NCBI GenBank assembly: GCA_024762925.1
Contig: JANTGM010000014.1
Coordinates: 1-64,000 of the forward strand
DNA length: 64,000 nucleotides
Direction: 5' to 3'
From: Kofleriaceae bacterium
Lineage (GTDB): Bacteria; Myxococcota_A; Polyangia; Haliangiales; Haliangiaceae
The position numbers and the translations under genes are program-made. Positions within the stretch are counted from its first letter, which is position 1. Each line of letters starts with the position of its first letter. Below are positions 1 through 64,000 of this stretch, piece by piece. The notes below the pieces were generated by a model. It searched no databases, was not told the origin of the DNA, and saw only the letters and a program-made list of their open reading frames with translations.

Positions 1-92
1 CAGAGGAATAGAAATGTGCTGGCGACGGGAGCTCGTTCTTTGACAAGGCGCGAAGAACCGAGCCAGGGCGTTCTATGCCTCTGGATCCCACA

Positions 93-587
93 CTAGTCAT
101 CGCAGTCTTCGCACTGCGTCTTTGCCTCGGTGCAAGACGTCTTGCCGCTGTCACACTTTTCGTTGGCCCAGTCAGCCGAGTCTGTCCCGGCGAGCTCTGG
201 GGCAAGCTTGCAAATCTTGGCAGCATTTCGACAGATGCGCACTTTGATTTCACAGGTGCTCTCACATACGGAAGGCACAGAACCGGCCACAGCTTCCGTA
301 TCAGGGCTTGCTGGTGCGGGCGCTTCGCTGTGCATTCGAACATCATCGGCGCCGGGTTCACGGGCAAAGCCATGTTCTTCACGCATCCGCCCGATTTCCT
401 CAGAGAGTTGCGCGATGTGTTCCCGCGGATCCTCGGAGTAGCTCTGACCTCTGAGATCTGCGTCCTCCGTCTCCTGCATGGGCGCCGCCTGGCCAGCGGG
501 ATGCGATTTCTGTCGGTAGGCGCCGCCACAAGCAGACGAGAACAGGATGAGGCTAAGTGAAACTCTGAATCGCTTCGTCATGTTCAT
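93..587 (-). CDS. Cys-rich lipoprotein, last gene of the ECF sigma operon
   Basis: A 164-aa protein with a type II signal peptide: basic n-region (MTKRFR), hydrophobic stretch and a lipobox ending SSAC-GG near residue 20, so it should be lipid-anchored in the periplasm or outer membrane. The middle is Pro/Ala/Glu-rich. The last 60 residues hold eight cysteines in pairs (SVCESTCE, RICRNAAKIC, KCDSGKTSC, TQCEDC), suggesting a small disulfide-stabilised domain. Its start overlaps the stop of the upstream TPR-like lipoprotein by four bases (ATGA, 584-587), so it is translationally coupled to the sigma-factor operon. I do not recognise a named family; a role as target or sensor partner of the sigma factor is inference from position. 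Confidence 0.8.
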   Translation of the reverse strand: MNMTKRFRVSLSLILFSSACGGAYRQKSHPAGQAAPMQETEDADLRGQSYSEDPREHIAQLSEEIGRMREEHGFAREPGADDVRMHSEAPAPASPDTEAVAGSVPSVCESTCEIKVRICRNAAKICKLAPELAGTDSADWANEKCDSGKTSCTEAKTQCEDCDD

Positions 588-1153
588 TGCTCGCTCTTTA
601 GCGACTTCAACAGCTGGTCGTTGATCTCGATGCTGGAGTCGAACGCTGTAATTGCTTCAATCTTGGCATGCCTACTGGCCTCGGAGCCAGCCTCTGCGGC
701 CGCTGCCTTGGCTTCAAAGATCTCGCCTCGCACCGTATATACATTCGCTAGAAAGAAGGATTTACGAGTTGCCGAAGCAATTCCATCGTCGACGAGTTCT
801 AATGCCTCATCCAACTGACCTTGCTCTGTGCGCAGCTTTGCAAGTCGGGCACGCGTGTCGAGCAGTGCGTCTTCGGACTCAGGAGCGTCTGTGGGAAATG
901 GGATATCCATAATCTTGGCAACTTCATCGGCAGCTTCGGAAAGCTTGCCTTCGCTCAAGAAGACGTCGGCCTTGTGATGAAAATTCTTTGCTTGGCCAAG
1001 ACAGAGCATCAATTCTTCGGAGAGTGCATTCTCCGGTTCAGTGAGTGCGGTAAGAGCACCGCGCTGCGACGAATCAGAAGGGCTCTCATTGGAACATCCA
1101 ACACTGAATGCCAAGAGGGCCAACAAGATGACGCTGGTACGTGTGACTCTCAT
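584..1153 (-). CDS. Lipoprotein with TPR-like helical repeats
   Basis: A 189-aa lipoprotein: signal peptide with lipobox LLAFSVGC (Cys at about residue 20) followed by a Ser-rich tether. The rest is alpha-helical with TPR-like spacing, for example SEGKLSEAADEVAKI and TEQGQLDEALELVDD, and ends in a helix rich in charged residues. It sits between the anti-sigma-like gene (overlap 1150-1153) and the Cys-rich lipoprotein (overlap 584-587). TPR-type lipoproteins usually act as protein-protein scaffolds at the envelope. Which partner it binds is not visible from sequence. Confidence 0.8.
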   Translation of the reverse strand: MRVTRTSVILLALLAFSVGCSNESPSDSSQRGALTALTEPENALSEELMLCLGQAKNFHHKADVFLSEGKLSEAADEVAKIMDIPFPTDAPESEDALLDTRARLAKLRTEQGQLDEALELVDDGIASATRKSFFLANVYTVRGEIFEAKAAAAEAGSEASRHAKIEAITAFDSSIEINDQLLKSLKSEQ

Positions 1154-1710
1154 CGCTCACCCACTAACTTGCGGTACTGCAAAGCTCGGTAGCCAGACAT
1201 TCGATCTCCGTGAACTATATCGATCCGAGCGCCAGCTGCAGCGCTGTCCTTTTGAGCAATCGGTCCGATTACGGCATCGCCAGGACGACTCTGCTGTGAG
1301 GTCGGCAACTCCATGATGCGTGCGACAGGTGCGTGCATCTCTTCAGGCTTGGAACCTGGCCGCAGTACGAGCAACAAAATCGCCGCCGCAGCAACCAAGC
1401 CTCCGAGCACAAAAGGCCACCTTGCCATGCGTTTTGCGCGAGCTCGTGCCAGCTCATCGGGTTCATGTTGGGCAACACCAGCCCCTTGGGCCAAGGCAGC
1501 CTCGATGAGCGATGACTGTCTCTCGGCATCGAGCTTCGCTGGATTGTACGAAGCGTGAATCATCGAGCCCAATTCGGCGAGTTCTCGGTCCTCCGCATCG
1601 AGGACCGCCGGCAAGGAGGTGCCGCTCAACAAATCATCAACACGATTTGCCAGAGCATCAGCTGCTGCAAGTTCTTCTTTGGTTGGCGGCTCGTCGTCTG
1701 AAACGCTCAT
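1150..1710 (-). CDS. Single-pass anti-sigma-factor-like membrane protein
   Basis: A 186-aa protein directly after the ECF sigma gene (start overlaps its stop at 1707-1710). The N-terminal ~95 residues are acidic and helical and would be cytoplasmic; one membrane helix follows the basic ARAKRMARWP segment (about residues 97-117, rich in Leu/Val/Ala); the remaining ~65 residues would be periplasmic. This is the layout of anti-sigma factors that hold an ECF sigma at the inner membrane. There is no HxxxCxxC zinc motif, so it is not a classical ZAS-type anti-sigma. The anti-sigma role is inferred from topology and gene order. Confidence 0.75.
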   Translation of the reverse strand: MSVSDDEPPTKEELAAADALANRVDDLLSGTSLPAVLDAEDRELAELGSMIHASYNPAKLDAERQSSLIEAALAQGAGVAQHEPDELARARAKRMARWPFVLGGLVAAAAILLLVLRPGSKPEEMHAPVARIMELPTSQQSRPGDAVIGPIAQKDSAAAGARIDIVHGDRMSGYRALQYRKLVGER

Positions 1711-2306
1711 GACTCTCGTTCTCCATACTGCTTGCGAAATGCTTTGGTGGCGCGAAAAAACACCACATCAAAGGTAGAAACCGATACATCCATTCGCTGC
1801 GCACACTCCTCGCGCGGGAGTTCCTCGATGAGGCGCAGGCGAATGGCTTTCTGATAACGCTCATTCATCTTGCCTAGGGCTTCTTCGATGCGCTTCTGGC
1901 TTTCCTGGCGTTCTTGTTTGGCAATCATCTCAGCGTCAGCCGCGGGATGATGTTGCATGATCGCTTCCGACTCCTGTCGGACGGCTTCCGCGAGTTTTCT
2001 TCCACGTGCGTTCTTGCGATGCAGGTCATAGGCCTTATTCACGGCAATCTGCCGCAGCCAAGCAAAGATGCTCTTGCCTTCCCATGTAAAGCTGTCGAGC
2101 TTCTGAACAGCAGTGGCGAGGGTGTCGCGCAACACGTCTTCCGCTGCTGCTGGATTGCCCAGCTTGGGCATCAGGACAGCCGAGTAGAGCGGGCCTGAGT
2201 ATTTTTCGAAGATCGGGCGCATAGCGTCGAGGTTTCCGGCCTTGGCTGCCAACACCAAGCTGCGTTCCTCTTCGAGGTCATCATCTGGCAAAGGGGTTCC
2301 AGCCAC
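1707..2306 (-). CDS. ECF-type RNA polymerase sigma factor
   Basis: A 199-aa sigma-70 family protein with the two-domain ECF layout. Region 2 is at about residues 25-100 (FEKYSGPLYSAVL, then ...FAWLRQIAVNKAYDLHRK, the core- and -10-binding helices). Region 4 is at about 140-195 (MNERYQKAIRLRLIEELPREECAQRM then a helix-turn-helix VSVSTFDVVFFRATKAFR). The GTG start at 2306 is preceded by a GAGAAG ribosome-binding site. It heads a four-gene operon with 4-base overlaps (sigma, anti-sigma-like, two lipoproteins), so it probably responds to an envelope signal. The regulon cannot be read from this window. Confidence 0.92.
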   Translation of the reverse strand: MAGTPLPDDDLEEERSLVLAAKAGNLDAMRPIFEKYSGPLYSAVLMPKLGNPAAAEDVLRDTLATAVQKLDSFTWEGKSIFAWLRQIAVNKAYDLHRKNARGRKLAEAVRQESEAIMQHHPAADAEMIAKQERQESQKRIEEALGKMNERYQKAIRLRLIEELPREECAQRMDVSVSTFDVVFFRATKAFRKQYGERES

Positions 2307-2365
2307 GGTTTCTTCTCAAACGCTGCGCGCGGCCCAATCTTACACCTGGCGCCATAGGTCGGAAA

Positions 2366-3181
2366 TCATTCGGGATAGAAGACTTCCTGAAGGCAGAGCC
2401 CCTGGGCTGGGGCGGTTTGCCCCGCACGCCTTCGGTCCAAGCCCTCTAGAATTTGCCGCAACTGGGCAGGGCTCGTCTTTCCCATTGCCGCATCAACTAG
2501 CGTTCCTGCGATAATTCTCACCATGTTGCGCAGAAAGGCATTGCCCCACACCTCGATTTGCACCAAGTCGCGAGCTCGGCTCACGGTGATCTTGTCGATT
2601 CGGCGAGTTGCCGTGTGGGCTCCGCAGCCGGACGCGCGAAATGCGGAAAAGTCGTGCTCACCCACAAGAACATCCGCGGCTCGTTGCATCGCGGCGAGGT
2701 CGAGCTTTCCTGGGCGGTGCCAGCTAGTTCGGCGTTCGAGTGGGGCCGGAGCGAGCCGATTGAGCAGGGTGTAGCGGTAGTGTTTTCCGCGAGCATCAAA
2801 GCGCGGATGAAAGTTGGCTGCAACGTCAACGGCAGAGCGAACAGAGATTTGGTCTGGAAGAGCCGTGTTGATGCCACGCTGAAATCCGAAGCACGAAATC
2901 GAGCGCTGGGTCTTGAAGATGCAGGTTTGCCCGAGAGCGTGTACACCAGCATCGGTTCGAGAGGCGCCGAGAATCAGGTTCTCTTCGCCCGTCATCGAGC
3001 GGATGGCTTCTTCTAGGTGTTGCTGAACGGTTGGGCCGTTGTTCTGACGCTGCCAGCCGCATAGGCCCGTGCCATCGTATTCAACGATGAGCTTTAGCGT
3101 GCGCTCACCTTCGCTAGAATTCGAAGTTGATTCCGCCAAACCAGGTCGTATCGCCGACTGAGAGTTTGTCTGATGCCCCAA
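2366..3181 (-). CDS. truA: tRNA pseudouridine(38-40) synthase TruA
   Basis: TruA isomerises U38-U40 in the tRNA anticodon arm. The protein has the family landmarks: the beta-strand LKLIVEYDGT followed by GWQRQ, the catalytic aspartate in SRTDAGVHA, RYRYTL-like RHYRYTLLNR segment, and the C-terminal NAFLRNMVRIIAGTLV helix. Length (up to 271 aa) matches the E. coli enzyme (270). The start is uncertain: the longest frame starts at TTG 3181 and overlaps the upstream gene by 68 bases; an in-frame TTG at 3139 shortens the overlap. Neither has a good ribosome-binding site, and the conserved core begins only at about base 3100. Confidence 0.93.
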   Translation of the reverse strand: MGHQTNSQSAIRPGLAESTSNSSEGERTLKLIVEYDGTGLCGWQRQNNGPTVQQHLEEAIRSMTGEENLILGASRTDAGVHALGQTCIFKTQRSISCFGFQRGINTALPDQISVRSAVDVAANFHPRFDARGKHYRYTLLNRLAPAPLERRTSWHRPGKLDLAAMQRAADVLVGEHDFSAFRASGCGAHTATRRIDKITVSRARDLVQIEVWGNAFLRNMVRIIAGTLVDAAMGKTSPAQLRQILEGLDRRRAGQTAPAQGLCLQEVFYPE

Positions 3182-5471
3182 ATCCGTCTACGTCCGCCAA
3201 CTGTACTTCGGCAAAGAATCCTGCGTGCTCGATTCCCATTTCCGTGCGAAGCGAAAGCTCGGCGGACGGATCGATTCGCTCCGCACGCAGAGCGATGCCC
3301 AAGGTTGCCTGATAGCCGAAGGAACCACCGCGGCCGAAATTGCCGTCACAGGTGGAACCAGACATGCCAGCATCGGGACATGCTGCGGTTGGCGTCTCTG
3401 ATGTATCGCCATTGGGATCGGTGAACCACCAAAGGTAGTAGGCCAGGGCGAGTTTGCCATAGGGCACCACCGGAATGCCGTATTCGTCGTCGAGGCGGGT
3501 GAAGCGATACACCGCGCCCAGGGATGTTGGCATGAGGCGAAAGCTTGTTGAATCTCCTGAGGACCGCACAAGATTGCCATCCTCATCTTCAAAGGGCCTA
3601 CCATCGGGGCCGAGGGCAAACGCTTTGGCGCTTCGATTCGAGAAGCCGAGAGTGCCACTAATGCCAAGCTGGCCACTGGGAAAGGCAAAGTAGCGATCGA
3701 TCCCGAAGATCGTCATGACCTTCCACTTGTCGCCAAATACGTCCGCAAACGGTGTCATGCCGCCAGCGCTTGCATCGACATTCGGGGAGTAGGGGCCTAC
3801 TTTAACTTCGAAATTCCAGTGTGGTGTGGAGTCGCCAGAATCGATTTCTTCGTTGTACTCCTCCCAGTAGGCTTGTGCGTTTGCGGTAGCACTAAGGGCC
3901 AAGAGCGCAAGCACTGTCGATGTCGCAACGACCAGGCGACGTCCGCGCGTGCTCGGCACAGGCACGCTCCGTGTGCCATTTGCGCGCTCGGCACGGCGTC
4001 GACGTCGCATGCGAAGTATCATGCCCAGTGCCAAGAGCAGTGCGAGTTTGCCAAGCGGGCCTGTGTATTCCCAAATCGCCGCAAAAGCGACCAAGGGCGC
4101 CAACAGGAGGTAGGAGACAGCGCGCGCAACAGCATGGTCTTCAATAAAGCCGGCGAGGGCAGGGCTGTTGTCATAGTACCAGTCTATGAAACCACGTCCC
4201 CAAGCGTAGTGGGCCAGGGTGTCATCGCGAAAGACTCTAAGAATTTTTACGAACGGATGGTCGTAGTTCCCGTAGGTAGCCGTTGCTACAAAGCAGTACC
4301 CTCCGTCGGCATTGCCACCGTTTTCCTTGTAGTGTTCCCACGCATCTTCGACGGGCGCCGGAGTTGCTACGCCGAGGTCTAGCGCGGTCACGTTTCGATA
4401 GTTGTCGATGGAGAGCAGAACAATTCGGTACTCAACGTCGTTTTCGAGGCCGCCAACGCGGATACCGCTATCGGTTCCCGCCGCTTCCCCGCAGATGAAG
4501 TCAGGGTCTAGCTCGCGAAGCTCCTGCGGAAGGTTTGGATCGACGGTGCCTGCGTCAGCACCACCGGCACCGGCATCGGGAAGACCTGCGTCGGGCGCGC
4601 CTGCATCGGGTTCATCCGGCCCCGCATCGATTTGTGGGCCGAAGCTCGCGACTCCGATGGGCAGCGGTACAACACCATCCGCATCAGAATCGCATGCCAT
4701 GCGTGAGGTGAGGTACTCTGGGGCGTTGCTCGGGAAGCCATCGACGTCATTGACGGTTCCATCAACTCGCTGGCAGAGCACTTGAAAGAAGCGGATGTCA
4801 TCAGCGCGAGAGTTTGGCAAGTCCCAATCAATCTGGATGGCGGACTCCGCTCCAGCAATGCTGATGTTGTTTGGTGCTGGAGGAGGTTGGAGGTCAAAAG
4901 GAACGTCGAGCAAAACCTCGGCAATGTCGCCCGCTTCGATGCCGGGGGTACCTTCGTCGATGATTGCGTAAACCTGTCGCGTGCCGATCTCCGTTGGCTC
5001 GCAGTCTCGTACCGCCGAGATGAGCGACTTGACTGGCACAGGAAACTCGACGATTTCGTTTAATAGAGTCTCTGCGTCATCAATGCCGTGGGGGAGTTCG
5101 CAGTTGAGAGCCCGAACCGTGTCGATGTCTTGGGGACTGGAATCACAGCTTGAGCCGGTCCAAAACTCGACGTTCTGTGTTGTGGCGTAGGACGTCGGAC
5201 CGTTCTCATTGTTGAGGTTTACCCGCACGCCAAATTCAACATCTGCACCACATACACAATTGGCGAAGTTGAAGTGGTCCTTGATGTCTTCTTCGTTGGG
5301 GTTGCGTCTCGTGAGTTCTCCCTCCTCATCAGGCAGCAGCAACTCCGTTTCGAAGGTGGCACCCTCCAAGTCAAACGCTCCTGCCGACCCAGGCGAGAGT
5401 AAGAAGGCGCTGGCCAAGACCAGCCCGAGGGCACGAAGGGAACTAGATTTGACGACTCTTGACATGGGCAT
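3114..5471 (-). CDS. CFI-box C-terminal surface protein fused in frame to an outer-membrane beta-barrel
   Basis: A 785-aa ORF that looks like two exported proteins in one. Residues 1-33 are a signal peptide; 190-370 hold a fibronectin-III-like domain split by an Asp/Ala/Gly linker (282-308, DAG repeats); residues 393-465 match the CFI-box C-terminal region (CFVATATYG, later WYYDNSPALAGF); two membrane helices (about 451-488) end in RMRRRRR, as in a C-terminal sorting tail. Instead of stopping, the frame runs into RGRR plus a hydrophobic stretch ending ATANAQA (510-534), a typical Sec signal peptide, and then ~250 residues resembling the MXAN_2562-type outer-membrane barrel, ending in Phe (INFEF). 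An in-frame GTG at 3959 follows a GGAG at ribosome-binding distance, so the barrel may also start internally. Confidence 0.85.
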   Translation of the reverse strand: MPMSRVVKSSSLRALGLVLASAFLLSPGSAGAFDLEGATFETELLLPDEEGELTRRNPNEEDIKDHFNFANCVCGADVEFGVRVNLNNENGPTSYATTQNVEFWTGSSCDSSPQDIDTVRALNCELPHGIDDAETLLNEIVEFPVPVKSLISAVRDCEPTEIGTRQVYAIIDEGTPGIEAGDIAEVLLDVPFDLQPPPAPNNISIAGAESAIQIDWDLPNSRADDIRFFQVLCQRVDGTVNDVDGFPSNAPEYLTSRMACDSDADGVVPLPIGVASFGPQIDAGPDEPDAGAPDAGLPDAGAGGADAGTVDPNLPQELRELDPDFICGEAAGTDSGIRVGGLENDVEYRIVLLSIDNYRNVTALDLGVATPAPVEDAWEHYKENGGNADGGYCFVATATYGNYDHPFVKILRVFRDDTLAHYAWGRGFIDWYYDNSPALAGFIEDHAVARAVSYLLLAPLVAFAAIWEYTGPLGKLALLLALGMILRMRRRRRAERANGTRSVPVPSTRGRRLVVATSTVLALLALSATANAQAYWEEYNEEIDSGDSTPHWNFEVKVGPYSPNVDASAGGMTPFADVFGDKWKVMTIFGIDRYFAFPSGQLGISGTLGFSNRSAKAFALGPDGRPFEDEDGNLVRSSGDSTSFRLMPTSLGAVYRFTRLDDEYGIPVVPYGKLALAYYLWWFTDPNGDTSETPTAACPDAGMSGSTCDGNFGRGGSFGYQATLGIALRAERIDPSAELSLRTEMGIEHAGFFAEVQLADVDGFGASDKLSVGDTTWFGGINFEF

Positions 5472-5658
5472 TGCTCTTCAGCGAGTACGCGTCGGTGATG
5501 CAAAGGCGAGGCCTGTCACGAGGCCCAGCAAACTAGTGAGATTGCTATCATGGCGCGGATCCTGAGGGCAACTCTGTTGCCTTCCTGGCATGGGGGACAC
5601 AGGTGGTTTGCCAGATCGGCACGCGCACCAGCCTCGCAAGTGGCAACAATACAGACAG

Positions 5659-6690
5659 CTAGCCGACGAGCGTCGCCAAATCGGACTCGTTGTTAAGCAG
5701 GTAGATCATCAGGTAGGCCTCAGCTGTACGTCTGGGGCCCTCGGTACCAGCCAAAATGCGGTAGTCAGCCGCGAGCTGCCGCCGGGTGTAGGAGCGGTAG
5801 AGGGCGATGGGATCGATCGTATGGCAATCATCACAGTCGTGCTCAATGGCGCGACCGAGCACTTTCGCGGCCCACGTTTCATCAGCCGCTTCAATTCCCT
5901 GGCGCTTCATCTCGGAGCGAAGGGATTCAAGCTCCTCCCAAGTGAGGCCAAAGAGAAACTCTGCGAAGGCTTGGTTCTCGGCTTCAGAGACACCATCACG
6001 GGCAAAGAAATCTAAGAAATCATCTGAGCAGTCTTCTGCGACAAGACGAAAATACTCGGTGGTGCCAAGCAAACAGCCAAGACCTGGATTGACGCGATTG
6101 CGAGCGTGCCAGGCAGACTCAAGAAGCGGGCAGAAATCGTCAATTTCGACCGTAGCGTTGTTCCAGATTTGGATGAGCTGTCGCGCTGCGCGTCGCTTTG
6201 TGGGGATTTCGACCTTGGGCTTTCTCAAGAGGGCCAGCAAGAGGTCTTCCGCCATTTGCGTGTAGATGCTCTGGGCAAGCTCCTCGCGCAGGCCTTCTGC
6301 AAGCGGCGCATATTTCTCTTGAGCGCGGCACAGGGCCTCCACCGAGATAACAAAGCCTCTCAGCAGTTGGATTTTCGCCAACAAGTACGTGCGCTGTAGC
6401 GTCGCTTTGATGGGCAGATCTAGGTCGCCGGTGAGACCGTCGGATCGCGTTAAGTGCATCACCAAGCCCTGCGGACTTCGCGTCTCCCCACCTAGCGTTT
6501 GGGGCGCGCTCAGCGATGGCGAGTCGAAGACAGTTTGGTTGAGAACTTGGAGCTGCTGAATCTGGCGAGACAACAACGCAGCGTCTTTGGGTTGATGCGC
6601 CGAAAGCGCAACCATTGTGTCGCTAATGAGCGCTGCTTCCGCAGCATCGAAGAGTTCTGGGCCGGGGCGATTCGGACTCGCGTGAAGCAT
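5659..6690 (-). CDS. Conserved hypothetical helical protein with one CxxCH
   Basis: A 343-aa soluble protein I do not recognise. It starts at ATG 6690 after a strong AGGAG site and lies 9 bases after the HATPase/PEGA gene, so they are probably cotranscribed. It has no signal peptide and is almost all helical, with many Leu/Ala/Glu heptad-like stretches. One CDDCH motif sits near residue 290, in DCDDCHTIDP. That resembles a heme c site, but a cytoplasmic protein would not receive heme c, so a metal site or chance is more likely. A link to the neighbouring signalling protein is inference from operon position. Confidence 0.75.
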   Translation of the reverse strand: MLHASPNRPGPELFDAAEAALISDTMVALSAHQPKDAALLSRQIQQLQVLNQTVFDSPSLSAPQTLGGETRSPQGLVMHLTRSDGLTGDLDLPIKATLQRTYLLAKIQLLRGFVISVEALCRAQEKYAPLAEGLREELAQSIYTQMAEDLLLALLRKPKVEIPTKRRAARQLIQIWNNATVEIDDFCPLLESAWHARNRVNPGLGCLLGTTEYFRLVAEDCSDDFLDFFARDGVSEAENQAFAEFLFGLTWEELESLRSEMKRQGIEAADETWAAKVLGRAIEHDCDDCHTIDPIALYRSYTRRQLAADYRILAGTEGPRRTAEAYLMIYLLNNESDLATLVG

Positions 6691-6699
6691 TGCTAACTC

Positions 6700-8055
6700 C
6701 TACTGTGTTGGGACGAGGTCAACATAGAGCGTCGACCTCTCTGCGATGTCGGCTGGGATCAAAGTCTTGGTCCAAGGAGCAAACCCGTCTTTGCGAACCA
6801 CCACTGTGACCGACGCAAGACCACTGGGCATGATCGATGGGGCGCCACTTTTCACCCGGGCTCCGTTGAGTTCGATTTGGGCATCGTTCGGGGTTGCCAC
6901 AACAGTGATGCTCTTTTCTCCTGTGGTGCTCTCTTCTTCCTTTGCCAACACACCTGCCTTCAGGGCTTCGGCCTTCGCGCGGGATGTCTTCATGTAGTAG
7001 GCCGTTCCAAGGGCGGCAACCACAGCACCAAGAAACGCTGCCAGAAGCCATGGTCCGCCAGACGTCGGAGTGGCCTTTGGGGGCGTTTGTGCAACGGCAG
7101 CTTGTGCCGCAACCACCTCGTTCTCCGCTCTTCCCGCTGTGAAGATGTGGAGTGAGCGAGCCCCCGCCATACCGCGAGCCTGCAGCTGCATATCAAAAAG
7201 GCCAATGGCCTCCGTGGAGTAGCCAGGGTCGAGGTTGAAGATGAGCTTGGAAACCGATTGCAGAACACTGATGAGGCCCAGCCCTGCGCCCTCGGTTTTT
7301 TGCTCGATCTTCGCTTCCTCGGTGCCCACCCGCTTTAGGTAGTCCAGCGACTTTTTGCGCGAGAGGGATCCAAAGCCATCTCGAACCGAAATCCCAAAAT
7401 AGGTTCCGCTACAGCCATATTGCACTTCGATGGGGTCGACTTGCTCAAGTTGCGCCAACTCCTTTCGAGTTTTGCCTGCGTAGCGCTCATTCCCGTTCGC
7501 ATCCGTTGGGGCGTGATAGAGCGCGTTCATCATCAACTCATCGGCGACCAGCTGCATACGGTCTCGAACCGGTCCGCGGACGCCTGCCATTTGCGCGTAG
7601 CTCATGATGATGTCGATGGCCTTGGTCTTGTCCTCATAGCTCTTCACGAGCATCGTGAAGCTCGTGACTCCCCACGGAAAGTACTTCTGAAGCCCAAAGA
7701 CATCTCCTCGAAGTGCCTTTGTCGCCGAGGAGATGAACTCATCATCATCAAATTGGTCGTTGTAGCAAAAGAGACTGGTTGTCTGCGTTGCCTCAAAAAG
7801 GTGCATCTTCTTGCGGAGGTCTTCTCCGCGCAGGATGTAGAGGACTCGACCCGAGGGCGGAATACTCCCTAGGAATTCTGCGCTTGGATCTCGTTCTCGA
7901 GCATCAAAGATCGCCAAGTCGATTGCCTGAGGGTTCTTGATCTCGCGCTCGTTCTTGACGAAATCAGCGGACGCCCCAGTGGCTGCTGTGAGTCGTTTGA
8001 TGGCTCGCTTGACGTCCTTGTCAGCGGTAACCACCACCATGTGATATCGGAGCAC
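6700..8055 (-). CDS. Signalling protein: receiver-like / HATPase / membrane helix / PEGA
   Basis: A 451-aa protein with unusual architecture. Residues 1-120 look like a divergent receiver-type alpha/beta domain (VVVTADKDVK..., DLAIFDARERD). Residues 140-300 are a GHKL ATPase of the anti-sigma/serine-kinase kind: N-box ADELMMNALYHA (171-182), G1 RDGFGS (225-230), G2 EGAGLGL (255-261). There is no histidine-phosphotransfer helix. A membrane helix at 335-355 (WLLAAFLGAVVAAL) is followed by a PEGA-like beta domain at 381-450 (TVVATPNDAQIELNG...). The ATPase would be cytoplasmic and the PEGA domain periplasmic. GTG 8055 is chosen over ATG 8040 because GAGGG lies 8 bases upstream. Middle gene of a three-gene minus-strand set. 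Confidence 0.85.
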   Translation of the reverse strand: MLRYHMVVVTADKDVKRAIKRLTAATGASADFVKNEREIKNPQAIDLAIFDARERDPSAEFLGSIPPSGRVLYILRGEDLRKKMHLFEATQTTSLFCYNDQFDDDEFISSATKALRGDVFGLQKYFPWGVTSFTMLVKSYEDKTKAIDIIMSYAQMAGVRGPVRDRMQLVADELMMNALYHAPTDANGNERYAGKTRKELAQLEQVDPIEVQYGCSGTYFGISVRDGFGSLSRKKSLDYLKRVGTEEAKIEQKTEGAGLGLISVLQSVSKLIFNLDPGYSTEAIGLFDMQLQARGMAGARSLHIFTAGRAENEVVAAQAAVAQTPPKATPTSGGPWLLAAFLGAVVAALGTAYYMKTSRAKAEALKAGVLAKEEESTTGEKSITVVATPNDAQIELNGARVKSGAPSIMPSGLASVTVVVRKDGFAPWTKTLIPADIAERSTLYVDLVPTQ

Positions 8056-8097
8056 TTCTAACCCTCTACTCGTACGTTACCCGGCCAGCCAACTTGG

Positions 8098-8598
8098 CTA
8101 CTTGCTACTCGACTTGATTGGAGATGCGGGCGATGTTTTCGGCGCTTGTTTGTCGAGCTTCTCGGCCAGTTCGAGACGTTCTTTGACCTTAGATGTCTCT
8201 TTGTGATCTTCTTCTAAATTGCCAATTTCTTCGGTTCGCTGGGCAATCTCTGCTTCGAGATCGCGAATCTCTTCTTTGAGGAGTGCAACTCGATCATCAA
8301 TGCGCTTTTGCTTCTTCGTAGCGTCATCAATGATGGTTGGGATGTGAATGTCGGTGGACTCAAGAGTGTGTTTGACCACACGAACAACGAGCTCGACGCT
8401 GTCACTTGGCAGGGTGCGCATGAGCGCGATCGCCTGCTCGATTCCATACTCTTGCTCTGGTGGCTCCGGTGGTTCTTCGGCCGGAGCGGGCTCTGTGGGC
8501 GCCGGGGTCGGGCTCATTGCTCCTAAGTCAACTTGCTCGACGGGCGAGTCAAAGTCCTCGGTGTTTCGCTTGCTGCTTTTCTTGTCAAAAATTCCCAT
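8098..8598 (-). CDS. Coiled-coil protein, first gene of the HATPase/PEGA set
   Basis: About 166 aa from ATG 8598, which has a CAGGA site 7 bases upstream; a frame extension to 8634 lacks this. The N-terminus (MGIFDKKSSKR) is basic; residues 25-50 are a Pro/Glu-rich linker; then a helix (EQAIALMRTLPSDSVELVVRVVK) and a long coiled coil (IDDRVALLKEEIRDLEAEIAQ...), ending in a Ser/Lys tail. No signal peptide. It is the first gene before the HATPase/PEGA protein and the 343-aa hypothetical, so it may be a cytoplasmic oligomeric partner of that signalling protein (inference). Confidence 0.8.
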   Translation of the reverse strand: MGIFDKKSSKRNTEDFDSPVEQVDLGAMSPTPAPTEPAPAEEPPEPPEQEYGIEQAIALMRTLPSDSVELVVRVVKHTLESTDIHIPTIIDDATKKQKRIDDRVALLKEEIRDLEAEIAQRTEEIGNLEEDHKETSKVKERLELAEKLDKQAPKTSPASPIKSSSK

Positions 8599-8785
8599 GG
8601 GTTCCTGAAGGGAATCGTATCCCGTCCCGGTCACATCGTCAGCAATGCTGCACGCAATCGAAGGACCCGCAGAGACCTACACGTGGGTGTGCTTCGATGT
8701 GCAGTTGTGGGCCAAGCTTCTGCGAAGGGCCGCAGAACTGGCGTATCATTGTGGAATCCGCGCATGGCTTACACAGGAATCCCGT

Positions 8786-11188
8786 ATGAAGAAAACGCTT
8801 AGCAAGACTCTCTTTTTCGCTCTTTTCCTTGGCATGAGCGCCGGTTGCGGTTTGTTCTCGGACGATGAGCCCAAAGGCAATGATACCGATGGGGGGATCG
8901 GAGGAGAGTGCACAAGAGCTGATGACTGTGGCGCCGCGTTTGTTTGTGCAGGTGGAACATGCCAACTGGCGGGCTCTGTCGGGCTCGGAGGTTCATGCTG
9001 GTCGACAATTGATTGTGGTGACGAGTTGTTTTGTTCGCCCCAGGGGAGATGTGCACCGGCCGGTTCTGGCGAGGAAGGCGATACCTGTGCCACTGCCGCC
9101 GAATGCGAGCGCGGCCTCACCTGTGAGGTCTTTGGGTTTGGAGGCCAGTGCGCGACGGCCGGCGAGGGAGATGTTGGTGACGCGTGCACAGCAAACTCCG
9201 AATGTGCTGCTGGGCTCGCCTGCGGTCCTGAAGATACCTGCGGTCATCCATCCGTCGTCTACCCGGCATTCACCGGTGTTGAGTGTGCCGATGATGAAAG
9301 CGATTTTAAAGTCTACTTTGAAGTCCCAGGCGGAGCGGAACCTCTCGCCGACTTCTATCGATTGCCATTCCCCAATGATGCTCGCGTGAGTGCAAGCGGC
9401 GCATTGGATATGAGTGATTTCCCTAGGCCCGGGCAGAACATACTCGGGGTTGATTTGGTTGACCTCTACGTGGATGCGCTTGTCGAAGACTTTGCGGGGT
9501 TCTCCGCCGTGGCGGCAGTTTCAATGCGCTTTAGCAAGGAACTCGATTTCTCAAGCGTGAGTGGCGAGACGCTCCACTACATCGATATCACGCCGGGAGC
9601 ACCCGAATACGGCAACGATCGGCAGCGCAGTTGGGGCTACGGGACAAGCAAGCGATTGTATCACTGCCAACACTTCTTCAACATCACAACGGCCTCCCAT
9701 GAGCCACTACTGCCAGGCCATACCTATGCCGCGTATCTGACGACCGATGTGCGCGCTGTCGATGGCACCGCGATTACTCAGGACAGCGACTTTGCAACGC
9801 TGCTGGCCGCAACACAGCCTGCCGAGAACACGCTGGCGCGAGCCTGGGATGCCTACGCTCCCTTTCGCGCCTACCTGGCCGATGGCGCGGTAGGCGTGGA
9901 TGCTTCTACAATCGCCGCAGCGGCAGTCTTCACGGTCCAGGAAACCACACAGCGCGGCGAAGCGCTTGCGCAAGCAACCGAGGCATCCGCTGCGCCGGTT
10001 CTCTCCGATTTGACACTGTGTGATGGCACAAACGTCTCACCCTGTGAGGATGCTACGGGGCGCGGCGCTTGTTCGGAGCCGAGCGCGGACTTCTTTGAGA
10101 TTCACGGTCGGTACAGTGTGCCCATCTATCAGGAGGGAACTCCGCCTTACGAAACGCCAGAAGACGGCGGTGGAATTTCCTTCATTGGTGGTGTGCCGCA
10201 ACAAGTGGCCTCAGAAGATGTCTGTTTTGCCCTCACAATCCCCAAGGGAACGATGCCTGCCGGTGGCTGGCCATTCAACGTCTTTGGGCACGGCACTGGC
10301 GGGGCCTTCAACGGCGCGGTGCAAAGTGGCATTGCCTCAGCGCTTGCCACGGCTGCGGAGCCCATGGCGATGTTCTCCTTCGATGGAGTGGTTCATGGAG
10401 AGCGCCGCAGAGACTCAACGCGAGACTCTGACTCGCTGATGTTCAATGTCATCAATCCTCGAGCTGCAAGAGACAATAACTTGCAGGGGGCAGTTGACGT
10501 CATTCAGGCGCTGCGCATTCCCAGCATTGGCGATGTCATGCTTCCCGGAGCAGGGCTCACGCGTTTCGACGCGGACCAGACGTTCTTCTCGGGCCACTCA
10601 CAGGGCTCAAACGTCGGCATTCCTGCAATCGCAAGTTCGGACTTGGCAGGTGCTGCGGTCTTCTCTGGGGCAGGCGCTCACCTCACGCGCGGCATCTTGA
10701 CCAAGACCAGCCCTGTCAACGCGAAAGCCTCTCTTGAATTCATCATCGGCGAAGACTTGGGGACGAGTCATCCTGTGATGGTGGTTTGGCAGACGTTCTT
10801 CGACTCGGTCGATACGCTGCACTATGCACCGCTTCTCGTGAAGCGTCCGCCAGAGGGACTATCGTCAAAACATGTGTACATGTCGTGGGGAGAAGAGGAC
10901 ACCTTCTCGCCGCAACCAACCCTTGAAGTCATGGCGCGCGCGATCGGGCTTCCGGTTGCGGACCCAGTGATTGAGGATCTTGATTCGGGGCTTGTGACAC
11001 GTCCTGTGTCGCTTAACGTCACTGGTGGCGATGGAGAGAACCGCACTGCTGCTTGCTTCCAATACCGGTCTGATGGTTTCGATGGCCACTTTGCAGCACT
11101 CCGTGATGCACAGGCCATTCGCGATTGGCTCGGCTTCTATTCATCCAGCATTGCCACTGGCACTCCCACCGTGGGTCCTGTGCAGTAA
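8786..11188 (+). CDS. Cys-rich exported lipoprotein with alpha/beta-hydrolase (lipase-like) domain
   Basis: An 800-aa lipoprotein starting at ATG 8786 (CAGGAA upstream), with signal peptide MKKTLSKTLFFALFLGMSAG and lipobox Cys. The first ~140 residues hold four Cys-rich repeats (GECTRADDCG, GSCWSTIDCG, DTCATAAECE, DACTANSECA), a pattern common in myxobacterial surface proteins. The rest resembles large secreted bacterial lipases: an N-terminal beta-sandwich-like segment, then an alpha/beta hydrolase with oxyanion segment NVFGHGTGG and nucleophile elbow GHSQG (bases 10592-10606, Ser605). A C-terminal His is in DGFDGHFA. It probably hydrolyses esters outside the cell. The substrate is unknown. 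Confidence 0.87.
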   Translation: MKKTLSKTLFFALFLGMSAGCGLFSDDEPKGNDTDGGIGGECTRADDCGAAFVCAGGTCQLAGSVGLGGSCWSTIDCGDELFCSPQGRCAPAGSGEEGDTCATAAECERGLTCEVFGFGGQCATAGEGDVGDACTANSECAAGLACGPEDTCGHPSVVYPAFTGVECADDESDFKVYFEVPGGAEPLADFYRLPFPNDARVSASGALDMSDFPRPGQNILGVDLVDLYVDALVEDFAGFSAVAAVSMRFSKELDFSSVSGETLHYIDITPGAPEYGNDRQRSWGYGTSKRLYHCQHFFNITTASHEPLLPGHTYAAYLTTDVRAVDGTAITQDSDFATLLAATQPAENTLARAWDAYAPFRAYLADGAVGVDASTIAAAAVFTVQETTQRGEALAQATEASAAPVLSDLTLCDGTNVSPCEDATGRGACSEPSADFFEIHGRYSVPIYQEGTPPYETPEDGGGISFIGGVPQQVASEDVCFALTIPKGTMPAGGWPFNVFGHGTGGAFNGAVQSGIASALATAAEPMAMFSFDGVVHGERRRDSTRDSDSLMFNVINPRAARDNNLQGAVDVIQALRIPSIGDVMLPGAGLTRFDADQTFFSGHSQGSNVGIPAIASSDLAGAAVFSGAGAHLTRGILTKTSPVNAKASLEFIIGEDLGTSHPVMVVWQTFFDSVDTLHYAPLLVKRPPEGLSSKHVYMSWGEEDTFSPQPTLEVMARAIGLPVADPVIEDLDSGLVTRPVSLNVTGGDGENRTAACFQYRSDGFDGHFAALRDAQAIRDWLGFYSSSIATGTPTVGPVQ

Positions 11189-11193
11189 CGGCG

Positions 11194-13272
11194 TTAGCGG
11201 ATCCAAAACTCATCGACGTTGAGATGGCCCCAAGATCCTTCGTCTTCGTCGATGAGCGCGATGGTTGCTGTCTTGCCTTCCGAGGCCGCCAAGTTCCAAG
11301 TGACATCTTTCATACGCTCACTATTGCTGCCGGTCGCGGTCTTAACAACTTCGCCGTCGATGTGAAGCTCAACTCGGAGATGTTCTGAGTTTCCACCCGA
11401 GATTCGGAAGCTAAGGCTAGAACCGTCGATCAAGAAGGGTGGGGACCGCAGCGTGCCAGTTGCGCGATCGCCACCGTGAAAGCTGCTCAAGTAGAAACGA
11501 CCGCCATAGCGGCGCACTGGGCCTTGTTTGGCGAGGGGGCGTGACACTGCCCTTCGGCCCCAGGCAGTGGCTGTTTTGCCACCCTCCACGGTCCAGCCCG
11601 CAATGCGTCCATCTTCGAAGCTCCAGAGAACTCGGGTACCGGCTGGGACGGCGAGCGGCTTGTTCGGCACCCAAATCGATCGTGGAACGAGCGTTGACAC
11701 CTGTTTGTTCCACACCGCCCCAGCTCCGGTAAAGACATGAGGAGAGGCGCTAGCAGGCAGGTAGTCGTCCATGCGGTAGTACCTGTGCATCGCCCGCAGC
11801 TCACGTCCCACGGGGCGGTTGTCAAAAATGATGGCGCCGAATTGATGTGATTGCAGCGCCTCATCGAGCCCTCGGATTTTCCAGACCTTGCCCGTTGTCA
11901 TGTCACGCAGGCCCATAAGATGAACCTTGGTGTCCTTGCCCGCCAATCGCGCGTACCAAGGATGATACGGAATGAAGATGTCCCCCTCGACCTCTCTGAG
12001 CGTGTGCACCAACTGATTGCCCGCACGGTATTCAGCTTCGGATGGAATGAACTTGCTTGGGCTCCAGGCCGATAGCGCCAATTGTAAAGCCAGCGCCGCA
12101 CCCGCCAGCATGCCTGCACGTTGCGGCCAAAGCGCCGCAGCCCCCGAAGCATCGGCCATCCAAACCGCAAGACAGGCCGCAATGCTTGGAATTGCAAGAC
12201 CAGCACACAGGGAGCCGAAGAGCATGGCGGGGATGTAGGCATTGAAGTGCGCAAATTCGGTTCCCCATCCAACCGCACCTACCAAAACACCAACGGCGAA
12301 TACTGGAGTCCAAAGGGCCAGACCTCGGCTGGGTTCTGGTAGGCGGCGCTTTGCGATGAGTGTGACAAGCATCAGAAGAACTCCGATCGCAATGACGAGG
12401 CTCATGAGCGGGAAGTGCCACAGCATGTTGCCAAAGCTCTTGTAGAACCTATCCATGTTGAAGTCGTGGTGCTGATGAGTCTCATAGATGTACACCCAAA
12501 ACCACTTGGCGCTCATCTTGTTGAGCAGCCAGGTGCCGCCGAGACCAAGCAGGCCCGTCACACCAACATAGATTGGGACTCGCCGCCAGTTGAGAACGAG
12601 CACCAGGAAGCCACCGGTCGCCACAAAGAGAACTCCGGTCTGTTTTGCAAAGAACGATAGGCCAAGGAGCGCCGCAGCGCAGGCGAGTTTTGCAACTCCC
12701 TCCATTCCCGGAGTGCACGCCCAGTTGCGCAGCCCCCAAAGGCCGCCAACAACCATGAGCATAAAGAGGGAATCAGCGCGAACAAGGTCATACCAGCCTT
12801 CTACCCAAGGATAGGTTGCCGCAAAGAAGCCAATGGCAAAGATACCTCCAACGATCGCAAGCTTGCGCGTGCTGGCATCGGACTCACGTCGCACCATAAG
12901 AAGAAGTAGGAGGCAAATGCCGAAGGTCGCTGCGATGGAAAGTGCCCGACCAACCCAATAGCTAATGCCAAAGAGCGGGCTGAGCATTCCAATGAGGCCT
13001 GGGTAGAGGGGCGTGTAGAGGAATGGAATGAACTCCACCGAGGGTTCCACATAGATGCCAGCGCCGTCGGCGATGCGTTGGGCGTGTGTTAGGAGCCCCC
13101 CCTCCATCCACTCTAAGTCGTACGGATATCCGATGCGACCAAACATCGCGATGCACAAGAGAAGCAAGTGGCCAAGACCAGGCACCAGAAGCAGCCAGAG
13201 CCCCAACCGGGCCCATCTACTCATTGCGGCTGGGGTTGTCGGCGCTGAGGAGGTTGGCGGCCTCGTGCTCAC
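11194..13272 (-). CDS. GT-C type membrane glycosyltransferase with C-terminal beta domain
   Basis: A 692-aa inner-membrane protein. After an N-terminal helix comes the acidic loop YDLEWMEGG (about residue 55), the position where GT-C enzymes carry their catalytic Asp/Glu, followed by ten or more hydrophobic helices up to about residue 410. The last ~280 residues are periplasmic and include a jelly-roll-like beta domain (DGSSLSFRISGG..., VELHIDGEVV). Such enzymes move a sugar from a polyprenyl-phosphate donor to an envelope acceptor. GTG 13272 overlaps the stop of the sulfatase gene (GTGA) and has a GAGGTGG site, so the two are coupled. Donor and acceptor are not visible. Confidence 0.82.
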   Translation of the reverse strand: MSTRPPTSSAPTTPAAMSRWARLGLWLLLVPGLGHLLLLCIAMFGRIGYPYDLEWMEGGLLTHAQRIADGAGIYVEPSVEFIPFLYTPLYPGLIGMLSPLFGISYWVGRALSIAATFGICLLLLLMVRRESDASTRKLAIVGGIFAIGFFAATYPWVEGWYDLVRADSLFMLMVVGGLWGLRNWACTPGMEGVAKLACAAALLGLSFFAKQTGVLFVATGGFLVLVLNWRRVPIYVGVTGLLGLGGTWLLNKMSAKWFWVYIYETHQHHDFNMDRFYKSFGNMLWHFPLMSLVIAIGVLLMLVTLIAKRRLPEPSRGLALWTPVFAVGVLVGAVGWGTEFAHFNAYIPAMLFGSLCAGLAIPSIAACLAVWMADASGAAALWPQRAGMLAGAALALQLALSAWSPSKFIPSEAEYRAGNQLVHTLREVEGDIFIPYHPWYARLAGKDTKVHLMGLRDMTTGKVWKIRGLDEALQSHQFGAIIFDNRPVGRELRAMHRYYRMDDYLPASASPHVFTGAGAVWNKQVSTLVPRSIWVPNKPLAVPAGTRVLWSFEDGRIAGWTVEGGKTATAWGRRAVSRPLAKQGPVRRYGGRFYLSSFHGGDRATGTLRSPPFLIDGSSLSFRISGGNSEHLRVELHIDGEVVKTATGSNSERMKDVTWNLAASEGKTATIALIDEDEGSWGHLNVDEFWIR

Positions 13273-16200
13273 GGAACCACCTCAATCGTGGCGACCTTGA
13301 CGCGCCTGTCGACCACGTCAAGTGCGGTCTGAACGCTCATTCGATCGTTGCCACGGTAGATTCCGAACCACAAGTCGTAGCGGCCCAGGGGCTGGTTTCG
13401 CGCAATGGGCACAGCCTGACCATAGCGAATGAACTGACCCTTGGACCACCATGAGAAGGGCCGTGGTGGTTTGTGGTCGGCGGTGAATCGCCCACCTTTT
13501 GAGCCTTGACCAGCGCTCTTCTCGAAGTGGGCAAATACCTTCCAGCCTTTGGGAGGCCTGGCATTTGCTTTCCAGGTAAGCTGCATGTTTGCCACCTCGC
13601 CTCTGCGGACGGTCTTTGGCAGGGAGACTTCGAGCAGCGAGATGGCATTGCCAAATTGCACCGAGATGGGGGATTGGAGTTCTGGCACAGTGCTCAGAAG
13701 GGCCTCAGTTGCGCCTTCGGGAATTTCTGAGTAGTCGTACCAAGTCTCCAGTGCCTCGCGGGCTCCGGCGCAATCCCCTGGAGTATTGATGATGTCCTGG
13801 GTCTCCATAGGATCGGTATCCACTCGGTAGAGTTCCCAGCTGCGCGAGGGCGAGACATTGTAGAGCACATGGCACTTGCTGTTCACGGCACCTCGGTATT
13901 CGTTATTGTTCTCGTAGCTCAGTTGCTGAAAAACGTAGCGGTCCTGCGCTGGATCTTCGGAACCCGTAATCACCCCCAACAGCGAGCGACCCAGCATTTC
14001 ACTGGTGCTCTTCGCACCAGCCAAGTTGGCTAGCGTCGGCAAGACATCGACATGTGACGCTGGCATACGAACCTTGCTTGGGGGCGTTCCTGGGACGCGA
14101 ATAAGCATTGGGACCTTGGTTTGCGCCGCGTAGAGGTGATAGCCGTGCAGGTCAATCCCGTGCTCGCCAAAGCCTTCTCCATGGTCGCCTGTTAGCACGA
14201 TGATGGTTTTCTCGTAGAGGCCACGTGCCTTCAGGTCATCGATGACACGGCCGATGTGCTTGTCGGTGAAGGCGATTTCATGGTCGTAGGAGGCGATTGC
14301 ACCGTCGCCAAACTCTGGTGTGCCTAGGTGTTTTTCGTAGTCATAGTGAGGGTCGTAGTAGTGAACCCAAAGAAAGAACCTCTCATGAGCATGCGCCTCA
14401 ACGTACTCAATCGCTTTGTCGGATTGTTCTTTGGAAGAAGAACCACTGGTCTTCGCTGGCCCCTTGCCGCGCACAGCTTTGTGAAGCCGCTTGTTGGAGT
14501 TGTCGTAGTGATCGAAGCCCTGATTCATCTTGCGCTTGGTGTCGAAGTACCAATAGTTGAGAATGGCACCGGTGTGCATGCCGCGGGCTTTCATGATCTC
14601 CGCGATGGTGGTGTTCTTCTCGCTAAGGCCGGGCCATTGGCCTGGAATGGAGCGGTAGCGCACGTTCAGTGGGTAACGACCTGTTAGAAGCGCGGGAATT
14701 GAGTATCGAGTCGAAGGCGCATGGGCCCAGCCATTCTGAAAAAGCGTGCCATCTTTGGCGAGTGCATCGATGTTGGGAGTCGTGTCACGCTCATAGCCAT
14801 AGGCTCCAACGTGGTCAGCCCGAATGGTATCGATTGTTAGAAAGAGCACGTTGAAATCGGAGGGCAATGTTGCAGGCACTTCGGCAAAGTGTGTTGCCCC
14901 GGGTGCGCGCTTGGTGACGTCGCCTCGAAGACAATTGTTATCGATGCCGTCAAAGGGAATCTCGTCCGCACGTGGGTTCACATTTGGATCGCCATCGTCA
15001 CAGTCACCACCGCCAAGCCATCGGCTGGAGCCATCGCGATCCCAATCACCTAAGCGGCGATACACGCGGGCCAGTGGCTCGCTAAGGCCTGCATGCATGC
15101 CTTGTGCTTTCTGGACAGACTCAGGCTGTCCACTCACAACGACCCCTGCAAAGAGCACTGGAATCGCCAATACCCCAGCCCAGGTGGGAATTCGGGATGC
15201 TGTTGCCCGGAGAGGGGCGTTGAGTAAGTGGGCGGTCGCAAGCAGGACCGCTGCGACAACGAAGGGGCGAAGGGGTAGAAGCTTGAGCGTCTTCCACCAA
15301 AGAAGGGTGCCGACAACCGCAGCGAGCGCAATGCCAGCGGTGGCCACCACGGCTGCAGCCTGAGGCGATGCAAATCGGCGGAGAGGTGCATCGACTGCCC
15401 GTGATAGAAAAATTCCTAGGATAAATGCCCCGACGGGAAGGAGGGTCGCCAGTGCCATGCTCTGGGCGATGACCAGGGCAGGTGCCCCGCCTGCGCTCCC
15501 CAAAGCCACCTTGAAAGCAATCGCGAGACTCGCCGCGATGAGGGGGAGCGCGGTTACGACCAAGGGCAGGGCCAGGTGCCTGTCTTTGCTCTTGTCGAGC
15601 TTTGCGAGGGCTATCGGCAACAATGCCAGGGCTAGGAAACTCGCAAGCGCTGCGAGTGGCAGAAGCAACGCCCGGAATGGAACGGGCGCCAATCGACTTC
15701 GCCATGCCATGTAGGCCACAAAGATGGAGAGCAGCAAGGCACCGGTCGCAACCACAAGTGCCAGCCAGGGGGAACTGCGCCGAGTATCCGAGACACCGCG
15801 CATCCACCTGTCGAGGACCGCTGCGAGCAGGAAGGACGCAACCACGGCGATTGCCACAAATGCCAAGGCAATGATCATTGCCGATGCGATAACGAGAGGA
15901 GGGTGCTTTCGCATGACCAGATTTTGGTAGGCGCTGAGATACGCAGCCAAGCTCGCCACGACCACGATCGGTGGAGTTGCAATGGCCAGGGATAGCGATG
16001 ACAGCGGTCGCTGCGTGCCGTGTAGCAGTGCCTTCCAGACAGCTGGGGCAGAGGTCCTGGCCAAGAGCGCACCGACGAGCCCAAGGGCCGCGCCCACCAG
16101 ACCCATTGCGAGGCTGTAGCTGAAGGCCAGGTGAACCAGCAGGGTGAGTTTGCCACCAAAGCTCGGCAGGTATTGGTCAAGGGCGCCATAGCTCCACAGC

Positions 16201-16280
16201 CCATCCATGAATCCTGTGGCAACGCCTGCTGTGGCGCCCGCAAGAGCGCCACCGAGCACCGCTTTGGAGATGGTGGACAT
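13269..16280 (-). CDS. Membrane-anchored sulfatase/phosphotransferase-fold enzyme with MopE-like motif
   Basis: 1003 aa from ATG 16280; the longer frame back to 16466 crosses the divergent promoter region and is not used. Residues 1-385 are a block of ~12 hydrophobic helices. Residues ~412-450 carry a MopE-type metal motif (DWDRDGSS..., GGGDCDDGDPNVNPRADEIP, DGIDNNC). From ~475 a sulfatase/alkaline-phosphatase-fold domain follows: LTIDTIRADHVGAYGY, the active-site strip HAPSTRYSIPALLTGRYP and the metal-binding TGDHGEGFGEHG. The strip lacks the C/S-x-P-S-R formylglycine signature, so it may be a phosphotransferase or phosphodiesterase rather than a true sulfatase. The C-terminus is a beta domain. 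It is coupled to the following GT-C gene, pointing to modification of a surface glycan or lipid. Confidence 0.85.
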   Translation of the reverse strand: MSTISKAVLGGALAGATAGVATGFMDGLWSYGALDQYLPSFGGKLTLLVHLAFSYSLAMGLVGAALGLVGALLARTSAPAVWKALLHGTQRPLSSLSLAIATPPIVVVASLAAYLSAYQNLVMRKHPPLVIASAMIIALAFVAIAVVASFLLAAVLDRWMRGVSDTRRSSPWLALVVATGALLLSIFVAYMAWRSRLAPVPFRALLLPLAALASFLALALLPIALAKLDKSKDRHLALPLVVTALPLIAASLAIAFKVALGSAGGAPALVIAQSMALATLLPVGAFILGIFLSRAVDAPLRRFASPQAAAVVATAGIALAAVVGTLLWWKTLKLLPLRPFVVAAVLLATAHLLNAPLRATASRIPTWAGVLAIPVLFAGVVVSGQPESVQKAQGMHAGLSEPLARVYRRLGDWDRDGSSRWLGGGDCDDGDPNVNPRADEIPFDGIDNNCLRGDVTKRAPGATHFAEVPATLPSDFNVLFLTIDTIRADHVGAYGYERDTTPNIDALAKDGTLFQNGWAHAPSTRYSIPALLTGRYPLNVRYRSIPGQWPGLSEKNTTIAEIMKARGMHTGAILNYWYFDTKRKMNQGFDHYDNSNKRLHKAVRGKGPAKTSGSSSKEQSDKAIEYVEAHAHERFFLWVHYYDPHYDYEKHLGTPEFGDGAIASYDHEIAFTDKHIGRVIDDLKARGLYEKTIIVLTGDHGEGFGEHGIDLHGYHLYAAQTKVPMLIRVPGTPPSKVRMPASHVDVLPTLANLAGAKSTSEMLGRSLLGVITGSEDPAQDRYVFQQLSYENNNEYRGAVNSKCHVLYNVSPSRSWELYRVDTDPMETQDIINTPGDCAGAREALETWYDYSEIPEGATEALLSTVPELQSPISVQFGNAISLLEVSLPKTVRRGEVANMQLTWKANARPPKGWKVFAHFEKSAGQGSKGGRFTADHKPPRPFSWWSKGQFIRYGQAVPIARNQPLGRYDLWFGIYRGNDRMSVQTALDVVDRRVKVATIEVVP

Positions 16281-16388
16281 GAGAACCGAGCCTAACTGGC
16301 AAGCCTTGCAAGTCAATGTAGGTAGAGGTAGCAATTCGGCTCTCCGAAGTTCCTGCCCAGGCGCTCTCGTGATAACAGTGCGGGGTCC

Positions 16389-18020
16389 ATGCTTGATGCC
16401 TCCAAAGCAGCTCTCGCCAAGCGCTATTTGCCGCTGTTTGGCGCGTTTGCGATCCTCATTTGGCATTCGCTGCAGTTCAATTTCGTAACCGACGACGCCT
16501 ACATCTCCTTTGTCTACTCACACAACTTTGCAGAGCATGGCCAGCTAGTTTTCAATCCTGGTGAAGTGCCTGTCGAGGGCTACACAAACTTTCTGTGGAC
16601 GTTCTTGCTTGGTGTCCTCATGGTCGTTGGCTTGCCGCCCGAGATCATGGCTCTCGTGTTTGGTACCGCCTTTGCGCTCGCGACCATGGCAGTGGCGATG
16701 CGATTGGTAGAACACGTCTGCAAAGAACGCAGCGCCTGGGATTACTTGGCCCCCGTTCTGCTCGCTTGCTCCTCAGGCTATGCGTGCTGGTCTTCAGGCG
16801 GTCTTGAGACTCAGATGTTCACATTCTTTGTGACGCTTGCGATCTATGCGTACGTTCGTGCTGATGGCGAAACTCGATTCTATCGCCTTCTAGGAATTTC
16901 TCTGGCGCTAGCAGCAATGACTCGTCCCGAAGGTCTGCTCATCACAGGCTTGGTTGGAGGGCATCGCCTTCTCCTCAACGTTATCCGCGATCGCAGGCTT
17001 GTACCTCACCGGGGCGAGCTAACCTGCATGGGGGCCTTTCTTCTCTTCTGGGCGCCCTGGTTTGCATGGCGCTGGTGGTACTACGGCCACTTTTTCCCCA
17101 ACACCTACTACGTCAAGGCCGCGGGCAAAGCGTCAGCCAAGTATGTTGAGCAAATGCACGCCAACGGTCGCTACTATATCTGGCAGTGGCTGCAGTACTC
17201 TAAGGTGCTCTACGCGGCTCCAGTCGCGCTGGTTGGACTCGCGGTCGCAAAGCCCCGCACATCGCGATTCGTCCTCGGCACGTTGTCGCTCTTGGTGACA
17301 ATGGTCTACCTCATCTACACGATGCGCGTAGGTGGCGACTTCATGGGACTGCACCGATTTGTCATGCCACTCTTTGTGATCTCAGCTATCGGCACCGCAC
17401 TCGGCTTGCGGCTTGTCGTGGGGCTGTTGCCAGGCTCGTTGCATGGCAAGGTGGGCGCTGGGCTGGCTTCCGCCGTTGTGATGCTCTTCGCGTGGTCGCA
17501 GTACAAGCTCACGAGCGAGTCGGTTCGCTGGGGGAATTGGAAATCTGATCGCGGCATTGATACTCCCGCCTACTTGGCGCTCTACGCGCACGATCGCAGC
17601 CTCATCGGCAAGCAGATGCGGCAGTGCTTTGTGCCCGAAGACTTCTCAATTTTTGGTGGAGTGGGGGCCAAGCCGTTTTATGCGGAGACCAAGGGAATCG
17701 ACGTTTTTGGGCTTGTCTCCGATGTCGTCGCCCACGAAGTTCCACGAACTCGGGCACGTGCAGGTCACAATAAGTGGGCCCCCGATTCGCTCTTATTAAA
17801 GACCTACAAGCCCAGCTTTGTCTTTCACTGCTACAGCTTGCATGGAGATCCCAATAGGCCTCACATCAATTGTCGAGGCAACTTTTGGCAGCGCAACGGC
17901 TACGAGCAGGTGACGTTGCATGTACCCGGGCTCAAAGAGCGTGGCGAGTACTACACCTTCTTTGTGGCAAAGGAGCGGGTAGCCTCGTTTCGCGAAACCT
18001 GCCCAGGCATTGTCAAGTGA
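16389..18020 (+). CDS. GT-C type membrane glycosyltransferase, LphB-like
   Basis: A 543-aa multi-pass protein divergent from the sulfatase gene. After the first helix it has the acidic first loop with [17 protein letters not shown] then [15 protein letters not shown], a signature I associate with LphB-type GT-C proteins. About ten hydrophobic helices follow, and a C-terminal soluble domain with several Cys, Trp and Tyr. The adjacent Asp-Asp is the likely catalytic/metal site. It overlaps the next GT-C gene by four bases (GTGA at 18017). Probably transfers a sugar from a lipid-linked donor in the inner membrane. Confidence 0.83.
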
Positions 18021-19987
18021 ACAACCGCCGGGCCATAGGCCTATGCTTGGCCTTTGTTGCTCTGGTGCTCATGCTGCGCGCTCTGGTTGTACATGCGCCT
18101 CACGAGGTGCTCACTCGATCCGAGGTAGCGGGACAACAGCACTTCACAGGGAGTTGGCACTTCCCTCGTGGTGGTCCGTATGTGTTGGGCTATGAAGCGG
18201 ATACGAATACCAAGCTCTTTATTGACGAGCGGCTCGTGCTCCAGGGTAAGGGCGAACAGAAGAAGCGCATTGTCTATCAACCGGGCAACTACAAGGTGCG
18301 GGTTGAGACCCAGGGCGCATTTCGGCTGCTTTGGCATCCGCCTGGTCGTCGAGGGCCGCTCGAATACGTGCCGAGTTCGTCGCTCTCACCGAAACTTGCG
18401 TCTCCGAGTTTTTCCTACCCCGGCACGTCGATTTTTGACGGGCTATGCATCGTTGCAATCCTTCTCAGTGTTTTTCTTTGCATTGCCTATCTTGCGCGCA
18501 CGGTCATCCGCTCCTGCGATCGGCGTACCTGGCAAGCCATCGCCGTAGTCTTTGTTGCTTCGCTGGCAATTCGGCTCATCGGCCTGGGGGAGCAAGGGCA
18601 AACTTGGGATGAAGATGTAAACTGGTCGGCCGGACGCAACTACATCACCAATCTCCTTTCGCTGGACTTCTCGGAAGGTGCGTGGCGTTGGAACTATCAG
18701 CACCCACCCGTCATGAAATACCTCGCCGGCATCGGTGCGCAGTTTAGCGATGGGTATGGTCCAAGCCGCGCGATTTCTGCAGCCCTTGTGGCGGTTGCGT
18801 GCGGACTTCTTGTCCCCATTGGACAGCGTCTCTTTCGCCTCCGAGTCGGGGTTCTCGCAGGGGTACTGGCTGGTCTTAGCCCGCATCTTATTGCGCATGG
18901 ACAGGTCGTTGGTCACGAAGCAGTGACGGTGTTTTTCTGGGCTCTGGCGACGTGGCTCGCACTTCGGGCTCACGATCAAAGCGACGATCCGTACAAGCTC
19001 CACAAGCGATTCGCTGTGATCGGAATTGTGCTGGGGCTCGCAATCTTCTCACGCTACATCAATGGACTTCTGGCGCCACTCATTGGACTCATTCTCTTGG
19101 TGGAGTCCCCTCCAGAGGATCGAAGACGCACCGTGGCCCTAGGCCTGGCCATCATTCCCATTGTCGCTGCTCTCACCTGCATCGCAATCTGGCCGCGTCT
19201 GTGGTCCGAGCCAATTGTTCACCTGCAAGAGAGCTGGGCAAAGCTCAAGAAGCCGCACGGTGCCGAGCCGTACCTGGGAACTATGACAGAGAGTCCAAGT
19301 CGCTCGTACTTCTTTGTCTACCTATGGGCAACCGCTCCTCTTGGCCTCTTGGTGTTTGCGAAACTCTGGCTCTTGCGTGCAGCCTTTGTGCGCGAACGTG
19401 CCTCGCTGGTGCTGGCAATGTGGCTCTTGGTACCTATGATCGTGACGTTCTCACCAGTGCGACAAGATGGCGTGCGGTACATCATGCCTTCGGTCTTGGC
19501 GCTCTCCTTGGCGGCGGCTGCCGGGCTCGACTTCGTGGCCCGAAAAGGCTGGCATCGGCATCTCTTTGTCGGACTGGCATCAGCGCTTGGCGTCTATATG
19601 TGTGTTGTCTGTCTGCGCATTCGGCCGTTCTATCTCGACTATTATGGCGAGCAGGTCGGTGGGCCGGCGAGTGTGGCAAAGCATCGACGCTTTGAGATTG
19701 CCTGGTGGGGAGAGGGTATGAACAAGGCATTGCAGTACGTCAATCGCGAGGCTGCCCCCAATGCTCGAGTCTACAAACGCTGTTTCGAGCCAGGGCACCT
19801 CGCTTGGATGCGCGGCGATCTTTGGGCAACCGAGGCTAGGAGACCGCAGGACGCTGAGTGGTTTCTCGTATACCAGCCAACCGTGCGGGCGTGTCCTGTG
19901 CCCACCGATGCCACACTAGTGTTTGAAGCGTCTGCGCAGGGCGCTCCGCTCGCCCGTGTCTACCGGCGAAATCCCTTGGCGAAATAG
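18017..19987 (+). CDS. Protein-O-mannosyltransferase/ArnT-like GT-C glycosyltransferase
   Basis: 656 aa from GTG 18017, which overlaps the upstream stop (GTGA); the frame extends to 17870 only inside the previous gene. An N-terminal helix is followed by a ~100-residue beta-rich PA14-like insert ([19 protein letters not shown], then [21 protein letters not shown]), then the PMT-type core: [13 protein letters not shown] with the catalytic acidic pair, [13 protein letters not shown], and about ten helices. HPP after the first loop is typical of PMT/ArnT enzymes. It likely transfers a sugar from polyprenyl-phosphate in the inner membrane. The third GT-C enzyme of this block. Confidence 0.85.
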
Positions 19988-20089
19988 CACCATTCTCGCC
20001 ATTGAGCTCTCCACGGCCTTGTTCGATATCCCTAGGAGTCATGAGCAAGAGTTTTGAATCCGACACTAGGCGGCAGCATTCGCATCGAA

Positions 20090-20584
20090 TCAGAAGCTGG
20101 GGTTGGTACGACGATGGTGTTGATGGTGCCAGGGAGCGCTCGCAGCTTGGCCAAGGCGGCTGGATGACTTAGGCGCTTTGGTGGTGCTTCCCACGACTCG
20201 GAAGCTCTGGGTGCAGACGGGAGCCTTGCCCTTGAAGTACTCGGCCACAAAGACGGCTTGCAACTGACCATCGGATACTCGGCCATTGAGTCCGTAGCGC
20301 ACGTCCATGCCGTTGCCCTTGCCTTTGGCTTCTGCACGCAGCTTTCCTCGCTTTCCTGCTTTGCCTGCAAGTGCGGGTAGCTCATCAATTCGAACGGTGA
20401 TCGAGCGCTCGTTCTTGGAAATCGTGAGACTTGCCTTGGAGAGACTGAGACCCTGGTCGCAGTTGTCGACGACCTTGGTGAAGGTCGCCTGAAAGCTCCC
20501 CGCTTCTTGCGCAAGAGCTGGGCTTGTCGCGGCCAGGCAGAGTGCGGCGACGCTGGCGGTGATGGTTGTGCGAAGAAATGACAT
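20090..20584 (-). CDS. Small exported protein of unknown function
   Basis: A 164-aa protein with a clear Sec signal peptide (MSFLRTTITASVAALCLAATSPALA-QEA). The mature part is small, basic and beta-rich, with two cysteines (DNCDQG and APVCTQ), and is compatible with a lipocalin- or OB-like sandwich. The last ~25 residues (Ser/His/Arg-rich) look unlike the rest, so a late frameshift or extended C-terminus is possible; I could not decide. A longer frame on the same strand (20032-20655) overlaps it but has no signal or domain. No family recognised. Confidence 0.65.
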   Translation of the reverse strand: MSFLRTTITASVAALCLAATSPALAQEAGSFQATFTKVVDNCDQGLSLSKASLTISKNERSITVRIDELPALAGKAGKRGKLRAEAKGKGNGMDVRYGLNGRVSDGQLQAVFVAEYFKGKAPVCTQSFRVVGSTTKAPKSSSRLGQAASAPWHHQHHRRTNPSF

Positions 20585-20681
20585 GGTTGGGCCTCCTGTA
20601 CTAGTTTGACCGACCTTTGTGCGCCAGATTCACTTTTTCGGACACCAAAGCTCATGGTCTTTGTAATTTCCGTGGCTTATG

Positions 20682-21716
20682 TCACTGGAATTGATAACGC
20701 TCCGACGTTGCCGTGGCCCCAAAGCCCTGTTTGGTAGCCCCCCCTGGAACGTAAAGGACATTGCCGATCCCCGCAGCTCCCATCCCATGACGGGGGGCAG
20801 GCATGTCGGAAAGGGGACTCCAAACGTCGAGGGCAGGGTCATAGACCTCGGTCTGTGGGAAGACGCCATTGCTTGCGGCGGCATTGCCTTCGCCCCCTAC
20901 AACAACAATCTTCCCCTGCACAACCGCCGCCGCCGCTCCACCGCGCGCTGTTGGCATTGCGGCACGCTCCTGCCACTCTGAGCCGCCCAGAGAAAGCGAA
21001 ACAACCGTGTCTTTGATCGATCCAATTCCGCCGTTGCGGCCACCGATGGCAAAAAGCACATCACCAACGTTGGCACCCACAAGATGATCGGTGGGCGTTG
21101 GCAGGGGAGGCAAGCCCGTCTCCCACGTATCCGTTTCGATGTTGTAAGCAATAACGTCGGCGACGGCGTCGCCGCGAAGTCCGCCAGCCAGAACAATTCT
21201 GTCTCCTAGTAACCCCATCGCAGCAGAGCCGCGCTCGCTTCCCGAGGGGATTGGGGCCAATGACGACCAGCTATCGGTGCCAGGCGTATACACAAAGCAA
21301 TCTCCAACCGCGACAAAACTGAAGCCACTAAGCTGCATGGCGCCAAGAACGTAGAGGAGTCCGTTTGCTGCTATGACATTGGCGTGATGAACATCCATTG
21401 GCAGCGGAGCCGCCTGCGTCCAGCTATCGTTCGCTGGATCATAGACTTGGACGAGCGCACCAATCTGGAGAGTCTCGTCAAAGCCCCCCACTACGTAGAC
21501 CTTTCCATCCAGCGCAGCAACTCCGGTTTCTTGAATGGGTCCACCACCGACTTCCGCCATTGCTTGCCATCCTGGGCGGAGGTCTGCATCGGCCGATGGC
21601 GCGTTTGAATCCGCTTGCGGTGCTGCATCGAGCGAATCAGTCGCACCGGTTGGAGCGGAGCACTGAGTGCTCGCCACAGCGAGGGCCAAGAGAAGTAGAA
21701 TCCGGGGAGCATTCAC
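20682..21716 (-). CDS. Kelch-repeat beta-propeller lipoprotein
   Basis: A 344-aa lipoprotein: lipobox ASTQC-S at about residue 19, then an Asp/Ala-rich tether. The remainder is five to six Kelch repeats, each with the double-Gly strand and following Trp, for example GKVYVVGGFDE...NDSWTQAAPLP, DRIVLAGGLRG...TDTWETGLPPLP, GKIVVVGGEGN...LDVWSPLSDMP and NVLYVPGGATK. It should fold as a beta-propeller on the outer face of a membrane, acting as a binding scaffold. Its partner is unknown; neighbours (small YjfB-like protein, exported protein) give no clear hint. Confidence 0.88.
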   Translation of the reverse strand: MNAPRILLLLALAVASTQCSAPTGATDSLDAAPQADSNAPSADADLRPGWQAMAEVGGGPIQETGVAALDGKVYVVGGFDETLQIGALVQVYDPANDSWTQAAPLPMDVHHANVIAANGLLYVLGAMQLSGFSFVAVGDCFVYTPGTDSWSSLAPIPSGSERGSAAMGLLGDRIVLAGGLRGDAVADVIAYNIETDTWETGLPPLPTPTDHLVGANVGDVLFAIGGRNGGIGSIKDTVVSLSLGGSEWQERAAMPTARGGAAAAVVQGKIVVVGGEGNAAASNGVFPQTEVYDPALDVWSPLSDMPAPRHGMGAAGIGNVLYVPGGATKQGFGATATSERYQFQ

Positions 21717-21748
21717 CCGCTGAGTATGCCCCAGCTGCGATGGCCAGC

Positions 21749-21934
21749 CTACGCGACAGTGCGCAAGATGTGGCCCTTGCTGCCCTCAGGCCGCGTTTGA
21801 GCCTTTGGCGCGACGTCGCCTGCCTGCTCGATGAGACTTACCGCTGCTTCTCCCTCTTGGCGCTGCACGTTTAGGGCCTGCTTGTAGAGCCGAACCGTGT
21901 GCGGCTGATCGAGAGATACGCTTGCTGGATTCAT
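21749..21934 (-). CDS. Small YjfB-like (putative motility) protein
   Basis: A 61-aa ORF from ATG 21934 with AGGA five bases upstream; the longer frame to 22021 runs into maf. The centre (VRLYKQALNVQRQEGEAAVS then LIEQAG) is an amphipathic helix and the end (GSKGHILRTVA) a short extended tail. The layout, a ~60-aa protein with a Gln-rich helix and a tail of the G-x-x-I/L type, resembles the YjfB putative motility protein family, but similarity is weak by eye. It lies 47 bases after maf on the same strand. Confidence 0.5.
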   Translation of the reverse strand: MNPASVSLDQPHTVRLYKQALNVQRQEGEAAVSLIEQAGDVAPKAQTRPEGSKGHILRTVA

Positions 21935-21981
21935 CGTCCTATGTGATTCGGACGCCTCATGGGCCTCTGAAGAGCCAATCG

Positions 21982-22560
21982 CTACGGAATGGCAAATCCG
22001 AATGCTCGCAGCAGCTTGCAAAGCGCCATCATGGGCATGCCGGTGATGGCTGTGAAGTCATCGCCATCAATCCTCTCAAAGAGGCCGATTCCCAAACTCT
22101 CGATCTTGTAGCTGCCGCAGCAGTCCAGGGGCTGATCTGCTTGCACATACCTGCACAGCGCTTCTGGCCCGAGTGCCCGCATGTGCATGTGATGTACGTC
22201 GATTGCTGTTCGCACGTGTCCGTTGGGAGCTTGAATAGCGATCGCTGTGTGCAGTCGGTGCTCGTTTCCCGCGAGTGTGGCGAGCTGTTGCACTGCACGC
22301 TCCTTGGTACCTGGCTTGTGAAGAACCGCGCCATCTAGCTCAGCGATCTGATCGGAACCGATTATGTGTGCCTCGGGGAAACGCTCACGAAGGGAGGCTG
22401 CCTTGGCGCTAGCGAGCGCAATCGCGTGATCTTGGAGCGATCCCGAAATCGGAATGTCCCGTTCATTGCACAAGTGAGCTGCTGCCGTGTAGGGGATGCG
22501 CAGGCGATCGAGAAGCACACGCCGATAGGGCGACTCAGAGGCCAGTACCAGAGGAATCAT
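21982..22560 (-). CDS. maf: Maf-type nucleoside-triphosphate pyrophosphatase
   Basis: A 192-aa Maf family protein. It shows the N-terminal phosphate loop LASESPYRRVLL, the IIGSDQIAEL motif with conserved Asp, HKPGT, and the C-terminal CGSYKIESLGIGLFERIDGD with the catalytic and base-contact residues. Maf enzymes hydrolyse modified or non-canonical NTPs to the monophosphate. The R at LASESPYRR and the overall pattern are closest to the YceF (m7GTP) subgroup, but I would not assign substrate firmly. Its start overlaps the rsgA stop (22557-22560), so both are coupled with the kinase upstream. Confidence 0.92.
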   Translation of the reverse strand: MIPLVLASESPYRRVLLDRLRIPYTAAAHLCNERDIPISGSLQDHAIALASAKAASLRERFPEAHIIGSDQIAELDGAVLHKPGTKERAVQQLATLAGNEHRLHTAIAIQAPNGHVRTAIDVHHMHMRALGPEALCRYVQADQPLDCCGSYKIESLGIGLFERIDGDDFTAITGMPMMALCKLLRAFGFAIP

Positions 22561-23585
22561 ACCTTGCTCGGTTTCTTAGTACGCCGACGGGTCGAACCTC
22601 GGTGCACAGCTTTCTCAGTTTTTTTCTTAGTCGCAGAGGTGGTTCGAGTCTCGTGTGCAATGAGGTGGAAGTTGTGCAATCGGCTCTCTTCAATAACGCC
22701 TCGCACGGCGCATCCTGGCTCGCTTTTGTGGGCACAGTCTCGAAACTGGCACTCTTGAGCAAGCTCAACGATATCGGCGAATGCGCGCTTTTGGTCATCG
22801 GTGTCGGCAGTGAGCTGCAGTTCTCGCATTCCGGGCGTGTCGATTAGGATGCCTCGGTCGTCTGGCAAGACAACCAGCTCTCGGCGGGTCGTTGTGTGCC
22901 GGCCTTTGGCGTCTTGTTCGCGAATTGCCGCAGTCACGAATTTGTATTCGTGCATCAGCGCATTGGCCAGTGTCGATTTGCCGACGCCCGAAGAGCCCAC
23001 GAGCGCCAAGGTGAGGCCAGGACCGAGCAGCGGGTCGATATCGTCAACGCCTACACCGGTGGGCGTTGCAACCAGGATGATCGGAGTATCACCAGCAACG
23101 GCCTGCAACTGGTCGCGATAGTAGTTTGGGGCGTCGCATAGATCGATCTTCGTGAGCACAAGGGCAGGGCGCGCCCCGCTTTGCGATACGGCACTGAGGT
23201 AGCGCTCGATCCGCCGAACGTTGAACTCGGCATTGCACGACGTCACAATCAAGACCCGGTCGATGTTCGCGGAGATGACTTGGAGTTTGCCGCGTGGACT
23301 CACACGCTGAAACGCGGTTCGTCTGCGAAACACATGACAGATGGGACCTTCTGGGATCGCCGCAACCCAATCCCCCGCTGCTGGGCGAGGGCCCCCACGG
23401 TTTGCCTCTTGTAAGAGTTTTCCTGTGAGGTGTGCATCTCGGACTCCCGATGGCCCAACGATGGTGTAGCGATCTTGGTGCTCGATCGACACGCGCATCG
23501 GAACAGCTGCTGGTTCTGAGACGTCACCGAGCTGTTCCTCGAAGAACTCGGTCCATCCCAATTCGGCCAAAGAAGAAGAAGGCAC
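22557..23585 (-). CDS. rsgA: Ribosome small-subunit biogenesis GTPase RsgA
   Basis: A 342-aa circularly permuted GTPase that checks the decoding centre of the maturing 30S subunit. N-terminal OB-like domain (DRYTIVGPSGVRDAHLTG), then G4 VLTKIDLCD first, then G1 LVGSSGVGKSTLANAL, the switch HTTTRRELV, G3 DTPGMREL, and a C-terminal zinc site built from ECQFRDCAHKSEPGCAV (Cys, Cys, His, Cys). The tail is Lys/Arg-rich, as expected for rRNA contact. The start at 23585 lies five bases after the kinase stop, suggesting a kinase-rsgA-maf operon. Confidence 0.95.
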   Translation of the reverse strand: MPSSSLAELGWTEFFEEQLGDVSEPAAVPMRVSIEHQDRYTIVGPSGVRDAHLTGKLLQEANRGGPRPAAGDWVAAIPEGPICHVFRRRTAFQRVSPRGKLQVISANIDRVLIVTSCNAEFNVRRIERYLSAVSQSGARPALVLTKIDLCDAPNYYRDQLQAVAGDTPIILVATPTGVGVDDIDPLLGPGLTLALVGSSGVGKSTLANALMHEYKFVTAAIREQDAKGRHTTTRRELVVLPDDRGILIDTPGMRELQLTADTDDQKRAFADIVELAQECQFRDCAHKSEPGCAVRGVIEESRLHNFHLIAHETRTTSATKKKTEKAVHRGSTRRRTKKPSKV

Positions 23586-23590
23586 GTTTG

Positions 23591-25576
23591 CTACTTGTGT
23601 GCGGCGCGAATTTTCCGTCTGATGCGGAGCAGTTTCTGATGATACTCGGGAGCCAAGCTGGAGTCGCCAATGAGTCGCGTAATCGAGATGGCGTTGTAGT
23701 CCCGTCGCAGCTGTGCCACAGCCTTGTTGCTCTTAACCGCTTCAAGTCGATTGAGGGCGCCACCAACGGAAGCGTAGAGCCGTCTAGCTTCGCTACTTGT
23801 GGGAGCAGGCTTTGGAGTTGATGCAGCTACTTGGTGTTTCTTGTTACGATTCTTGCGATTCGCATTCTTGCGATTCGCATTTTTGCGGGTCTGCGGATCT
23901 CGTCTTGTCTTGCCCGTGTTCTTCCTTGGAGGCTTTTGCTCAGGAGGAGCGTCTTTGACGGTTTCAGGTTCCGTGTCGGGGAGCGTTTCCGTTACTGGCT
24001 CCGTTCCCACTTCCACAGAACTGCCCTGGAGGCCCGTTGTGTCCGCACTTGGCTCAGTCTCAGTTTTCGTCTCAGTATCGTCTTCTCGTTGCTTAAGGCC
24101 GGTAAGCGTGGGTTCCACGTCGCTAGATGCATCGATCGATGCAATCTCTGCAGCGGCAACAGCCGGCTTGTTGTCACTTCCACGGGAGAGCCCAAAGGCG
24201 GCCACAGCGACCGCAGCAACGGCGAGCAGGCCGATGATGATCGCCGGCTTGCTAGAGGTCGTGACCATCGCGTGCAGGTCGCGAGTGTTGGTGAGCCGTG
24301 TTGCCATTGGAGTGGCAGGCGAGCCCGCAGCTGACAGCTGAGAAGAACTCTGGGCGGCGTCAAATCCCGGGGAGCTTTGCTCGGCGTCAAATCCCGGGGA
24401 GCTTTGAGCGGCGTCAAATCCCGGGGAGCTCTGAGCGGCGCCAAATCCCGGGGAACTTTGCTCGGCGCCAAATCCCGGGGAGCTTTGCTCGGCGCCAAAC
24501 CCCGGGGAGCTTTGCTCGGCGTCGCTTGGATGCCGGTCTTGGGCTGCTCCTGCCGGCTGAGAAAGCGGGGCGGGTATTGGCGTTGGTTCGCCCCAGTCGG
24601 CCGACTCAAGGCCAAGACTCTTGAGGTCGGCAAGTGCGTCTTTTGCACTCTGGTAGCGCTCGCTTGGTTGCTTTGCAGTGAGCTTGTGAATGATCGCTTC
24701 AAGGGCTGGCGCGACAGTCACACCACTGCGCTCTCGGATCGCGGGAATGGGCTCGTAGAGGTTTTTGCGAGCCATGTCCAGTGGCGTCCCCTCAAAGGGA
24801 AGCACACCTGACAGCATCTGATAGCCGACAATGCCGAGGCTGAACAGATCCGTTCGATGATCAACGACGTCGCCGCTTGCCTGTTCAGGGGCCATCACAG
24901 CGGGGGTCCCCATAACCATGCCGTTTGAGGTCAGCATCGTGTTGGACGGGTTGTCCTCGGTGATCATGCAGATTCCAAAGTCGACGATCTTGGGAACCTC
25001 TTGTTCTTCCTCCGTCACCATGATGACGTTCTCGCCCTTGAAGTCTCGGTGCACAAGCCCCTGATTGTGGGCATGCGACAGGCCCTTTGCGAGCTTTGCC
25101 AGGATTTCCACCGCACGTGCCGGCTGCATCGGCGCTTCCCGAATCATGAGTTCAGCGAGAGATTCGCCCACAGCCAAATCCATGACGAGATAGAGCAGGC
25201 CACCGGGAGTTTCTCCAAAGTCGACCACAGAGATGACATTGACGTGGTTTAGCCGGCTAACCGCCTCTGCTTCCCGAGCAAACCGCGACCGCATACGGCT
25301 GTCCCCAGCATGATCCCCAAAGAGAATCTTGATGGCGTAGGTGCGACTCATGCGTGTGTGCTTGGCGCGGTACACACGGCCCATGCCGCCCTCACCAATA
25401 CACGCCTCGATTACATAGCGACCATCAAGTGTGGTTCCGACAAGCGGATCGCCATCGAGTTCTGCGAGCACATTCCCATCAAGCGGGCACCGAGAAAATG
25501 GGGTCCGAAACACGGCATTGCATGCCGGGCAAAAGTGGCGTTGTTCCGCCGTGCTCAAGCTAGAAACGGGCTCCAT
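23591..25576 (-). CDS. Membrane Ser/Thr protein kinase with zinc-ribbon-like N-terminus and repeat linker
   Basis: A 661-aa Pkn-type kinase. Residues 14-34 have CPAC...CPLDG, a zinc-ribbon-like start. The kinase domain (53-320) is complete: GEGGMGRVY, catalytic Lys in YAIKI (83), HRDFKGEN (177-184), DFG (199-201), APEQ (229-232). A linker follows with six copies of a 9-residue repeat (AEQSSPGFG and variants, ~353-406) encoded by 27-bp tandem repeats. A membrane helix lies at ~444-464 (IIIGLLAVAAVAVAAFGL); the C-terminal ~195 residues are extracytoplasmic, with an acidic part then a very basic Arg/Asn/Lys stretch. It overlaps the upstream exported-protein gene by 17 bases. Confidence 0.94.
   Translation of the reverse strand: MEPVSSLSTAEQRHFCPACNAVFRTPFSRCPLDGNVLAELDGDPLVGTTLDGRYVIEACIGEGGMGRVYRAKHTRMSRTYAIKILFGDHAGDSRMRSRFAREAEAVSRLNHVNVISVVDFGETPGGLLYLVMDLAVGESLAELMIREAPMQPARAVEILAKLAKGLSHAHNQGLVHRDFKGENVIMVTEEEQEVPKIVDFGICMITEDNPSNTMLTSNGMVMGTPAVMAPEQASGDVVDHRTDLFSLGIVGYQMLSGVLPFEGTPLDMARKNLYEPIPAIRERSGVTVAPALEAIIHKLTAKQPSERYQSAKDALADLKSLGLESADWGEPTPIPAPLSQPAGAAQDRHPSDAEQSSPGFGAEQSSPGFGAEQSSPGFGAAQSSPGFDAAQSSPGFDAEQSSPGFDAAQSSSQLSAAGSPATPMATRLTNTRDLHAMVTTSSKPAIIIGLLAVAAVAVAAFGLSRGSDNKPAVAAAEIASIDASSDVEPTLTGLKQREDDTETKTETEPSADTTGLQGSSVEVGTEPVTETLPDTEPETVKDAPPEQKPPRKNTGKTRRDPQTRKNANRKNANRKNRNKKHQVAASTPKPAPTSSEARRLYASVGGALNRLEAVKSNKAVAQLRRDYNAISITRLIGDSSLAPEYHQKLLRIRRKIRAAHK
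24356..24517 (-). repeat. Six 27-bp tandem repeats inside the Ser/Thr kinase gene
   Basis: Units start at 24356, 24383, 24410, 24437, 24464 and 24491, each with TCCCGGGGAGCTTTG or a close variant. They code for a 9-residue repeat of the form A-(E/A)-Q-S-S-P-G-F-(G/D) between the kinase domain and the membrane helix. Few-base differences among units show recent expansion. Confidence 0.95.
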
Positions 25577-26432
25577 AGCTGAGTTGGAACGAATCCGATC
25601 CGACGTTTAGGCCCACGGGACTTGGGGCCGGTGTCTCGTCGCCATCAGCCGTCAGGTACAAGTATAAGCCCGCGGAGAGTGCTGCTGTGCCAATGCCACC
25701 GACAATCACGTCCACCGCGATGTTCTTGCCAGCGGTGTAGTCTCTGGGGCAGCTATCGAAGAAGCCATCACAAACGCTAAATCGCTGGTAGGCCCCGTAT
25801 CCTAGCCATCCTGCGTACATTGCGCCTCCGCCAATCATCAGAAGCTTGGCTGCGCCAGTATCCTTCTTCTTCTTTGAAGCTGGTAGATTTGGGGCAAGTA
25901 GAGTTCCCCCTGGAGTTACTCTGTCATCAACCGCGCTTTGGCGAGCTGCGACATCGGGCAGTAGTTCCTTTGCCTTCGCAGTAAAGGCCGCGCGCATGGC
26001 ATCATCGGTGTCTGCAGTTGTGATTCCTGGCCGAAGTGCCGTCTCACCGGAGGCGACATCAACCCAAGTTGCTTCGATCTTTAGCTCGTCGCCAACGCCA
26101 ACGATAATCAGCATCAAGAGCTGATCGACTCCCAATGCTTTGCCAGCTGAGACGAGGCAGCTCGATTCACCGAGGCAGGTTTCGCTACGGGCAGCTTCCG
26201 GCAATCGCGCTTGGGCATCCGGTCCGGCGAGAACCGAGGCACTAAGAGTTTCACCTAGCATCTTGCCTAGCGTCGCACTAACTCGGGGGCCGACATGGGG
26301 GCTTGCATTGATAACCGCAGCGACGGTCACGCCAACCTTTGTCTCACTCTGCGCATGGGCAATGGATGTGGCCAAAGACAGGCCAAGGGAGAAGAGAACT
26401 AGGGTGATCGTTTGGAGGGCTAGTTTGCGCAT
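25560..26432 (-). CDS. Exported protein of a myxobacterial type, possible TolB/FlgO-like N-domain
   Basis: A 290-aa protein with a signal peptide cleaved at AHA-QS. Residues 30-170 form an alpha/beta domain with conserved Cys pair (SETCLGESSCLVSAGKALGVDQLLML) resembling the N-terminal domain of TolB/FlgO-like proteins. A Lys-rich segment (SKKKKD) precedes a hydrophobic helix (~198-218) and another near 245-262, and the end (SFQLSYGARF) is barrel-like. It could be an envelope sensor or outer-membrane associated protein. It sits upstream of, and overlaps, the kinase gene, so it may feed that kinase (inference). Confidence 0.75.
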   Translation of the reverse strand: MRKLALQTITLVLFSLGLSLATSIAHAQSETKVGVTVAAVINASPHVGPRVSATLGKMLGETLSASVLAGPDAQARLPEAARSETCLGESSCLVSAGKALGVDQLLMLIIVGVGDELKIEATWVDVASGETALRPGITTADTDDAMRAAFTAKAKELLPDVAARQSAVDDRVTPGGTLLAPNLPASKKKKDTGAAKLLMIGGGAMYAGWLGYGAYQRFSVCDGFFDSCPRDYTAGKNIAVDVIVGGIGTAALSAGLYLYLTADGDETPAPSPVGLNVGSDSFQLSYGARF

Positions 26433-26589
26433 GGCATCAATCGGCGAGGTAGAGCCGTTGTTCCCTTAGTATACGCACTTTTGCCAGAGCGCTCACATTG
26501 GTGCATGGGCGAGGATTCTCGCGACCCACACCGTAGGCGTGGCAACCACACGTGTGCTCGCGTACAGCGGATATGGAGTCGCAACGCAA

Positions 26590-26620
26590 GAAGGAGCACT
26601 GAGATCCTCAATGCTCCTTC
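26590..26620 (-). terminator. Hairpin after the SPFH gene
   Basis: The arms GAAGGAGCA (26590-26598) and TGCTCCTTC (26612-26620) are perfect 9-base complements; a further TGAG/CTCA pairing lies inside. It begins 34 bases beyond the SPFH stop. Read on the minus strand only two T residues follow, so it may be a Rho-independent terminator with a weak U-tract or an RNA-stabilising hairpin. Confidence 0.6.
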
Positions 26621-26653
26621 AAAGAACGCCACTAGGGCTTATGTAAGCTCGCT

Positions 26654-27772
26654 TTACGGCGCGGCAGTTCCACAGCCGCTGCAGAATTTGCCGTCTACTG
26701 GGTTGCCACAATTGCTGCAGAACTTTGGACCGGCAACAGCAAGACTACTGCCACACTCCGCACAGAACTTTCCCTGGGGAACGCTTGCGTTGCAGGCTCC
26801 ACAAGTCACCATGTTGGCATTCATGCCAGTAGCTGGCGTGTTTGGAGCAGGTGCCTGCTGACCCTGTTGCTGGCCACCAGGGTTTTGGAAGGTGTTCATC
26901 ATTTGGCCTGCCATCGCGAAACCAAGGCCTAGCCCAGCTCCCTGCATGGCACCACCGCCACCGCCACCTTTTGCCATTCCTTCGCCCGCGTTGACCATCA
27001 TGTCGGCCTGCGCCATTTGTTGGTAGCCCTGAAGGCCGCCAGCCATGTTGATGTAGGAGGCTTTCTCGTAGAACTTGTTAAGACGCTCTTCGTCCTTCTC
27101 CCCCATTGCTATATGGAAGTCGCCAAAACGAATGATCTCAATTCCGTAGGACTCAACATGCCCGCGTAAGCCGCTGATGGCCTCGGTCTCAATTTCCTCG
27201 GTGTACGCGCCAGAGGTGACGTCTGTGAGTGGCCACTTTTTCTTGACGCAGAGTTCAGCAATGTCGTCTTTGATGGTTTTGAGGACCAACTGGCGGAACC
27301 ACTGCAAGAACCCGTTGCCTTCTGCCTTTTGCATACCGACCATGCCCAGGACGAGCTTGGGTGGGTCGATAACACGGGCAGAGAAGGTGCCGTGCACCAT
27401 TAGGTTCGCAAGAAGACCACTTTGCGCGTCGCGAATTTTCCCAATCTGGCCACCAAATTTGATGGCGGTCATCTCGCGGGTGTTTACCCAGAAGACTTCT
27501 GCAATGAAGACATTGCCGCCGGTGAACTTGTCAACGAGTTGTCCAAGGAAGGGGATGTTGCCCGAATCAAGTGTGTGACGGCCCGCTGGGAACTGCCCCA
27601 TAAACTTGCCATCACGAAAAAACAGCGCGAGTTCATCGGCATCAACGGTGAGTTGTGCCTTCATCGGGATGGTTTGATCCGGATGTTTGTAGATGATGTC
27701 GCCCTTGTGGGCGTCGGGGCGTGCGATGGCGAGTTCTTTGACACCATCTTTTACGAAGCTAAAAATTCCCAT
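26654..27772 (-). CDS. SPFH-domain protein with C-terminal double zinc ribbons (YdjI type)
   Basis: A 372-aa protein of the SPFH/band-7 type found in YdjI-like 'virion core protein' homologues. Residues 1-235 are the SPFH domain (MGIFSFVKDGVKELAIARPD, DIIYKHPDQTIP, FPAGRHTLDSGNIPFL); 240-275 are helical with a Met/Gly-rich low-complexity stretch (GGGGGGAMQGAG); the end has two zinc ribbons, CGAC...CAEC and CSNC...CSGC. It probably forms a membrane-associated oligomeric scaffold. It has no signal or obvious membrane helix. A strong hairpin (26590-26620) lies 34 bases beyond its stop. Confidence 0.9.
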   Translation of the reverse strand: MGIFSFVKDGVKELAIARPDAHKGDIIYKHPDQTIPMKAQLTVDADELALFFRDGKFMGQFPAGRHTLDSGNIPFLGQLVDKFTGGNVFIAEVFWVNTREMTAIKFGGQIGKIRDAQSGLLANLMVHGTFSARVIDPPKLVLGMVGMQKAEGNGFLQWFRQLVLKTIKDDIAELCVKKKWPLTDVTSGAYTEEIETEAISGLRGHVESYGIEIIRFGDFHIAMGEKDEERLNKFYEKASYINMAGGLQGYQQMAQADMMVNAGEGMAKGGGGGGAMQGAGLGLGFAMAGQMMNTFQNPGGQQQGQQAPAPNTPATGMNANMVTCGACNASVPQGKFCAECGSSLAVAGPKFCSNCGNPVDGKFCSGCGTAAP

Positions 27773-27805
27773 ACTTAGGCTCCTTGGTCGTGAGGCGAAA
27801 GCATA

Positions 27806-27834
27806 GCAGATGGCAGGGCATTCTACCCATCTGC
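27806..27834. promoter_or_regulatory. Inverted repeat in the SPFH/CPBP divergent region
   Basis: GCAGATGG (27806-27813) and CCATCTGC (27827-27834) are perfect inverted repeats separated by 13 bases. They lie between the divergent SPFH gene (start 27772) and the CPBP gene (best start 27920). The position fits an operator, but no regulator gene is adjacent and a hairpin in an RNA is also possible. Confidence 0.4.
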
Positions 27835-27919
27835 CATGCCGATCCTCTTTCCGATTGTGACTTCATTAAGATGCCTTCACTTCTGCTCAAGATGTAGCAA
27901 AGCTGTCTACACTTCGGCC

Positions 27920-28897
27920 GTGATTGCTCGTCTACTTGTCTGCCTCTGCCTCTTTGGAGCGTGCAGTCGGCCCATTGCTCGGGCCCGAACCAGTGCCATG
28001 GAACCTCTCTCGGTTCATGAGGAAGATGCGCGCGAGCGCCTTTCTAAGAAGCGCTGCAGCGGGAGCCTGGCCTACATTCCGCTGGTCATGGGGCTTGGAC
28101 AATACTGTCACCGCAAGGATGCCCACGCCGCTGCGTTGGCTCTCGCGGGTGTTGCGGACCTGGCTACCGGCATCGCGGTGGGCACCCAGAGTGAGGATGG
28201 CTTCGAGAATCCAGGCGCCGGCTTTGCTCTCGTCGCCTATCAAGACCTGTGGGTAGCAGGCGTCGCGGACATGCTCATCGATAGAGATCTGTCCCGAGGA
28301 CTGCTTTACGCTCCCACCGATAGCCTGAGTGATCTGCTCGCATCCCCATTTAATTGGCAGGTCATCAAGCAGCCCAAGGTCTGGGGAGGCATCTTGAGCG
28401 CCGTGGCCATTGGCATCGGTGTGACGTTGGCAATCGACGGGGTTCCCGATGCTTCGCCTGGAGATGATGCCAACCTATTTGGCAAGGAGGTGTCGCCAGT
28501 CGTTGGCTATCCCGGAGCGATGCTTGCGTTTGGCGGCCTCTTTAGCCACGTGGCACCGGCGGAAGAGCTCCTGTTTCGCGGTGTGGTGCAATCTGAGCTG
28601 GCTCGAAGTCACGGTGAGAACTTGGGTTGGCTTGGCGGTTCTCTCATCTTTGGTGCCATCCACGCGCCCAATGCGTTGGCCTTGCCCTCCGACGAGCAGC
28701 GCGACTATCTAACCTATGCCGTCCCCGTGATTACGGTTGTGGGTAGCTACTTAGGCTACCTCTATAAAAGTTCTGAGTACTCACTCGCCGCCCCAACGGC
28801 GATGCACTTTTGGTACAACACACTTCTTAGCGCCACGGCCTTTGCACTCGATCCGCAAAACTCGCCCGTGTCCGCCAATGTTGGGATTCGCTTCTAG
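27920..28897 (+). CDS. CPBP-family intramembrane metalloprotease
   Basis: About 325 aa from GTG 27920, chosen because it gives a lipoprotein-like signal (IARLLVCLCLFGAC-SRP); the frame is open to ATG 27836 and neither start has a clear ribosome-binding site. Several membrane helices follow. The CPBP (Abi) motifs are present in order: motif 1 APAEELLFRG, motif 2 FGAIHAP and motif 3 MHFWYN, giving the Glu-Glu, Arg and two His residues of the intramembrane metal site. It probably cleaves or processes a membrane substrate. It lies 8 bases before the BMP transporter gene on the same strand, so they may be cotranscribed. Confidence 0.83.
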   Translation: MIARLLVCLCLFGACSRPIARARTSAMEPLSVHEEDARERLSKKRCSGSLAYIPLVMGLGQYCHRKDAHAAALALAGVADLATGIAVGTQSEDGFENPGAGFALVAYQDLWVAGVADMLIDRDLSRGLLYAPTDSLSDLLASPFNWQVIKQPKVWGGILSAVAIGIGVTLAIDGVPDASPGDDANLFGKEVSPVVGYPGAMLAFGGLFSHVAPAEELLFRGVVQSELARSHGENLGWLGGSLIFGAIHAPNALALPSDEQRDYLTYAVPVITVVGSYLGYLYKSSEYSLAAPTAMHFWYNTLLSATAFALDPQNSPVSANVGIRF

Positions 28898-28905
28898 GGG
28901 ATGTT

Positions 28906-29931
28906 CTGAGTAGAAGACGAAAGCTCGCCATTCTAGGTGCACTGGTTGCCCTTAACGCATTCTTTATGCTTGTTGGCTTGGGGCGCGGAGGCCAGCAGCG
29001 ATGTACAGCGGATGTCTGTATTGGTCTCGTATTTGATGTCGGCGGGCTGGGCGATAAGTCATTCAACGACGCCGCTCATAGGGGGCTGCTTCGGGCCAAA
29101 GAAGAGCTCGGTATCGGCTTTCGATACGTGGAACCCGGGGATGGCAGCGACCGGGAGAGCGCGCTTCGGCAGCTCGCCCTAGAAGGCAATCAACTTGTCA
29201 TTGGAGTGGGATTTATCTTTAGCGATGACATTCGCAACCTCGCCGAGGAATTCCCCGACACCAAGTTTGCGTGTATTGATTATTCGGCGACGCCAGGGGC
29301 AGAGGTGCCGTCCAATCTCAGTGGCCTGCGATTTCGTGAGCACGAAGGCTCCTTCTTGGTTGGTGCGCTGGCGGCTCTCAAGAGCGAGAGCAAGTCTGTG
29401 GGCTTTGTTGGTGGCATGGACATCCCCCTCATTCACAAATTCGAAGCGGGCTACGAAGCGGGCGTCAAACACGTGTGCCCGGAGTGTGAGGTTCTAAGTA
29501 CCTACGCAGGAACAAAGCCCGAGGCGTTCTCGGATCCGATCGCTGGCAAAGAGCTCTCGCTCGCACAATACAACCGTGGCGCAGATGTGATTTTTCACGC
29601 CGCGGGCAAAACCGGCACCGGAGTTTTCAATGCTGCAAAATCGAAAGGCAAGTGGGCCATTGGGGTCGACAGCGATCAGTTTGACGACATGCCATGCTGC
29701 ATTTTGACGAGTATGGTCAAAAAGGTAGACATTGCCGTTTTTGAGACCGTGCGAGACCTCGTGCAGGGCACCTTTGAGGGGGGTGTTCGCGAGTTTGGCT
29801 TGGCGGAACAAGGAGTCGATTACGTCTTTGATGACAACAACCGTGATCGCATTCCGAGTGAGATACGTGCTCGCGTGGAGGCGATCCGGCAGGGGGTTAT
29901 CGATGGAACGATCAAGGTGCCGAGCAAATGA
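28906..29931 (+). CDS. BMP-family (nucleoside-type) ABC transporter substrate-binding protein, probable CTG start
   Basis: A basic membrane protein family binder: LVFDVGGLGDKSFND, FPDTKFACIDY, GFVGGMDIPLIHKFEAGY and the ADVIFHAAGKTGTGVF segment are typical of BmpA/YufN-type proteins that bind nucleosides. The first ATG in frame (28966) gives no complete signal and has no ribosome-binding site. Upstream in frame the sequence reads LSRRRKLAILGALVALNAFF, a good n-region plus h-region, and the only initiator-like codon is CTG at 28906, four bases after AGGGGA. I therefore place the start at CTG; a one-base sequencing error near ATG 28901 is the alternative. No lipobox Cys follows, so it may be anchored or cleaved by signal peptidase I. 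Confidence 0.85.
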   Translation: MSRRRKLAILGALVALNAFFMLVGLGRGGQQRCTADVCIGLVFDVGGLGDKSFNDAAHRGLLRAKEELGIGFRYVEPGDGSDRESALRQLALEGNQLVIGVGFIFSDDIRNLAEEFPDTKFACIDYSATPGAEVPSNLSGLRFREHEGSFLVGALAALKSESKSVGFVGGMDIPLIHKFEAGYEAGVKHVCPECEVLSTYAGTKPEAFSDPIAGKELSLAQYNRGADVIFHAAGKTGTGVFNAAKSKGKWAIGVDSDQFDDMPCCILTSMVKKVDIAVFETVRDLVQGTFEGGVREFGLAEQGVDYVFDDNNRDRIPSEIRARVEAIRQGVIDGTIKVPSK

Positions 29932-31493
29932 GTGAGTCGGTACCCAGCCTTGCGGATGAAGTGGTTCTTGAGCTTGCGGGCGTTAGCCGTCGATTTGGCA
30001 CGAACGTCGCAAATGACAAGGTTGATCTTGTTGTTCGCAAAGGCAGCGTGCACGCCGTGGTAGGGGAGAACGGTGCCGGCAAGTCGACACTCATGAAAAT
30101 CGCCTATGGGCAAATTCGTGCGGATGAAGGTTCGATTCGCATCAAGGGCCGGCAGATGCCCATCGCGAAGCACAATCCGATGAAGGCGATCGAACTCGGC
30201 GTTGGAATGGTGCATCAGCACTTCATGCTGGTGCCGCCGCTGAGTGTTGCAGAAAACGTCGTGCTGGGGCGCGAGCCGCTCAAGGGGCTGGTTCTTGACC
30301 TTGACAAGGCTGCTGGTGAGCTACAAGCGCTCTCAGAAAAATACGGATTGCATGTAGACCCAACCGCTATCGTCGAAACCCTAAGCGTTGGCGAACAGCA
30401 GCGTGTCGAAATTATCAAAGTTCTCTGGCAGGGCTGCGATATCCTGATTCTCGACGAGCCTACTGCTGTGCTCACGCCACTTGAGGTTGACCAACTCTTT
30501 GACGTGCTTCGAGGGCTGGTCGCGGAAGGCGTTGCGGTCGTCATGATTACCCACAAACTCGACGAGGTCGTGGCGCTGGCCGACGATATTACGGTGATGC
30601 GCCGCGGCAAGGTTGTCGACACGCTAGAAGGCCAGGGCGCCTCTGTAGAGTCCATTGCGCAGGCCATGGTTGGTCGATCGGTCCTGTTGCAAGTAGCGAA
30701 AGCGCCTGCCAATCCCGGCGAGGATGTCTTGGTTGTCAAAGCGCTCAGCGCGCTTGGCCAGAGCGGATTGCCCGCCTTGCGGGACGTTTCAGTGACGGTT
30801 CGAGCTGGCGAAATCGTGGGTGTGGCAGGGGTTGAGGGCAACGGCCAGAGCGAGCTTCAGGAATGCATCGTGGGGCTGCGCAAGCCGACCTCAGGAACCG
30901 TGGCCGTCAACGGTCAGGATTGGTCCGGAATGCATGTCGCCGAGCGCTACCGCAGCGGACTTGCGCATGTGCCCGAGGACCGTCATGCGCGAGCCATCGT
31001 GCTTGACTTCTCCATCGCGGACAATCTCATCCTCGGCAGACATCGGGAGTTTTCTAAGGGGCCGCTCATTGACAGAGAAGCGCGAGCCAAAGAAGCGGAG
31101 GCTCGAATTGCGGATGTCGATATTCGGCCTGCGGATGCCAGTGTGCACGCCGGTACCATGAGTGGAGGCAATCAGCAGAAGATTGTCATTGCCAGGGAAC
31201 TCAACCGACCTGCCAACGCCATTCTAGTTTGTGCACAGCCAACCCGTGGCGTGGATATTGGCGCCATTGAACTGATTCACAAACAGGTGATTGCCGCTCG
31301 TGATGCGGGCCTTGCAGTCTTGCTCTTTTCCGCTGAGCTTGCCGAACTTCAGAGTCTGAGTGACAAGCTGATTGTGCTCTACGGTGGCGAGGTGGCTTTG
31401 CGCATGGATGCCGAGGAACTCGCGAAGGAAGGTGCTCGAGCAAAGATCGGTGCCGCCATGACGGGCGCGAGTGCAAGCCAGGAGTCCGCATGA
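29928..31493 (+). CDS. Nucleoside/sugar-type ABC transporter ATPase with two ATP-binding domains
   Basis: A 521-aa tandem ATPase of the RbsA/YufO type. The first domain has Walker A GENGAGKSTLM, signature LSVGEQQRVEI and Walker B ILILDEPTAVLTP. In the second domain the Walker A position reads GVEGNGQSEL, with Gln in place of Lys, as usual for the degenerate half of this family, but it keeps signature SGGNQQKIVIAREL and the Walker B-like ILVCAQPTRGVD. It overlaps the BMP gene and the next permease gene by four bases each, so the four proteins are made from one mRNA. Confidence 0.95.
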   Translation: MSESVPSLADEVVLELAGVSRRFGTNVANDKVDLVVRKGSVHAVVGENGAGKSTLMKIAYGQIRADEGSIRIKGRQMPIAKHNPMKAIELGVGMVHQHFMLVPPLSVAENVVLGREPLKGLVLDLDKAAGELQALSEKYGLHVDPTAIVETLSVGEQQRVEIIKVLWQGCDILILDEPTAVLTPLEVDQLFDVLRGLVAEGVAVVMITHKLDEVVALADDITVMRRGKVVDTLEGQGASVESIAQAMVGRSVLLQVAKAPANPGEDVLVVKALSALGQSGLPALRDVSVTVRAGEIVGVAGVEGNGQSELQECIVGLRKPTSGTVAVNGQDWSGMHVAERYRSGLAHVPEDRHARAIVLDFSIADNLILGRHREFSKGPLIDREARAKEAEARIADVDIRPADASVHAGTMSGGNQQKIVIARELNRPANAILVCAQPTRGVDIGAIELIHKQVIAARDAGLAVLLFSAELAELQSLSDKLIVLYGGEVALRMDAEELAKEGARAKIGAAMTGASASQESA

Positions 31494-32530
31494 CGAAACG
31501 CGGCAACGAACTTTTCTTACAGGTGTACGGTGTCGCTGTGGCGTTGCTGGTTGCCATGGCGGCTGGAAGTGTCTTGATTCTCATCTTTGGGCAAAGCCCG
31601 GCCAATGTCTATGGCGTCCTGCTCTCAAAGACGTGGGGCAACGCTCATGGCATTGGGCAAACACTCTTCAAATCAACACCACTCATCTTCACGGGGCTAT
31701 CGGTAGCATTGGCCTTTCGCGCTGGTCTCTTCAATATTGGCTGCGAAGGACAGCTCCTCGTTGGCAGTTTCGCGTGTGCACTCGTGGGCAGCGCGCTTCC
31801 CATGTCCACGCCCGCACTGCTCGCGGTTCCTTTGGCGATTGCGGTTGCAGGGCTTGCTGGTGGCGCTCTCGGTGCAATTCCTGGGGCATTGCGGGCGTAC
31901 ACGGGGTCTCACGAGGTCATAAACACCATCATGCTCAACTTCATCGCCTCTGCTGCGGTGCTTTGGGCAGGCAACCGGTTCTTCTTTGTCGAAGAGACCA
32001 CACACACCGCGGAAATCGTCTCCACTGCCGAGCTACCATCGCTTGGGATTTCTGGCAGTGCACTCAACGGGAGTTTCTTTCTAGCGTTTGCATGCGCTGG
32101 GCTCTTCTGGGTTCTGATGGATCGCAGTCGGCGTGGTTTCGAGTTGCGGGCGGTTGGTCTCAGTCCACTTGCGGCGGAAAATGCTGGCATCGACGTGCGC
32201 CGCAGCATCGTGGTTGCCATGACGCTCTCAGGTGCCATAGCCGGCATCGTCGGCGCGAATTTCGTGCTGGGCTACAAGCACTACTTCGAAGAGGGATTGG
32301 GACGCGGCATGGGCTTTATGGGAATCGCGGTTGCGCTTCTGGGGCGCAACAACCCGATTGGTATCATCTTCGCCGCTCTGCTCTTTGGAACGCTCTCCAA
32401 TGGTGGGCTTGAAGTGAACGCCTTCGTGCCCAAAGAGCTCATCGAGGTGCTCCAGGCCGTCATTATCCTGGCTGTTGCTATCACGTCGGCCACAACCCAG
32501 CGGGCTCTTGCCAAGGGAGGGGCATCATGA
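31490..32530 (+). CDS. ABC transporter permease, nucleoside type (first)
   Basis: A 346-aa inner-membrane permease of the BPD_transp_2 family with about nine hydrophobic helices. It has the family segment GLSVALAFRAGLFNIGCEGQ (equivalent to the GLFNIGAEGQ motif) and GSHEVINTIMLNFIA, and ends near KELIEVLQAVIILAVA. It pairs with the following permease to form the channel for the BMP/ATPase system. ATGA overlaps on both sides. Confidence 0.94.
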   Translation: MTKRGNELFLQVYGVAVALLVAMAAGSVLILIFGQSPANVYGVLLSKTWGNAHGIGQTLFKSTPLIFTGLSVALAFRAGLFNIGCEGQLLVGSFACALVGSALPMSTPALLAVPLAIAVAGLAGGALGAIPGALRAYTGSHEVINTIMLNFIASAAVLWAGNRFFFVEETTHTAEIVSTAELPSLGISGSALNGSFFLAFACAGLFWVLMDRSRRGFELRAVGLSPLAAENAGIDVRRSIVVAMTLSGAIAGIVGANFVLGYKHYFEEGLGRGMGFMGIAVALLGRNNPIGIIFAALLFGTLSNGGLEVNAFVPKELIEVLQAVIILAVAITSATTQRALAKGGAS

Positions 32531-33414
32531 GCGATGTCTTTGGCGCCGTCTTCAGCGTGTATTTTCTCGCCCAGCTTGTGCGAACTGCTGCGCCGTATGT
32601 GCTGGCCGCCCTCGGTGGCACGATTTCCGAACGCAGCGGTGTTGTGAATATCGCACTGGAGGGAAAACTCTTAGTCGGTGCATTCTGCTGCGCGGTGGGC
32701 GCTATTGAGTCTGGGAGCGCAACGGTTGGTGCACTGTGCGGCATTCTCGGCGGCATGGTCGTCGGTTGGCTCTACGGCTTGGCGGTGCTGCGATTTGGGG
32801 CCGATCAGATCGTGTCAGGGGTTGCCATCAACCTCTTGGCATTGGGGCTCACACGCTATCTGCTCAAGCTCTTCTACGGCTCCACCGCAAACTCGCCACC
32901 AGCGCCAGGCTTTGGGGATAGCGTTTGGAGAAATGTGCTTCTCTATGTCGTCATCGGCTTGGTCTTGGCCTTTCAGTTTGGCTTTCGGCGTACCCGCTTT
33001 GGGCTTCGCCTGCGCGCCGTTGGGGAGCATCCCGAGGCTTGTGAGACGCTGGGCCTCTCGGTGCTACGCATCCGCTGGATGGCGGTGCTCATTGCCGGAG
33101 GTGTTGCTGGTCTCGGCGGCGCTTGGCTGGCACTCGACAATCATGCATTTGTTGCGAACATGAGTGGAGGTCGTGGCTACATTGCGCTGGCCGCGGTGAT
33201 CATGGGTTCATGGCGGCCAAAGTACGTCGCGCTAGCATGTCTGCTCTTCGCGTCGGCGGAAGCGCTGCAAGTAGTCATGCAGGTGGCGAAGGTTCCGGTG
33301 CCACGTGAGTTTGTGCAGAGCCTGCCCTACATTCTCACGATGGTGGCCATGGCAGGGCTCATTGGCCGGTCGAGGGCACCCGCGTCCCTAGGCAAGCCGC
33401 ACGAGCGCGGCTAG
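32527..33414 (+). CDS. ABC transporter permease, nucleoside type (second)
   Basis: A 295-aa permease, the partner of the preceding one. It starts with RTAAPYVLAALGGTISERSG followed by GVVNIALEGKLLVGAF, the second-permease version of the family motif, and has GADQIVSGVAINLLALGLT and about eight helices. It ends the operon; a short GGCG-CTTG-CGCC hairpin (33421-33432) lies just after. Its substrate is presumably a purine/pyrimidine nucleoside, known for relatives, not shown here. Confidence 0.94.
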   Translation: MSDVFGAVFSVYFLAQLVRTAAPYVLAALGGTISERSGVVNIALEGKLLVGAFCCAVGAIESGSATVGALCGILGGMVVGWLYGLAVLRFGADQIVSGVAINLLALGLTRYLLKLFYGSTANSPPAPGFGDSVWRNVLLYVVIGLVLAFQFGFRRTRFGLRLRAVGEHPEACETLGLSVLRIRWMAVLIAGGVAGLGGAWLALDNHAFVANMSGGRGYIALAAVIMGSWRPKYVALACLLFASAEALQVVMQVAKVPVPREFVQSLPYILTMVAMAGLIGRSRAPASLGKPHERG

Positions 33415-33420
33415 CTGTTG

Positions 33421-33432
33421 GGCGCTTGCGCC
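33421..33432. terminator. Short hairpin between convergent genes
   Basis: GGCG-CTTG-CGCC lies in the 35-base gap between the permease stop (33414, plus) and the WGR gene stop (33450, minus). It has a 4-bp stem and no T-tract, so it is only a weak candidate bidirectional terminator. Confidence 0.3.
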
Positions 33433-33449
33433 AGAACTCTTGCGCAGCG

Positions 33450-34820
33450 TTACTCTCCGACAGAGACGTAGCGATCCTCTTCGTCTTCTTGGTCGCCGAT
33501 CGTTACTTCAGCACAGAAGTCCTTGAGGAGCGCTTGTCCTTCTTCGCTAATGGAGTTGTCGTCGACGTTGAGGCGCTTGAGGTTTGGGAAAGAGCTCTTT
33601 CCGTTTACGAGTGCCTGCGCGCCTTCGGTAGTCATAGTGCCCATGGAGAGGTCGAGGACTTCAAGCTGTGCTGCAATGGCGGCCCCTGGAAGCGCTTCGC
33701 AGATTTCGTTGCTAAGTTCGGTGTTCATTAGGCCAAGATGTGTGACGCTTGGCAGGTTCTTGCCCTCAAAGATGGGTCCAAGGTCTTCTATCGAGGCAGA
33801 GGCGCCATACTCTTCGTCGCCCAGCCACAGGTGAAGCGTTGTCAGCTTTGGCCACGTGGCCGCTGCAACTTCTTTGACGGTGCTGGCGGGAAGACCACCG
33901 CTCTGCAATCGGAAGTCTCGTACTTCGGGCAGGTTGACTTTGCCAATCGACAAGTCTCCGGCTTCGATGAGAACTTCTCTTAGGTTTGGACATCCGCCAC
34001 TGAAGGGGGAGGCAGCGCCGCTCATTCCCACGTCGCAGGTCACCCCAGAGATGTCGAACTCCGAGCGCTCGATGGAAAGCTTGCGCAGGGTCTTGGGCCC
34101 ATTGCCAAGAGCGTTCGCGATTTCCGAGAAGTCGAGCATCTCGTCGGTCCAGATATCGCCAACCTCGATGCTCTGAATGAAGCGGCCGGATGGGTGGTTG
34201 ATTATGGACGAAAAGATCTTGACGGCGTCTTCGGTGGTACCGTTTCCGGCCCGATCGTAATAGCCAGTTTCAAAGTTCACCGACTTGATGAAGCCCATGA
34301 ACCACTCAAGTTCGAGCACGAACTTGTCCTTGCGATAGCCGCGTTGCATGGCAAGTGCTTCCGCAAAGTCGCCACAGAGAGCGCCCTGGTTTGCGGCAAG
34401 GAAAGCGTCGGAAGCCTTCTTGGCGTTTGCGTCGTCGGGGTTCTCTCGTAGCTTGTTCTGCAGTGCGATGAATTCTCCCCGAGGATCGCCTTGTTCTTGC
34501 AGCCAATCTGCGTAGACGAGGTATGCATCGGGGTCACTCAGATTGGCTTCGATAACCGCCTCGAGCTCTGCGTTTGCACCCGCAGCGACGGAGGTGGTGG
34601 ACTCTTCCGCGCCATCTTCGGCAAGCACATAGCCCTTCTTGGTCTTTGACTTGACGAGCTTGTCGTATTCCTTGCGTGCAGCGGCCTCATCACCGAGCTC
34701 CTTGGTTTTGGACTGCCCATCAGTTCCGATTTTTCCCCAGCGGGTGGTCACCTCCGAGCCGCTCATCTCGATTTCCCAGAACTTGCTCGATTTCTCGTCG
34801 TTGAATTCGTAACGGGCCAT
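33450..34820 (-). CDS. WGR-domain / TIGR02996-type / leucine-rich-repeat protein
   Basis: 456 aa from ATG 34820 (MARYEFND; ATG/GTG upstream at 34835 also in frame). Residues 1-70 are a WGR domain (SSKFWEIEMSG...TTRWGKIGTDGQSKTKEL), as in poly(ADP-ribose) polymerase-type proteins where it binds nucleic acid. A segment at ~85-125 (LSDPDAYLVYADWLQEQGDP then RGEFIALQ) matches the TIGR02996 repeat-companion domain. From ~190 there are irregular leucine-rich repeats with LRR spacing (VTHLGLMNTELS, LEVLDLSMGTMT, LKRLNVDDNSIS). Such proteins are common in planctomycetes and myxobacteria; function unknown. It has no signal peptide, so it is probably cytoplasmic. Confidence 0.88.
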   Translation of the reverse strand: MARYEFNDEKSSKFWEIEMSGSEVTTRWGKIGTDGQSKTKELGDEAAARKEYDKLVKSKTKKGYVLAEDGAEESTTSVAAGANAELEAVIEANLSDPDAYLVYADWLQEQGDPRGEFIALQNKLRENPDDANAKKASDAFLAANQGALCGDFAEALAMQRGYRKDKFVLELEWFMGFIKSVNFETGYYDRAGNGTTEDAVKIFSSIINHPSGRFIQSIEVGDIWTDEMLDFSEIANALGNGPKTLRKLSIERSEFDISGVTCDVGMSGAASPFSGGCPNLREVLIEAGDLSIGKVNLPEVRDFRLQSGGLPASTVKEVAAATWPKLTTLHLWLGDEEYGASASIEDLGPIFEGKNLPSVTHLGLMNTELSNEICEALPGAAIAAQLEVLDLSMGTMTTEGAQALVNGKSSFPNLKRLNVDDNSISEEGQALLKDFCAEVTIGDQEDEEDRYVSVGE

Positions 34821-34908
34821 ATCGAGAAGAGTCACACGGAATCTCCGCGAGCACGATGCGATCCGGAACAGAATCGACCGGGTTCGATGGCAGTCTTCAA
34901 CTGGGCGG

Positions 34909-35030
34909 GCGCCGAACCTCTACCTGGCGCCGGGGCGCTACCTGGCTTCGGGGCGCTACCTGGCGCCGAACCTCTACCTGGCTTCGGGGCGCTACCTGGC
35001 GCCGAACCTCTACATGGCGTCGGGGGCGCC
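34909..35030. repeat. 18-bp tandem repeat spanning the argS stop codon
   Basis: Six full 18-bp units (34909, 34927, 34945, 34963, 34981, 34999) plus a partial seventh at 35017. There are two main forms, one with GCGCCGAACCTC and one with GCTTCGGGGCGC, each ending TACCTG (TACATG in the sixth), and one hybrid. The argS stop (TAG, 35010-35012) lies in the sixth unit. Because 18 is a multiple of three, TAG recurs in the argS frame at 34992, 34974, 34956, 34938 and 34920, so argS ends in six tandem in-frame stops. On the minus strand another frame is open as Gly/Ser/Ala/Pro-Lys repeats (34832-35113). Confidence 0.95.
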
Positions 35031-36728
35031 AACACCGAGGATGCCCAAGCCTTCTTTGAGGACGGCTCGAGTGATGGCGACCAAGGTGAGACGGGCGCGC
35101 CTTGTCGGCTCATCTTCGCAAATCACACGAAGCGCTTTGTCCTGGTTGCCCTGGGTGTACCAAGTGGAGAAGTCGGAGACGACTTCCAGCAAGTAGCGGC
35201 TTAGAAGGTGTGGGTCGTTGTGGTCGGCGGCTTTGGCAACCACATCGCCAAGCTGGCTAAGAGACAGGGCAAGCGCTTTCTCTTGCGGCTGGGTGAGCAA
35301 GCTGAAGTCCGCCTCGGTGCCGATATCGCTCATGCCTCCTTTCTCTAGGATGCTGCAGCAGCGCGCATGGCCATACTGAACGTACACGCCCGAATCGCCA
35401 GAGGTGGAGAGAATATCATCCCAGTCAAAGTCGACGTCTTTGTCGCGCTGGCTCATGAGGTTGGCAAATACCACAGCCCCAATGCCCACTATGGCTGCCG
35501 TTGATTCAACCTGCTCAGGCGCCCACTCGGGATTGTTCTCAGAGATTTTCGCAGCGGCACGATCTCGCGCTTCGGAGAAGACCTCTTTAAGCAAGACGAC
35601 GTTGCCACCTCGAGTCGTCGTTTTCTTGCCTCCAACGCGTACCAGGCCAAAGGGCACATGGATGCACTTGGAGGACCACTCGAAACCCGCTTTTTCAAGC
35701 GTGCGAAAGAGTTGCTTGAAATGCAGGCTTTGCCCTCTGTCCACCACGTAGAGCGAACGCTCTGGGTGGTAGCTCTCTTCGCGGTACATCGCTGCAGCAA
35801 GGTCGCGTGTGCCGTAGAGCGTGGCGCCGTCGTTCTTTCGCAAAAGAAGCGGAGGCATCTTGTCTTCTTCGAGCATGACAACCAGCGCGCCTTCGCTCAC
35901 GGAGGAAAGGCCTTTGTCATCCAGCATCTTGATAACGCCAGGCATGTCCTCGACATACGCACTCTCGCCCCGTACCTCGTCGAACTTGATACCCAGCATC
36001 TCATAGGCGCTTTCAAACTCGGCCCACGAGACATCCTTGAAGTGCTGCCAGAGCTTGCGCGCTTCTTCATCGCCGTTCTCGAGCTTGGCGAACCAGTCGC
36101 GCCCCTCTTGCTCGAGGCTCTCATCGGTCTTCATCGCGTCTCGGAACTTTACGTAGAGCGCGTTGAGCGATTCAATCGTGAGATCTTCGGTCGGCGGCCA
36201 TTTGTGGTACGCAGCCAAGAGCATGCCGTGGGTGGTGCCCCAGTCGCCCAGGTGATTGATTCCGATGACCCGATAGCCCAGTGCTCGGTAGAGATTCACC
36301 AAGGCGTGGCCGATGACCGTAGAGCGAATGTGGTGATACGCGAGCTGCTTGGAAATGTTCGGAGAGGAGAAATCGATGCAGATACTCTTGCCGTCCCCCG
36401 GTGTTTTGGCGATGAGTTCCTCTTCGTCCAATGCGATGGTCGCTAAGTGCTTAAATAGGGCTTCGCTGTTGACCGTGAAGTTGACGAACGGGCCAGCGGC
36501 CTTGGCCGACATCAAAAGCTCGGTCGGCTCGAAGCGCTCTACGACCTTGGCGGCGAGGGCAGGGGGCGCCGCTTTGAGCGCTTTGGCCGCGGGAAAGCAC
36601 CCTACGGCCAGATCTCCCATGGCGGGATTGGGTGGGCTACCCACAACAAAGAGGTCGGGCGACACCTCAAGAGCGTCGGCTACGGCCTTTTGTGCGGCGA
36701 GAACGAGTGGGCTGAGTGCTACGGCCAT
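35010..36728 (-). CDS. argS: Arginyl-tRNA synthetase
   Basis: A 572-aa class I synthetase. The N-terminal additional domain holds the usual GDLAVGCFPAAKAL segment; the catalytic domain has FSSPNISKQLAYHHIRSTVIGHA, where HHIRST replaces the common HxGHxRST form; the KMSK loop is replaced by KKTTTRGGNVVLL, as often in ArgS; the anticodon domain has VYVQYGHARCCSILEK and the end LGILGVGAPDAM is the normal family C-terminus. It charges tRNA-Arg. The stop codon is inside the 18-bp repeat array. No clear ribosome-binding site precedes ATG 36728. Confidence 0.96.
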   Translation of the reverse strand: MAVALSPLVLAAQKAVADALEVSPDLFVVGSPPNPAMGDLAVGCFPAAKALKAAPPALAAKVVERFEPTELLMSAKAAGPFVNFTVNSEALFKHLATIALDEEELIAKTPGDGKSICIDFSSPNISKQLAYHHIRSTVIGHALVNLYRALGYRVIGINHLGDWGTTHGMLLAAYHKWPPTEDLTIESLNALYVKFRDAMKTDESLEQEGRDWFAKLENGDEEARKLWQHFKDVSWAEFESAYEMLGIKFDEVRGESAYVEDMPGVIKMLDDKGLSSVSEGALVVMLEEDKMPPLLLRKNDGATLYGTRDLAAAMYREESYHPERSLYVVDRGQSLHFKQLFRTLEKAGFEWSSKCIHVPFGLVRVGGKKTTTRGGNVVLLKEVFSEARDRAAAKISENNPEWAPEQVESTAAIVGIGAVVFANLMSQRDKDVDFDWDDILSTSGDSGVYVQYGHARCCSILEKGGMSDIGTEADFSLLTQPQEKALALSLSQLGDVVAKAADHNDPHLLSRYLLEVVSDFSTWYTQGNQDKALRVICEDEPTRRARLTLVAITRAVLKEGLGILGVGAPDAM

Positions 36729-36842
36729 GGGGCGCGCAATATACTCATCCTGTTCGGTGGCGGCTAGGCCCTGGCTACCTTGCCGTCACTCCACCTACCT
36801 TTCGTCCTTGCCCCCATCACTCAATCTTCCGGGGCACGTATC

Positions 36843-36872
36843 TTGACAGCGGATCAAGGCGGCCTGGATAAT
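36843..36872 (+). promoter_or_regulatory. Near-consensus sigma-70 promoter for the response regulator gene
   Basis: TTGACA (36843-36848) is a perfect -35; GATAAT (36867-36872) is one mismatch from TATAAT, spacing 18. Transcription would start near 36879 and give a ~29-base leader containing GGGGAG, 10 bases before ATG 36908. The best primary promoter seen in the window. Confidence 0.75.
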
Positions 36873-36907
36873 TCTCCCTGCCTGATTTTTTGGGGAGAAC
36901 CGGCTGA

Positions 36908-37825
36908 ATGAGCAATATCTTACTTTGTGTAGACGATAGCGTGACGATGCAAACCGTCGCGGAGATTACTTTTCGCAAGTCCGACTGGGAATATGTCGGA
37001 GCTCGCAGTGGCGCCGATGCCAAGAGCGAAGCGAGTGCGAAGTCGCCTTCCGTGATTCTCGTAGATGCCGTCTTGTCTGAGGGGTCGGGGTATGGCCTCG
37101 CCCGAGAGCTTAAGGCCGCGACTCCAGGTGCCGTCGTGATTATGATGTGCGGCAACTCCGAAGCCTATGACGAAGCGAAGGGGGCGGAAGCGGGCTGTGA
37201 TGGCCACGTCGTGAAGCCTTGGCAAACCGATAAGGTTGTCGAGCAAATCGCGGAACTGGCAAAGGCGGGCCCATCCGCAAGCGCACCAGCACCTGCGGCT
37301 CCCGATCCCGTTGCAGCCGCGCCATCCGCTCCTGTCGCAAAGCCAAAGCCCATCGACCCACCTCGGTCCGCCACCTTGATGGGAATGCCCGCTTTGGAAA
37401 TGCCGCCGAGCAAGCCATTGCCCGCGGGCGTCGCAGCCATCAAGCCAGCGGCAAAAGCTCCTGCACCGGTAAAACCTGCGATTCCAGCCGTTAAGACGCC
37501 ACCACCACCGACCCCGGTAGCAAAGCCGGCGGTGCCGGTTCCCGCGCCACTCACTGCAGCTCCGGCTCCAGCGGCCGCTCCAGCAGGTCGTGCCCCAATG
37601 ATCAAGGCTCAGCCTGGCAAGCCAATTCGTCTGGTCTTGGCAAGTCAAGCAGAAGCGATGGCCAAGAACGCCGCCCAGTCCGGTGGTATGACGACGGATC
37701 AAGCATCGGCCTTGGGCGATGTGAGTCGAGAGATGCTCGAGCGAATCATCTGGGAAGTTGTTCCCGATCTTGCTGAGTCTATTATTCGTGAAAACCTCGA
37801 TACTCTCACCGCGAAAGCGCGGTAA
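36908..37825 (+). CDS. Response regulator with receiver domain and long Pro/Ala linker
   Basis: A 305-aa protein. Residues 1-120 are a CheY-like receiver: acidic pair VDDS (8-11), phospho-acceptor Asp in VILVDAVL (~50), and Lys in VVKPWQTD. Residues ~122-240 are almost only Pro, Ala, Val and Lys, a flexible linker. The last 55 residues (ALGDVSREMLERIIWEVVPD, LAESIIRENLD) form a conserved amphipathic helix seen at the end of several myxobacterial regulators. There is no DNA-binding domain, so it probably acts by protein interaction. A GGGGAG site precedes the start. Confidence 0.9.
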   Translation: MSNILLCVDDSVTMQTVAEITFRKSDWEYVGARSGADAKSEASAKSPSVILVDAVLSEGSGYGLARELKAATPGAVVIMMCGNSEAYDEAKGAEAGCDGHVVKPWQTDKVVEQIAELAKAGPSASAPAPAAPDPVAAAPSAPVAKPKPIDPPRSATLMGMPALEMPPSKPLPAGVAAIKPAAKAPAPVKPAIPAVKTPPPPTPVAKPAVPVPAPLTAAPAPAAAPAGRAPMIKAQPGKPIRLVLASQAEAMAKNAAQSGGMTTDQASALGDVSREMLERIIWEVVPDLAESIIRENLDTLTAKAR

Positions 37826-37837
37826 GACTCTGCGGCC

Positions 37838-40645
37838 GTGCCAGACACAACTTCGCCGCCAACCACATCGACAACTCCATCGCTATCTAAGCAGTACGTC
37901 GCAAGCGACGTCGAGCCACGCTGGCTTTCCACGTGGCTCGATAGTGGTGCATTCCACGCAGATGAGAATGCCGCCAAGGCTCCTTTTGCCGTAACCCTGC
38001 CACCGCCGAATGTAACGGGGGCCCTGCACATGGGGCACGCGCTGGGTTCGACAATCCAAGATATCCTCGTGCGCTGGCGCAGGATGCAAGGTCGTAATGC
38101 GATGTGGATGCCGGGAACGGATCACGCCGGCATCGCCACGCAAATGCTCGTTGAGCGCGACCTGAACAAGCGAGAAGGCAAGAGTCGACACGATATCGGC
38201 CGAGAAGCGTTCTTAGAAAAAGTCTGGGAGTGGAAGGACAAGCACGCTGGGCGCATCGAAGAGCAAATGAAGCTAATGGGCTTTTCGCTCGACTGGGAAC
38301 GTGAACGCTTCACCATGGACGATGGAGCTTGTGCCTCTGTACGTGAGGATTTTGTTCGACTCCATGAGCAGGGCCTGATCTACCGCGCGAACCGTCTTGT
38401 GAATTGGTGCTCCGATTGCCAAACCGCGGTCTCGGATCTTGAAGTCAACAACATTGAAGAGCAGGGCTCGCTGTGGGAGCTAAAGTACGAAGTTGCTGAT
38501 GAGCCCGGTCGATTCATCGTTGTCGCGACCACGCGCCCCGAGACCATGCTTGGCGATACGGGCGTGGCGGTTCATCCTGACGATGAGCGCTACACCGATA
38601 TCATCGGGAAAACTCTGAAGCTGCCACTCTGCGATCGGGAGATCCCGGTTGTGGCCGATAGCTTCGTGGATCCCGAGTTTGGCTCCGGTGCCGTCAAGGT
38701 GACCCCAGCCCACGACTTTAACGACTTTGATTGCGGCCAGCGCTGTGGTCTTGAGTCACGCAGCATTATCGACCGCCAGGGCAAGCTCTGCGGCGACATT
38801 CCCGAGAAGTACATTGGCATGCACGTCGATGAGGCGCGCAAAGTTGTGGTGGCGGACTTGAAAGCGTCGGGCAACCTCGGCGAGGTCGAGGACTACAAAG
38901 TGCCTCGTGGTCGCTGCGATCGTTCGAACACGGTTATCGAGCCAATGCTCAGTGAGCAGTGGTGGGTGAATACCGAGCCTCTGGCTAAGCGCGCGATTGA
39001 AGCGGTGGAGGAGGGGCGCACCAAATTCGTGCCCGAGCTTTGGACCAAGACGTACATGCACTGGATGAAGAACATCAAACCCTGGTGCATCTCGCGTCAG
39101 CTTTGGTGGGGGCATCGCATTCCGGCTTGGTATTGCGACGCGTGTGGTGCGGCGATCGTTGCTCGCGAAACGCCCACCGAGTGCACGTGCGGATCAGACA
39201 AACTTCGCCAGGACACTGACGTTCTGGATACCTGGTTTAGCTCGGCGCTGTGGCCGTTCTCGACCTTGGGCTGGCCGGAGAAGACGCGCTCGCTCCAGGC
39301 CTTCTACCCCAACGCGGTGCTTGTTACTGCACCCGACATCATCTTCTTCTGGGTCGCGCGCATGATGATGATGGGGCTCAACTTCATGGACGAAGTGCCA
39401 TTCGAGACGGTTTTTCTCACCCCTGTCGTGACGGACGAAAACGGCGTCAAGATGTCAAAGACCAAGGGCAACGTGATTGACCCGCTGAGTATTGTGCATG
39501 GCGCGACCTTCGATGAGCTGATGGAAACCGCGGCATCGAATCCGAACGCGCAGAAGTTTGTGAAGAAGAACATGCCCAAGGGCATCGCTGCCATGGGATC
39601 CGATGCTCTGCGATTCTCGCTAGCTGCGATGACCATGCCGGGGCGCAACATCCGCATCTCGATGGAGAGGGTTGAGGGGTATAGAAACTTCATCAACAAA
39701 TTGTGGAACGCTTCACGCTTCTCGCTGATGAACCTTGAGGGCTTCGAGGCCAATCGCTTTGCCGGTGTTCTAGCGGAGGGCGCGCCAGCGACCGACTCCG
39801 AGAACGCTCTCGACCTGCCGCAACGCTGGATTCTCTCGCGTTTGCAGCGCGTGGCTGCCGAAGTAGATTCATCACTTTCCGAGTTCAAGTTCAGCGAGGC
39901 CGCCAACGCTCTCTACCATTTCGTGTGGGGCGAGCTTTGCGATTGGTACATTGAGATGTCCAAGCCCTCATTCCGTGGTGAGGCGCAGCAGCGGTTCGTT
40001 GCCCAGGGTGTCTTGGTGACCGTTCTCGAGACGGCGCTGCGACTTCTGCACCCAATCATCCCGTTTGTAACCGAAGAGATTTGGCAGAAGCTTCCAAAAC
40101 CGTCCACGGTGAGCGGAACGCTGGTCACAACACTCTTTCCAGAGAGCCAAGAGCAGCTCATCGACGAGGATGCAGAACGCGACATGGGCCTCATTCAGGA
40201 TGTGATCGTCGCAGCTCGCACACTACGAGCCACCTACAATGTTCCGCCCGCTCAGAAAATCTCTGTGGAGGTGCGAGCTCCTTCGACCGATCGTCGGGCG
40301 GTCCTCGAAGGCGGAGCATCCATCATCGAGAGCGTTGGCCGTCTTACGGTGACGATTTCGGAAAAGGGGGATCACGTCCCACAATCGGCGAAGGCCATTG
40401 TCGGGGGCGATATCGAAGTCATTGTTCCCTTGGCTGGGCTTGTGGATATCGACGCCGAGAAAGCGCGCATTCGCAAGGAAATCGGCAAGACGGAGAAAGA
40501 AGTGAGTGGGATCGAGCGGAAGCTCGGCAACGAGAAGTTCTTAGCGCGGGCACCGCAAGAAGTGGTGGACGAGCAACACCGCAGGCTCGCGGAAGAAAAA
40601 CAGCGCGCCAAGCTCTTGGCCGAGGCACTGGAGTTCTTGGCATGA
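37838..40645 (+). CDS. valS: Valyl-tRNA synthetase
   Basis: A 935-aa class Ia synthetase starting at GTG 37838, 12 bases after the response regulator stop. It has the HIGH motif in PPPNVTGALHMGHALG, the editing (CP1) domain with TTRPETMLGDTGVAVHP, the class signature FFWVARMMMMG, KMSKTKGNVIDP (KMSKS equivalent) and the C-terminal tRNA-binding coiled coil (EKARIRKEIGKTEKEVSGIE). It attaches valine to tRNA-Val and edits threonine. It overlaps the next gene by four bases. Confidence 0.97.
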   Translation: MPDTTSPPTTSTTPSLSKQYVASDVEPRWLSTWLDSGAFHADENAAKAPFAVTLPPPNVTGALHMGHALGSTIQDILVRWRRMQGRNAMWMPGTDHAGIATQMLVERDLNKREGKSRHDIGREAFLEKVWEWKDKHAGRIEEQMKLMGFSLDWERERFTMDDGACASVREDFVRLHEQGLIYRANRLVNWCSDCQTAVSDLEVNNIEEQGSLWELKYEVADEPGRFIVVATTRPETMLGDTGVAVHPDDERYTDIIGKTLKLPLCDREIPVVADSFVDPEFGSGAVKVTPAHDFNDFDCGQRCGLESRSIIDRQGKLCGDIPEKYIGMHVDEARKVVVADLKASGNLGEVEDYKVPRGRCDRSNTVIEPMLSEQWWVNTEPLAKRAIEAVEEGRTKFVPELWTKTYMHWMKNIKPWCISRQLWWGHRIPAWYCDACGAAIVARETPTECTCGSDKLRQDTDVLDTWFSSALWPFSTLGWPEKTRSLQAFYPNAVLVTAPDIIFFWVARMMMMGLNFMDEVPFETVFLTPVVTDENGVKMSKTKGNVIDPLSIVHGATFDELMETAASNPNAQKFVKKNMPKGIAAMGSDALRFSLAAMTMPGRNIRISMERVEGYRNFINKLWNASRFSLMNLEGFEANRFAGVLAEGAPATDSENALDLPQRWILSRLQRVAAEVDSSLSEFKFSEAANALYHFVWGELCDWYIEMSKPSFRGEAQQRFVAQGVLVTVLETALRLLHPIIPFVTEEIWQKLPKPSTVSGTLVTTLFPESQEQLIDEDAERDMGLIQDVIVAARTLRATYNVPPAQKISVEVRAPSTDRRAVLEGGASIIESVGRLTVTISEKGDHVPQSAKAIVGGDIEVIVPLAGLVDIDAEKARIRKEIGKTEKEVSGIERKLGNEKFLARAPQEVVDEQHRRLAEEKQRAKLLAEALEFLA

Positions 40646-41217
40646 GCACGCTTGCATTGGACCGAAGCCAAGCGTGCTTACTCATCATTGATGTGCAGGA
40701 GCGTCTCTCTTCGGCAATGCCGGAAGAGCCGATGGCTGCCCTCGTGCGAAACACGAAAATCCTGCTTGAGGCAGCACGTCGCATGGGCATTCCGGTTGTC
40801 GTGAGCGAGCAGTACCCAAAGGGCCTAGGAGCTACGCTGGCGTCGATCGGGGAGAGTCTCAACGAAATCGACGAACTCACGCGAATTGAGAAGCTCGACT
40901 TCTCGGTCTGCGCGGCTGAGGGATTTTCTGAAGCGCACCAGCGTTTCACTGATGCCGGGCGTCGGCAGTGGATTGTCACTGGCATGGAGACGCACATTTG
41001 CGTGTATCAGTCGGCAAGGGCCCTGCTCGAACTCGGTGATACCGTGCACCTTCCTGTGGATGCAGTGGTTTCGCGCGCGAAGCACAACTTCCGAACGGGG
41101 CTTGGCTTGGCCGAGAAGAGTGGGGCGCACCTCACATCGACCGAGACAATCGTCATGGACTTGCTTGGCCGGGCCGAAGGCGAAGACTTCAAGGCAATCT
41201 CCAAGCGTATTCGCTAG
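40642..41217 (+). CDS. Isochorismatase-like cysteine hydrolase
   Basis: A 191-aa protein starting at ATG 40642, which overlaps the valS stop (ATGA). It shows the family triad: Asp in CLLIIDVQERL, Lys in SEQYPKGLG and Cys in GMETHICVYQSARALLELG. The fold is that of small YcaC/isochorismatase-type hydrolases acting on amides or similar bonds. The true substrate is unknown. Its stop shares the palindromic CTAG with the convergent gene stop. Confidence 0.9.
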   Translation: MSTLALDRSQACLLIIDVQERLSSAMPEEPMAALVRNTKILLEAARRMGIPVVVSEQYPKGLGATLASIGESLNEIDELTRIEKLDFSVCAAEGFSEAHQRFTDAGRRQWIVTGMETHICVYQSARALLELGDTVHLPVDAVVSRAKHNFRTGLGLAEKSGAHLTSTETIVMDLLGRAEGEDFKAISKRIR

Positions 41218-41771
41218 CGCGCTTGTGACGCTTGCCCAGGCCCAAAGATTTGAATGGCAATCGTGTCGTCCTCGGGGGCGTGCAACATGAGTCGGCTCGC
41301 ATTGCTCCGGTAATCACGATCTTGATCGAAGAGATCAGAGACTCGTGACACTGTGCCCTCGACCTCGATCTGGTCGCCAGGGCAGATGCGCATCTCCTGA
41401 GCGCGCTGCCCCACAATGCCCATGTCCACAAGAGCCGGTGTGACGCCTTTGCCGCGATCAACTCGGGCATTTTCCGGGGCCACGATCACACGACAGCCAT
41501 CTTCATCTTGCAGGTAGAATTCAACGATCGCCTCATCGAAGCGGGTGGCGGCCCAATAGCCCTCGCTCGCCAAGCCCGCCATGTGCGTGTTGCGCCACTC
41601 TTCAACGGCGTAGCGGTAGTACACGCAGGGCTCGCCGGTGAGTGTGCTGTCGATGAGGTCCCGAGCCACGACAGTGCCGCGAACAAGCGCTCGCCGGCCT
41701 GGAATGAGGTCCGCTACCTTCTCTCGCCGTGGCGGAAACAGCGCCGCCAGTAGTCCCGTCACAATGCTCAT
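41214..41771 (-). CDS. GIDE-like (E3-ligase-type N-domain) protein
   Basis: A 185-aa protein. The core (GRRALVRGTVVARD, then TGEPCVYYRYAVEEW...) resembles the GIDE/MULAN beta-domain, including the conserved GxPCVxYR signature. It lacks a RING domain, as prokaryotic members usually do, and has no clear membrane helix. The C-terminal half has an OB-like element (ICPGDQIEVEGTVSRVSD). It is the last gene of the five-gene minus-strand operon, 15 bases after the ATP-grasp gene. Function unknown. Confidence 0.7.
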   Translation of the reverse strand: MSIVTGLLAALFPPRREKVADLIPGRRALVRGTVVARDLIDSTLTGEPCVYYRYAVEEWRNTHMAGLASEGYWAATRFDEAIVEFYLQDEDGCRVIVAPENARVDRGKGVTPALVDMGIVGQRAQEMRICPGDQIEVEGTVSRVSDLFDQDRDYRSNASRLMLHAPEDDTIAIQIFGPGQASQAR

Positions 41772-41786
41772 CGCACAGGAGGCAGT

Positions 41787-42758
41787 TTAGCACCCTAGAG
41801 TGAAATCGCTCGTTGGTTGGCCTGACGCTTCTGCGGTGGCCCGGGCTACATGCCCAAAACTCATGCGCGCATTGATCTCACACACAGCGCGCAACTGAGT
41901 TCCGCCGTTCACTTCGTAGAGAAACGAGTCGATTCCGAAGGGGCCGCGATAGCCTTGTGCATGCAGAGCTTTGACAACGGTATGAGCGCTATCGATTAGG
42001 TCATCGCCGTGAACTCGCAGCATGGCACGGGTCCCTTCATCGTCAACTCTGATGCCTCGAAAGACGCCGCCAGCATCACAGAGCAATTGGTGCGGTGGGA
42101 AGACAATGCTGTCGGCTACACTCTCTGCGATGAGCCCAGCTACGCCAAAGTCTGCGATTCGCTTCATCCACGGCTCAACGAGAAGCTTGCCATAGCGCTT
42201 TAGTAGGCGGGTCGCAAACGCTCGTTGCTCGCCAACAACCTCACGACCACGGCGCTTGAGCTTCTCGCGGCCAGAGGCGCTCCAAGGGGCTTTGGCAACC
42301 CAAGCTTGATCGGGGCCAAGCGGGGCGAATGCCACGTAGGCATCTAGATCTTGCATGCTTGTGACGATGCGAACGTCTGCAAGCTCGAGCGACGGAGGAA
42401 GCCCCAGGCTAAGGGCGAAGCTACGATCGTTGCAGGCTGCGGCAATCGAGCTGCTACAGGTGAGTTGCCAAAGGCGCTCTTGCCAGGGCGCCTGTAAGTC
42501 CTTTGGGCTCGGCTTGCCAGCGTACTCGGTGGTTTGCCCCCAGACCAGCACTTCCTCAGCTTCGGAGATTGCTGACGCGGCAGTTCCAAGGTCGGTCAGC
42601 GTGAAGAAGGTATCGCCTTCACGGGTGAATACCCGAAGGGGATGGGAAAACTCTGAGACCGCTCGCTGGACTGGTGTTGGAAGGTGCTTGTGTGGCCCCG
42701 GGCTGTTCTCTCGGGCCCAAGATAGTTCACAGTCAAGGTTGGCGATGAACGTGCGCAA
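41787..42758 (-). CDS. ATP-grasp-like protein
   Basis: A 323-aa protein with ATP-grasp-like features: WVAKAPWSASGREKL (lysine-containing nucleotide loop), LLVEPWMKRI and the C-terminal AVCEINARMSFGHVAR, where E-I-N-A-R matches the metal-binding Glu-x-Asn of the ATP-grasp site. It would join a carboxylate to an amine or thiol using ATP. Not matched to a named enzyme. It starts nine bases after the DUF455 gene in the same operon as the two MYXO-CTERM proteins. Confidence 0.78.
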   Translation of the reverse strand: MRTFIANLDCELSWARENSPGPHKHLPTPVQRAVSEFSHPLRVFTREGDTFFTLTDLGTAASAISEAEEVLVWGQTTEYAGKPSPKDLQAPWQERLWQLTCSSSIAAACNDRSFALSLGLPPSLELADVRIVTSMQDLDAYVAFAPLGPDQAWVAKAPWSASGREKLKRRGREVVGEQRAFATRLLKRYGKLLVEPWMKRIADFGVAGLIAESVADSIVFPPHQLLCDAGGVFRGIRVDDEGTRAMLRVHGDDLIDSAHTVVKALHAQGYRGPFGIDSFLYEVNGGTQLRAVCEINARMSFGHVARATAEASGQPTSDFTLGC

Positions 42759-42767
42759 GAAAAACTC

Positions 42768-43583
42768 TTAGCGCCGCTTGCCGTTTGGTCTGGTAGCTCG
42801 GCACGATTCCAGGTTCGCAATGAATTCTTCGTCGAGGCCAGCTTGTTCGCGGGCCGCTCGATCGAGCACGTTTCCGCGCGCTCGGGTTGCCGAGAGGGGA
42901 AATTTTACGGTTCGCTCGTAGGTCTGCCAGCACGTCTCAGCCTCGGGCTTCCACTTTGAGAGCCAGCGCCAGGCGAAGGCAACGTGACGAATCTCATCTT
43001 CGTGCACCTTGTCGATTGCAAGCGCCGTGTCCTCATCGCCAACCTCACGAGCCGCACGAGCGTAATCTCCGGCAAAGTCGAGATTGGCATTTTCGAAGGT
43101 GAGTCCCATGACACAGAGAAAGTCGATCGGCGTTTTCACATCCACCATTCGATGCCAAAAATGCCCAGTCACAGGGTAGTCGCCAAAGGCACCGCCAAAG
43201 GCTTCTAGTCGGTCTAGGTACAGCTGGCAGTGCTCTTGCTCTTCCACCAAGATGTTCACAAGGCCACGACGAAAACTGGCTGGCTCGTCGGGAAAGGCGA
43301 GTAGAACCCATGCGAAAAGTTCTGCCGCCTGCAATTCATGATTTGCGAGTGCGTGCAAGATTCTCCGCCTCTGCGAGATATCTTGCATGCCTGCGATCGG
43401 TGGTACCTTGACCGCCCGGGCCTCGGCGATGGCGAGATTCGTCGGTCGCGCTGGAGCGTCAATTCGAACCGCAGCGCCTCGCTCGCTATCAACGAGATCG
43501 ATTGGGGGCGCCGCAAGTTTTCCCTCAAGGGTTCTCGCGGCGATGATGGACTCGGCGTACTCGCGAACCTGCACAGTGCTCAC
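42768..43583 (-). CDS. DUF455 ferritin-like protein
   Basis: 271 aa from GTG 43583, whose GTGA overlaps the stop of the upstream MYXO-CTERM gene. It is a four-helix ferritin-like protein of the DUF455 family with paired Glu/His ligands: ANHELQAAELFAW, LVEEQEHCQLYLDRL, GHFWHRMVD and KVHEDEIRHVAFAWRWL. These residues can bind a di-iron centre. Family members have been linked to oxidation/desaturation-type chemistry, but the reaction is not established. The longer frame to 43673 is rejected because it would overlap the upstream gene by 94 bases. Confidence 0.9.
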   Translation of the reverse strand: MSTVQVREYAESIIAARTLEGKLAAPPIDLVDSERGAAVRIDAPARPTNLAIAEARAVKVPPIAGMQDISQRRRILHALANHELQAAELFAWVLLAFPDEPASFRRGLVNILVEEQEHCQLYLDRLEAFGGAFGDYPVTGHFWHRMVDVKTPIDFLCVMGLTFENANLDFAGDYARAAREVGDEDTALAIDKVHEDEIRHVAFAWRWLSKWKPEAETCWQTYERTVKFPLSATRARGNVLDRAAREQAGLDEEFIANLESCRATRPNGKRR

Positions 43584-44920
43584 CCTAACAAACGCCTTCG
43601 GCGCGCTGCGAAACCGAGAAGCAGCAAGAGGCCAAAGACAGCATTGCCACCGGGTTGGCCGCCAACAGAGCAACCGCCCTCGTCATGTCCAGGCCAGCAA
43701 ACCGAACCCTCTTCTGTGTCGAGGCAGCCAAAACCACTGGGACAGGTGCCATCGCCGTCGCAGACTTCGATGCAGGCGCGCTTTGAATCGTTGCTGACAC
43801 ATTTCGAAGAGGCGCAGCTCTCTGGCCCACTGCAAGATTGGCCGAGACCATCGGGCGCGTCGGGCCCGGGAACACATCGACCGCTCACGCAAGTCTCTTG
43901 CCCCGCACAATCGGTGGCGCCACAGCATGGCTCACCCTGCAAGACTTCGATGACTTCTGTGGTGCTGTAGTCGTAATTGTCGAATGCTGTTACTTCGATT
44001 CGAAGTCGCCCATCGCTCATGGTTGCTGGCACGTCAAAGAGATAGGGCTCGGTTTCACTCACCCCGAGGAAAACGCTATTTACCCGCACCTCTACGCGAT
44101 CCACTCGAATGTCATCGGTGGCGGAAGCTCTGATGGTGAACCCTGCATCCACATCGGCACCATCGATTGGACTTGTGATCGTGACCGTTGGAGGCGTTTG
44201 GATGCCGGGCCCAAAATGGCTTAGCAGCGTTTGATAGGAGTTTTGCGTAGGACCTCCGCAGGAACAGTCGCGAGGATTAAACTCCCCACAGGGCGCATCT
44301 TCATCTTGAAAGCGCTTGTTGTAGTCGCAGTTGCGCAAGTAGCTCATCGGGTCAGAACACAAATACTCGTGGTCCAAACCAAATGCATGGGCGGTTTCTT
44401 GGGCGATGACCCAGCAGGTCTCGGCCACGTCGTTTTCGACAAGCTCGGCAAAGGTAAAGGTGATGGCGTTGTTGATCGTCTCGCCGCACATAAAGGGGGC
44501 GATGCCACCAATGAGCCCAACCTGTCCGATGTCAGAGGCCAAGCCCGCGACAACCGCTTCAAAGTGCGGGGCATCACCCGGATCTTCGTCGGTGATTTCG
44601 ATATCAAAGGGCTTGTAGGTGTCGCGAACGCAATCGACGATGGCGTCCCACTGCAGCTGTCCGCCACTAAATGGCGGCACATGCCGAGTGCCATCAATGA
44701 TGGAGCTTGTGTTGTTGCTTGAGCTCTCGTTGCCGGGTGTGAAGTCGCAGCCGGTCCCAAAGCATCCGTTTAGGAAGATGAGGTTGGAATTGTGGCTTGT
44801 GGTATCGACACGCTCTGGATCCGCATGAACGTATGTGCCACGTGCACGCTCTGCCAACGCCGCACCATTGGCGAATCCGAAGACCACCGCAAGTGCAGGG
44901 AGGAAGGGTGCGAGTTTCAT
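43580..44920 (-). CDS. Secreted MYXO-CTERM metzincin-like protein (downstream copy)
   Basis: A 446-aa protein with a signal peptide (FGFANGAALA-ER) and a MYXO-CTERM tail (GCSVGG, hydrophobic helix, ARRRR). The N-terminal ~220 residues contain a metzincin-like site AQETAHAFGLDHEYLCSDPMSYL: the zinc-motif spacing and the Met-turn (DPMSY) are kept, but the first His of HExxHxxGxxH is Gln. An Ig-like domain (TVTITSPIDGADVDAG...) and a Cys-rich repeat region follow. It lies three bases after its paralogue and is coupled to DUF455. It is likely exported to the cell surface and processed there. Confidence 0.87.
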   Translation of the reverse strand: MKLAPFLPALAVVFGFANGAALAERARGTYVHADPERVDTTSHNSNLIFLNGCFGTGCDFTPGNESSSNNTSSIIDGTRHVPPFSGGQLQWDAIVDCVRDTYKPFDIEITDEDPGDAPHFEAVVAGLASDIGQVGLIGGIAPFMCGETINNAITFTFAELVENDVAETCWVIAQETAHAFGLDHEYLCSDPMSYLRNCDYNKRFQDEDAPCGEFNPRDCSCGGPTQNSYQTLLSHFGPGIQTPPTVTITSPIDGADVDAGFTIRASATDDIRVDRVEVRVNSVFLGVSETEPYLFDVPATMSDGRLRIEVTAFDNYDYSTTEVIEVLQGEPCCGATDCAGQETCVSGRCVPGPDAPDGLGQSCSGPESCASSKCVSNDSKRACIEVCDGDGTCPSGFGCLDTEEGSVCWPGHDEGGCSVGGQPGGNAVFGLLLLLGFAARRRRLLG

Positions 44921-44923
44921 GCT

Positions 44924-46303
44924 CTACGATAGACGTCGTCGGCGCTGGTAGAAGAGACCGAGAAGAACAAGGAAGAGGCCTGCGAGACCACCTGTGGGGG
45001 TTGCTGAGTTGCAGCCACAGCCGCCGGTGTCCTCAGTGACGCCAGCCCAGCAAACGTTTGTGTCGCCAGCTTTGAGACAGCCAAAGCCCGCTGGGCACTG
45101 ACCTTTGTCGAGTTCGCAGGTCTCGGTGCATGTGCCAACACCATCGGAGTCGCGTGCGCAGATTTCTGAGTTGCAGGTTGCGTCGTTATCGCAAGTGGCA
45201 GCAAAGCCACCAGGTGTTGTGCTGTCGGCAATGCAGAAGTTGTCGAAGCAGACGCGACCAGCGGGGCAGTCGCCAGCATCACAGCTCTCGCCAACATTGA
45301 TTTCGATGGTCTTGCTGCTGGCCCAGCCCCGAGCGTCGGTGCCGCGAACCTCAAGGGTTGTGTAGCCAGTCGTGCCTTCGGGTGCGTTGAAGATGTAAGG
45401 GGGAGATGACGTCTCACCAATGGAGTTGCCATTCACAAAGACTTCGACGTTATTAATCCCGTAGTAGTAATCGTCCCCAGAGACTTCGATAACAAAGTTT
45501 GGACTCACGTTGGAGTTTGCCAGCGGGCGCGCAAAATCGAGGTCGGGGCCGCGGTTGGGGCCAACGCCGAAGTGGTCTTCGAGGATGCGGTGTGAGTTCT
45601 GATTCTGACGACACATGCAAGAGGAAGGCTCGTACTCGCCACACGAAGCGTTCTCATCCTGAAACCACTTGAGACCACAGTCCGGCAGGTAGGTCATGGG
45701 ATCGGTGCACAGGTATTCGTGCTCAAGACCAAAGGCGTGTGCAGTCTCCTGGCCGACCGTCTCACAGATACTCTTGATCCCGTTGGCGTAGAAGTTCTCG
45801 TTTGCGAAGTTGAAGGAAATGGCATTGTTGATGATGCCGCAGCTAAAGGGAGCGACACCGCCGACCCCTTGTGGCATGCCAGCTTCCGAGGCCCGGCCAG
45901 CAACAATGGTCTCAAAGTGCTCAACATTGGGGCCAGGATCGACATCCGTGATGATGATATCGTAGGGATCGTAGAGAGCCGTCACACACTCGACAAGCTG
46001 CTCCCACTGAGCATCACCCTTGCCCCAAGCAGAGATGTTTGCGGTGCTGCCACCAGCAATAATTGATGAGCGATTGGTGCGAGAATCGTTGAAACCACCA
46101 CTGATGCTGCAGCCACCCTCACATCGATTTAGGTAAATGATCTTCGAGGTATGGCCATTGGGCTCGGCGATGTCCGCCATGGTGGAATCTACCCACTCAT
46201 AGGTCGTAATCGGGCGCTGGTCTTTTGCCTGAGCGTCGCCAACGAGGGCGAGAGAAGGAGCCAAGAGTAGAACGGGGAAGAGAAAACGGGCTGCACTGCT
46301 CAT
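44924..46303 (-). CDS. Secreted MYXO-CTERM metzincin-like protein (upstream copy)
   Basis: 459 aa from ATG 46303 (GTG 46309 is also in frame). Signal peptide ends LALVGDAQA-KD. The catalytic-type segment reads VGQETAHAFGLEHEYLCTDPMTYL: as in the paralogue, Gln replaces the first zinc His while Glu, the second and third His and the Met-turn are kept. Ig-like domain (~260-345), Cys-rich repeats (CPAGRVCFDNFC, CTETCELDKGQC), then the MYXO-CTERM tail (GGCGCNSATPTGG, helix, YQRRRR). It heads the operon with its paralogue, DUF455, ATP-grasp and GIDE-like genes. The 176 bases upstream hold no gene. Confidence 0.88.
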   Translation of the reverse strand: MSSAARFLFPVLLLAPSLALVGDAQAKDQRPITTYEWVDSTMADIAEPNGHTSKIIYLNRCEGGCSISGGFNDSRTNRSSIIAGGSTANISAWGKGDAQWEQLVECVTALYDPYDIIITDVDPGPNVEHFETIVAGRASEAGMPQGVGGVAPFSCGIINNAISFNFANENFYANGIKSICETVGQETAHAFGLEHEYLCTDPMTYLPDCGLKWFQDENASCGEYEPSSCMCRQNQNSHRILEDHFGVGPNRGPDLDFARPLANSNVSPNFVIEVSGDDYYYGINNVEVFVNGNSIGETSSPPYIFNAPEGTTGYTTLEVRGTDARGWASSKTIEINVGESCDAGDCPAGRVCFDNFCIADSTTPGGFAATCDNDATCNSEICARDSDGVGTCTETCELDKGQCPAGFGCLKAGDTNVCWAGVTEDTGGCGCNSATPTGGLAGLFLVLLGLFYQRRRRLS

Positions 46304-46479
46304 CTGCACCGTTCATACAACTTTCCACTACTTGAATGCTAGGAGCAATCCCTCGCACACCCTCACTTGTGCCCATACACCGGCGGTCTGTCAGCTTGAA
46401 AATACTTTGATTCTAGTAGGTTGCGAACAAAGGGACCCTGCGGCATCTTGGCAGAGTGAGAACTCAGGTCGCAGCTTGG

Positions 46480-47454
46480 CTAGATCTCCACTCCGACGAT
46501 CGCGACAACGATGAAGCTGACATAGCTCACAAGCAGAACGAATCCTTCGAGACGTGTGACAGTGCGTTCTGTTCGCATTGCGATGGCACCAAAGATGGTG
46601 AGCCCCACCAAGAAGCCGAGATCCAAGAGCAGTTTGTCGATGGAACCGGGCAGGGCACGAATGCTTCCCGATGCCCCGACAACGAGGAAGATATTGAAGA
46701 TATTCGATCCGACAACATTGCCAATTGCGAGACCTGAGTGACCACGCATGGCAGCCACAAGGCTGGCAGCGAGTTCGGGAAGAGAGGTTCCAAAGGCCAC
46801 GATTGTGAGTCCAACGAGCCGGTCGCTCATGCCGAGATCGAGCGCAATGCCCTTGGCACCATCGACAAAGAGCTCTCCGCCACCGACAAGTAACGCCAGG
46901 CCAACAATCGTGATTCCCACAAGTCGCCAGCCGCCTTCCCCGGATGGAGCGCCACCTGCCTCAGCAGTGGATTCGAGATCGGCCGCAGACTGCGCCAATT
47001 TCGACTTCGAGGTTGCGAGCGTCATCAGGCTGTAGGCAACTGCGAGCCCAAGCAGAATGGCCGCTTCAAAACGTGTGACGCCAGAGCTAATGAGCATCAA
47101 TGGCAAAATGATGACGGAGATGACGAGCACGGGGACATCGCGTCGGATCAGGCTGGAATCGACTTTGGGCGGGGCAATGAGCGCGGTGATACCGAGAATA
47201 AGACCGAGGTTGGCAATGCACGAGCCGATGACATTGCCAAAGACGAGCGGGCTTGAGCCGCTGAGGTTTGCCGAGACACTCACTGCGAGTTCGGGAGCGG
47301 AGGTGCCATAGGCGATGACCGTTAGGCCAATGACGATTTCTTTGATGCCAAAGGTACGAGCCAAGCCTGCGGCGCCTTTGACGAGCCATTCCGCGCCGAG
47401 GTAGAGCACAAGCCCTCCAAGGGCAACCAGGCCGAGGTTGGTTGCAAAATCCAC
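46480..47454 (-). CDS. Calcium/sodium antiporter, CaCA family (YrbG-like)
   Basis: A 324-aa membrane protein with two inverted five-helix halves, each carrying an alpha-repeat: VIGLTVIAYGTSAPELAVS plus GNVIGSCIANLGLILG, and LVGLTIVAFGTSLPELAAS plus GNVVGSNIFNIFLVVG. These Glu/Asn/Ser residues form the Ca/Na exchange site. A charged loop (~150-178) separates the halves. The GTG start overlaps the stop of the DUF368 gene (TAGTG). Confidence 0.95.
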   Translation of the reverse strand: MDFATNLGLVALGGLVLYLGAEWLVKGAAGLARTFGIKEIVIGLTVIAYGTSAPELAVSVSANLSGSSPLVFGNVIGSCIANLGLILGITALIAPPKVDSSLIRRDVPVLVISVIILPLMLISSGVTRFEAAILLGLAVAYSLMTLATSKSKLAQSAADLESTAEAGGAPSGEGGWRLVGITIVGLALLVGGGELFVDGAKGIALDLGMSDRLVGLTIVAFGTSLPELAASLVAAMRGHSGLAIGNVVGSNIFNIFLVVGASGSIRALPGSIDKLLLDLGFLVGLTIFGAIAMRTERTVTRLEGFVLLVSYVSFIVVAIVGVEI

Positions 47455-48434
47455 TAGGCAGTAGCCTCTTCGTCGCGATGGCGCACAAGCTGGCGTTCGA
47501 GAATGTGCAGGACAAAGAGCACTGCTGCGCCTGCAATGGCTGCCAGAACAACGAAGAGCACATCGTCACCAATCCCCGTGTTGCTCATTTGACCCGCCTT
47601 AATATCGTAGCTCGACTTCCAAGGCCAAAGAGCCCGTAGTGAGCCGGCCATCAGGCCCGTGAGCGCGGCCATGGTGAGGTCGTGGTGGCGAGCGAGAACG
47701 CGCTTGAGAAGGGGAACAAAGGTGATGACACCCAGAGCGATCCCCACAACAAAAATTCCAAAGGTCGCAAAGTCACGATCGTGAAGCGCACCGACGATGA
47801 CTTGGTATTGGCCGAGAATGACGAGCAGCAGCGAACCGCTCACGCCTGGCAAAATCATAACGGAAATGGCGCCCGCACCACCGAGAAGCAGCATCCAGGA
47901 TTCGGGAGGTTCCCCAACGTGCGGAAGGCCAGCAAAGGTTGCAGCAGCGGCACAGCCAATCGCCGCCGCCCCCCAATGGCTGGCGCCTGTGCTTCGAATG
48001 CGCTTCCATGGTTCACGCAAACTCACGAGGACGAGCCCGAAAAAGAATGCGTAACAGAAGGGCGCAGATTCTGGGCGAATCATCAGGCCTGGAGTCTCGC
48101 TTTTTCCCACCAATAGCTTGGTCACGAGCACATAGGCCACAGCAACGCCAATTCCCAAGGGAATGAGAAAGCGCAGCGCCCGCCCCAACTCGGCGCGCTT
48201 CTCAGCGTTGCCAAGCGCGAACGGAGCATGCACAACGGCCGAGAGCGACTCGATGAAGCGCTCGTACAAACCGAGGATGAGCGCAATGGTTCCCCCAGAG
48301 ACGCCCGGAATCGCATCGGCCCCCCCCATCAGAAATCCCGAGACTACGCTCAGATGCGGTGGCACGTTTGCGCCCTGGTATGCAGCGGAATCGTGGCCTT
48401 TGGAATTGGATGCGGAGTCTTCGGGATGGCTCAT
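47454..48434 (-). CDS. DUF368 polyprenyl-phosphate transporter (PopT type)
   Basis: A 326-aa multi-pass protein. The N-terminus VSGFLMGGADAIPGVSGGTIALILGLYERF is the DUF368 hallmark, echoed by VMILPGVSGSLLLVILGQYQ in the second half (inverted repeat topology). Family members return undecaprenyl phosphate across the inner membrane for reuse in wall and glycan synthesis. This fits the several lipid-linked-sugar enzymes in the window, though they are 30 kb away. Start overlaps the SCO stop (TAATG). Confidence 0.9.
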   Translation of the reverse strand: MSHPEDSASNSKGHDSAAYQGANVPPHLSVVSGFLMGGADAIPGVSGGTIALILGLYERFIESLSAVVHAPFALGNAEKRAELGRALRFLIPLGIGVAVAYVLVTKLLVGKSETPGLMIRPESAPFCYAFFFGLVLVSLREPWKRIRSTGASHWGAAAIGCAAAATFAGLPHVGEPPESWMLLLGGAGAISVMILPGVSGSLLLVILGQYQVIVGALHDRDFATFGIFVVGIALGVITFVPLLKRVLARHHDLTMAALTGLMAGSLRALWPWKSSYDIKAGQMSNTGIGDDVLFVVLAAIAGAAVLFVLHILERQLVRHRDEEATA

Positions 48435-49087
48435 TACTTCGGGCTAACTTGCTTGGCGAGCCAGGCGGCATGTTTGATCATGATCCCAATTCGCTCCGCG
48501 TCGTCTGAGTTGTAGTAGCCCCGGATTCTACCCATGCCATCGAAAAGCACAAAATGACCACCGTGCACAATGTCGGGAATGCCCTCTTCATCGACACCTT
48601 CTCGCTCCATAGAGATCTTTAGTGCTCCTGCGACGGTATCCTTTACGGCCTTCGCATCGCCCGTTAGAAAGTGCCACCTGCTGGTATCGACTTCGTGCTC
48701 CTTGGCATATGCGGCCAACACGGCCGGCGTATCGTATTCGGGGTCGACGCTAAAGGACAGCAGTTGAATCTCCGGAGAGGTCTGCTCGGCCACACGCTGC
48801 ATCTTCATGGTGAAGACTGGGCAAACCGTGCGACAGCGGGTGAAGATGAAGTTGGCGATGCTGACCTTGCCCAGCAACTGAGCCTTGCCAAAGGCCTGTC
48901 CCGCTTGATCGGTGAATTGAAATTCGGGAACCTCACCGTAGATTTCCGGGTGCTCAGGAGCCCGCTGGGAGGGCAGACCGCTTTCAGCTGACGAACTGCT
49001 GACCACTCGAATGATGGCGAGAAGCGCGGCCAAGAGACTGGCGGCCAAGACCGCGAGCCGTAACGTCTTGGTGCTGCTTGGCGACAT
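48434..49087 (-). CDS. SCO1/SenC-type copper chaperone for the oxidase
   Basis: A 217-aa membrane-anchored thioredoxin-fold protein: N-terminal helix (~10-30), then the copper motif CRTVC (C85, C89) in NFIFTRCRTVCPVF and the distal His in VHGGHFVLFD. SCO proteins load the CuA centre of oxidase subunit II. It is transcribed divergently from the cox operon across an 81-base gap, so both may be controlled from there. Confidence 0.94.
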   Translation of the reverse strand: MSPSSTKTLRLAVLAASLLAALLAIIRVVSSSSAESGLPSQRAPEHPEIYGEVPEFQFTDQAGQAFGKAQLLGKVSIANFIFTRCRTVCPVFTMKMQRVAEQTSPEIQLLSFSVDPEYDTPAVLAAYAKEHEVDTSRWHFLTGDAKAVKDTVAGALKISMEREGVDEEGIPDIVHGGHFVLFDGMGRIRGYYNSDDAERIGIMIKHAAWLAKQVSPK

Positions 49088-49168
49088 GGGTGCAATCTAT
49101 TGATGGCGAGCAGAGAATGCAAGCTGGGGGTCCCCCGCCGCGAGGATTCAGTCTAAGCTGCCGCACCC

Positions 49169-49699
49169 ATGGCGACTGCTGTACAGAGAGCCCATACCAG
49201 CGCGCTCGTTGGAACCTGGGTCTTTGTCCTCTCCGACGCCGTGGGCTTTGTCGCTCTGTTGAGCACGATGGCTGCCTTGCGTAGCGATAGCGCGGCGTTT
49301 GCTAGCGCATCCCCGAGTGTTGCTATGGGGCTCATCGCAACGGGGCTCTTGGTCTGCATCAGCATCAGCTTGGCGGTTGGGGGCCGAACGGCCAAAGCGG
49401 TGTGGCCATGGCTTGGCATTGGCATCGTCGCAAGCGTGGGCTTCTGCGGTCTTCAGTATTGGGAGTACAAGGATATGCTCGGAGCAAGCTTCGTGCTCAC
49501 TTCACCAGCCCAGGAATCGTTTGTCGTGGTGACTGCCTACCACTTGTTCCATGTCGCGGTCGGTGCGCTTGCACTCTTGTGGGCGCTCTCTCGGCAGCTG
49601 CTCACTGGCGCCAAGCCACCGGTGGGGCCGCTCTCCATCTATTGGCATTTCGTCGATGCGCTGTGGCTCTTCATCTTTGGGTTCTTCTACTTGCTATGA
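49169..49699 (+). CDS. Heme-copper oxidase subunit III
   Basis: A 176-aa five-helix protein of the COX3/CyoC family: QYWEYKDMLG, AYHLFHVAVGALALLW and IYWHFVDALWLFIFGFFYLL, the last being the family signature. It is a short form, as in many bacterial oxidases. First gene of the oxidase operon and overlapping the next gene (ATGA at 49696). Subunit III stabilises subunit I and proton uptake. Confidence 0.92.
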   Translation: MATAVQRAHTSALVGTWVFVLSDAVGFVALLSTMAALRSDSAAFASASPSVAMGLIATGLLVCISISLAVGGRTAKAVWPWLGIGIVASVGFCGLQYWEYKDMLGASFVLTSPAQESFVVVTAYHLFHVAVGALALLWALSRQLLTGAKPPVGPLSIYWHFVDALWLFIFGFFYLL

Positions 49700-49914
49700 C
49701 GTTCTCCACACAACGTTCACTGTTAGGGCTGGCTGTCATTGTTCTTGTGCTCTGCGCCTTTGTCGACCCTGTGTTCGCCTGTGCAACCTGCAATGTCGAT
49801 GGTGGGAGTGGGCAGAATCTTATGTTGCTGCTCTTGCTCTCGGTGCCGCTGTTCGTGCTTGGTGTGGGACTCTCGGTTGTAAGAAAACTTCTTAAGCGCA
49901 TGGAGGCCCCGTGA
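49696..49914 (+). CDS. Small exported/membrane protein inside the oxidase operon
   Basis: A 72-aa protein with a signal peptide (cleavage near VFACATC) followed directly by CATC, a short Gly-rich stretch, one membrane helix and a basic C-terminus (RKLLKRMEAP). Overlaps the genes on both sides by four bases (ATGA, GTGA). The CxxC and the operon position suggest help in copper handling or assembly; this is inference. Not a named subunit. Confidence 0.75.
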   Translation: MTFSTQRSLLGLAVIVLVLCAFVDPVFACATCNVDGGSGQNLMLLLLLSVPLFVLGVGLSVVRKLLKRMEAP

Positions 49915-50741
49915 GCATCTCCTTGCCGAGTGACGTATCCTCAGAAGGCTGGCGAATTGATCACATCCTGCATGTGACACATTGGGCCGTTGTACTGCTT
50001 TCCATCATAACCTTGGTGTGGCTTGGCATTAGCCTCGTTCGCGATCGAAAACACCGAGATGCGACCTTCACGCACGGAACGTCGCGTCGGGAGAAAGCCA
50101 TTCCGCTGGCCCTTGCCGCCTTCGTGTTCTTTTGCGTGGATGGCTACCTTCTGGTGCGCTCCCACAGCGATCTTAGTGCGAGCATCTTGAGGGCGAACGA
50201 CATGCTCGGCAAAGAGGGCGTTGTGCGTGTGCAGATCGGGGCACGCCAGTGGGCATGGGACATTCGCTATCCAGGCGCGGATGATCACTTTGATACCAGC
50301 GACGACTTCTACACAGTCTCCGAGTTGGTTGTTCCTGTGGGCCGCCCGGTTGTGTTCGAGCTTGGATCAAGCGACGTCATTCACTCTCTCTACCTACCCA
50401 ATTTTCGCATCAAGCAGGATGCGATTCCTGGGCGAGTGCTGCGGGGGTGGTTTCAAGCCGAAAAGCTTGGGCGCTTTGACATCGCCTGCGCACAGCATTG
50501 CGGAGTTCACCACTACCAAATGGGCGGCACGGTTCGCGTTGTGAGTGAGGATGAGTTTGCAGCTTGGCGCGCCGCCATGAGCCGAGATGGTGCCCGGATG
50601 CACGCTGAGGATGCGCGCGCTCAGGCAGCGGAATCTGGTTATCAGTTGGTTGTGGAGGACGGTTGGCCCGAGGCAGCACCAAGTCGTGCGTGGGCATGGC
50701 CTTGGGGGCGCTCCGTGCAAAGCGCAGGAGGCGCGCCATGA
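49911..50741 (+). CDS. Heme-copper oxidase subunit II with CuA site
   Basis: A 276-aa protein: two membrane helices (~25-43, ~65-83), then a cupredoxin domain. CuA ligands are present: H158 (DVIHSLYLP), and C193, C197, H201, M204 in CAQHCGVHHYQM. The residue that gives the backbone ligand, usually Glu in CxExC, is Gln195. QWAWDIRYPG is the conserved aromatic patch for electron entry. There is no fused cytochrome c. GTG start overlaps the small-protein stop. Confidence 0.94.
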   Translation: MSISLPSDVSSEGWRIDHILHVTHWAVVLLSIITLVWLGISLVRDRKHRDATFTHGTSRREKAIPLALAAFVFFCVDGYLLVRSHSDLSASILRANDMLGKEGVVRVQIGARQWAWDIRYPGADDHFDTSDDFYTVSELVVPVGRPVVFELGSSDVIHSLYLPNFRIKQDAIPGRVLRGWFQAEKLGRFDIACAQHCGVHHYQMGGTVRVVSEDEFAAWRAAMSRDGARMHAEDARAQAAESGYQLVVEDGWPEAAPSRAWAWPWGRSVQSAGGAP

Positions 50742-52426
50742 GTTCAAGGCCCTCCTGGATTCGTCGCTACATCTTCTCCACCGATCACAAGATCGTCGGC
50801 TTACAGTTTCTGTGGGCCGGACTCATCTTCCTGCTCGTCGGCGGTCTTCTAGCCATGGTTATGCGTTGGCAGTGGGCGCATCCGGGGGAGCCTGTGCCCT
50901 GGGTAGGCGAACTACTGTTTTCCGAGAGCAATGGCGCAGTAACGCCCGCTAGCTACACCGGGCTTTTTACGAGTCATGGCCTAATGATGGTCTTCTTTGC
51001 GGTAACTCCGATCCTGATTGGCGCCTTTGGCAACTACGTCATCCCCCTTTTGATTGGTGCCCGCGACATGGCCTTTCCAAGGCTTAATATGCTGTCCTTT
51101 TGGGTGACGTTGGGAGCTCAGTGTTTGGCGCTCGCCTCGATTCTCATGCCGGAAGCTCCAAGCTCTGGGTGGACGATGTACGCACCACTCACGAGTCACT
51201 ACGACTCGGTTCCCGGTCATGGCCAGGAACTCATGATGTTGGCAATTTTCTTAGTGGGCGTTGCTGGCATCATGGGCGCCGTAAACTACATTACGACCGT
51301 TCTCACCCATCGTGCCAAGGGCATGAACATGATGCGAATGCCCCTAAGTGTTTGGGGGCTCTTCCTCACAGCCATCCTCAACGCGCTCTTCATACCGGTG
51401 CTGGCCATTGCCGCCTTGCTGCTGCTGCTCGATCGCGTGTATGGAACGCACTTCTTCGAGCCGGCTGTCGGCGACCCAATTCTCTACCAGCACCTCTTTT
51501 GGCTCTTTGGACATCCCGAGGTGTACATTCTCATTCTTCCCGTTTGGGGCATCTTGTCCGACCTATTCTCCTACTTTTCCCGGAAGCCGGCCTACTGGTA
51601 TCGAGGCAGCGTCTACGCCATGATGGCGATTTGTGGGCTATCGGGCCTGGTGTACGGCCATCACCTCTACCAAACCGGTCTCGGTCCTATGCTGGGCACG
51701 GCGTTTGAAGCACTGACACTCGCCATCTCAGGACCGGCAGTTGTTCTCTTTGTGAATTGGCTCTGCACGCTGTGGCGGGGCGCAATTCGCTATGAACTGC
51801 CCATGCTCTTTGCACTGGGAACGCTGGTTGTCTTTGCGGGTGGCGGGTTAACCGGACTCTATCTCGGGCCCATCACCGCCGACATCTACATGCACGACAC
51901 GCTCTGGGTTGTCGGCCACTTCCACTTGATCATGTCGGCGGCCACTCTTATGGGTAGCTTTGCCGCAATCTACTATTGGTACCCAAAGATGTTTGGCCGA
52001 ATGATGCATGAACGAGCCGGGCAGTTGCATTTCGCAGGCACCCTTGTGTTCGCCATCCTCACGTTTGGAGGCATGCTAGTTGCCGGCTACGAGGGCCAGG
52101 GACGGCGGCTCTTTGACCCATTTCAATACGAATTCATCGTCCACCTTAAGTCCGTGAATCAGTACACAACGTACGCGGCCTTTGGTATGGGACTCTTCCA
52201 GATTATCTTTGCCATCAACTTCATCGGTAGCCTTTTTTGGGGAACGCGGGCTGCGGAAAACCCCTGGGGAGCGCCAAGCCTTGAGTGGAGCACGTCGTCG
52301 CCTCCTCCAACTGAGAACTTCTCTGAGGAGCCGATTGTCTGCAACGGTCCCCATGAACTTGGCAATCCCGCGGTTCGAGAGGCGCTTGGCAAGGACTGGA
52401 TCGGACAGAGCGAGGTGATGCCATGA
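50738..52426 (+). CDS. Heme-copper oxidase subunit I, apparently without the K-channel lysine
   Basis: 562 aa from ATG 50738 (ATGA overlap with subunit II). Twelve helices with all cofactor ligands: H80 (low-spin heme), H259-P-E261-V-Y263 (CuB, gating Glu, cross-linked Tyr), H308/H309, H394 (high-spin heme) and H396. D-channel residues look kept (RDMAFPRLN, D110/N117). Helix VIII reads LAISGPAVVLFVNW where typical A1 oxidases have IAVPTGVKVFNW, so by hand alignment the K-channel Lys is Leu337 and the Thr is Ala334. GRRLFDPFQYE corresponds to the heme-propionate RR pair. Confidence 0.95.
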   Translation: MSSRPSWIRRYIFSTDHKIVGLQFLWAGLIFLLVGGLLAMVMRWQWAHPGEPVPWVGELLFSESNGAVTPASYTGLFTSHGLMMVFFAVTPILIGAFGNYVIPLLIGARDMAFPRLNMLSFWVTLGAQCLALASILMPEAPSSGWTMYAPLTSHYDSVPGHGQELMMLAIFLVGVAGIMGAVNYITTVLTHRAKGMNMMRMPLSVWGLFLTAILNALFIPVLAIAALLLLLDRVYGTHFFEPAVGDPILYQHLFWLFGHPEVYILILPVWGILSDLFSYFSRKPAYWYRGSVYAMMAICGLSGLVYGHHLYQTGLGPMLGTAFEALTLAISGPAVVLFVNWLCTLWRGAIRYELPMLFALGTLVVFAGGGLTGLYLGPITADIYMHDTLWVVGHFHLIMSAATLMGSFAAIYYWYPKMFGRMMHERAGQLHFAGTLVFAILTFGGMLVAGYEGQGRRLFDPFQYEFIVHLKSVNQYTTYAAFGMGLFQIIFAINFIGSLFWGTRAAENPWGAPSLEWSTSSPPPTENFSEEPIVCNGPHELGNPAVREALGKDWIGQSEVMP

Positions 52427-53328
52427 AGTGCCTTCTGGGGGGCGCTGCCGTCCTTGTGCTGGTATTCGGTTGCTCCGAGAAACCCGTGTTCACTGAGCCA
52501 CAGGTGCTCGGTGGCGTCACCGTGCAGGCCGACGTGCTTGAGCAGGGGCGGCGGGTCTACCAGCGATACTGTCTCACCTGCCATGGCGCCAAGGGCGATG
52601 GGCGCGGCGTTTCCGCGTTCGGCCAATGGCCACCACCACGAGATTTTCGCAAGGCAAAATTCAAGTTCGCGGGGGTGCAGGACCGCGGGCTTCCAAGCGA
52701 TGAGGAACTTGAGCGCATCATCACAAATGGTCTAAAGGGAACCTATATGCGCCCGTGGATCTTGCAGCAGCGCGAACTGAAATCCGTCGTACAGTATATC
52801 AAGACGTTTTCGCCTGACGGCAAAGGGTTTCGCAGCAAGCGCCTCAAGGTGAAGTCGCCTGTGATCGCGCCCGACCCTTACGAGACCTCAGAAGAAATCG
52901 CAGCTGCTAGAGTAGAGGGAGAAGAGCTGTACCACGCGATGTTTCAGTGCTCTTCTTGCCACCCAGCGTATGCAACACCTCAGCAGTTTGCAGCTTGGGA
53001 CGCGCTAATGCGCCCCAGCGAGCCTCTAGCACCAGTTCCAAAGTGGTCCGAGAACTATCGCACCGTCCTTCTGCCACCGGATTTTCAGCGGCACCAGATG
53101 CGAGCTGTGCGCACTCGGAAGGGACCCGGTGGCGTCATCGAGCACAACTCTCTCGACATCTACCGAGCGATCGCATTCGGACTCCAAGGTCCAATGCCGG
53201 GCTTTGAGGACTTGGGTGCAGACAAGGTCTGGGCAGTCACTCACTACGTCAAGGGGCTCGCAGATGGCCGGACCTTGACGCCCGCCCAGAAGCCTGAGGA
53301 CGTGCCGGCTCCCTCGGACTCGCCTTAG
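52423..53328 (+). CDS. Diheme cytochrome c lipoprotein
   Basis: A 301-aa lipoprotein (lipobox LVFGC, C17) with two heme c sites: CLTCH (C50/C53/H54) and CSSCH in the second half. Candidate distal Met ligands are in GTYMRPW and GPMPGF. It overlaps the subunit I stop by four bases and ends the operon, so it is likely the electron donor feeding the CuA site. Confidence 0.92.
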   Translation: MKCLLGGAAVLVLVFGCSEKPVFTEPQVLGGVTVQADVLEQGRRVYQRYCLTCHGAKGDGRGVSAFGQWPPPRDFRKAKFKFAGVQDRGLPSDEELERIITNGLKGTYMRPWILQQRELKSVVQYIKTFSPDGKGFRSKRLKVKSPVIAPDPYETSEEIAAARVEGEELYHAMFQCSSCHPAYATPQQFAAWDALMRPSEPLAPVPKWSENYRTVLLPPDFQRHQMRAVRTRKGPGGVIEHNSLDIYRAIAFGLQGPMPGFEDLGADKVWAVTHYVKGLADGRTLTPAQKPEDVPAPSDSP

Positions 53329-53589
53329 GTGGCCCAGTGTCTAGCTCGTTGACATTGGTCATCAGAAACGAAGAGAGTTCGTTTGCTGACAAGGCGGAAA
53401 GAGGAGCTTGCTGGGGCAGATCCAGGAGCATAGAACCCTCTCGCTCGCTTTCTTGCCCTCTGGACGCGCTGGCATGCTCAGCGCTCTTCGTTGCTCCGCT
53501 CCTTCCTTACCCCGGTAAGGTCGTCGAACGCGTCTTGCCAGAGAACAAGCCTGCTTCGCGAGAGGAAGTCTATGCTCCTGAACTTGGCT
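53329..53589. other. 261-base gap between convergent genes without a recognised gene
   Basis: Lies between the cytochrome c stop and the aminotransferase stop. A 100-codon frame (plus, GTG 53337) crosses it but has no ribosome-binding site or recognisable domain and overlaps the aminotransferase. No convincing hairpin with a T-tract was seen. Confidence 0.6.
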
Positions 53590-54870
53590 CTAGTACTCAG
53601 GCTTCATGCGAGCTAGGCCCTCTTCAAAGCGCTCTTTGAACTCCGGGGCCAAGACATCGTCGCAGACTGCATAGCGAATCAGTGGCTCCCCTTTTCCGTC
53701 AGCACCGGGGCCTTGAAAATGGACACCGACGATGCCGGTCTCTTCAATGACCAGACGGTTAAATGCTTCTTGAGCAGGCTTGTCCTTGGTGCGCTCATCT
53801 TCACTAAGAACAACACCAAAGGCCTTCTTCGGGACTCGCCAGAGTGTGAAGAAGCCGGCGCTCGTGTCACATGCCTGCTGAAGCCCAATGCCCTTGAGTG
53901 CACCAATCACATAGTCCAAGCGGCTCCTGTAGAGGCCGCGCAAGCTATCGAGTTCGGCCTGTGCAGTTTCCCTGTCCTGAAAAAACTCGCCATAGGCAGC
54001 CATTACCGATGGAACGGGGCCTGACTCGGTGTTGCCCTTGATGAGTGAGAAGTCGGCGACAAAGTCTTTCGAGCCAACGATCGCACCAAGACGCGCTCCC
54101 GGATCGCTAAACGACTTGCTCACCGAGTACATTTCGATCCAGTCAAGATCCTTGTAGCCGGCTGCTACCGAGGCAAGTGAGGTATGACTGCCCGGCTCAC
54201 AAAGCCCCGCATATGCACCATCGTTCACGAGGCGTGCATCATTGGCGATGCACCACGCAATAATCTCTTTCCACTCATCCTCGCTTGCTCCAACGGCTGC
54301 AGGGTTACCCGGTCGAATTACGTAGACGAGGTCGACGTCGGTGACGTTGTGTGCAGCGAGAGATTCCTGCAGGCGCACGATGTTGAGGCGCATATCGTCT
54401 TCGCTCACGAGCGGCCACGGAATGCGTGTGCTGCCCAAGTATGAAGTCGTCCACGTTCCAATCACATCATATGCGGGAAGATTGGATACGACCCGGAACG
54501 AATCTCGACGTTTGCGATCGGGCAAGTGGATGCCACAAGCGAGGGGAATGATCGCGCCGGCGGTCTTGATTCCGGGGATTGGAAGAATTCCTAGGTGTGG
54601 GTGGTCGGCCAGGGAAATCCCTCCATGCATCTCAACCATGCCTTCGGCAAAGCTGTGCAGGTTCGTGTCTTCGGCATAGGTGTGATAGCGAAAGCCTGCA
54701 TCCTCGGCATACTTGGCCTGGAGCTTCCGAATGGCCTCTGGTGGCACACCATCAGGGTTTCCCAGTGAGAGGTTTAGCGCCTTGTTGCCTGACTTCGCCT
54801 CGTATTCGTCGCGAAGGATGTAGATCAGTTGAAAGAGATTAATGCCAGAGGCGGGAATCTTGCGTGCCAT
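53590..54870 (-). CDS. Class I/II PLP aminotransferase
   Basis: 426 aa from ATG 54870 (MARKIPASGINLFQLIYI); the longer frame to 55260 has no support and overlaps the sigma-54 regulator gene. Family features: ALNLSLGNPDGVPPEAI, SNLPAYDVIG, the Asn-Asp-Gly-Ala-Tyr turn VNDGAYAG, the PLP Lys in MYSVSKSFSDPGARLGAIVG and RYAVCDDV near the end. It resembles LL-diaminopimelate or aspartate-type fold I enzymes, but the substrate is not clear. It follows the sigma-54 regulator by 86 bases on the same strand. Confidence 0.9.
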   Translation of the reverse strand: MARKIPASGINLFQLIYILRDEYEAKSGNKALNLSLGNPDGVPPEAIRKLQAKYAEDAGFRYHTYAEDTNLHSFAEGMVEMHGGISLADHPHLGILPIPGIKTAGAIIPLACGIHLPDRKRRDSFRVVSNLPAYDVIGTWTTSYLGSTRIPWPLVSEDDMRLNIVRLQESLAAHNVTDVDLVYVIRPGNPAAVGASEDEWKEIIAWCIANDARLVNDGAYAGLCEPGSHTSLASVAAGYKDLDWIEMYSVSKSFSDPGARLGAIVGSKDFVADFSLIKGNTESGPVPSVMAAYGEFFQDRETAQAELDSLRGLYRSRLDYVIGALKGIGLQQACDTSAGFFTLWRVPKKAFGVVLSEDERTKDKPAQEAFNRLVIEETGIVGVHFQGPGADGKGEPLIRYAVCDDVLAPEFKERFEEGLARMKPEY

Positions 54871-54956
54871 GGGCGGCACTATAGCCGCGAGTATCGCGGG
54901 TGCAAGAGCGGGCGCACAGAAGTCGGGCTTCGAAAAAAGCGACTCCTTCGACCTGC

Positions 54957-56267
54957 TCAGTCCTGTTGCTTCTTCAGACGTCGTCGCAAGGTTGAACGAT
55001 TCACGCCAAGCGTTTGCGCCGCCCGGGTCAGGTTGTTTTGCGAATCGGCAATGACACGGCTGACGTACCACTCTTCGACAAGAGCCAGGGTGGACTCTCC
55101 GTTCGCGATGGCGGGTGGGATTTCTGAGGTTGCGGGCCGGATGGTGCGCTTGGCCACGAGGCCAGGAGGCAAGCCCAGCATGAGGTTGCGCAGAGCGTTT
55201 TGCAGCTCTCGCACATTGCCTGGCCAGTGGTAGTTGCGCGCTTCGGCCGAGCGCAGCCATCTTAGGACGGGGCCGCGATCCAAGGTGCTCGTGCTGTTGT
55301 TGCTGGTGTAGTTCCCAAGGAATCCCAGCCCAATCTCCTCAATGTCTTCGGGCCGGTCTCGAAGTGGTGGTATCCGAATTGTGATTCCCGCCAGGCGCCC
55401 AAATAGGTCACGGCGAAACGCGCCAGAGTCGACCATGGCTTGCAAGTTCTTGTGGGTTGCAGCAACGTATCGGACATCTGCTTGATGGGGGGTATCGGTC
55501 CCGAGAGGGTAGATTTCGTTGGTCTCCATGACACGCAAGAGCTTCACCTGCGTCGTACTCGGCAAATCACCAACTTCATCGAGAAAGAAGGCACCACCTG
55601 CAGCAGCTCGCAATCGTCCGAGCCGAGCCTCGGTGGCGCCAGTGAACGCGCCCTTGCCGTGGCCGAAGAGTTCGCTCTCAACCAGGGTGTCGGGAATGGC
55701 CGCTGCATTGAGCGCGGACTGTGGGGCAGGGCCTCCTCCGCCGCCACCTGGAGTTGCTTCGAGGAAGACTTGGGCGACGGCTTCCTTGCCTGTTCCGGTC
55801 TCACCAAGAATCAGTACATCGTGGTCGCGGATTACCTGCTCAAGCTCCAAGGTGTGCATTAAGCTCTCCCCAAAACATGCGCTCCATATCTCGGCTCGAA
55901 GTGTTCCCATCGCTGCTGATTTGCCGAGGATGCGTTCGAGAGCCTTGTATGCCCTGCCGGCCGCAGCCGCCACGCGCACGTACTCGCCTCGCTTGCGGGG
56001 AAGTTCTCGCAACACCGACTGCGGCAGCTGTGCGGGTCTCAGAATATCGACTGGCCCACAATCGGCAGCACAGGCCTGGGCATGTCCAACCGCGAGAATC
56101 AGCGTCTTTGCGGCTGCGAGATCACCTCGCCGGACTCTGCGACTGAGTTCGGCGGAAATTGGGCCACTGAGCAGTGCCTCTCTCGCGGTCTCCCGGTCAG
56201 CTTTGGAGGCGAGTCGGAAGGGATTGCTAGCCCACAAAGAAAGGGCATCTTGGAAGGCCGAAGACAT
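54957..56267 (-). CDS. Sigma-54-dependent transcriptional activator without receiver domain
   Basis: 436 aa from ATG 56267. The N-terminal ~150 residues are a helical region with no receiver, FHA or PAS motif. The AAA+ domain has Walker A LGETGTGKE, GAFTGA (HGKGAFTGATEARLG, the sigma-54 contact), Walker B FFLDEVGDLP and the arginine-finger region FRRDLFGRLAG. A Fis-type helix-turn-helix ends the protein (NLTRAAQTLGVNRSTLRRRLKK). It opens promoters used by sigma-54 polymerase. It is divergent from the nfeD-flotillin operon across 254 bases, a possible target, but I found no clear -24/-12 element. Confidence 0.93.
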   Translation of the reverse strand: MSSAFQDALSLWASNPFRLASKADRETAREALLSGPISAELSRRVRRGDLAAAKTLILAVGHAQACAADCGPVDILRPAQLPQSVLRELPRKRGEYVRVAAAAGRAYKALERILGKSAAMGTLRAEIWSACFGESLMHTLELEQVIRDHDVLILGETGTGKEAVAQVFLEATPGGGGGGPAPQSALNAAAIPDTLVESELFGHGKGAFTGATEARLGRLRAAAGGAFFLDEVGDLPSTTQVKLLRVMETNEIYPLGTDTPHQADVRYVAATHKNLQAMVDSGAFRRDLFGRLAGITIRIPPLRDRPEDIEEIGLGFLGNYTSNNSTSTLDRGPVLRWLRSAEARNYHWPGNVRELQNALRNLMLGLPPGLVAKRTIRPATSEIPPAIANGESTLALVEEWYVSRVIADSQNNLTRAAQTLGVNRSTLRRRLKKQQD

Positions 56268-56521
56268 GCTGCAGCATACCGCGATCGGGCGATTTTGCCG
56301 ATGCGCGAGTGAGGTTCCCTGCGTGGTAGTGTTGGCCGTGCTCTGCACTTCTGTCGAGATTTGCAGAGCCTAGAGGCAGTTGGGGACTTGGAATAGGACT
56401 CGCATTACGGAGCGAGAGTCGGATGCCGTTGAGGGTCTGCGATACAGATTTGGACACCATCTAAGAAGACAGCTACGCCAAAGATGTCCCTGGATCAGAT
56501 TCGGAAGACAGGAGGAGGAGC
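56268..56521. other. Divergent intergenic region, sigma-54 activator / NfeD operon
   Basis: 254 bases with no recognised gene. Ends in the very strong ribosome-binding site GGAGGAGGAG before ATG 56522. I searched for TGGCAC-N5-TTGC by eye on both strands and found no good match. Confidence 0.6.
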
Positions 56522-57118
56522 ATGACAACACTTTACTTAATCACGTTGATCGTTGGTGGCTGCTTGTTGTTGCTGTCCATATTCGCTGGCGGCGATCACG
56601 AACTAGACTCTGATGTTGACGTTGATCTAAGTGCCGACATGGATCTAGACCACGACGTCGACGGCTTTGATGCTGGTGGCTACGACGCCTGGTTGCCCAT
56701 TGGATCGCTTCGGTTTTGGACATTCTTTGCTGCGTTTTTTGGCTTGGTTGGAACTGTTCTTACTGCGACCGGTGGCATGAGCAAGATGATGACGCTGGCA
56801 GCGGGCATCGGTGTGGGGTATCTCTCAGGCATTGTTGCAACGAAAGTGCTGCGAGCTCTCACCAAGCAGAGAGTTGGCAAGGTCGTTGGTGGCAATGACC
56901 TCGTTGGCATTACGGGGACGCTCATGTTGCCCGCTTCGCCGGGAGCGCCCGGAAAAATTCGTATTCAGCTCGGAGGTCGCATCCTCGAAGAGCTGGCTCA
57001 CAGCGATGAGAGACCCATGCGTCAAGGCGAGAAGGTTCTCATTATTGCAAAACACGAGGATGGAGGCGTGCTGGTTTCTCCTGCACCCCTCCTTGGAGAT
57101 GGAAAGGAAACCCTATGA
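56522..57118 (+). CDS. NfeD-like membrane protein
   Basis: A 198-aa protein starting after a very strong GGAGGAGGAG site. An N-terminal helix is followed by an acidic stretch made mostly of Asp (residues ~25-55), two helices (~63-100), and a C-terminal OB-fold (VGGNDLVGITGTLMLP, GKIRIQLGGRILEELA). NfeD proteins pair with flotillin-like SPFH proteins at the membrane; here two such genes follow directly (overlap 57115-57118). Confidence 0.85.
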   Translation: MTTLYLITLIVGGCLLLLSIFAGGDHELDSDVDVDLSADMDLDHDVDGFDAGGYDAWLPIGSLRFWTFFAAFFGLVGTVLTATGGMSKMMTLAAGIGVGYLSGIVATKVLRALTKQRVGKVVGGNDLVGITGTLMLPASPGAPGKIRIQLGGRILEELAHSDERPMRQGEKVLIIAKHEDGGVLVSPAPLLGDGKETL

Positions 57119-58479
57119 ATGAACTGATTGAGTCACTGAAGATTGCCGGGGCCGTAGGAGGCGGGGTCGTTGTTGCCGCAATTCTCCTGATGGGCATGCT
57201 CAAGCGCTTCCTGCATGTCTGCCCCCCAAACAAGGTTCTGATTTTCTCGGGTCGAAATCGCACTGCGGATGACGGCTCCACGGTTGGCTTTCGCACCGTT
57301 TTTGGCGGTCGAGGTTGGCGCGTGCCCATTCTGGAAGAAGTGAAGGAAATGGACCTTACGAACATTTCTGTTCCCATGAGCATTGCTGGCGCCTACTCTG
57401 AAGGTGCCGATGGAGCTCTGGGAATCCCGCTCTCTGTCCACGCAATCGCCAACGTCAAGATTTCGAGCGAGCCACATGTGGTTGGCAACGCCATCGAGCG
57501 TTTCTTGGGCCGTGGCCGCGCAGACATTGCTCGCGTCGCCAAGGAAACTCTTGAAGGCCACCTCCGCGGTGTGCTCGCAACAATGACCCCTGAAGAGGTC
57601 AACGAAGACCGACTCAAGTTTGCAAACCGTCTCACCGATGAGGCCGAACAAGACTTGCAGAAGCTCGGACTACACCTCGACACGCTCAAGATTCAGCACG
57701 TCTCCGATGATCGAAACTACCTGGAGAGCATTGGCCGGAAGCGCATTGCAGAAGTTCTGCGCAGTGCTGAGGTTGCCGAGTCCGACTCGGAGCGCGCCGC
57801 CAAAGAGGCGGAAGCAGCTGCCGGAGCTCGTGGCGAAGTTGCCATCACCAACGCCCAAGCAAACATCCTTCGCAAGAAAAACGAGCTGCGGGAGGTTGTC
57901 GCGGAACTGGATGCCGTCGCTCGAAGTGAAGAGGAGCGGGCCGAAGCCGCTGCGCAGGAAGCTCGTGCAACCGCGGAGAAAGAGCTGCAGGAGATTCGTG
58001 GTGAGCTTGAGCAGCTGCGCCTCGCCGCTGAAGTCACCATTCCTGCTGAGACCGCTCGCCACGTACGTGAGCTCGATGCTGCCGGCAATGCTGCGCAGAT
58101 TGCCGAAGATGGTCGTGCCAGTGCGGAGGCTCTTCGGGTCGTCTCGGAAGCCTGGGAGGAGAGTGAAGGACAGGCGATGGATATGTACGTCCTACAAAAC
58201 CTCGATGGCATCTTTGGTGAGGTTGTCTCCGCTGCCAAGGCAATGAAGGTCCGCGAGGTCAATCTTGTCGACGGTGGTGATGGCGCAACCATGCCAGCCT
58301 ATGCCAGTGCCTATCCCGCAACCGTTGCCGCGCTCATGGAGCAAGTCAATTCGTCGCTGGGTGTGAACATCAAAGGCATTCTCAGTGGCAGCAATGAGAC
58401 GCCAAAGCCACTTCCCCCAACCCCAACCCCAGTCGCCGAGCCCGCTTCTGCTGGCACGGAAGGAGGTCCAACATGGTAG
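57115..58479 (+). CDS. Flotillin-like SPFH protein (first)
   Basis: A 454-aa flotillin family protein: N-terminal membrane helix (~15-33, GGGVVVAAILLMGML), HVCPPNKVLIFSGR, the SPFH domain, then a long Glu/Ala-rich coiled coil (~210-350) and a C-terminal part ending in a Pro-rich tail. Flotillins form large oligomers in ordered membrane patches. It is coupled to the NfeD gene, and its 3' end overlaps the second flotillin by seven bases. Confidence 0.93.
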   Translation: MNELIESLKIAGAVGGGVVVAAILLMGMLKRFLHVCPPNKVLIFSGRNRTADDGSTVGFRTVFGGRGWRVPILEEVKEMDLTNISVPMSIAGAYSEGADGALGIPLSVHAIANVKISSEPHVVGNAIERFLGRGRADIARVAKETLEGHLRGVLATMTPEEVNEDRLKFANRLTDEAEQDLQKLGLHLDTLKIQHVSDDRNYLESIGRKRIAEVLRSAEVAESDSERAAKEAEAAAGARGEVAITNAQANILRKKNELREVVAELDAVARSEEERAEAAAQEARATAEKELQEIRGELEQLRLAAEVTIPAETARHVRELDAAGNAAQIAEDGRASAEALRVVSEAWEESEGQAMDMYVLQNLDGIFGEVVSAAKAMKVREVNLVDGGDGATMPAYASAYPATVAALMEQVNSSLGVNIKGILSGSNETPKPLPPTPTPVAEPASAGTEGGPTW

Positions 58480-59786
58480 CCATTCCCGTCATAATTGGCG
58501 CGCTTGTTATCGCAGGCGTTGCTCTCGCACTCATCGTTTCTCGGCTCATTCACATCTGCCCTCCAAACGAGGTTCTGATCTTCTCTGGGACCACGCGAGA
58601 GGTTAGCGACAACCGCGGTGGGTTTCGCGAAGTTGGTTATCGCCTGATTCAGGGTGGGCGCGGAATTCGCATTCCCCTAATGGAGCGAGTTGACCATCTC
58701 GATCTCACAATCATGATTATCGACCTGAAGGTTCAAGGCGCTTACGCAAAGGGCGGAATCCCGCTCAATGTTGAGGGCATCGCGAACGTGAAGATCGGTA
58801 GTACAGAAGAAATCCTAGGGAATGGTATTGAGCGTTTGCTCGGCAAGCCCCGTGAGGAGATCATGCGCGTCGCGCGTGAGACTCTTGAGGGCAACTTGCG
58901 GGGTGTTCTGGCGACAATGACGCCCGAGGAGGTCAATCAAGATCGAGTGAAGTTCTCCCAAGAACTTCTCAACGAGGCAGACAAGGATCTTTCAGGCCTA
59001 GGTCTTGAGCTTGATACGCTCAAGATTCAGAGCGTGTCTGATGATCGCGGATACCTCGACTCTCTTGGACGCCGTCAATCTGCCGACTTGCTCATGCGTT
59101 CGCGCATTGCAGAGGCCGAGAACCGAGCAGTTGCGGCCGAGCAGCATGCGAGCAATACCGAGACCAAGGAGATTGCGGCCATTAATGCTGAGATCGCGAA
59201 AGCGCGAGCCGATGCAGAGAAGCGCATCGCGGACGCTAGCACTCGTAAGACCGCGATGGTGGCGGAGCAGCGTGGTCAGGTAACGTCACTGGTTGCTCGT
59301 GCGAACGCAGAGCTGGGAGTGCAGCGTGCTCGGCTTGAGCAGGTGCGCTTCCGCCTCGTAGCCGACGAAATCAAACCCGCTGAAGCACGTCGTAGCATGA
59401 TGCTCGAGCAGGCTCGTGGTAACGCAGCAAAGAGCATCGAGGAAGGCAAAGCGACGGCCGCAGCGCTTCGCGCACTTGCATCCACTTGGCGAGAAAAGGG
59501 CGATAGCGCTCGGCAGATTGTCGTGGCGCAGAAACTCAACGGCTTGGTGGGGGCACTCATGAGCACGGTGTCCAACCTGCCCATCGACAAGGTCACGTTT
59601 ATCGACAAAGACCTGCGAGGTGGTGATGGGGGAAACGTGGCGGTCAAGGCTGCGGTGACCTCAGAGCAGCTCAAGCACACCTTGGGAATTGATGTGCCGG
59701 CGTTGCTCAATAAGATAGGTGGCACAAGCAGCCCTGCTCCAAAAGCCCAGTGGGTTGATGATAACGCTGTTGGTCACATCGAGTAG
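58473..59786 (+). CDS. Flotillin-like SPFH protein (second)
   Basis: A 437-aa paralogue of the preceding protein: same N-terminal helix and HICPPNEVLIFSGT motif, SPFH domain (ETLEGNLRGVLATMTPEEVN, nearly identical to the first copy), coiled coil and a C-terminal domain. The two differ in the coiled coil and tail, so they may form mixed oligomers. Ends the operon; two hairpins lie after the stop. Confidence 0.93.
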   Translation: MVAIPVIIGALVIAGVALALIVSRLIHICPPNEVLIFSGTTREVSDNRGGFREVGYRLIQGGRGIRIPLMERVDHLDLTIMIIDLKVQGAYAKGGIPLNVEGIANVKIGSTEEILGNGIERLLGKPREEIMRVARETLEGNLRGVLATMTPEEVNQDRVKFSQELLNEADKDLSGLGLELDTLKIQSVSDDRGYLDSLGRRQSADLLMRSRIAEAENRAVAAEQHASNTETKEIAAINAEIAKARADAEKRIADASTRKTAMVAEQRGQVTSLVARANAELGVQRARLEQVRFRLVADEIKPAEARRSMMLEQARGNAAKSIEEGKATAAALRALASTWREKGDSARQIVVAQKLNGLVGALMSTVSNLPIDKVTFIDKDLRGGDGGNVAVKAAVTSEQLKHTLGIDVPALLNKIGGTSSPAPKAQWVDDNAVGHIE

Positions 59787-59807
59787 GCCTCGCCCCTGAG
59801 CAGAAGC

Positions 59808-59834
59808 GGAGGCGTCGCATCGAGCGGCGCCTCT
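59808..59834 (+). terminator. Hairpin after the flotillin operon
   Basis: GGAGGCG (59808-59814) pairs with CGCCTCT (59828-59834; one G-U pair) with a 13-base loop, 21 bases after the stop at 59786, followed by CTTCCC. Candidate operon terminator with a poor T-tract. Confidence 0.45.
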
Positions 59835-59862
59835 CTTCCCAACGGGGGATTCTGGATTCTAG

Positions 59863-59880
59863 GCAGTTCCCTTGAACTGC
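59863..59880. terminator. Perfect hairpin between convergent genes
   Basis: GCAGTTC (59863-59869) and GAACTGC (59874-59880) form a perfect 7-bp stem with a 4-base loop, 15 bases beyond the YkgJ-type gene stop (59896, minus). No T-tract on either strand; possible bidirectional terminator. Confidence 0.4.
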
Positions 59881-59895
59881 GCGCTGGCCTCCTCT

Positions 59896-60909
59896 TTAGA
59901 GGCTGTAGCCCAAGCGACGCCTGGCAGTCACGCAGTGTTGTTCACCATTGGTGAAGTCGCGACAGCAGGTGGGACGATCGTCATAGATGGCGCAGCGGTG
60001 GCGGGCACCCTCCGTTATAAGCGCCGCACAATGGTCTCCCTCGCGCCGCAACTCCGTATAATTCTCATGCACAACCAAGAGCGCAGGGTGAAGCTTCTCA
60101 ACCGCATCCCCTTCGGTGATCGTGACCGAGTGATAGGCAGAGCGGCAACACGCTCCGCAGTCTTGGCAGTCAAATGGTGCCTCGAATCGCTCGCAGCCGG
60201 GAAGCGTTACTTCGACCAAAGAGTCAGCTTGGTGGCAGTGGCCAGCTTGCGTGCGCCAGGCGCAATCGCCACAGGTCTCGGGAAGACTGGTGCTGCGACC
60301 AGGTAGGCCTGTTGCGTGTAAAGGAATCGGCTCACGTCGCAGTCGGTAGAGCACCGGCGTCTCGCTCGGAGCTGCCCACTTGGCCGCCTCGGTGATGATG
60401 TTGGCAGTCGCGTCGAGCGCGCGACCAAGATGGGGCCACCACGGATTGGTACCTGCACGACGCAGTGCGTGCTTTGCTAGGGCTGTGCTCTCGTCTCGGG
60501 TGTCGGCAAGCGCGTCGAGACCCAGTGCATCGTAGAACGCTCGAAAGTCCGTGGTAGGACCGAGAACCTCGCGCAGCCCAACGCGGCCAGACAGGGTCGC
60601 TTGAACTCGCAAGGCAGCATGCTCGCGGAAATGGTCCTCAGCGTGACGGTTGTCGAGCCCCCAATCGGGGATATCAAACGCTTCCGGACCTTCAACGAGC
60701 GAGTGGCAGAGCTCGTGGAATATCATCTGCGCAAGGCAATCATCTGCATCCAGGTGCTCTTCTGTGGCGATGTGCAAGCCACCAGAGCCATCGCTGTGGG
60801 CGAAGGCATCCGCAGTCCGCTCGACCCTAAGACCGATTTTGTGAGCCGCCGCGATCCAGATTTCGCTGAGTGGATCGCGATAGCAATACCGAATGCTGCG
60901 TGGCTTCAC
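59896..60909 (-). CDS. HExxH putative metalloprotein fused to a YkgJ-type cysteine cluster
   Basis: 337 aa from GTG 60909, two bases after the crotonase stop; a longer frame to 61002 lies inside that gene. N-terminal ~180 residues carry FHELCHSLVEG, an HExxH motif typical of metalloproteases. The C-terminal half is Cys-rich: ETCGDCAWRTQAGHC, then the YkgJ cluster DCQDCGACCRSAYH...RCAIYDDRPTCCRDF. YkgJ domains bind metal (zinc or iron-sulfur). The two motifs in one protein suggest a metal-dependent enzyme or sensor; substrate unknown. No signal peptide. Confidence 0.85.
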   Translation of the reverse strand: MKPRSIRYCYRDPLSEIWIAAAHKIGLRVERTADAFAHSDGSGGLHIATEEHLDADDCLAQMIFHELCHSLVEGPEAFDIPDWGLDNRHAEDHFREHAALRVQATLSGRVGLREVLGPTTDFRAFYDALGLDALADTRDESTALAKHALRRAGTNPWWPHLGRALDATANIITEAAKWAAPSETPVLYRLRREPIPLHATGLPGRSTSLPETCGDCAWRTQAGHCHQADSLVEVTLPGCERFEAPFDCQDCGACCRSAYHSVTITEGDAVEKLHPALLVVHENYTELRREGDHCAALITEGARHRCAIYDDRPTCCRDFTNGEQHCVTARRRLGYSL

Positions 60910-60911
60910 GC

Positions 60912-61712
60912 CTACTTGCCTTTGTACTCGGGTGGCCGCTTCGCCATAAATGAGGCCATCGCCTCTCCGAGATCTTCTGAGGCAAGGAATGCCGAGTTCC
61001 ATGCGCTGACATAGGAGAGTCCGGCTTTCGCTCCATGATCGCGACCGAAGTCGAGTACGTCTTTGACCCCCCGTACGGTGAGGGGAGGATTGGCGGCAAT
61101 GGTCTTAGCCATGTCATCAGCGGCCTTGTGAAGTGCTGCGGTCGTTGGGTGCAGGTGATTGACGAGACCAATCGTGGCAGCTCTGTTGGCATCGATGTCA
61201 GCAGCGGTCATGGCAAGCTCGCGGGCATGGCCTTGACCAACGATGTTTGGGAGTCGTTGTAAGGTGCCAAGGTCGGCGACAATTGCGATACGCGTCTCAC
61301 GGACCGAGAAGAGGGCATCGTCACTCGCCAGCCGAATGTCGCAGGCGGTGATGAGATCAATGCCGCCACCGATACATGGGCCGTGGATGGCAGCGATCAC
61401 AGGAACAGGGCATCGAACGACACTCTCCATGCAGTCTTGCCAGTCGCGTATGAGAGCGAGAAGCGCGGTTCGCTCTGTGGCACCGCCGCCGGTGAATAGC
61501 GTCGCGTGCTCCTTGAAAGTGGCGGGCAGGTCGAGGCCATAGCTAAACGCCTTTGCTGTGGAGCGAAGTACTACCGCACGCGTTTCGGGTCTTGAGGCGA
61601 TGTCCTCAAACGCCTCGCGTACTTCGGGAAAGAACGCAGGAGGCATTGTCCGACTGGTGATGCTAATGGTGGCAACGTTGTCAGAAAACTCTAAGGAAAG
61701 TGTGCTGGCCAT
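60912..61712 (-). CDS. Crotonase of the dienoyl-CoA isomerase type
   Basis: 266 aa from ATG 61712 (GGAG just upstream). Enoyl-CoA hydratase/isomerase fold: CoA/oxyanion loop AFSYGLDL, second oxyanion segment HGPCIGGGIDLITACDIRLA and the catalytic strip ETRIAIVADLGTLQRLPNIVG. The last matches ECH1-type delta3,5-delta2,4-dienoyl-CoA isomerases, including the Glu/Asp pair nine residues apart and the preceding Asp in GGGID. It probably isomerises double bonds in unsaturated fatty acid degradation. Confidence 0.92.
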   Translation of the reverse strand: MASTLSLEFSDNVATISITSRTMPPAFFPEVREAFEDIASRPETRAVVLRSTAKAFSYGLDLPATFKEHATLFTGGGATERTALLALIRDWQDCMESVVRCPVPVIAAIHGPCIGGGIDLITACDIRLASDDALFSVRETRIAIVADLGTLQRLPNIVGQGHARELAMTAADIDANRAATIGLVNHLHPTTAALHKAADDMAKTIAANPPLTVRGVKDVLDFGRDHGAKAGLSYVSAWNSAFLASEDLGEAMASFMAKRPPEYKGK

Positions 61713-61755
61713 TTCTCCGCATCCTCGCACAGCGAGAGCGCGACGGCATTCGTTT

Positions 61756-61923
61756 CTACGAGTTGCGTTTGAATCGGTAGCGGCCCTTGGAACCGCCGTC
61801 AAAGAGGGGAGCACGGCCCTCCTCAGCAAGCATTTGCGTAAACAACGTGCGAGATTCCTCATCGAGAAGCTCCCAGTCTTCTCGCGTCAGTAGAAACCCC
61901 GATAAGAATAATTCCCGCCCCAT
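61756..61923 (-). CDS. Small 55-aa hypothetical protein
   Basis: ATG 61923 to TAG 61756. It begins MGRELFLSGFLLTREDWELL and ends FDGGSKGRYRFKRNS, with an acidic amphipathic helix (DEESRTLFTQMLAEEG) between: a normal globular composition with no rare stretch. It lies 43 bases before the crotonase start on the same strand, suggesting cotranscription. The ribosome-binding site (GTGAGC) is weak and no family is recognised. Confidence 0.5.
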   Translation of the reverse strand: MGRELFLSGFLLTREDWELLDEESRTLFTQMLAEEGRAPLFDGGSKGRYRFKRNS

Positions 61924-61989
61924 GCTCACATCATGGAAGCTGGTGATCGCCGCGGCAACTTTTGTGCATACCTGCGAAGCTAAGGCGAC

Positions 61990-62712
61990 TTATTTAGGGG
62001 CGGGCTTCCCCGAACTGGCCAGGCGTTCGGCGTCTGAAATTCGATACTCGTTTAGGTCGCGTCCACCGAGGGCGCGCTTGGTGGCAACCGCTCGCAGTTT
62101 GCCAACAAAGCGAAAGCTCTCTTTGTCGTGCACAAACGACCAGATGTGAAACGTCTGCTTGCGGTCCTTGCTCATAAGCCGCACCGAGTAGAGTGGCGCA
62201 GGCTTGACCATCTTTCCAATCGCGGCACTTTGGTAGCCCGTCGAGCTGGGGTTCTCTTTGGTTTGGTATCGACCAACATCGATTTCCGTAAGCCCCTTGT
62301 CAAACTGCTCTCGGAGAACTTCGACCAGCAAGCCAATTTCGTCCCGTTGCGGCTTGTACTGGTCACTCAAGGCTTTTCCCAGCTCGTCGCCAAAGGTCGC
62401 CTTCATCCACGTCTCGTGATCTTCGAGGCGCAAGCTCGCGATCATTAGCCCGGTTGCAGGTTCATCATTGCTCATGATCGCAACACGCAAATCCCGCATG
62501 AAACGGGTGAGCCCTGAGATGGTGGCCTCGTATTTGATGTCTAAAGGGCTTTTGCCGATAGCAGGGTTGGGCGGCAAAGCTGCGTCAAACCCCTTGGCCG
62601 GTTGGGGCTTCTCACTGGTCTCGCCCTCATCATCGCAACTGGCGCCAGCACACAAGAGCGCGCTGATAAGAAGCGGTCCCACTGACCGACGGGCTACACC
62701 TAGGAAACGCAA
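61990..62712 (-). CDS. Lipoprotein of unknown function
   Basis: A 240-aa lipoprotein: signal with lipobox AGASC (Cys ~26) followed by an acidic tether (DDEGETSEKP). The mature domain is mixed alpha/beta with a long helix (SGLTRFMRDLRVAIMSNDEP) and a C-terminal beta region (YSVRLMSKDRKQTFHIWSFV, then FRFVGKLRAV). The last part resembles a domain that reports on or binds a ligand, but I recognise no family. Divergent from the TMEM220-like gene. Confidence 0.75.
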   Translation of the reverse strand: MRFLGVARRSVGPLLISALLCAGASCDDEGETSEKPQPAKGFDAALPPNPAIGKSPLDIKYEATISGLTRFMRDLRVAIMSNDEPATGLMIASLRLEDHETWMKATFGDELGKALSDQYKPQRDEIGLLVEVLREQFDKGLTEIDVGRYQTKENPSSTGYQSAAIGKMVKPAPLYSVRLMSKDRKQTFHIWSFVHDKESFRFVGKLRAVATKRALGGRDLNEYRISDAERLASSGKPAPK

Positions 62713-62784
62713 TGTCTTGCGCAGGGTAGCAAGACTGTGAGAGGGATGGCCACTTGCTGGACAACCCTGTACTACGATGCGGGC

Positions 62785-63159
62785 ATGTGGATTGCCAACA
62801 TCGGAATGGGAGTACTCTTTGCTATTGGGGCCATGGTCCAGTGGAATGATCCAGATCCGCTTGGCTGGATTCTGGTGTACATGGCCGCTGCGATTGCATG
62901 TGGGACATTTCGGCGGTTCTCCTGGGCATGGCTTCTGGCTCTGGTGACTGCCATAGTCGCGATTTCCTGGGGGGCTTGGATTGTTGCCGATATGCCACGC
63001 TGGGTTACGCCAAGTCAGATGTTCGAGCCCATGCAGAGCCGAGGAGGAGCTGTGGAATTGGCGCGTGAGGCGTGGGGGCTGGGAATCATCGCACTGTGGA
63101 TGCTCTTACTCGTTTGGGCTGGGCGGAAGGAGGTTTCTGTCGACGATGCCGCACTGTAA
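62785..63159 (+). CDS. TMEM220-like four-helix membrane protein
   Basis: 124 aa from ATG 62785 (MWIANIGMGVLFAIGAMVQW). Four hydrophobic helices with the signature QWNDPDPLGWILVYMAAAI after the first, which matches the TMEM220 family found in eukaryotes and many bacteria. Function unknown. The frame opens further upstream (62737) but the shorter start gives a normal N-terminal helix. Confidence 0.8.
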   Translation: MWIANIGMGVLFAIGAMVQWNDPDPLGWILVYMAAAIACGTFRRFSWAWLLALVTAIVAISWGAWIVADMPRWVTPSQMFEPMQSRGGAVELAREAWGLGIIALWMLLLVWAGRKEVSVDDAAL

Positions 63160-63255
63160 GCTGGGGTACGCTTTGTCAGTGCAAAACTACGGGTTGTGTT
63201 TTGAGCTGCAGGTGGTCTAACGTCCTACCTGTTGGCCCTTCGCCGCACCAATCTC

Positions 63256-64000
63256 ATGGCTACCACCGAATCATCTGCAATTGCTCGACTCGTGGATGCC
63301 GCGCAGAACCGCGGCATGCCGGGCCCTGATGGCATTTTCGAGCCGATGGATCATCAGCCACCGCAGAATGCCAAGCCCCCTGGCAAGAGTGGCAGCTCTT
63401 GGTGGCTTCTCGTTGTCGCAGTGATTGTGATCGGTGGATCGGTTGTTGGGGGCTACGTGCTCGCCCAACAGCAAGGGGAAGCCGCGAACTCAGCAAACCC
63501 CGAACAGCCCAAGAGCCCAAAGAGCGCTGTTGTAGCCGCAAATGAGCCAGATGAGGTTGCTGCTTCGGCCGTCATGCCACCTGTCCCGACGCCCGTGGCA
63601 GAGGTTGACGCCGCGTTGCCAGAAGAGGTCGAGGAGCAGCTTGAGCCGGCCCTTGATGAGAAGGAGTTGGAACTCGCTTCGAAGACAGGCTTTGACATCT
63701 TGGTCGAGCCCAAAGGCGCGAAGGTGACTCTTGATGGACATGCCATTGGTGTGGCTCCACTTCGCGTTCGCAACCTTCTTCCGGGGCCACATCAGATCGA
63801 TATCGAGGGGCCAGAAGGCTATTTCGGTCAACACCAAGAGTTTGCTCTCAGTGCGGGGGAGGCCATGGTCTTGCGGCTTGTGCTGGACCCACTGAGCACT
63901 GCTGCTGTAGAGGAGTCCACCGAAGAAGGTGTTGAGGAAAAGAGCGCGAAGAAGACGCTCACTCGTCGAGAGCGGCGCAAGGCCAAGCGAGAGGCGCGTG
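63256..64000 (+). CDS. PEGA-domain membrane protein, cut by the window end
   Basis: ORF from ATG 63256 open to the window end (248 codons seen). Residues ~1-45 are cytoplasmic; a helix at ~47-70 (SSWWLLVVAVIVIGGSVVGG) anchors it; a Pro/Glu-rich linker follows; ~135-180 is a PEGA-type beta domain (FDILVEPKGAKVTLDGHAIG, then VAPLRVRNLLPGPHQIDIEG); the end is charged (KKTLTRRERRKAKREAR). The C-terminus is missing, so domains further on are unknown. Confidence 0.85.
   Translation, partial: MATTESSAIARLVDAAQNRGMPGPDGIFEPMDHQPPQNAKPPGKSGSSWWLLVVAVIVIGGSVVGGYVLAQQQGEAANSANPEQPKSPKSAVVAANEPDEVAASAVMPPVPTPVAEVDAALPEEVEEQLEPALDEKELELASKTGFDILVEPKGAKVTLDGHAIGVAPLRVRNLLPGPHQIDIEGPEGYFGQHQEFALSAGEAMVLRLVLDPLSTAAVEESTEEGVEEKSAKKTLTRRERRKAKREAR

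Follow-up and report, generated by a model that had tools for sequence, protein, structure and literature searches.

The window, the 64,000-nt stretch of Kofleriaceae DNA analysed here (contig JANTGM010000014.1, positions 1 to 64,000), carries a 785-codon open reading frame that very probably encodes a bacterial polyprotein: one frame would give one precursor, which would be exported in two steps and cut into a tagged surface protein and an outer-membrane barrel. A processed polyprotein is the most likely source of the barrel, because fused pairs of this type have lost their internal start signals but keep a signal-peptidase site. Polyproteins are rare in bacteria. The frame runs on the minus strand from an ATG at 5471 to a stop at 3114. 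As an earlier reading of the letters alone (the sequence-only reading) had described, this one frame contains, in order, a signal peptide, a tandem Fn3-like region, a CFI box, a membrane helix, an Arg cluster, a second signal peptide, and a barrel. The features are as follows.

3114–5471, minus strand: fused ORF of 785 aa, with a tagged Fn3 surface protein followed by an internal signal peptide and an outer-membrane barrel
5376–5471, minus strand: first (N-terminal) signal peptide, residues 1–32, MPMSRVVKSSSLRALGLVLASAFLLSPGSAGA
4353–5360, minus strand: tandem Fn3-like region, residues 38–373, MXAN_2561-like (AlphaFold2 model and VIA-align)
4089–4295, minus strand: CFI-box tag, residues 393–461, whose first residue is the conserved Cys393 (NF041770, 72.2 bits)
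4008–4058, minus strand: last hydrophobic helix of the tag, residues 472–488 by hydropathy (472–497 in the model)
3993–4007, minus strand: Arg cluster RRRRR, residues 489–493; end of the tag and probable n-region of the internal signal peptide
3957–3959, minus strand: GTG of V505 with GGAG 7 nt upstream, earlier proposed as a candidate internal start; judged non-functional, as it is not conserved in congeners
3876–3932, minus strand: internal signal peptide, hydrophobic part and ANA motif, residues 514–532, with conserved Ala 530 and 532
3117–3875, minus strand: predicted mature barrel, residues 533–785, MXAN_2562 family, 8 strands (NF040596; VIA-align)
2366–3181, minus strand: listed ORF of truA, the next gene downstream of the fused ORF (TIGR00071, 195 bits)

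Two parts of the protein exceed the cut-offs of NCBIfam families. CFI_box_CTERM (NF041770) matches residues 393–461 along profile positions 1–69 with 72.2 bits (cut-off 40), and the MXAN_2562 barrel family (NF040596) matches residues 551–785 along its full profile (1–208) with 198 bits (cut-off 100). The match to MXAN_2561 (NF045522) is weak; it covers only residues 329–394, just before the box, and its 33.4 bits do not reach the cut-off of 150. The kinship of the N-terminal part to MXAN_2561 rests on the gene neighbourhood and on a profile built in this analysis. For the 785-residue protein, Pfam gave no match and a PDB sequence search gave no meaningful match. Although its name implies a C-terminal position, the CFI box is not C-terminal: 324 residues follow it in the encoded chain, and it would be near-terminal only once the predicted cut had been made. 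Downstream, the true start of truA probably lies inside the listed ORF, just past the barrel stop; the truA motif is also found just downstream at 58 other loci, split or fused.

Based on an AlphaFold2 model built with 56 fused relatives (mean pLDDT 83.7, pTM 0.73), the chain is predicted to run from the Fn3-like part (residues 38–373) through the helical CFI box, the last hydrophobic helix, a turn of low confidence, and a second signal helix to eight strands. VIA-align matched the modeled barrel to the barrels of OprF, OmpA, and OmpW (Z 14–16) and the modeled N-terminal part to Fn3 domains (Z up to 10.7). The barrel is thereby predicted to have the fold of an 8-stranded outer-membrane β-barrel.

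The fused frame is conserved throughout the family of the window. The barrel is present in 29 of its 30 genomes, and the frame is fused at all 27 loci with enough sequence to be tested; the nearest named relatives by barrel alignment are Kofleriaceae MAGs. For a wider comparison, 120 loci were taken and a profile was built for the Fn3/tag part. This part lies just upstream of the barrel at 118/118 loci with enough sequence, in the frame of the barrel at 59 and in a separate frame at 59. Another 20 loci from weaker or deeper families were fused in 8 cases and split in 10, and 2 had no detectable N-terminal part. Across the phylum, the homologues are therefore not all two genes: among 136 loci, in genomes that are related and many of which are MAGs, 67 are fused and 69 are split. 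The suggestion that the barrel is a partner of the tagged protein is also strengthened, as the two parts adjoin at 136 of 141 loci; of the other five, three are ended by contig ends and two are weak barrel matches without a detectable partner. Such constant gene pairing suggests that the tagged protein and the barrel may act as partners. In one 1.6-Mb genome that is sister to fused genomes (L095; G031, family f2), the CFI-box/barrel pair is split, a possible fission or an independent state. In family f10 (L109, L110, L113, and L066), the split barrel protein has a long acidic extension rich in Pro, ~100 residues, ahead of the barrel; other lineages lack it.

The fusion is also recurrent. On a tree of the 118 concatenated N-terminal parts and barrels, the fused and split states require 17 parsimony changes, and at least nine such changes are forced by well-supported branches; the direction, fusion versus fission, is not readable from this tree. 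Since a single stereotyped arrangement is common to the split pairs and fusing them is mutationally easy, we infer that the split state came first. Among 55 split pairs, the barrel start and the preceding stop share exactly 4 nt (ATGA or GTGA) in 38 and 1 nt in 7, and GGAGG mostly lies 4–8 nt before the start. A 4-nt stop/start overlap is the usual form of translational coupling, and one small indel at this overlap joins both frames. The ancestor of the fused ORF would thus likely have been an overlapping, translationally coupled gene pair.

Each fused chain passes from the last helix of the tag through a basic (Arg/Lys) cluster and a hydrophobic stretch to an AXA motif, and the loop between the helices can be as short as RRRK (G060). 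In the 56 fused proteins, Ala occupies column 530 in 96% and column 532 in 98%, compared with 4–23% in the adjacent columns and at most 55% in any column of the hydrophobic stretch of the internal signal peptide, while columns 489–492 are 86–100% Arg or Lys. Judged by its sequence pattern, this conserved Ala pair in the middle of a continuous frame is the −3/−1 rule of signal peptidase I. The internal signal peptide noticed by the sequence-only reading is indeed present; its end, given there as NAQA, is replaced by the conserved motif A530-N-A532, and cleavage is predicted between A532 and Q533.

These features would fit the following route. The first signal peptide would export the Fn3/CFI-box part until the last helix of the tag stopped transfer, with the Arg cluster remaining on the cytoplasmic side. 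This same cluster would then act as the n-region of the internal signal peptide, which would export the barrel, and signal peptidase I would cut after A532 to release the barrel, which could then insert into the outer membrane. The tagged part would retain an ordinary sorting tail and could reach the surface by a myxosortase-type route. A stop-transfer helix and a following signal peptide, each with its Arg residues in the cytoplasm, would form a hairpin with both flanking domains outside. Because the sorting tail ends with the very Arg cluster that the following signal peptide starts with, one cluster would serve both, and neighbouring genes could fuse without upsetting the topology; together with the easy indel at the overlap, this would explain why the fusion recurs. 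The likely gain is that a surface protein and its barrel partner are made 1:1 and delivered jointly.

One counterpoint concerns the box itself, in which hydropathy and the model place two hydrophobic helices, compared with one in MYXO-CTERM. Were both to span the membrane, the Arg cluster would end up outside, contrary to the topology proposed for the polyprotein. This genome has just one other CFI-box protein (contig C12, L002:97-1734, plus strand), which stops right after the box, without a membrane helix. This second protein suggests that the first helix of the box need not cross, and the box itself may not require a membrane helix.

Other explanations for the single frame were weighed against the polyprotein. 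A sequencing error or a stop codon lost recently in this genome only, the latter raised by the sequence-only reading, might be suspected in a draft of 246 contigs, but the same fused frame recurs in 27/27 family members that could be tested and also in many other families. Conservation of the fusion through the family and order refutes this explanation, leaving it a negligible probability. A nested gene, with the barrel translated mainly from its own start (GTG 3959 or ATG 4010) and the open frame incidental or a source of minor read-through, had been proposed from two GTG codons and a GGAG. These are present as described, V503 at 3965–3963 and V505 at 3959–3957 on the minus strand, with the 4-nt GGAG at a plausible spacing of 7 nt before the second, and an ATG lies near the junction at 4010–4008; split relatives use a start at the corresponding place. 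Moreover, one fused locus (G235), whose linker spans 75 residues and has an MKR start, may be two genes that share a frame by chance, and thus such a case. However, GTG 3959 and its GGAG are conserved in neither congener (G019 and G020). No ATG, GTG, or TTG that would yield a charged n-region exists in 29 of 61 fused genomes; a candidate internal start codon is found in 31 of 60, where 36 are expected by chance, and a 5-nt Shine-Dalgarno sequence at the junction in 0 of 60. In contrast, the split pairs, which served as positive control, have a start in 55/56 and a 5-nt Shine-Dalgarno sequence in 40/56 (Fisher p 2e-18 for Shine-Dalgarno in fused versus split, a value that overstates independence since the genomes are related). 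Furthermore, none of the 66 clear fused loci has a stop or frameshift, and codon differences at the junction fall on positions 1:2:3 as 295:200:413, a pattern indicating that the junction varies like translated coding sequence. Over the fused set, then, the second part has no independent start, and the counts reject a nested start as the general mode; in the window species alone, some internal initiation from the ATG at 4010–4008 or the GTG with its GGAG is possible. Overall, we regard the nested gene as unlikely.

The chain might instead stay whole, with the helix/signal hairpin anchoring both parts to the inner membrane or linking them across the envelope. A continuous frame would agree with this arrangement, the cut being a prediction from the sequence. 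Nevertheless, the −3/−1 Ala pair, kept in nearly all fused proteins, would have no reason to be conserved in an uncut chain, and with no more than the few residues from 533 to ~551 linking the 8-stranded barrel to an inner-membrane hairpin, BAM could hardly insert it; we consider an uncut fusion quite improbable. The conserved signal-peptidase I motif and the lack of a conserved internal start or Shine-Dalgarno sequence favor the processed polyprotein, the first of the possibilities that the sequence-only reading had offered.

Cleavage of a polyprotein at an internal signal peptide occurs in fbcH (cytochrome b/c1) of Bradyrhizobium japonicum. The same is indicated for PsbY of plants by titles cited in one article (PMC4823308). 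Like the fused ORF, these cases have one frame for two exported membrane proteins parted at an internal signal peptide; in contrast, they have no C-terminal sorting tag before the junction, are not surface or outer-membrane proteins, and belong to unrelated families. Our literature search gave nothing direct on bacterial signal-peptidase polyproteins. Closer in design is MXAN_5598 of Myxococcus xanthus, in which an internal MYXO-CTERM follows an adhesin region and precedes an outer-membrane barrel, and whose authors suggest a two-gene fusion with a processed N-terminal part (PMC11980579). It shares with the fused ORF an internal sorting tag before an outer-membrane barrel but differs in its families (a large adhesin, and a barrel with an OmpA domain) and in its tag, which is MYXO-CTERM and not a CFI box; moreover, it is a single case in a discussion, without analysis of start signals, cleavage site, or recurrence. 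TraA and TraB of M. xanthus, a tagged surface receptor and its barrel partner, are encoded by overlapping ORFs and occur 1:1 in complexes (PMC12045341, PMC11980579). Here, too, a tagged surface protein and an outer-membrane barrel are encoded together, and TraA/TraB may serve by analogy as a functional model for the present pair, although they are two unfused genes, TraB has an OmpA domain, and the present pair is known from gene pairing. As for MXAN_2561 and MXAN_2562 (NF045522 and NF040596), the barrel belongs to NF040596 and the upstream part, with its weak MXAN_2561 match, is its constant neighbour; those are separate NCBIfam families, whereas here the N-terminal part falls far below the NF045522 cut-off, bears a CFI box, and shares one frame with the barrel. 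No papers on MXAN_2561/2562 were found in the literature search.

The sorting tag itself varies among the loci. At 55 loci a CFI box closes the upstream part, and at 63 a MYXO-CTERM-like tail does so; both tags occur in fused and split states, and the tag type changes at least eight times on the tree. Both are preceded by one common lead-in, DFWExY..GG..GG[YF]C, in which the position of the Cys is shared, and the tag of the fused ORF has Cys393, a helix, and an Arg cluster. Given the shared lead-in and Cys, the CFI box looks, from these alignments, like an alternative tag to MYXO-CTERM around one Cys. In TraA, the MYXO-CTERM Cys is required for cleavage by myxosortase, and its lipidation has been proposed by the authors (PMC11980579). 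No paper on the CFI box was found in the literature searched.

A second fusion in the same genome combines MYXO-CTERM with a lipoprotein-like signal. Among 30 MYXO-CTERM tags inspected, 29 end at most 11 codons from the stop. The remaining one (contig C201, L278:293-5971, plus strand) lies near codon 900 in a frame of 1892 aa and is followed, over ~500 codons, by RRR, by a further signal sequence that ends in Cys, and by a secreted part bearing NCDG-type repeats. About 10 genomes of the family keep the joint frame across the junction, and their signal sequences have lipobox-like ends, for example VAGC, LTGC, and LGGC; the copy in this genome ends in QAAC, which is less canonical. In the same genome, a paralogue pair is split, its second gene starting 1 nt past the stop of the first; in other genomes, two split paralogous pairs have a 4-nt overlap with GGAGG. 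This second, independent fusion of tag to signal peptide, itself conserved, indicates that the design extends beyond one gene.

The MYXO-CTERM/myxosortase system was already known, as was the internal MYXO-CTERM before the barrel of MXAN_5598 as a possible fusion. The hint of a sorting system given by the sequence-only reading holds only in part: this system is established, and the genome encodes a myxosortase. New, within the literature searched, are the CFI-box case, the recurrence across the phylum, the loss of start signals with the cleavage site retained, the exchange of tags around one Cys, and the second, lipoprotein-type fusion. More tentatively, and with somewhat less than even confidence, we propose that the hairpin of tag, Arg cluster, and internal signal peptide may be a general polyprotein junction of Myxococcota, arising repeatedly from overlapping pairs and yielding matched partners, and that the CFI box and MYXO-CTERM may be interchangeable, so that CFI-box proteins would be sorted in a myxosortase-like manner. 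The shared-Arg design predicts more such fusions, and the fused set offers a natural way to test whether surface protein and barrel work together 1:1, as TraA and TraB do. The comparative evidence also suggests that the CFI box performs the same job as MYXO-CTERM, and annotators should be aware that a sorting tag can occur in mid-frame.

The genome contains 35 matches to MYXO-CTERM (TIGR03901), none of which falls on the tag of the fused ORF, two CFI-box matches, and one protease with a myxosortase core (Mrt_core, 119 bits, cut-off 100). This myxosortase (contig C2, L279:1381-2103, plus strand) lies below the MrtX, MrtP, and MrtC cut-offs, and no named subtype fits it. Within the window, two MYXO-CTERM tags on the minus strand (43592–43678 and 44933–45025), ~1.3 kb apart, mark two neighbouring tagged surface proteins.
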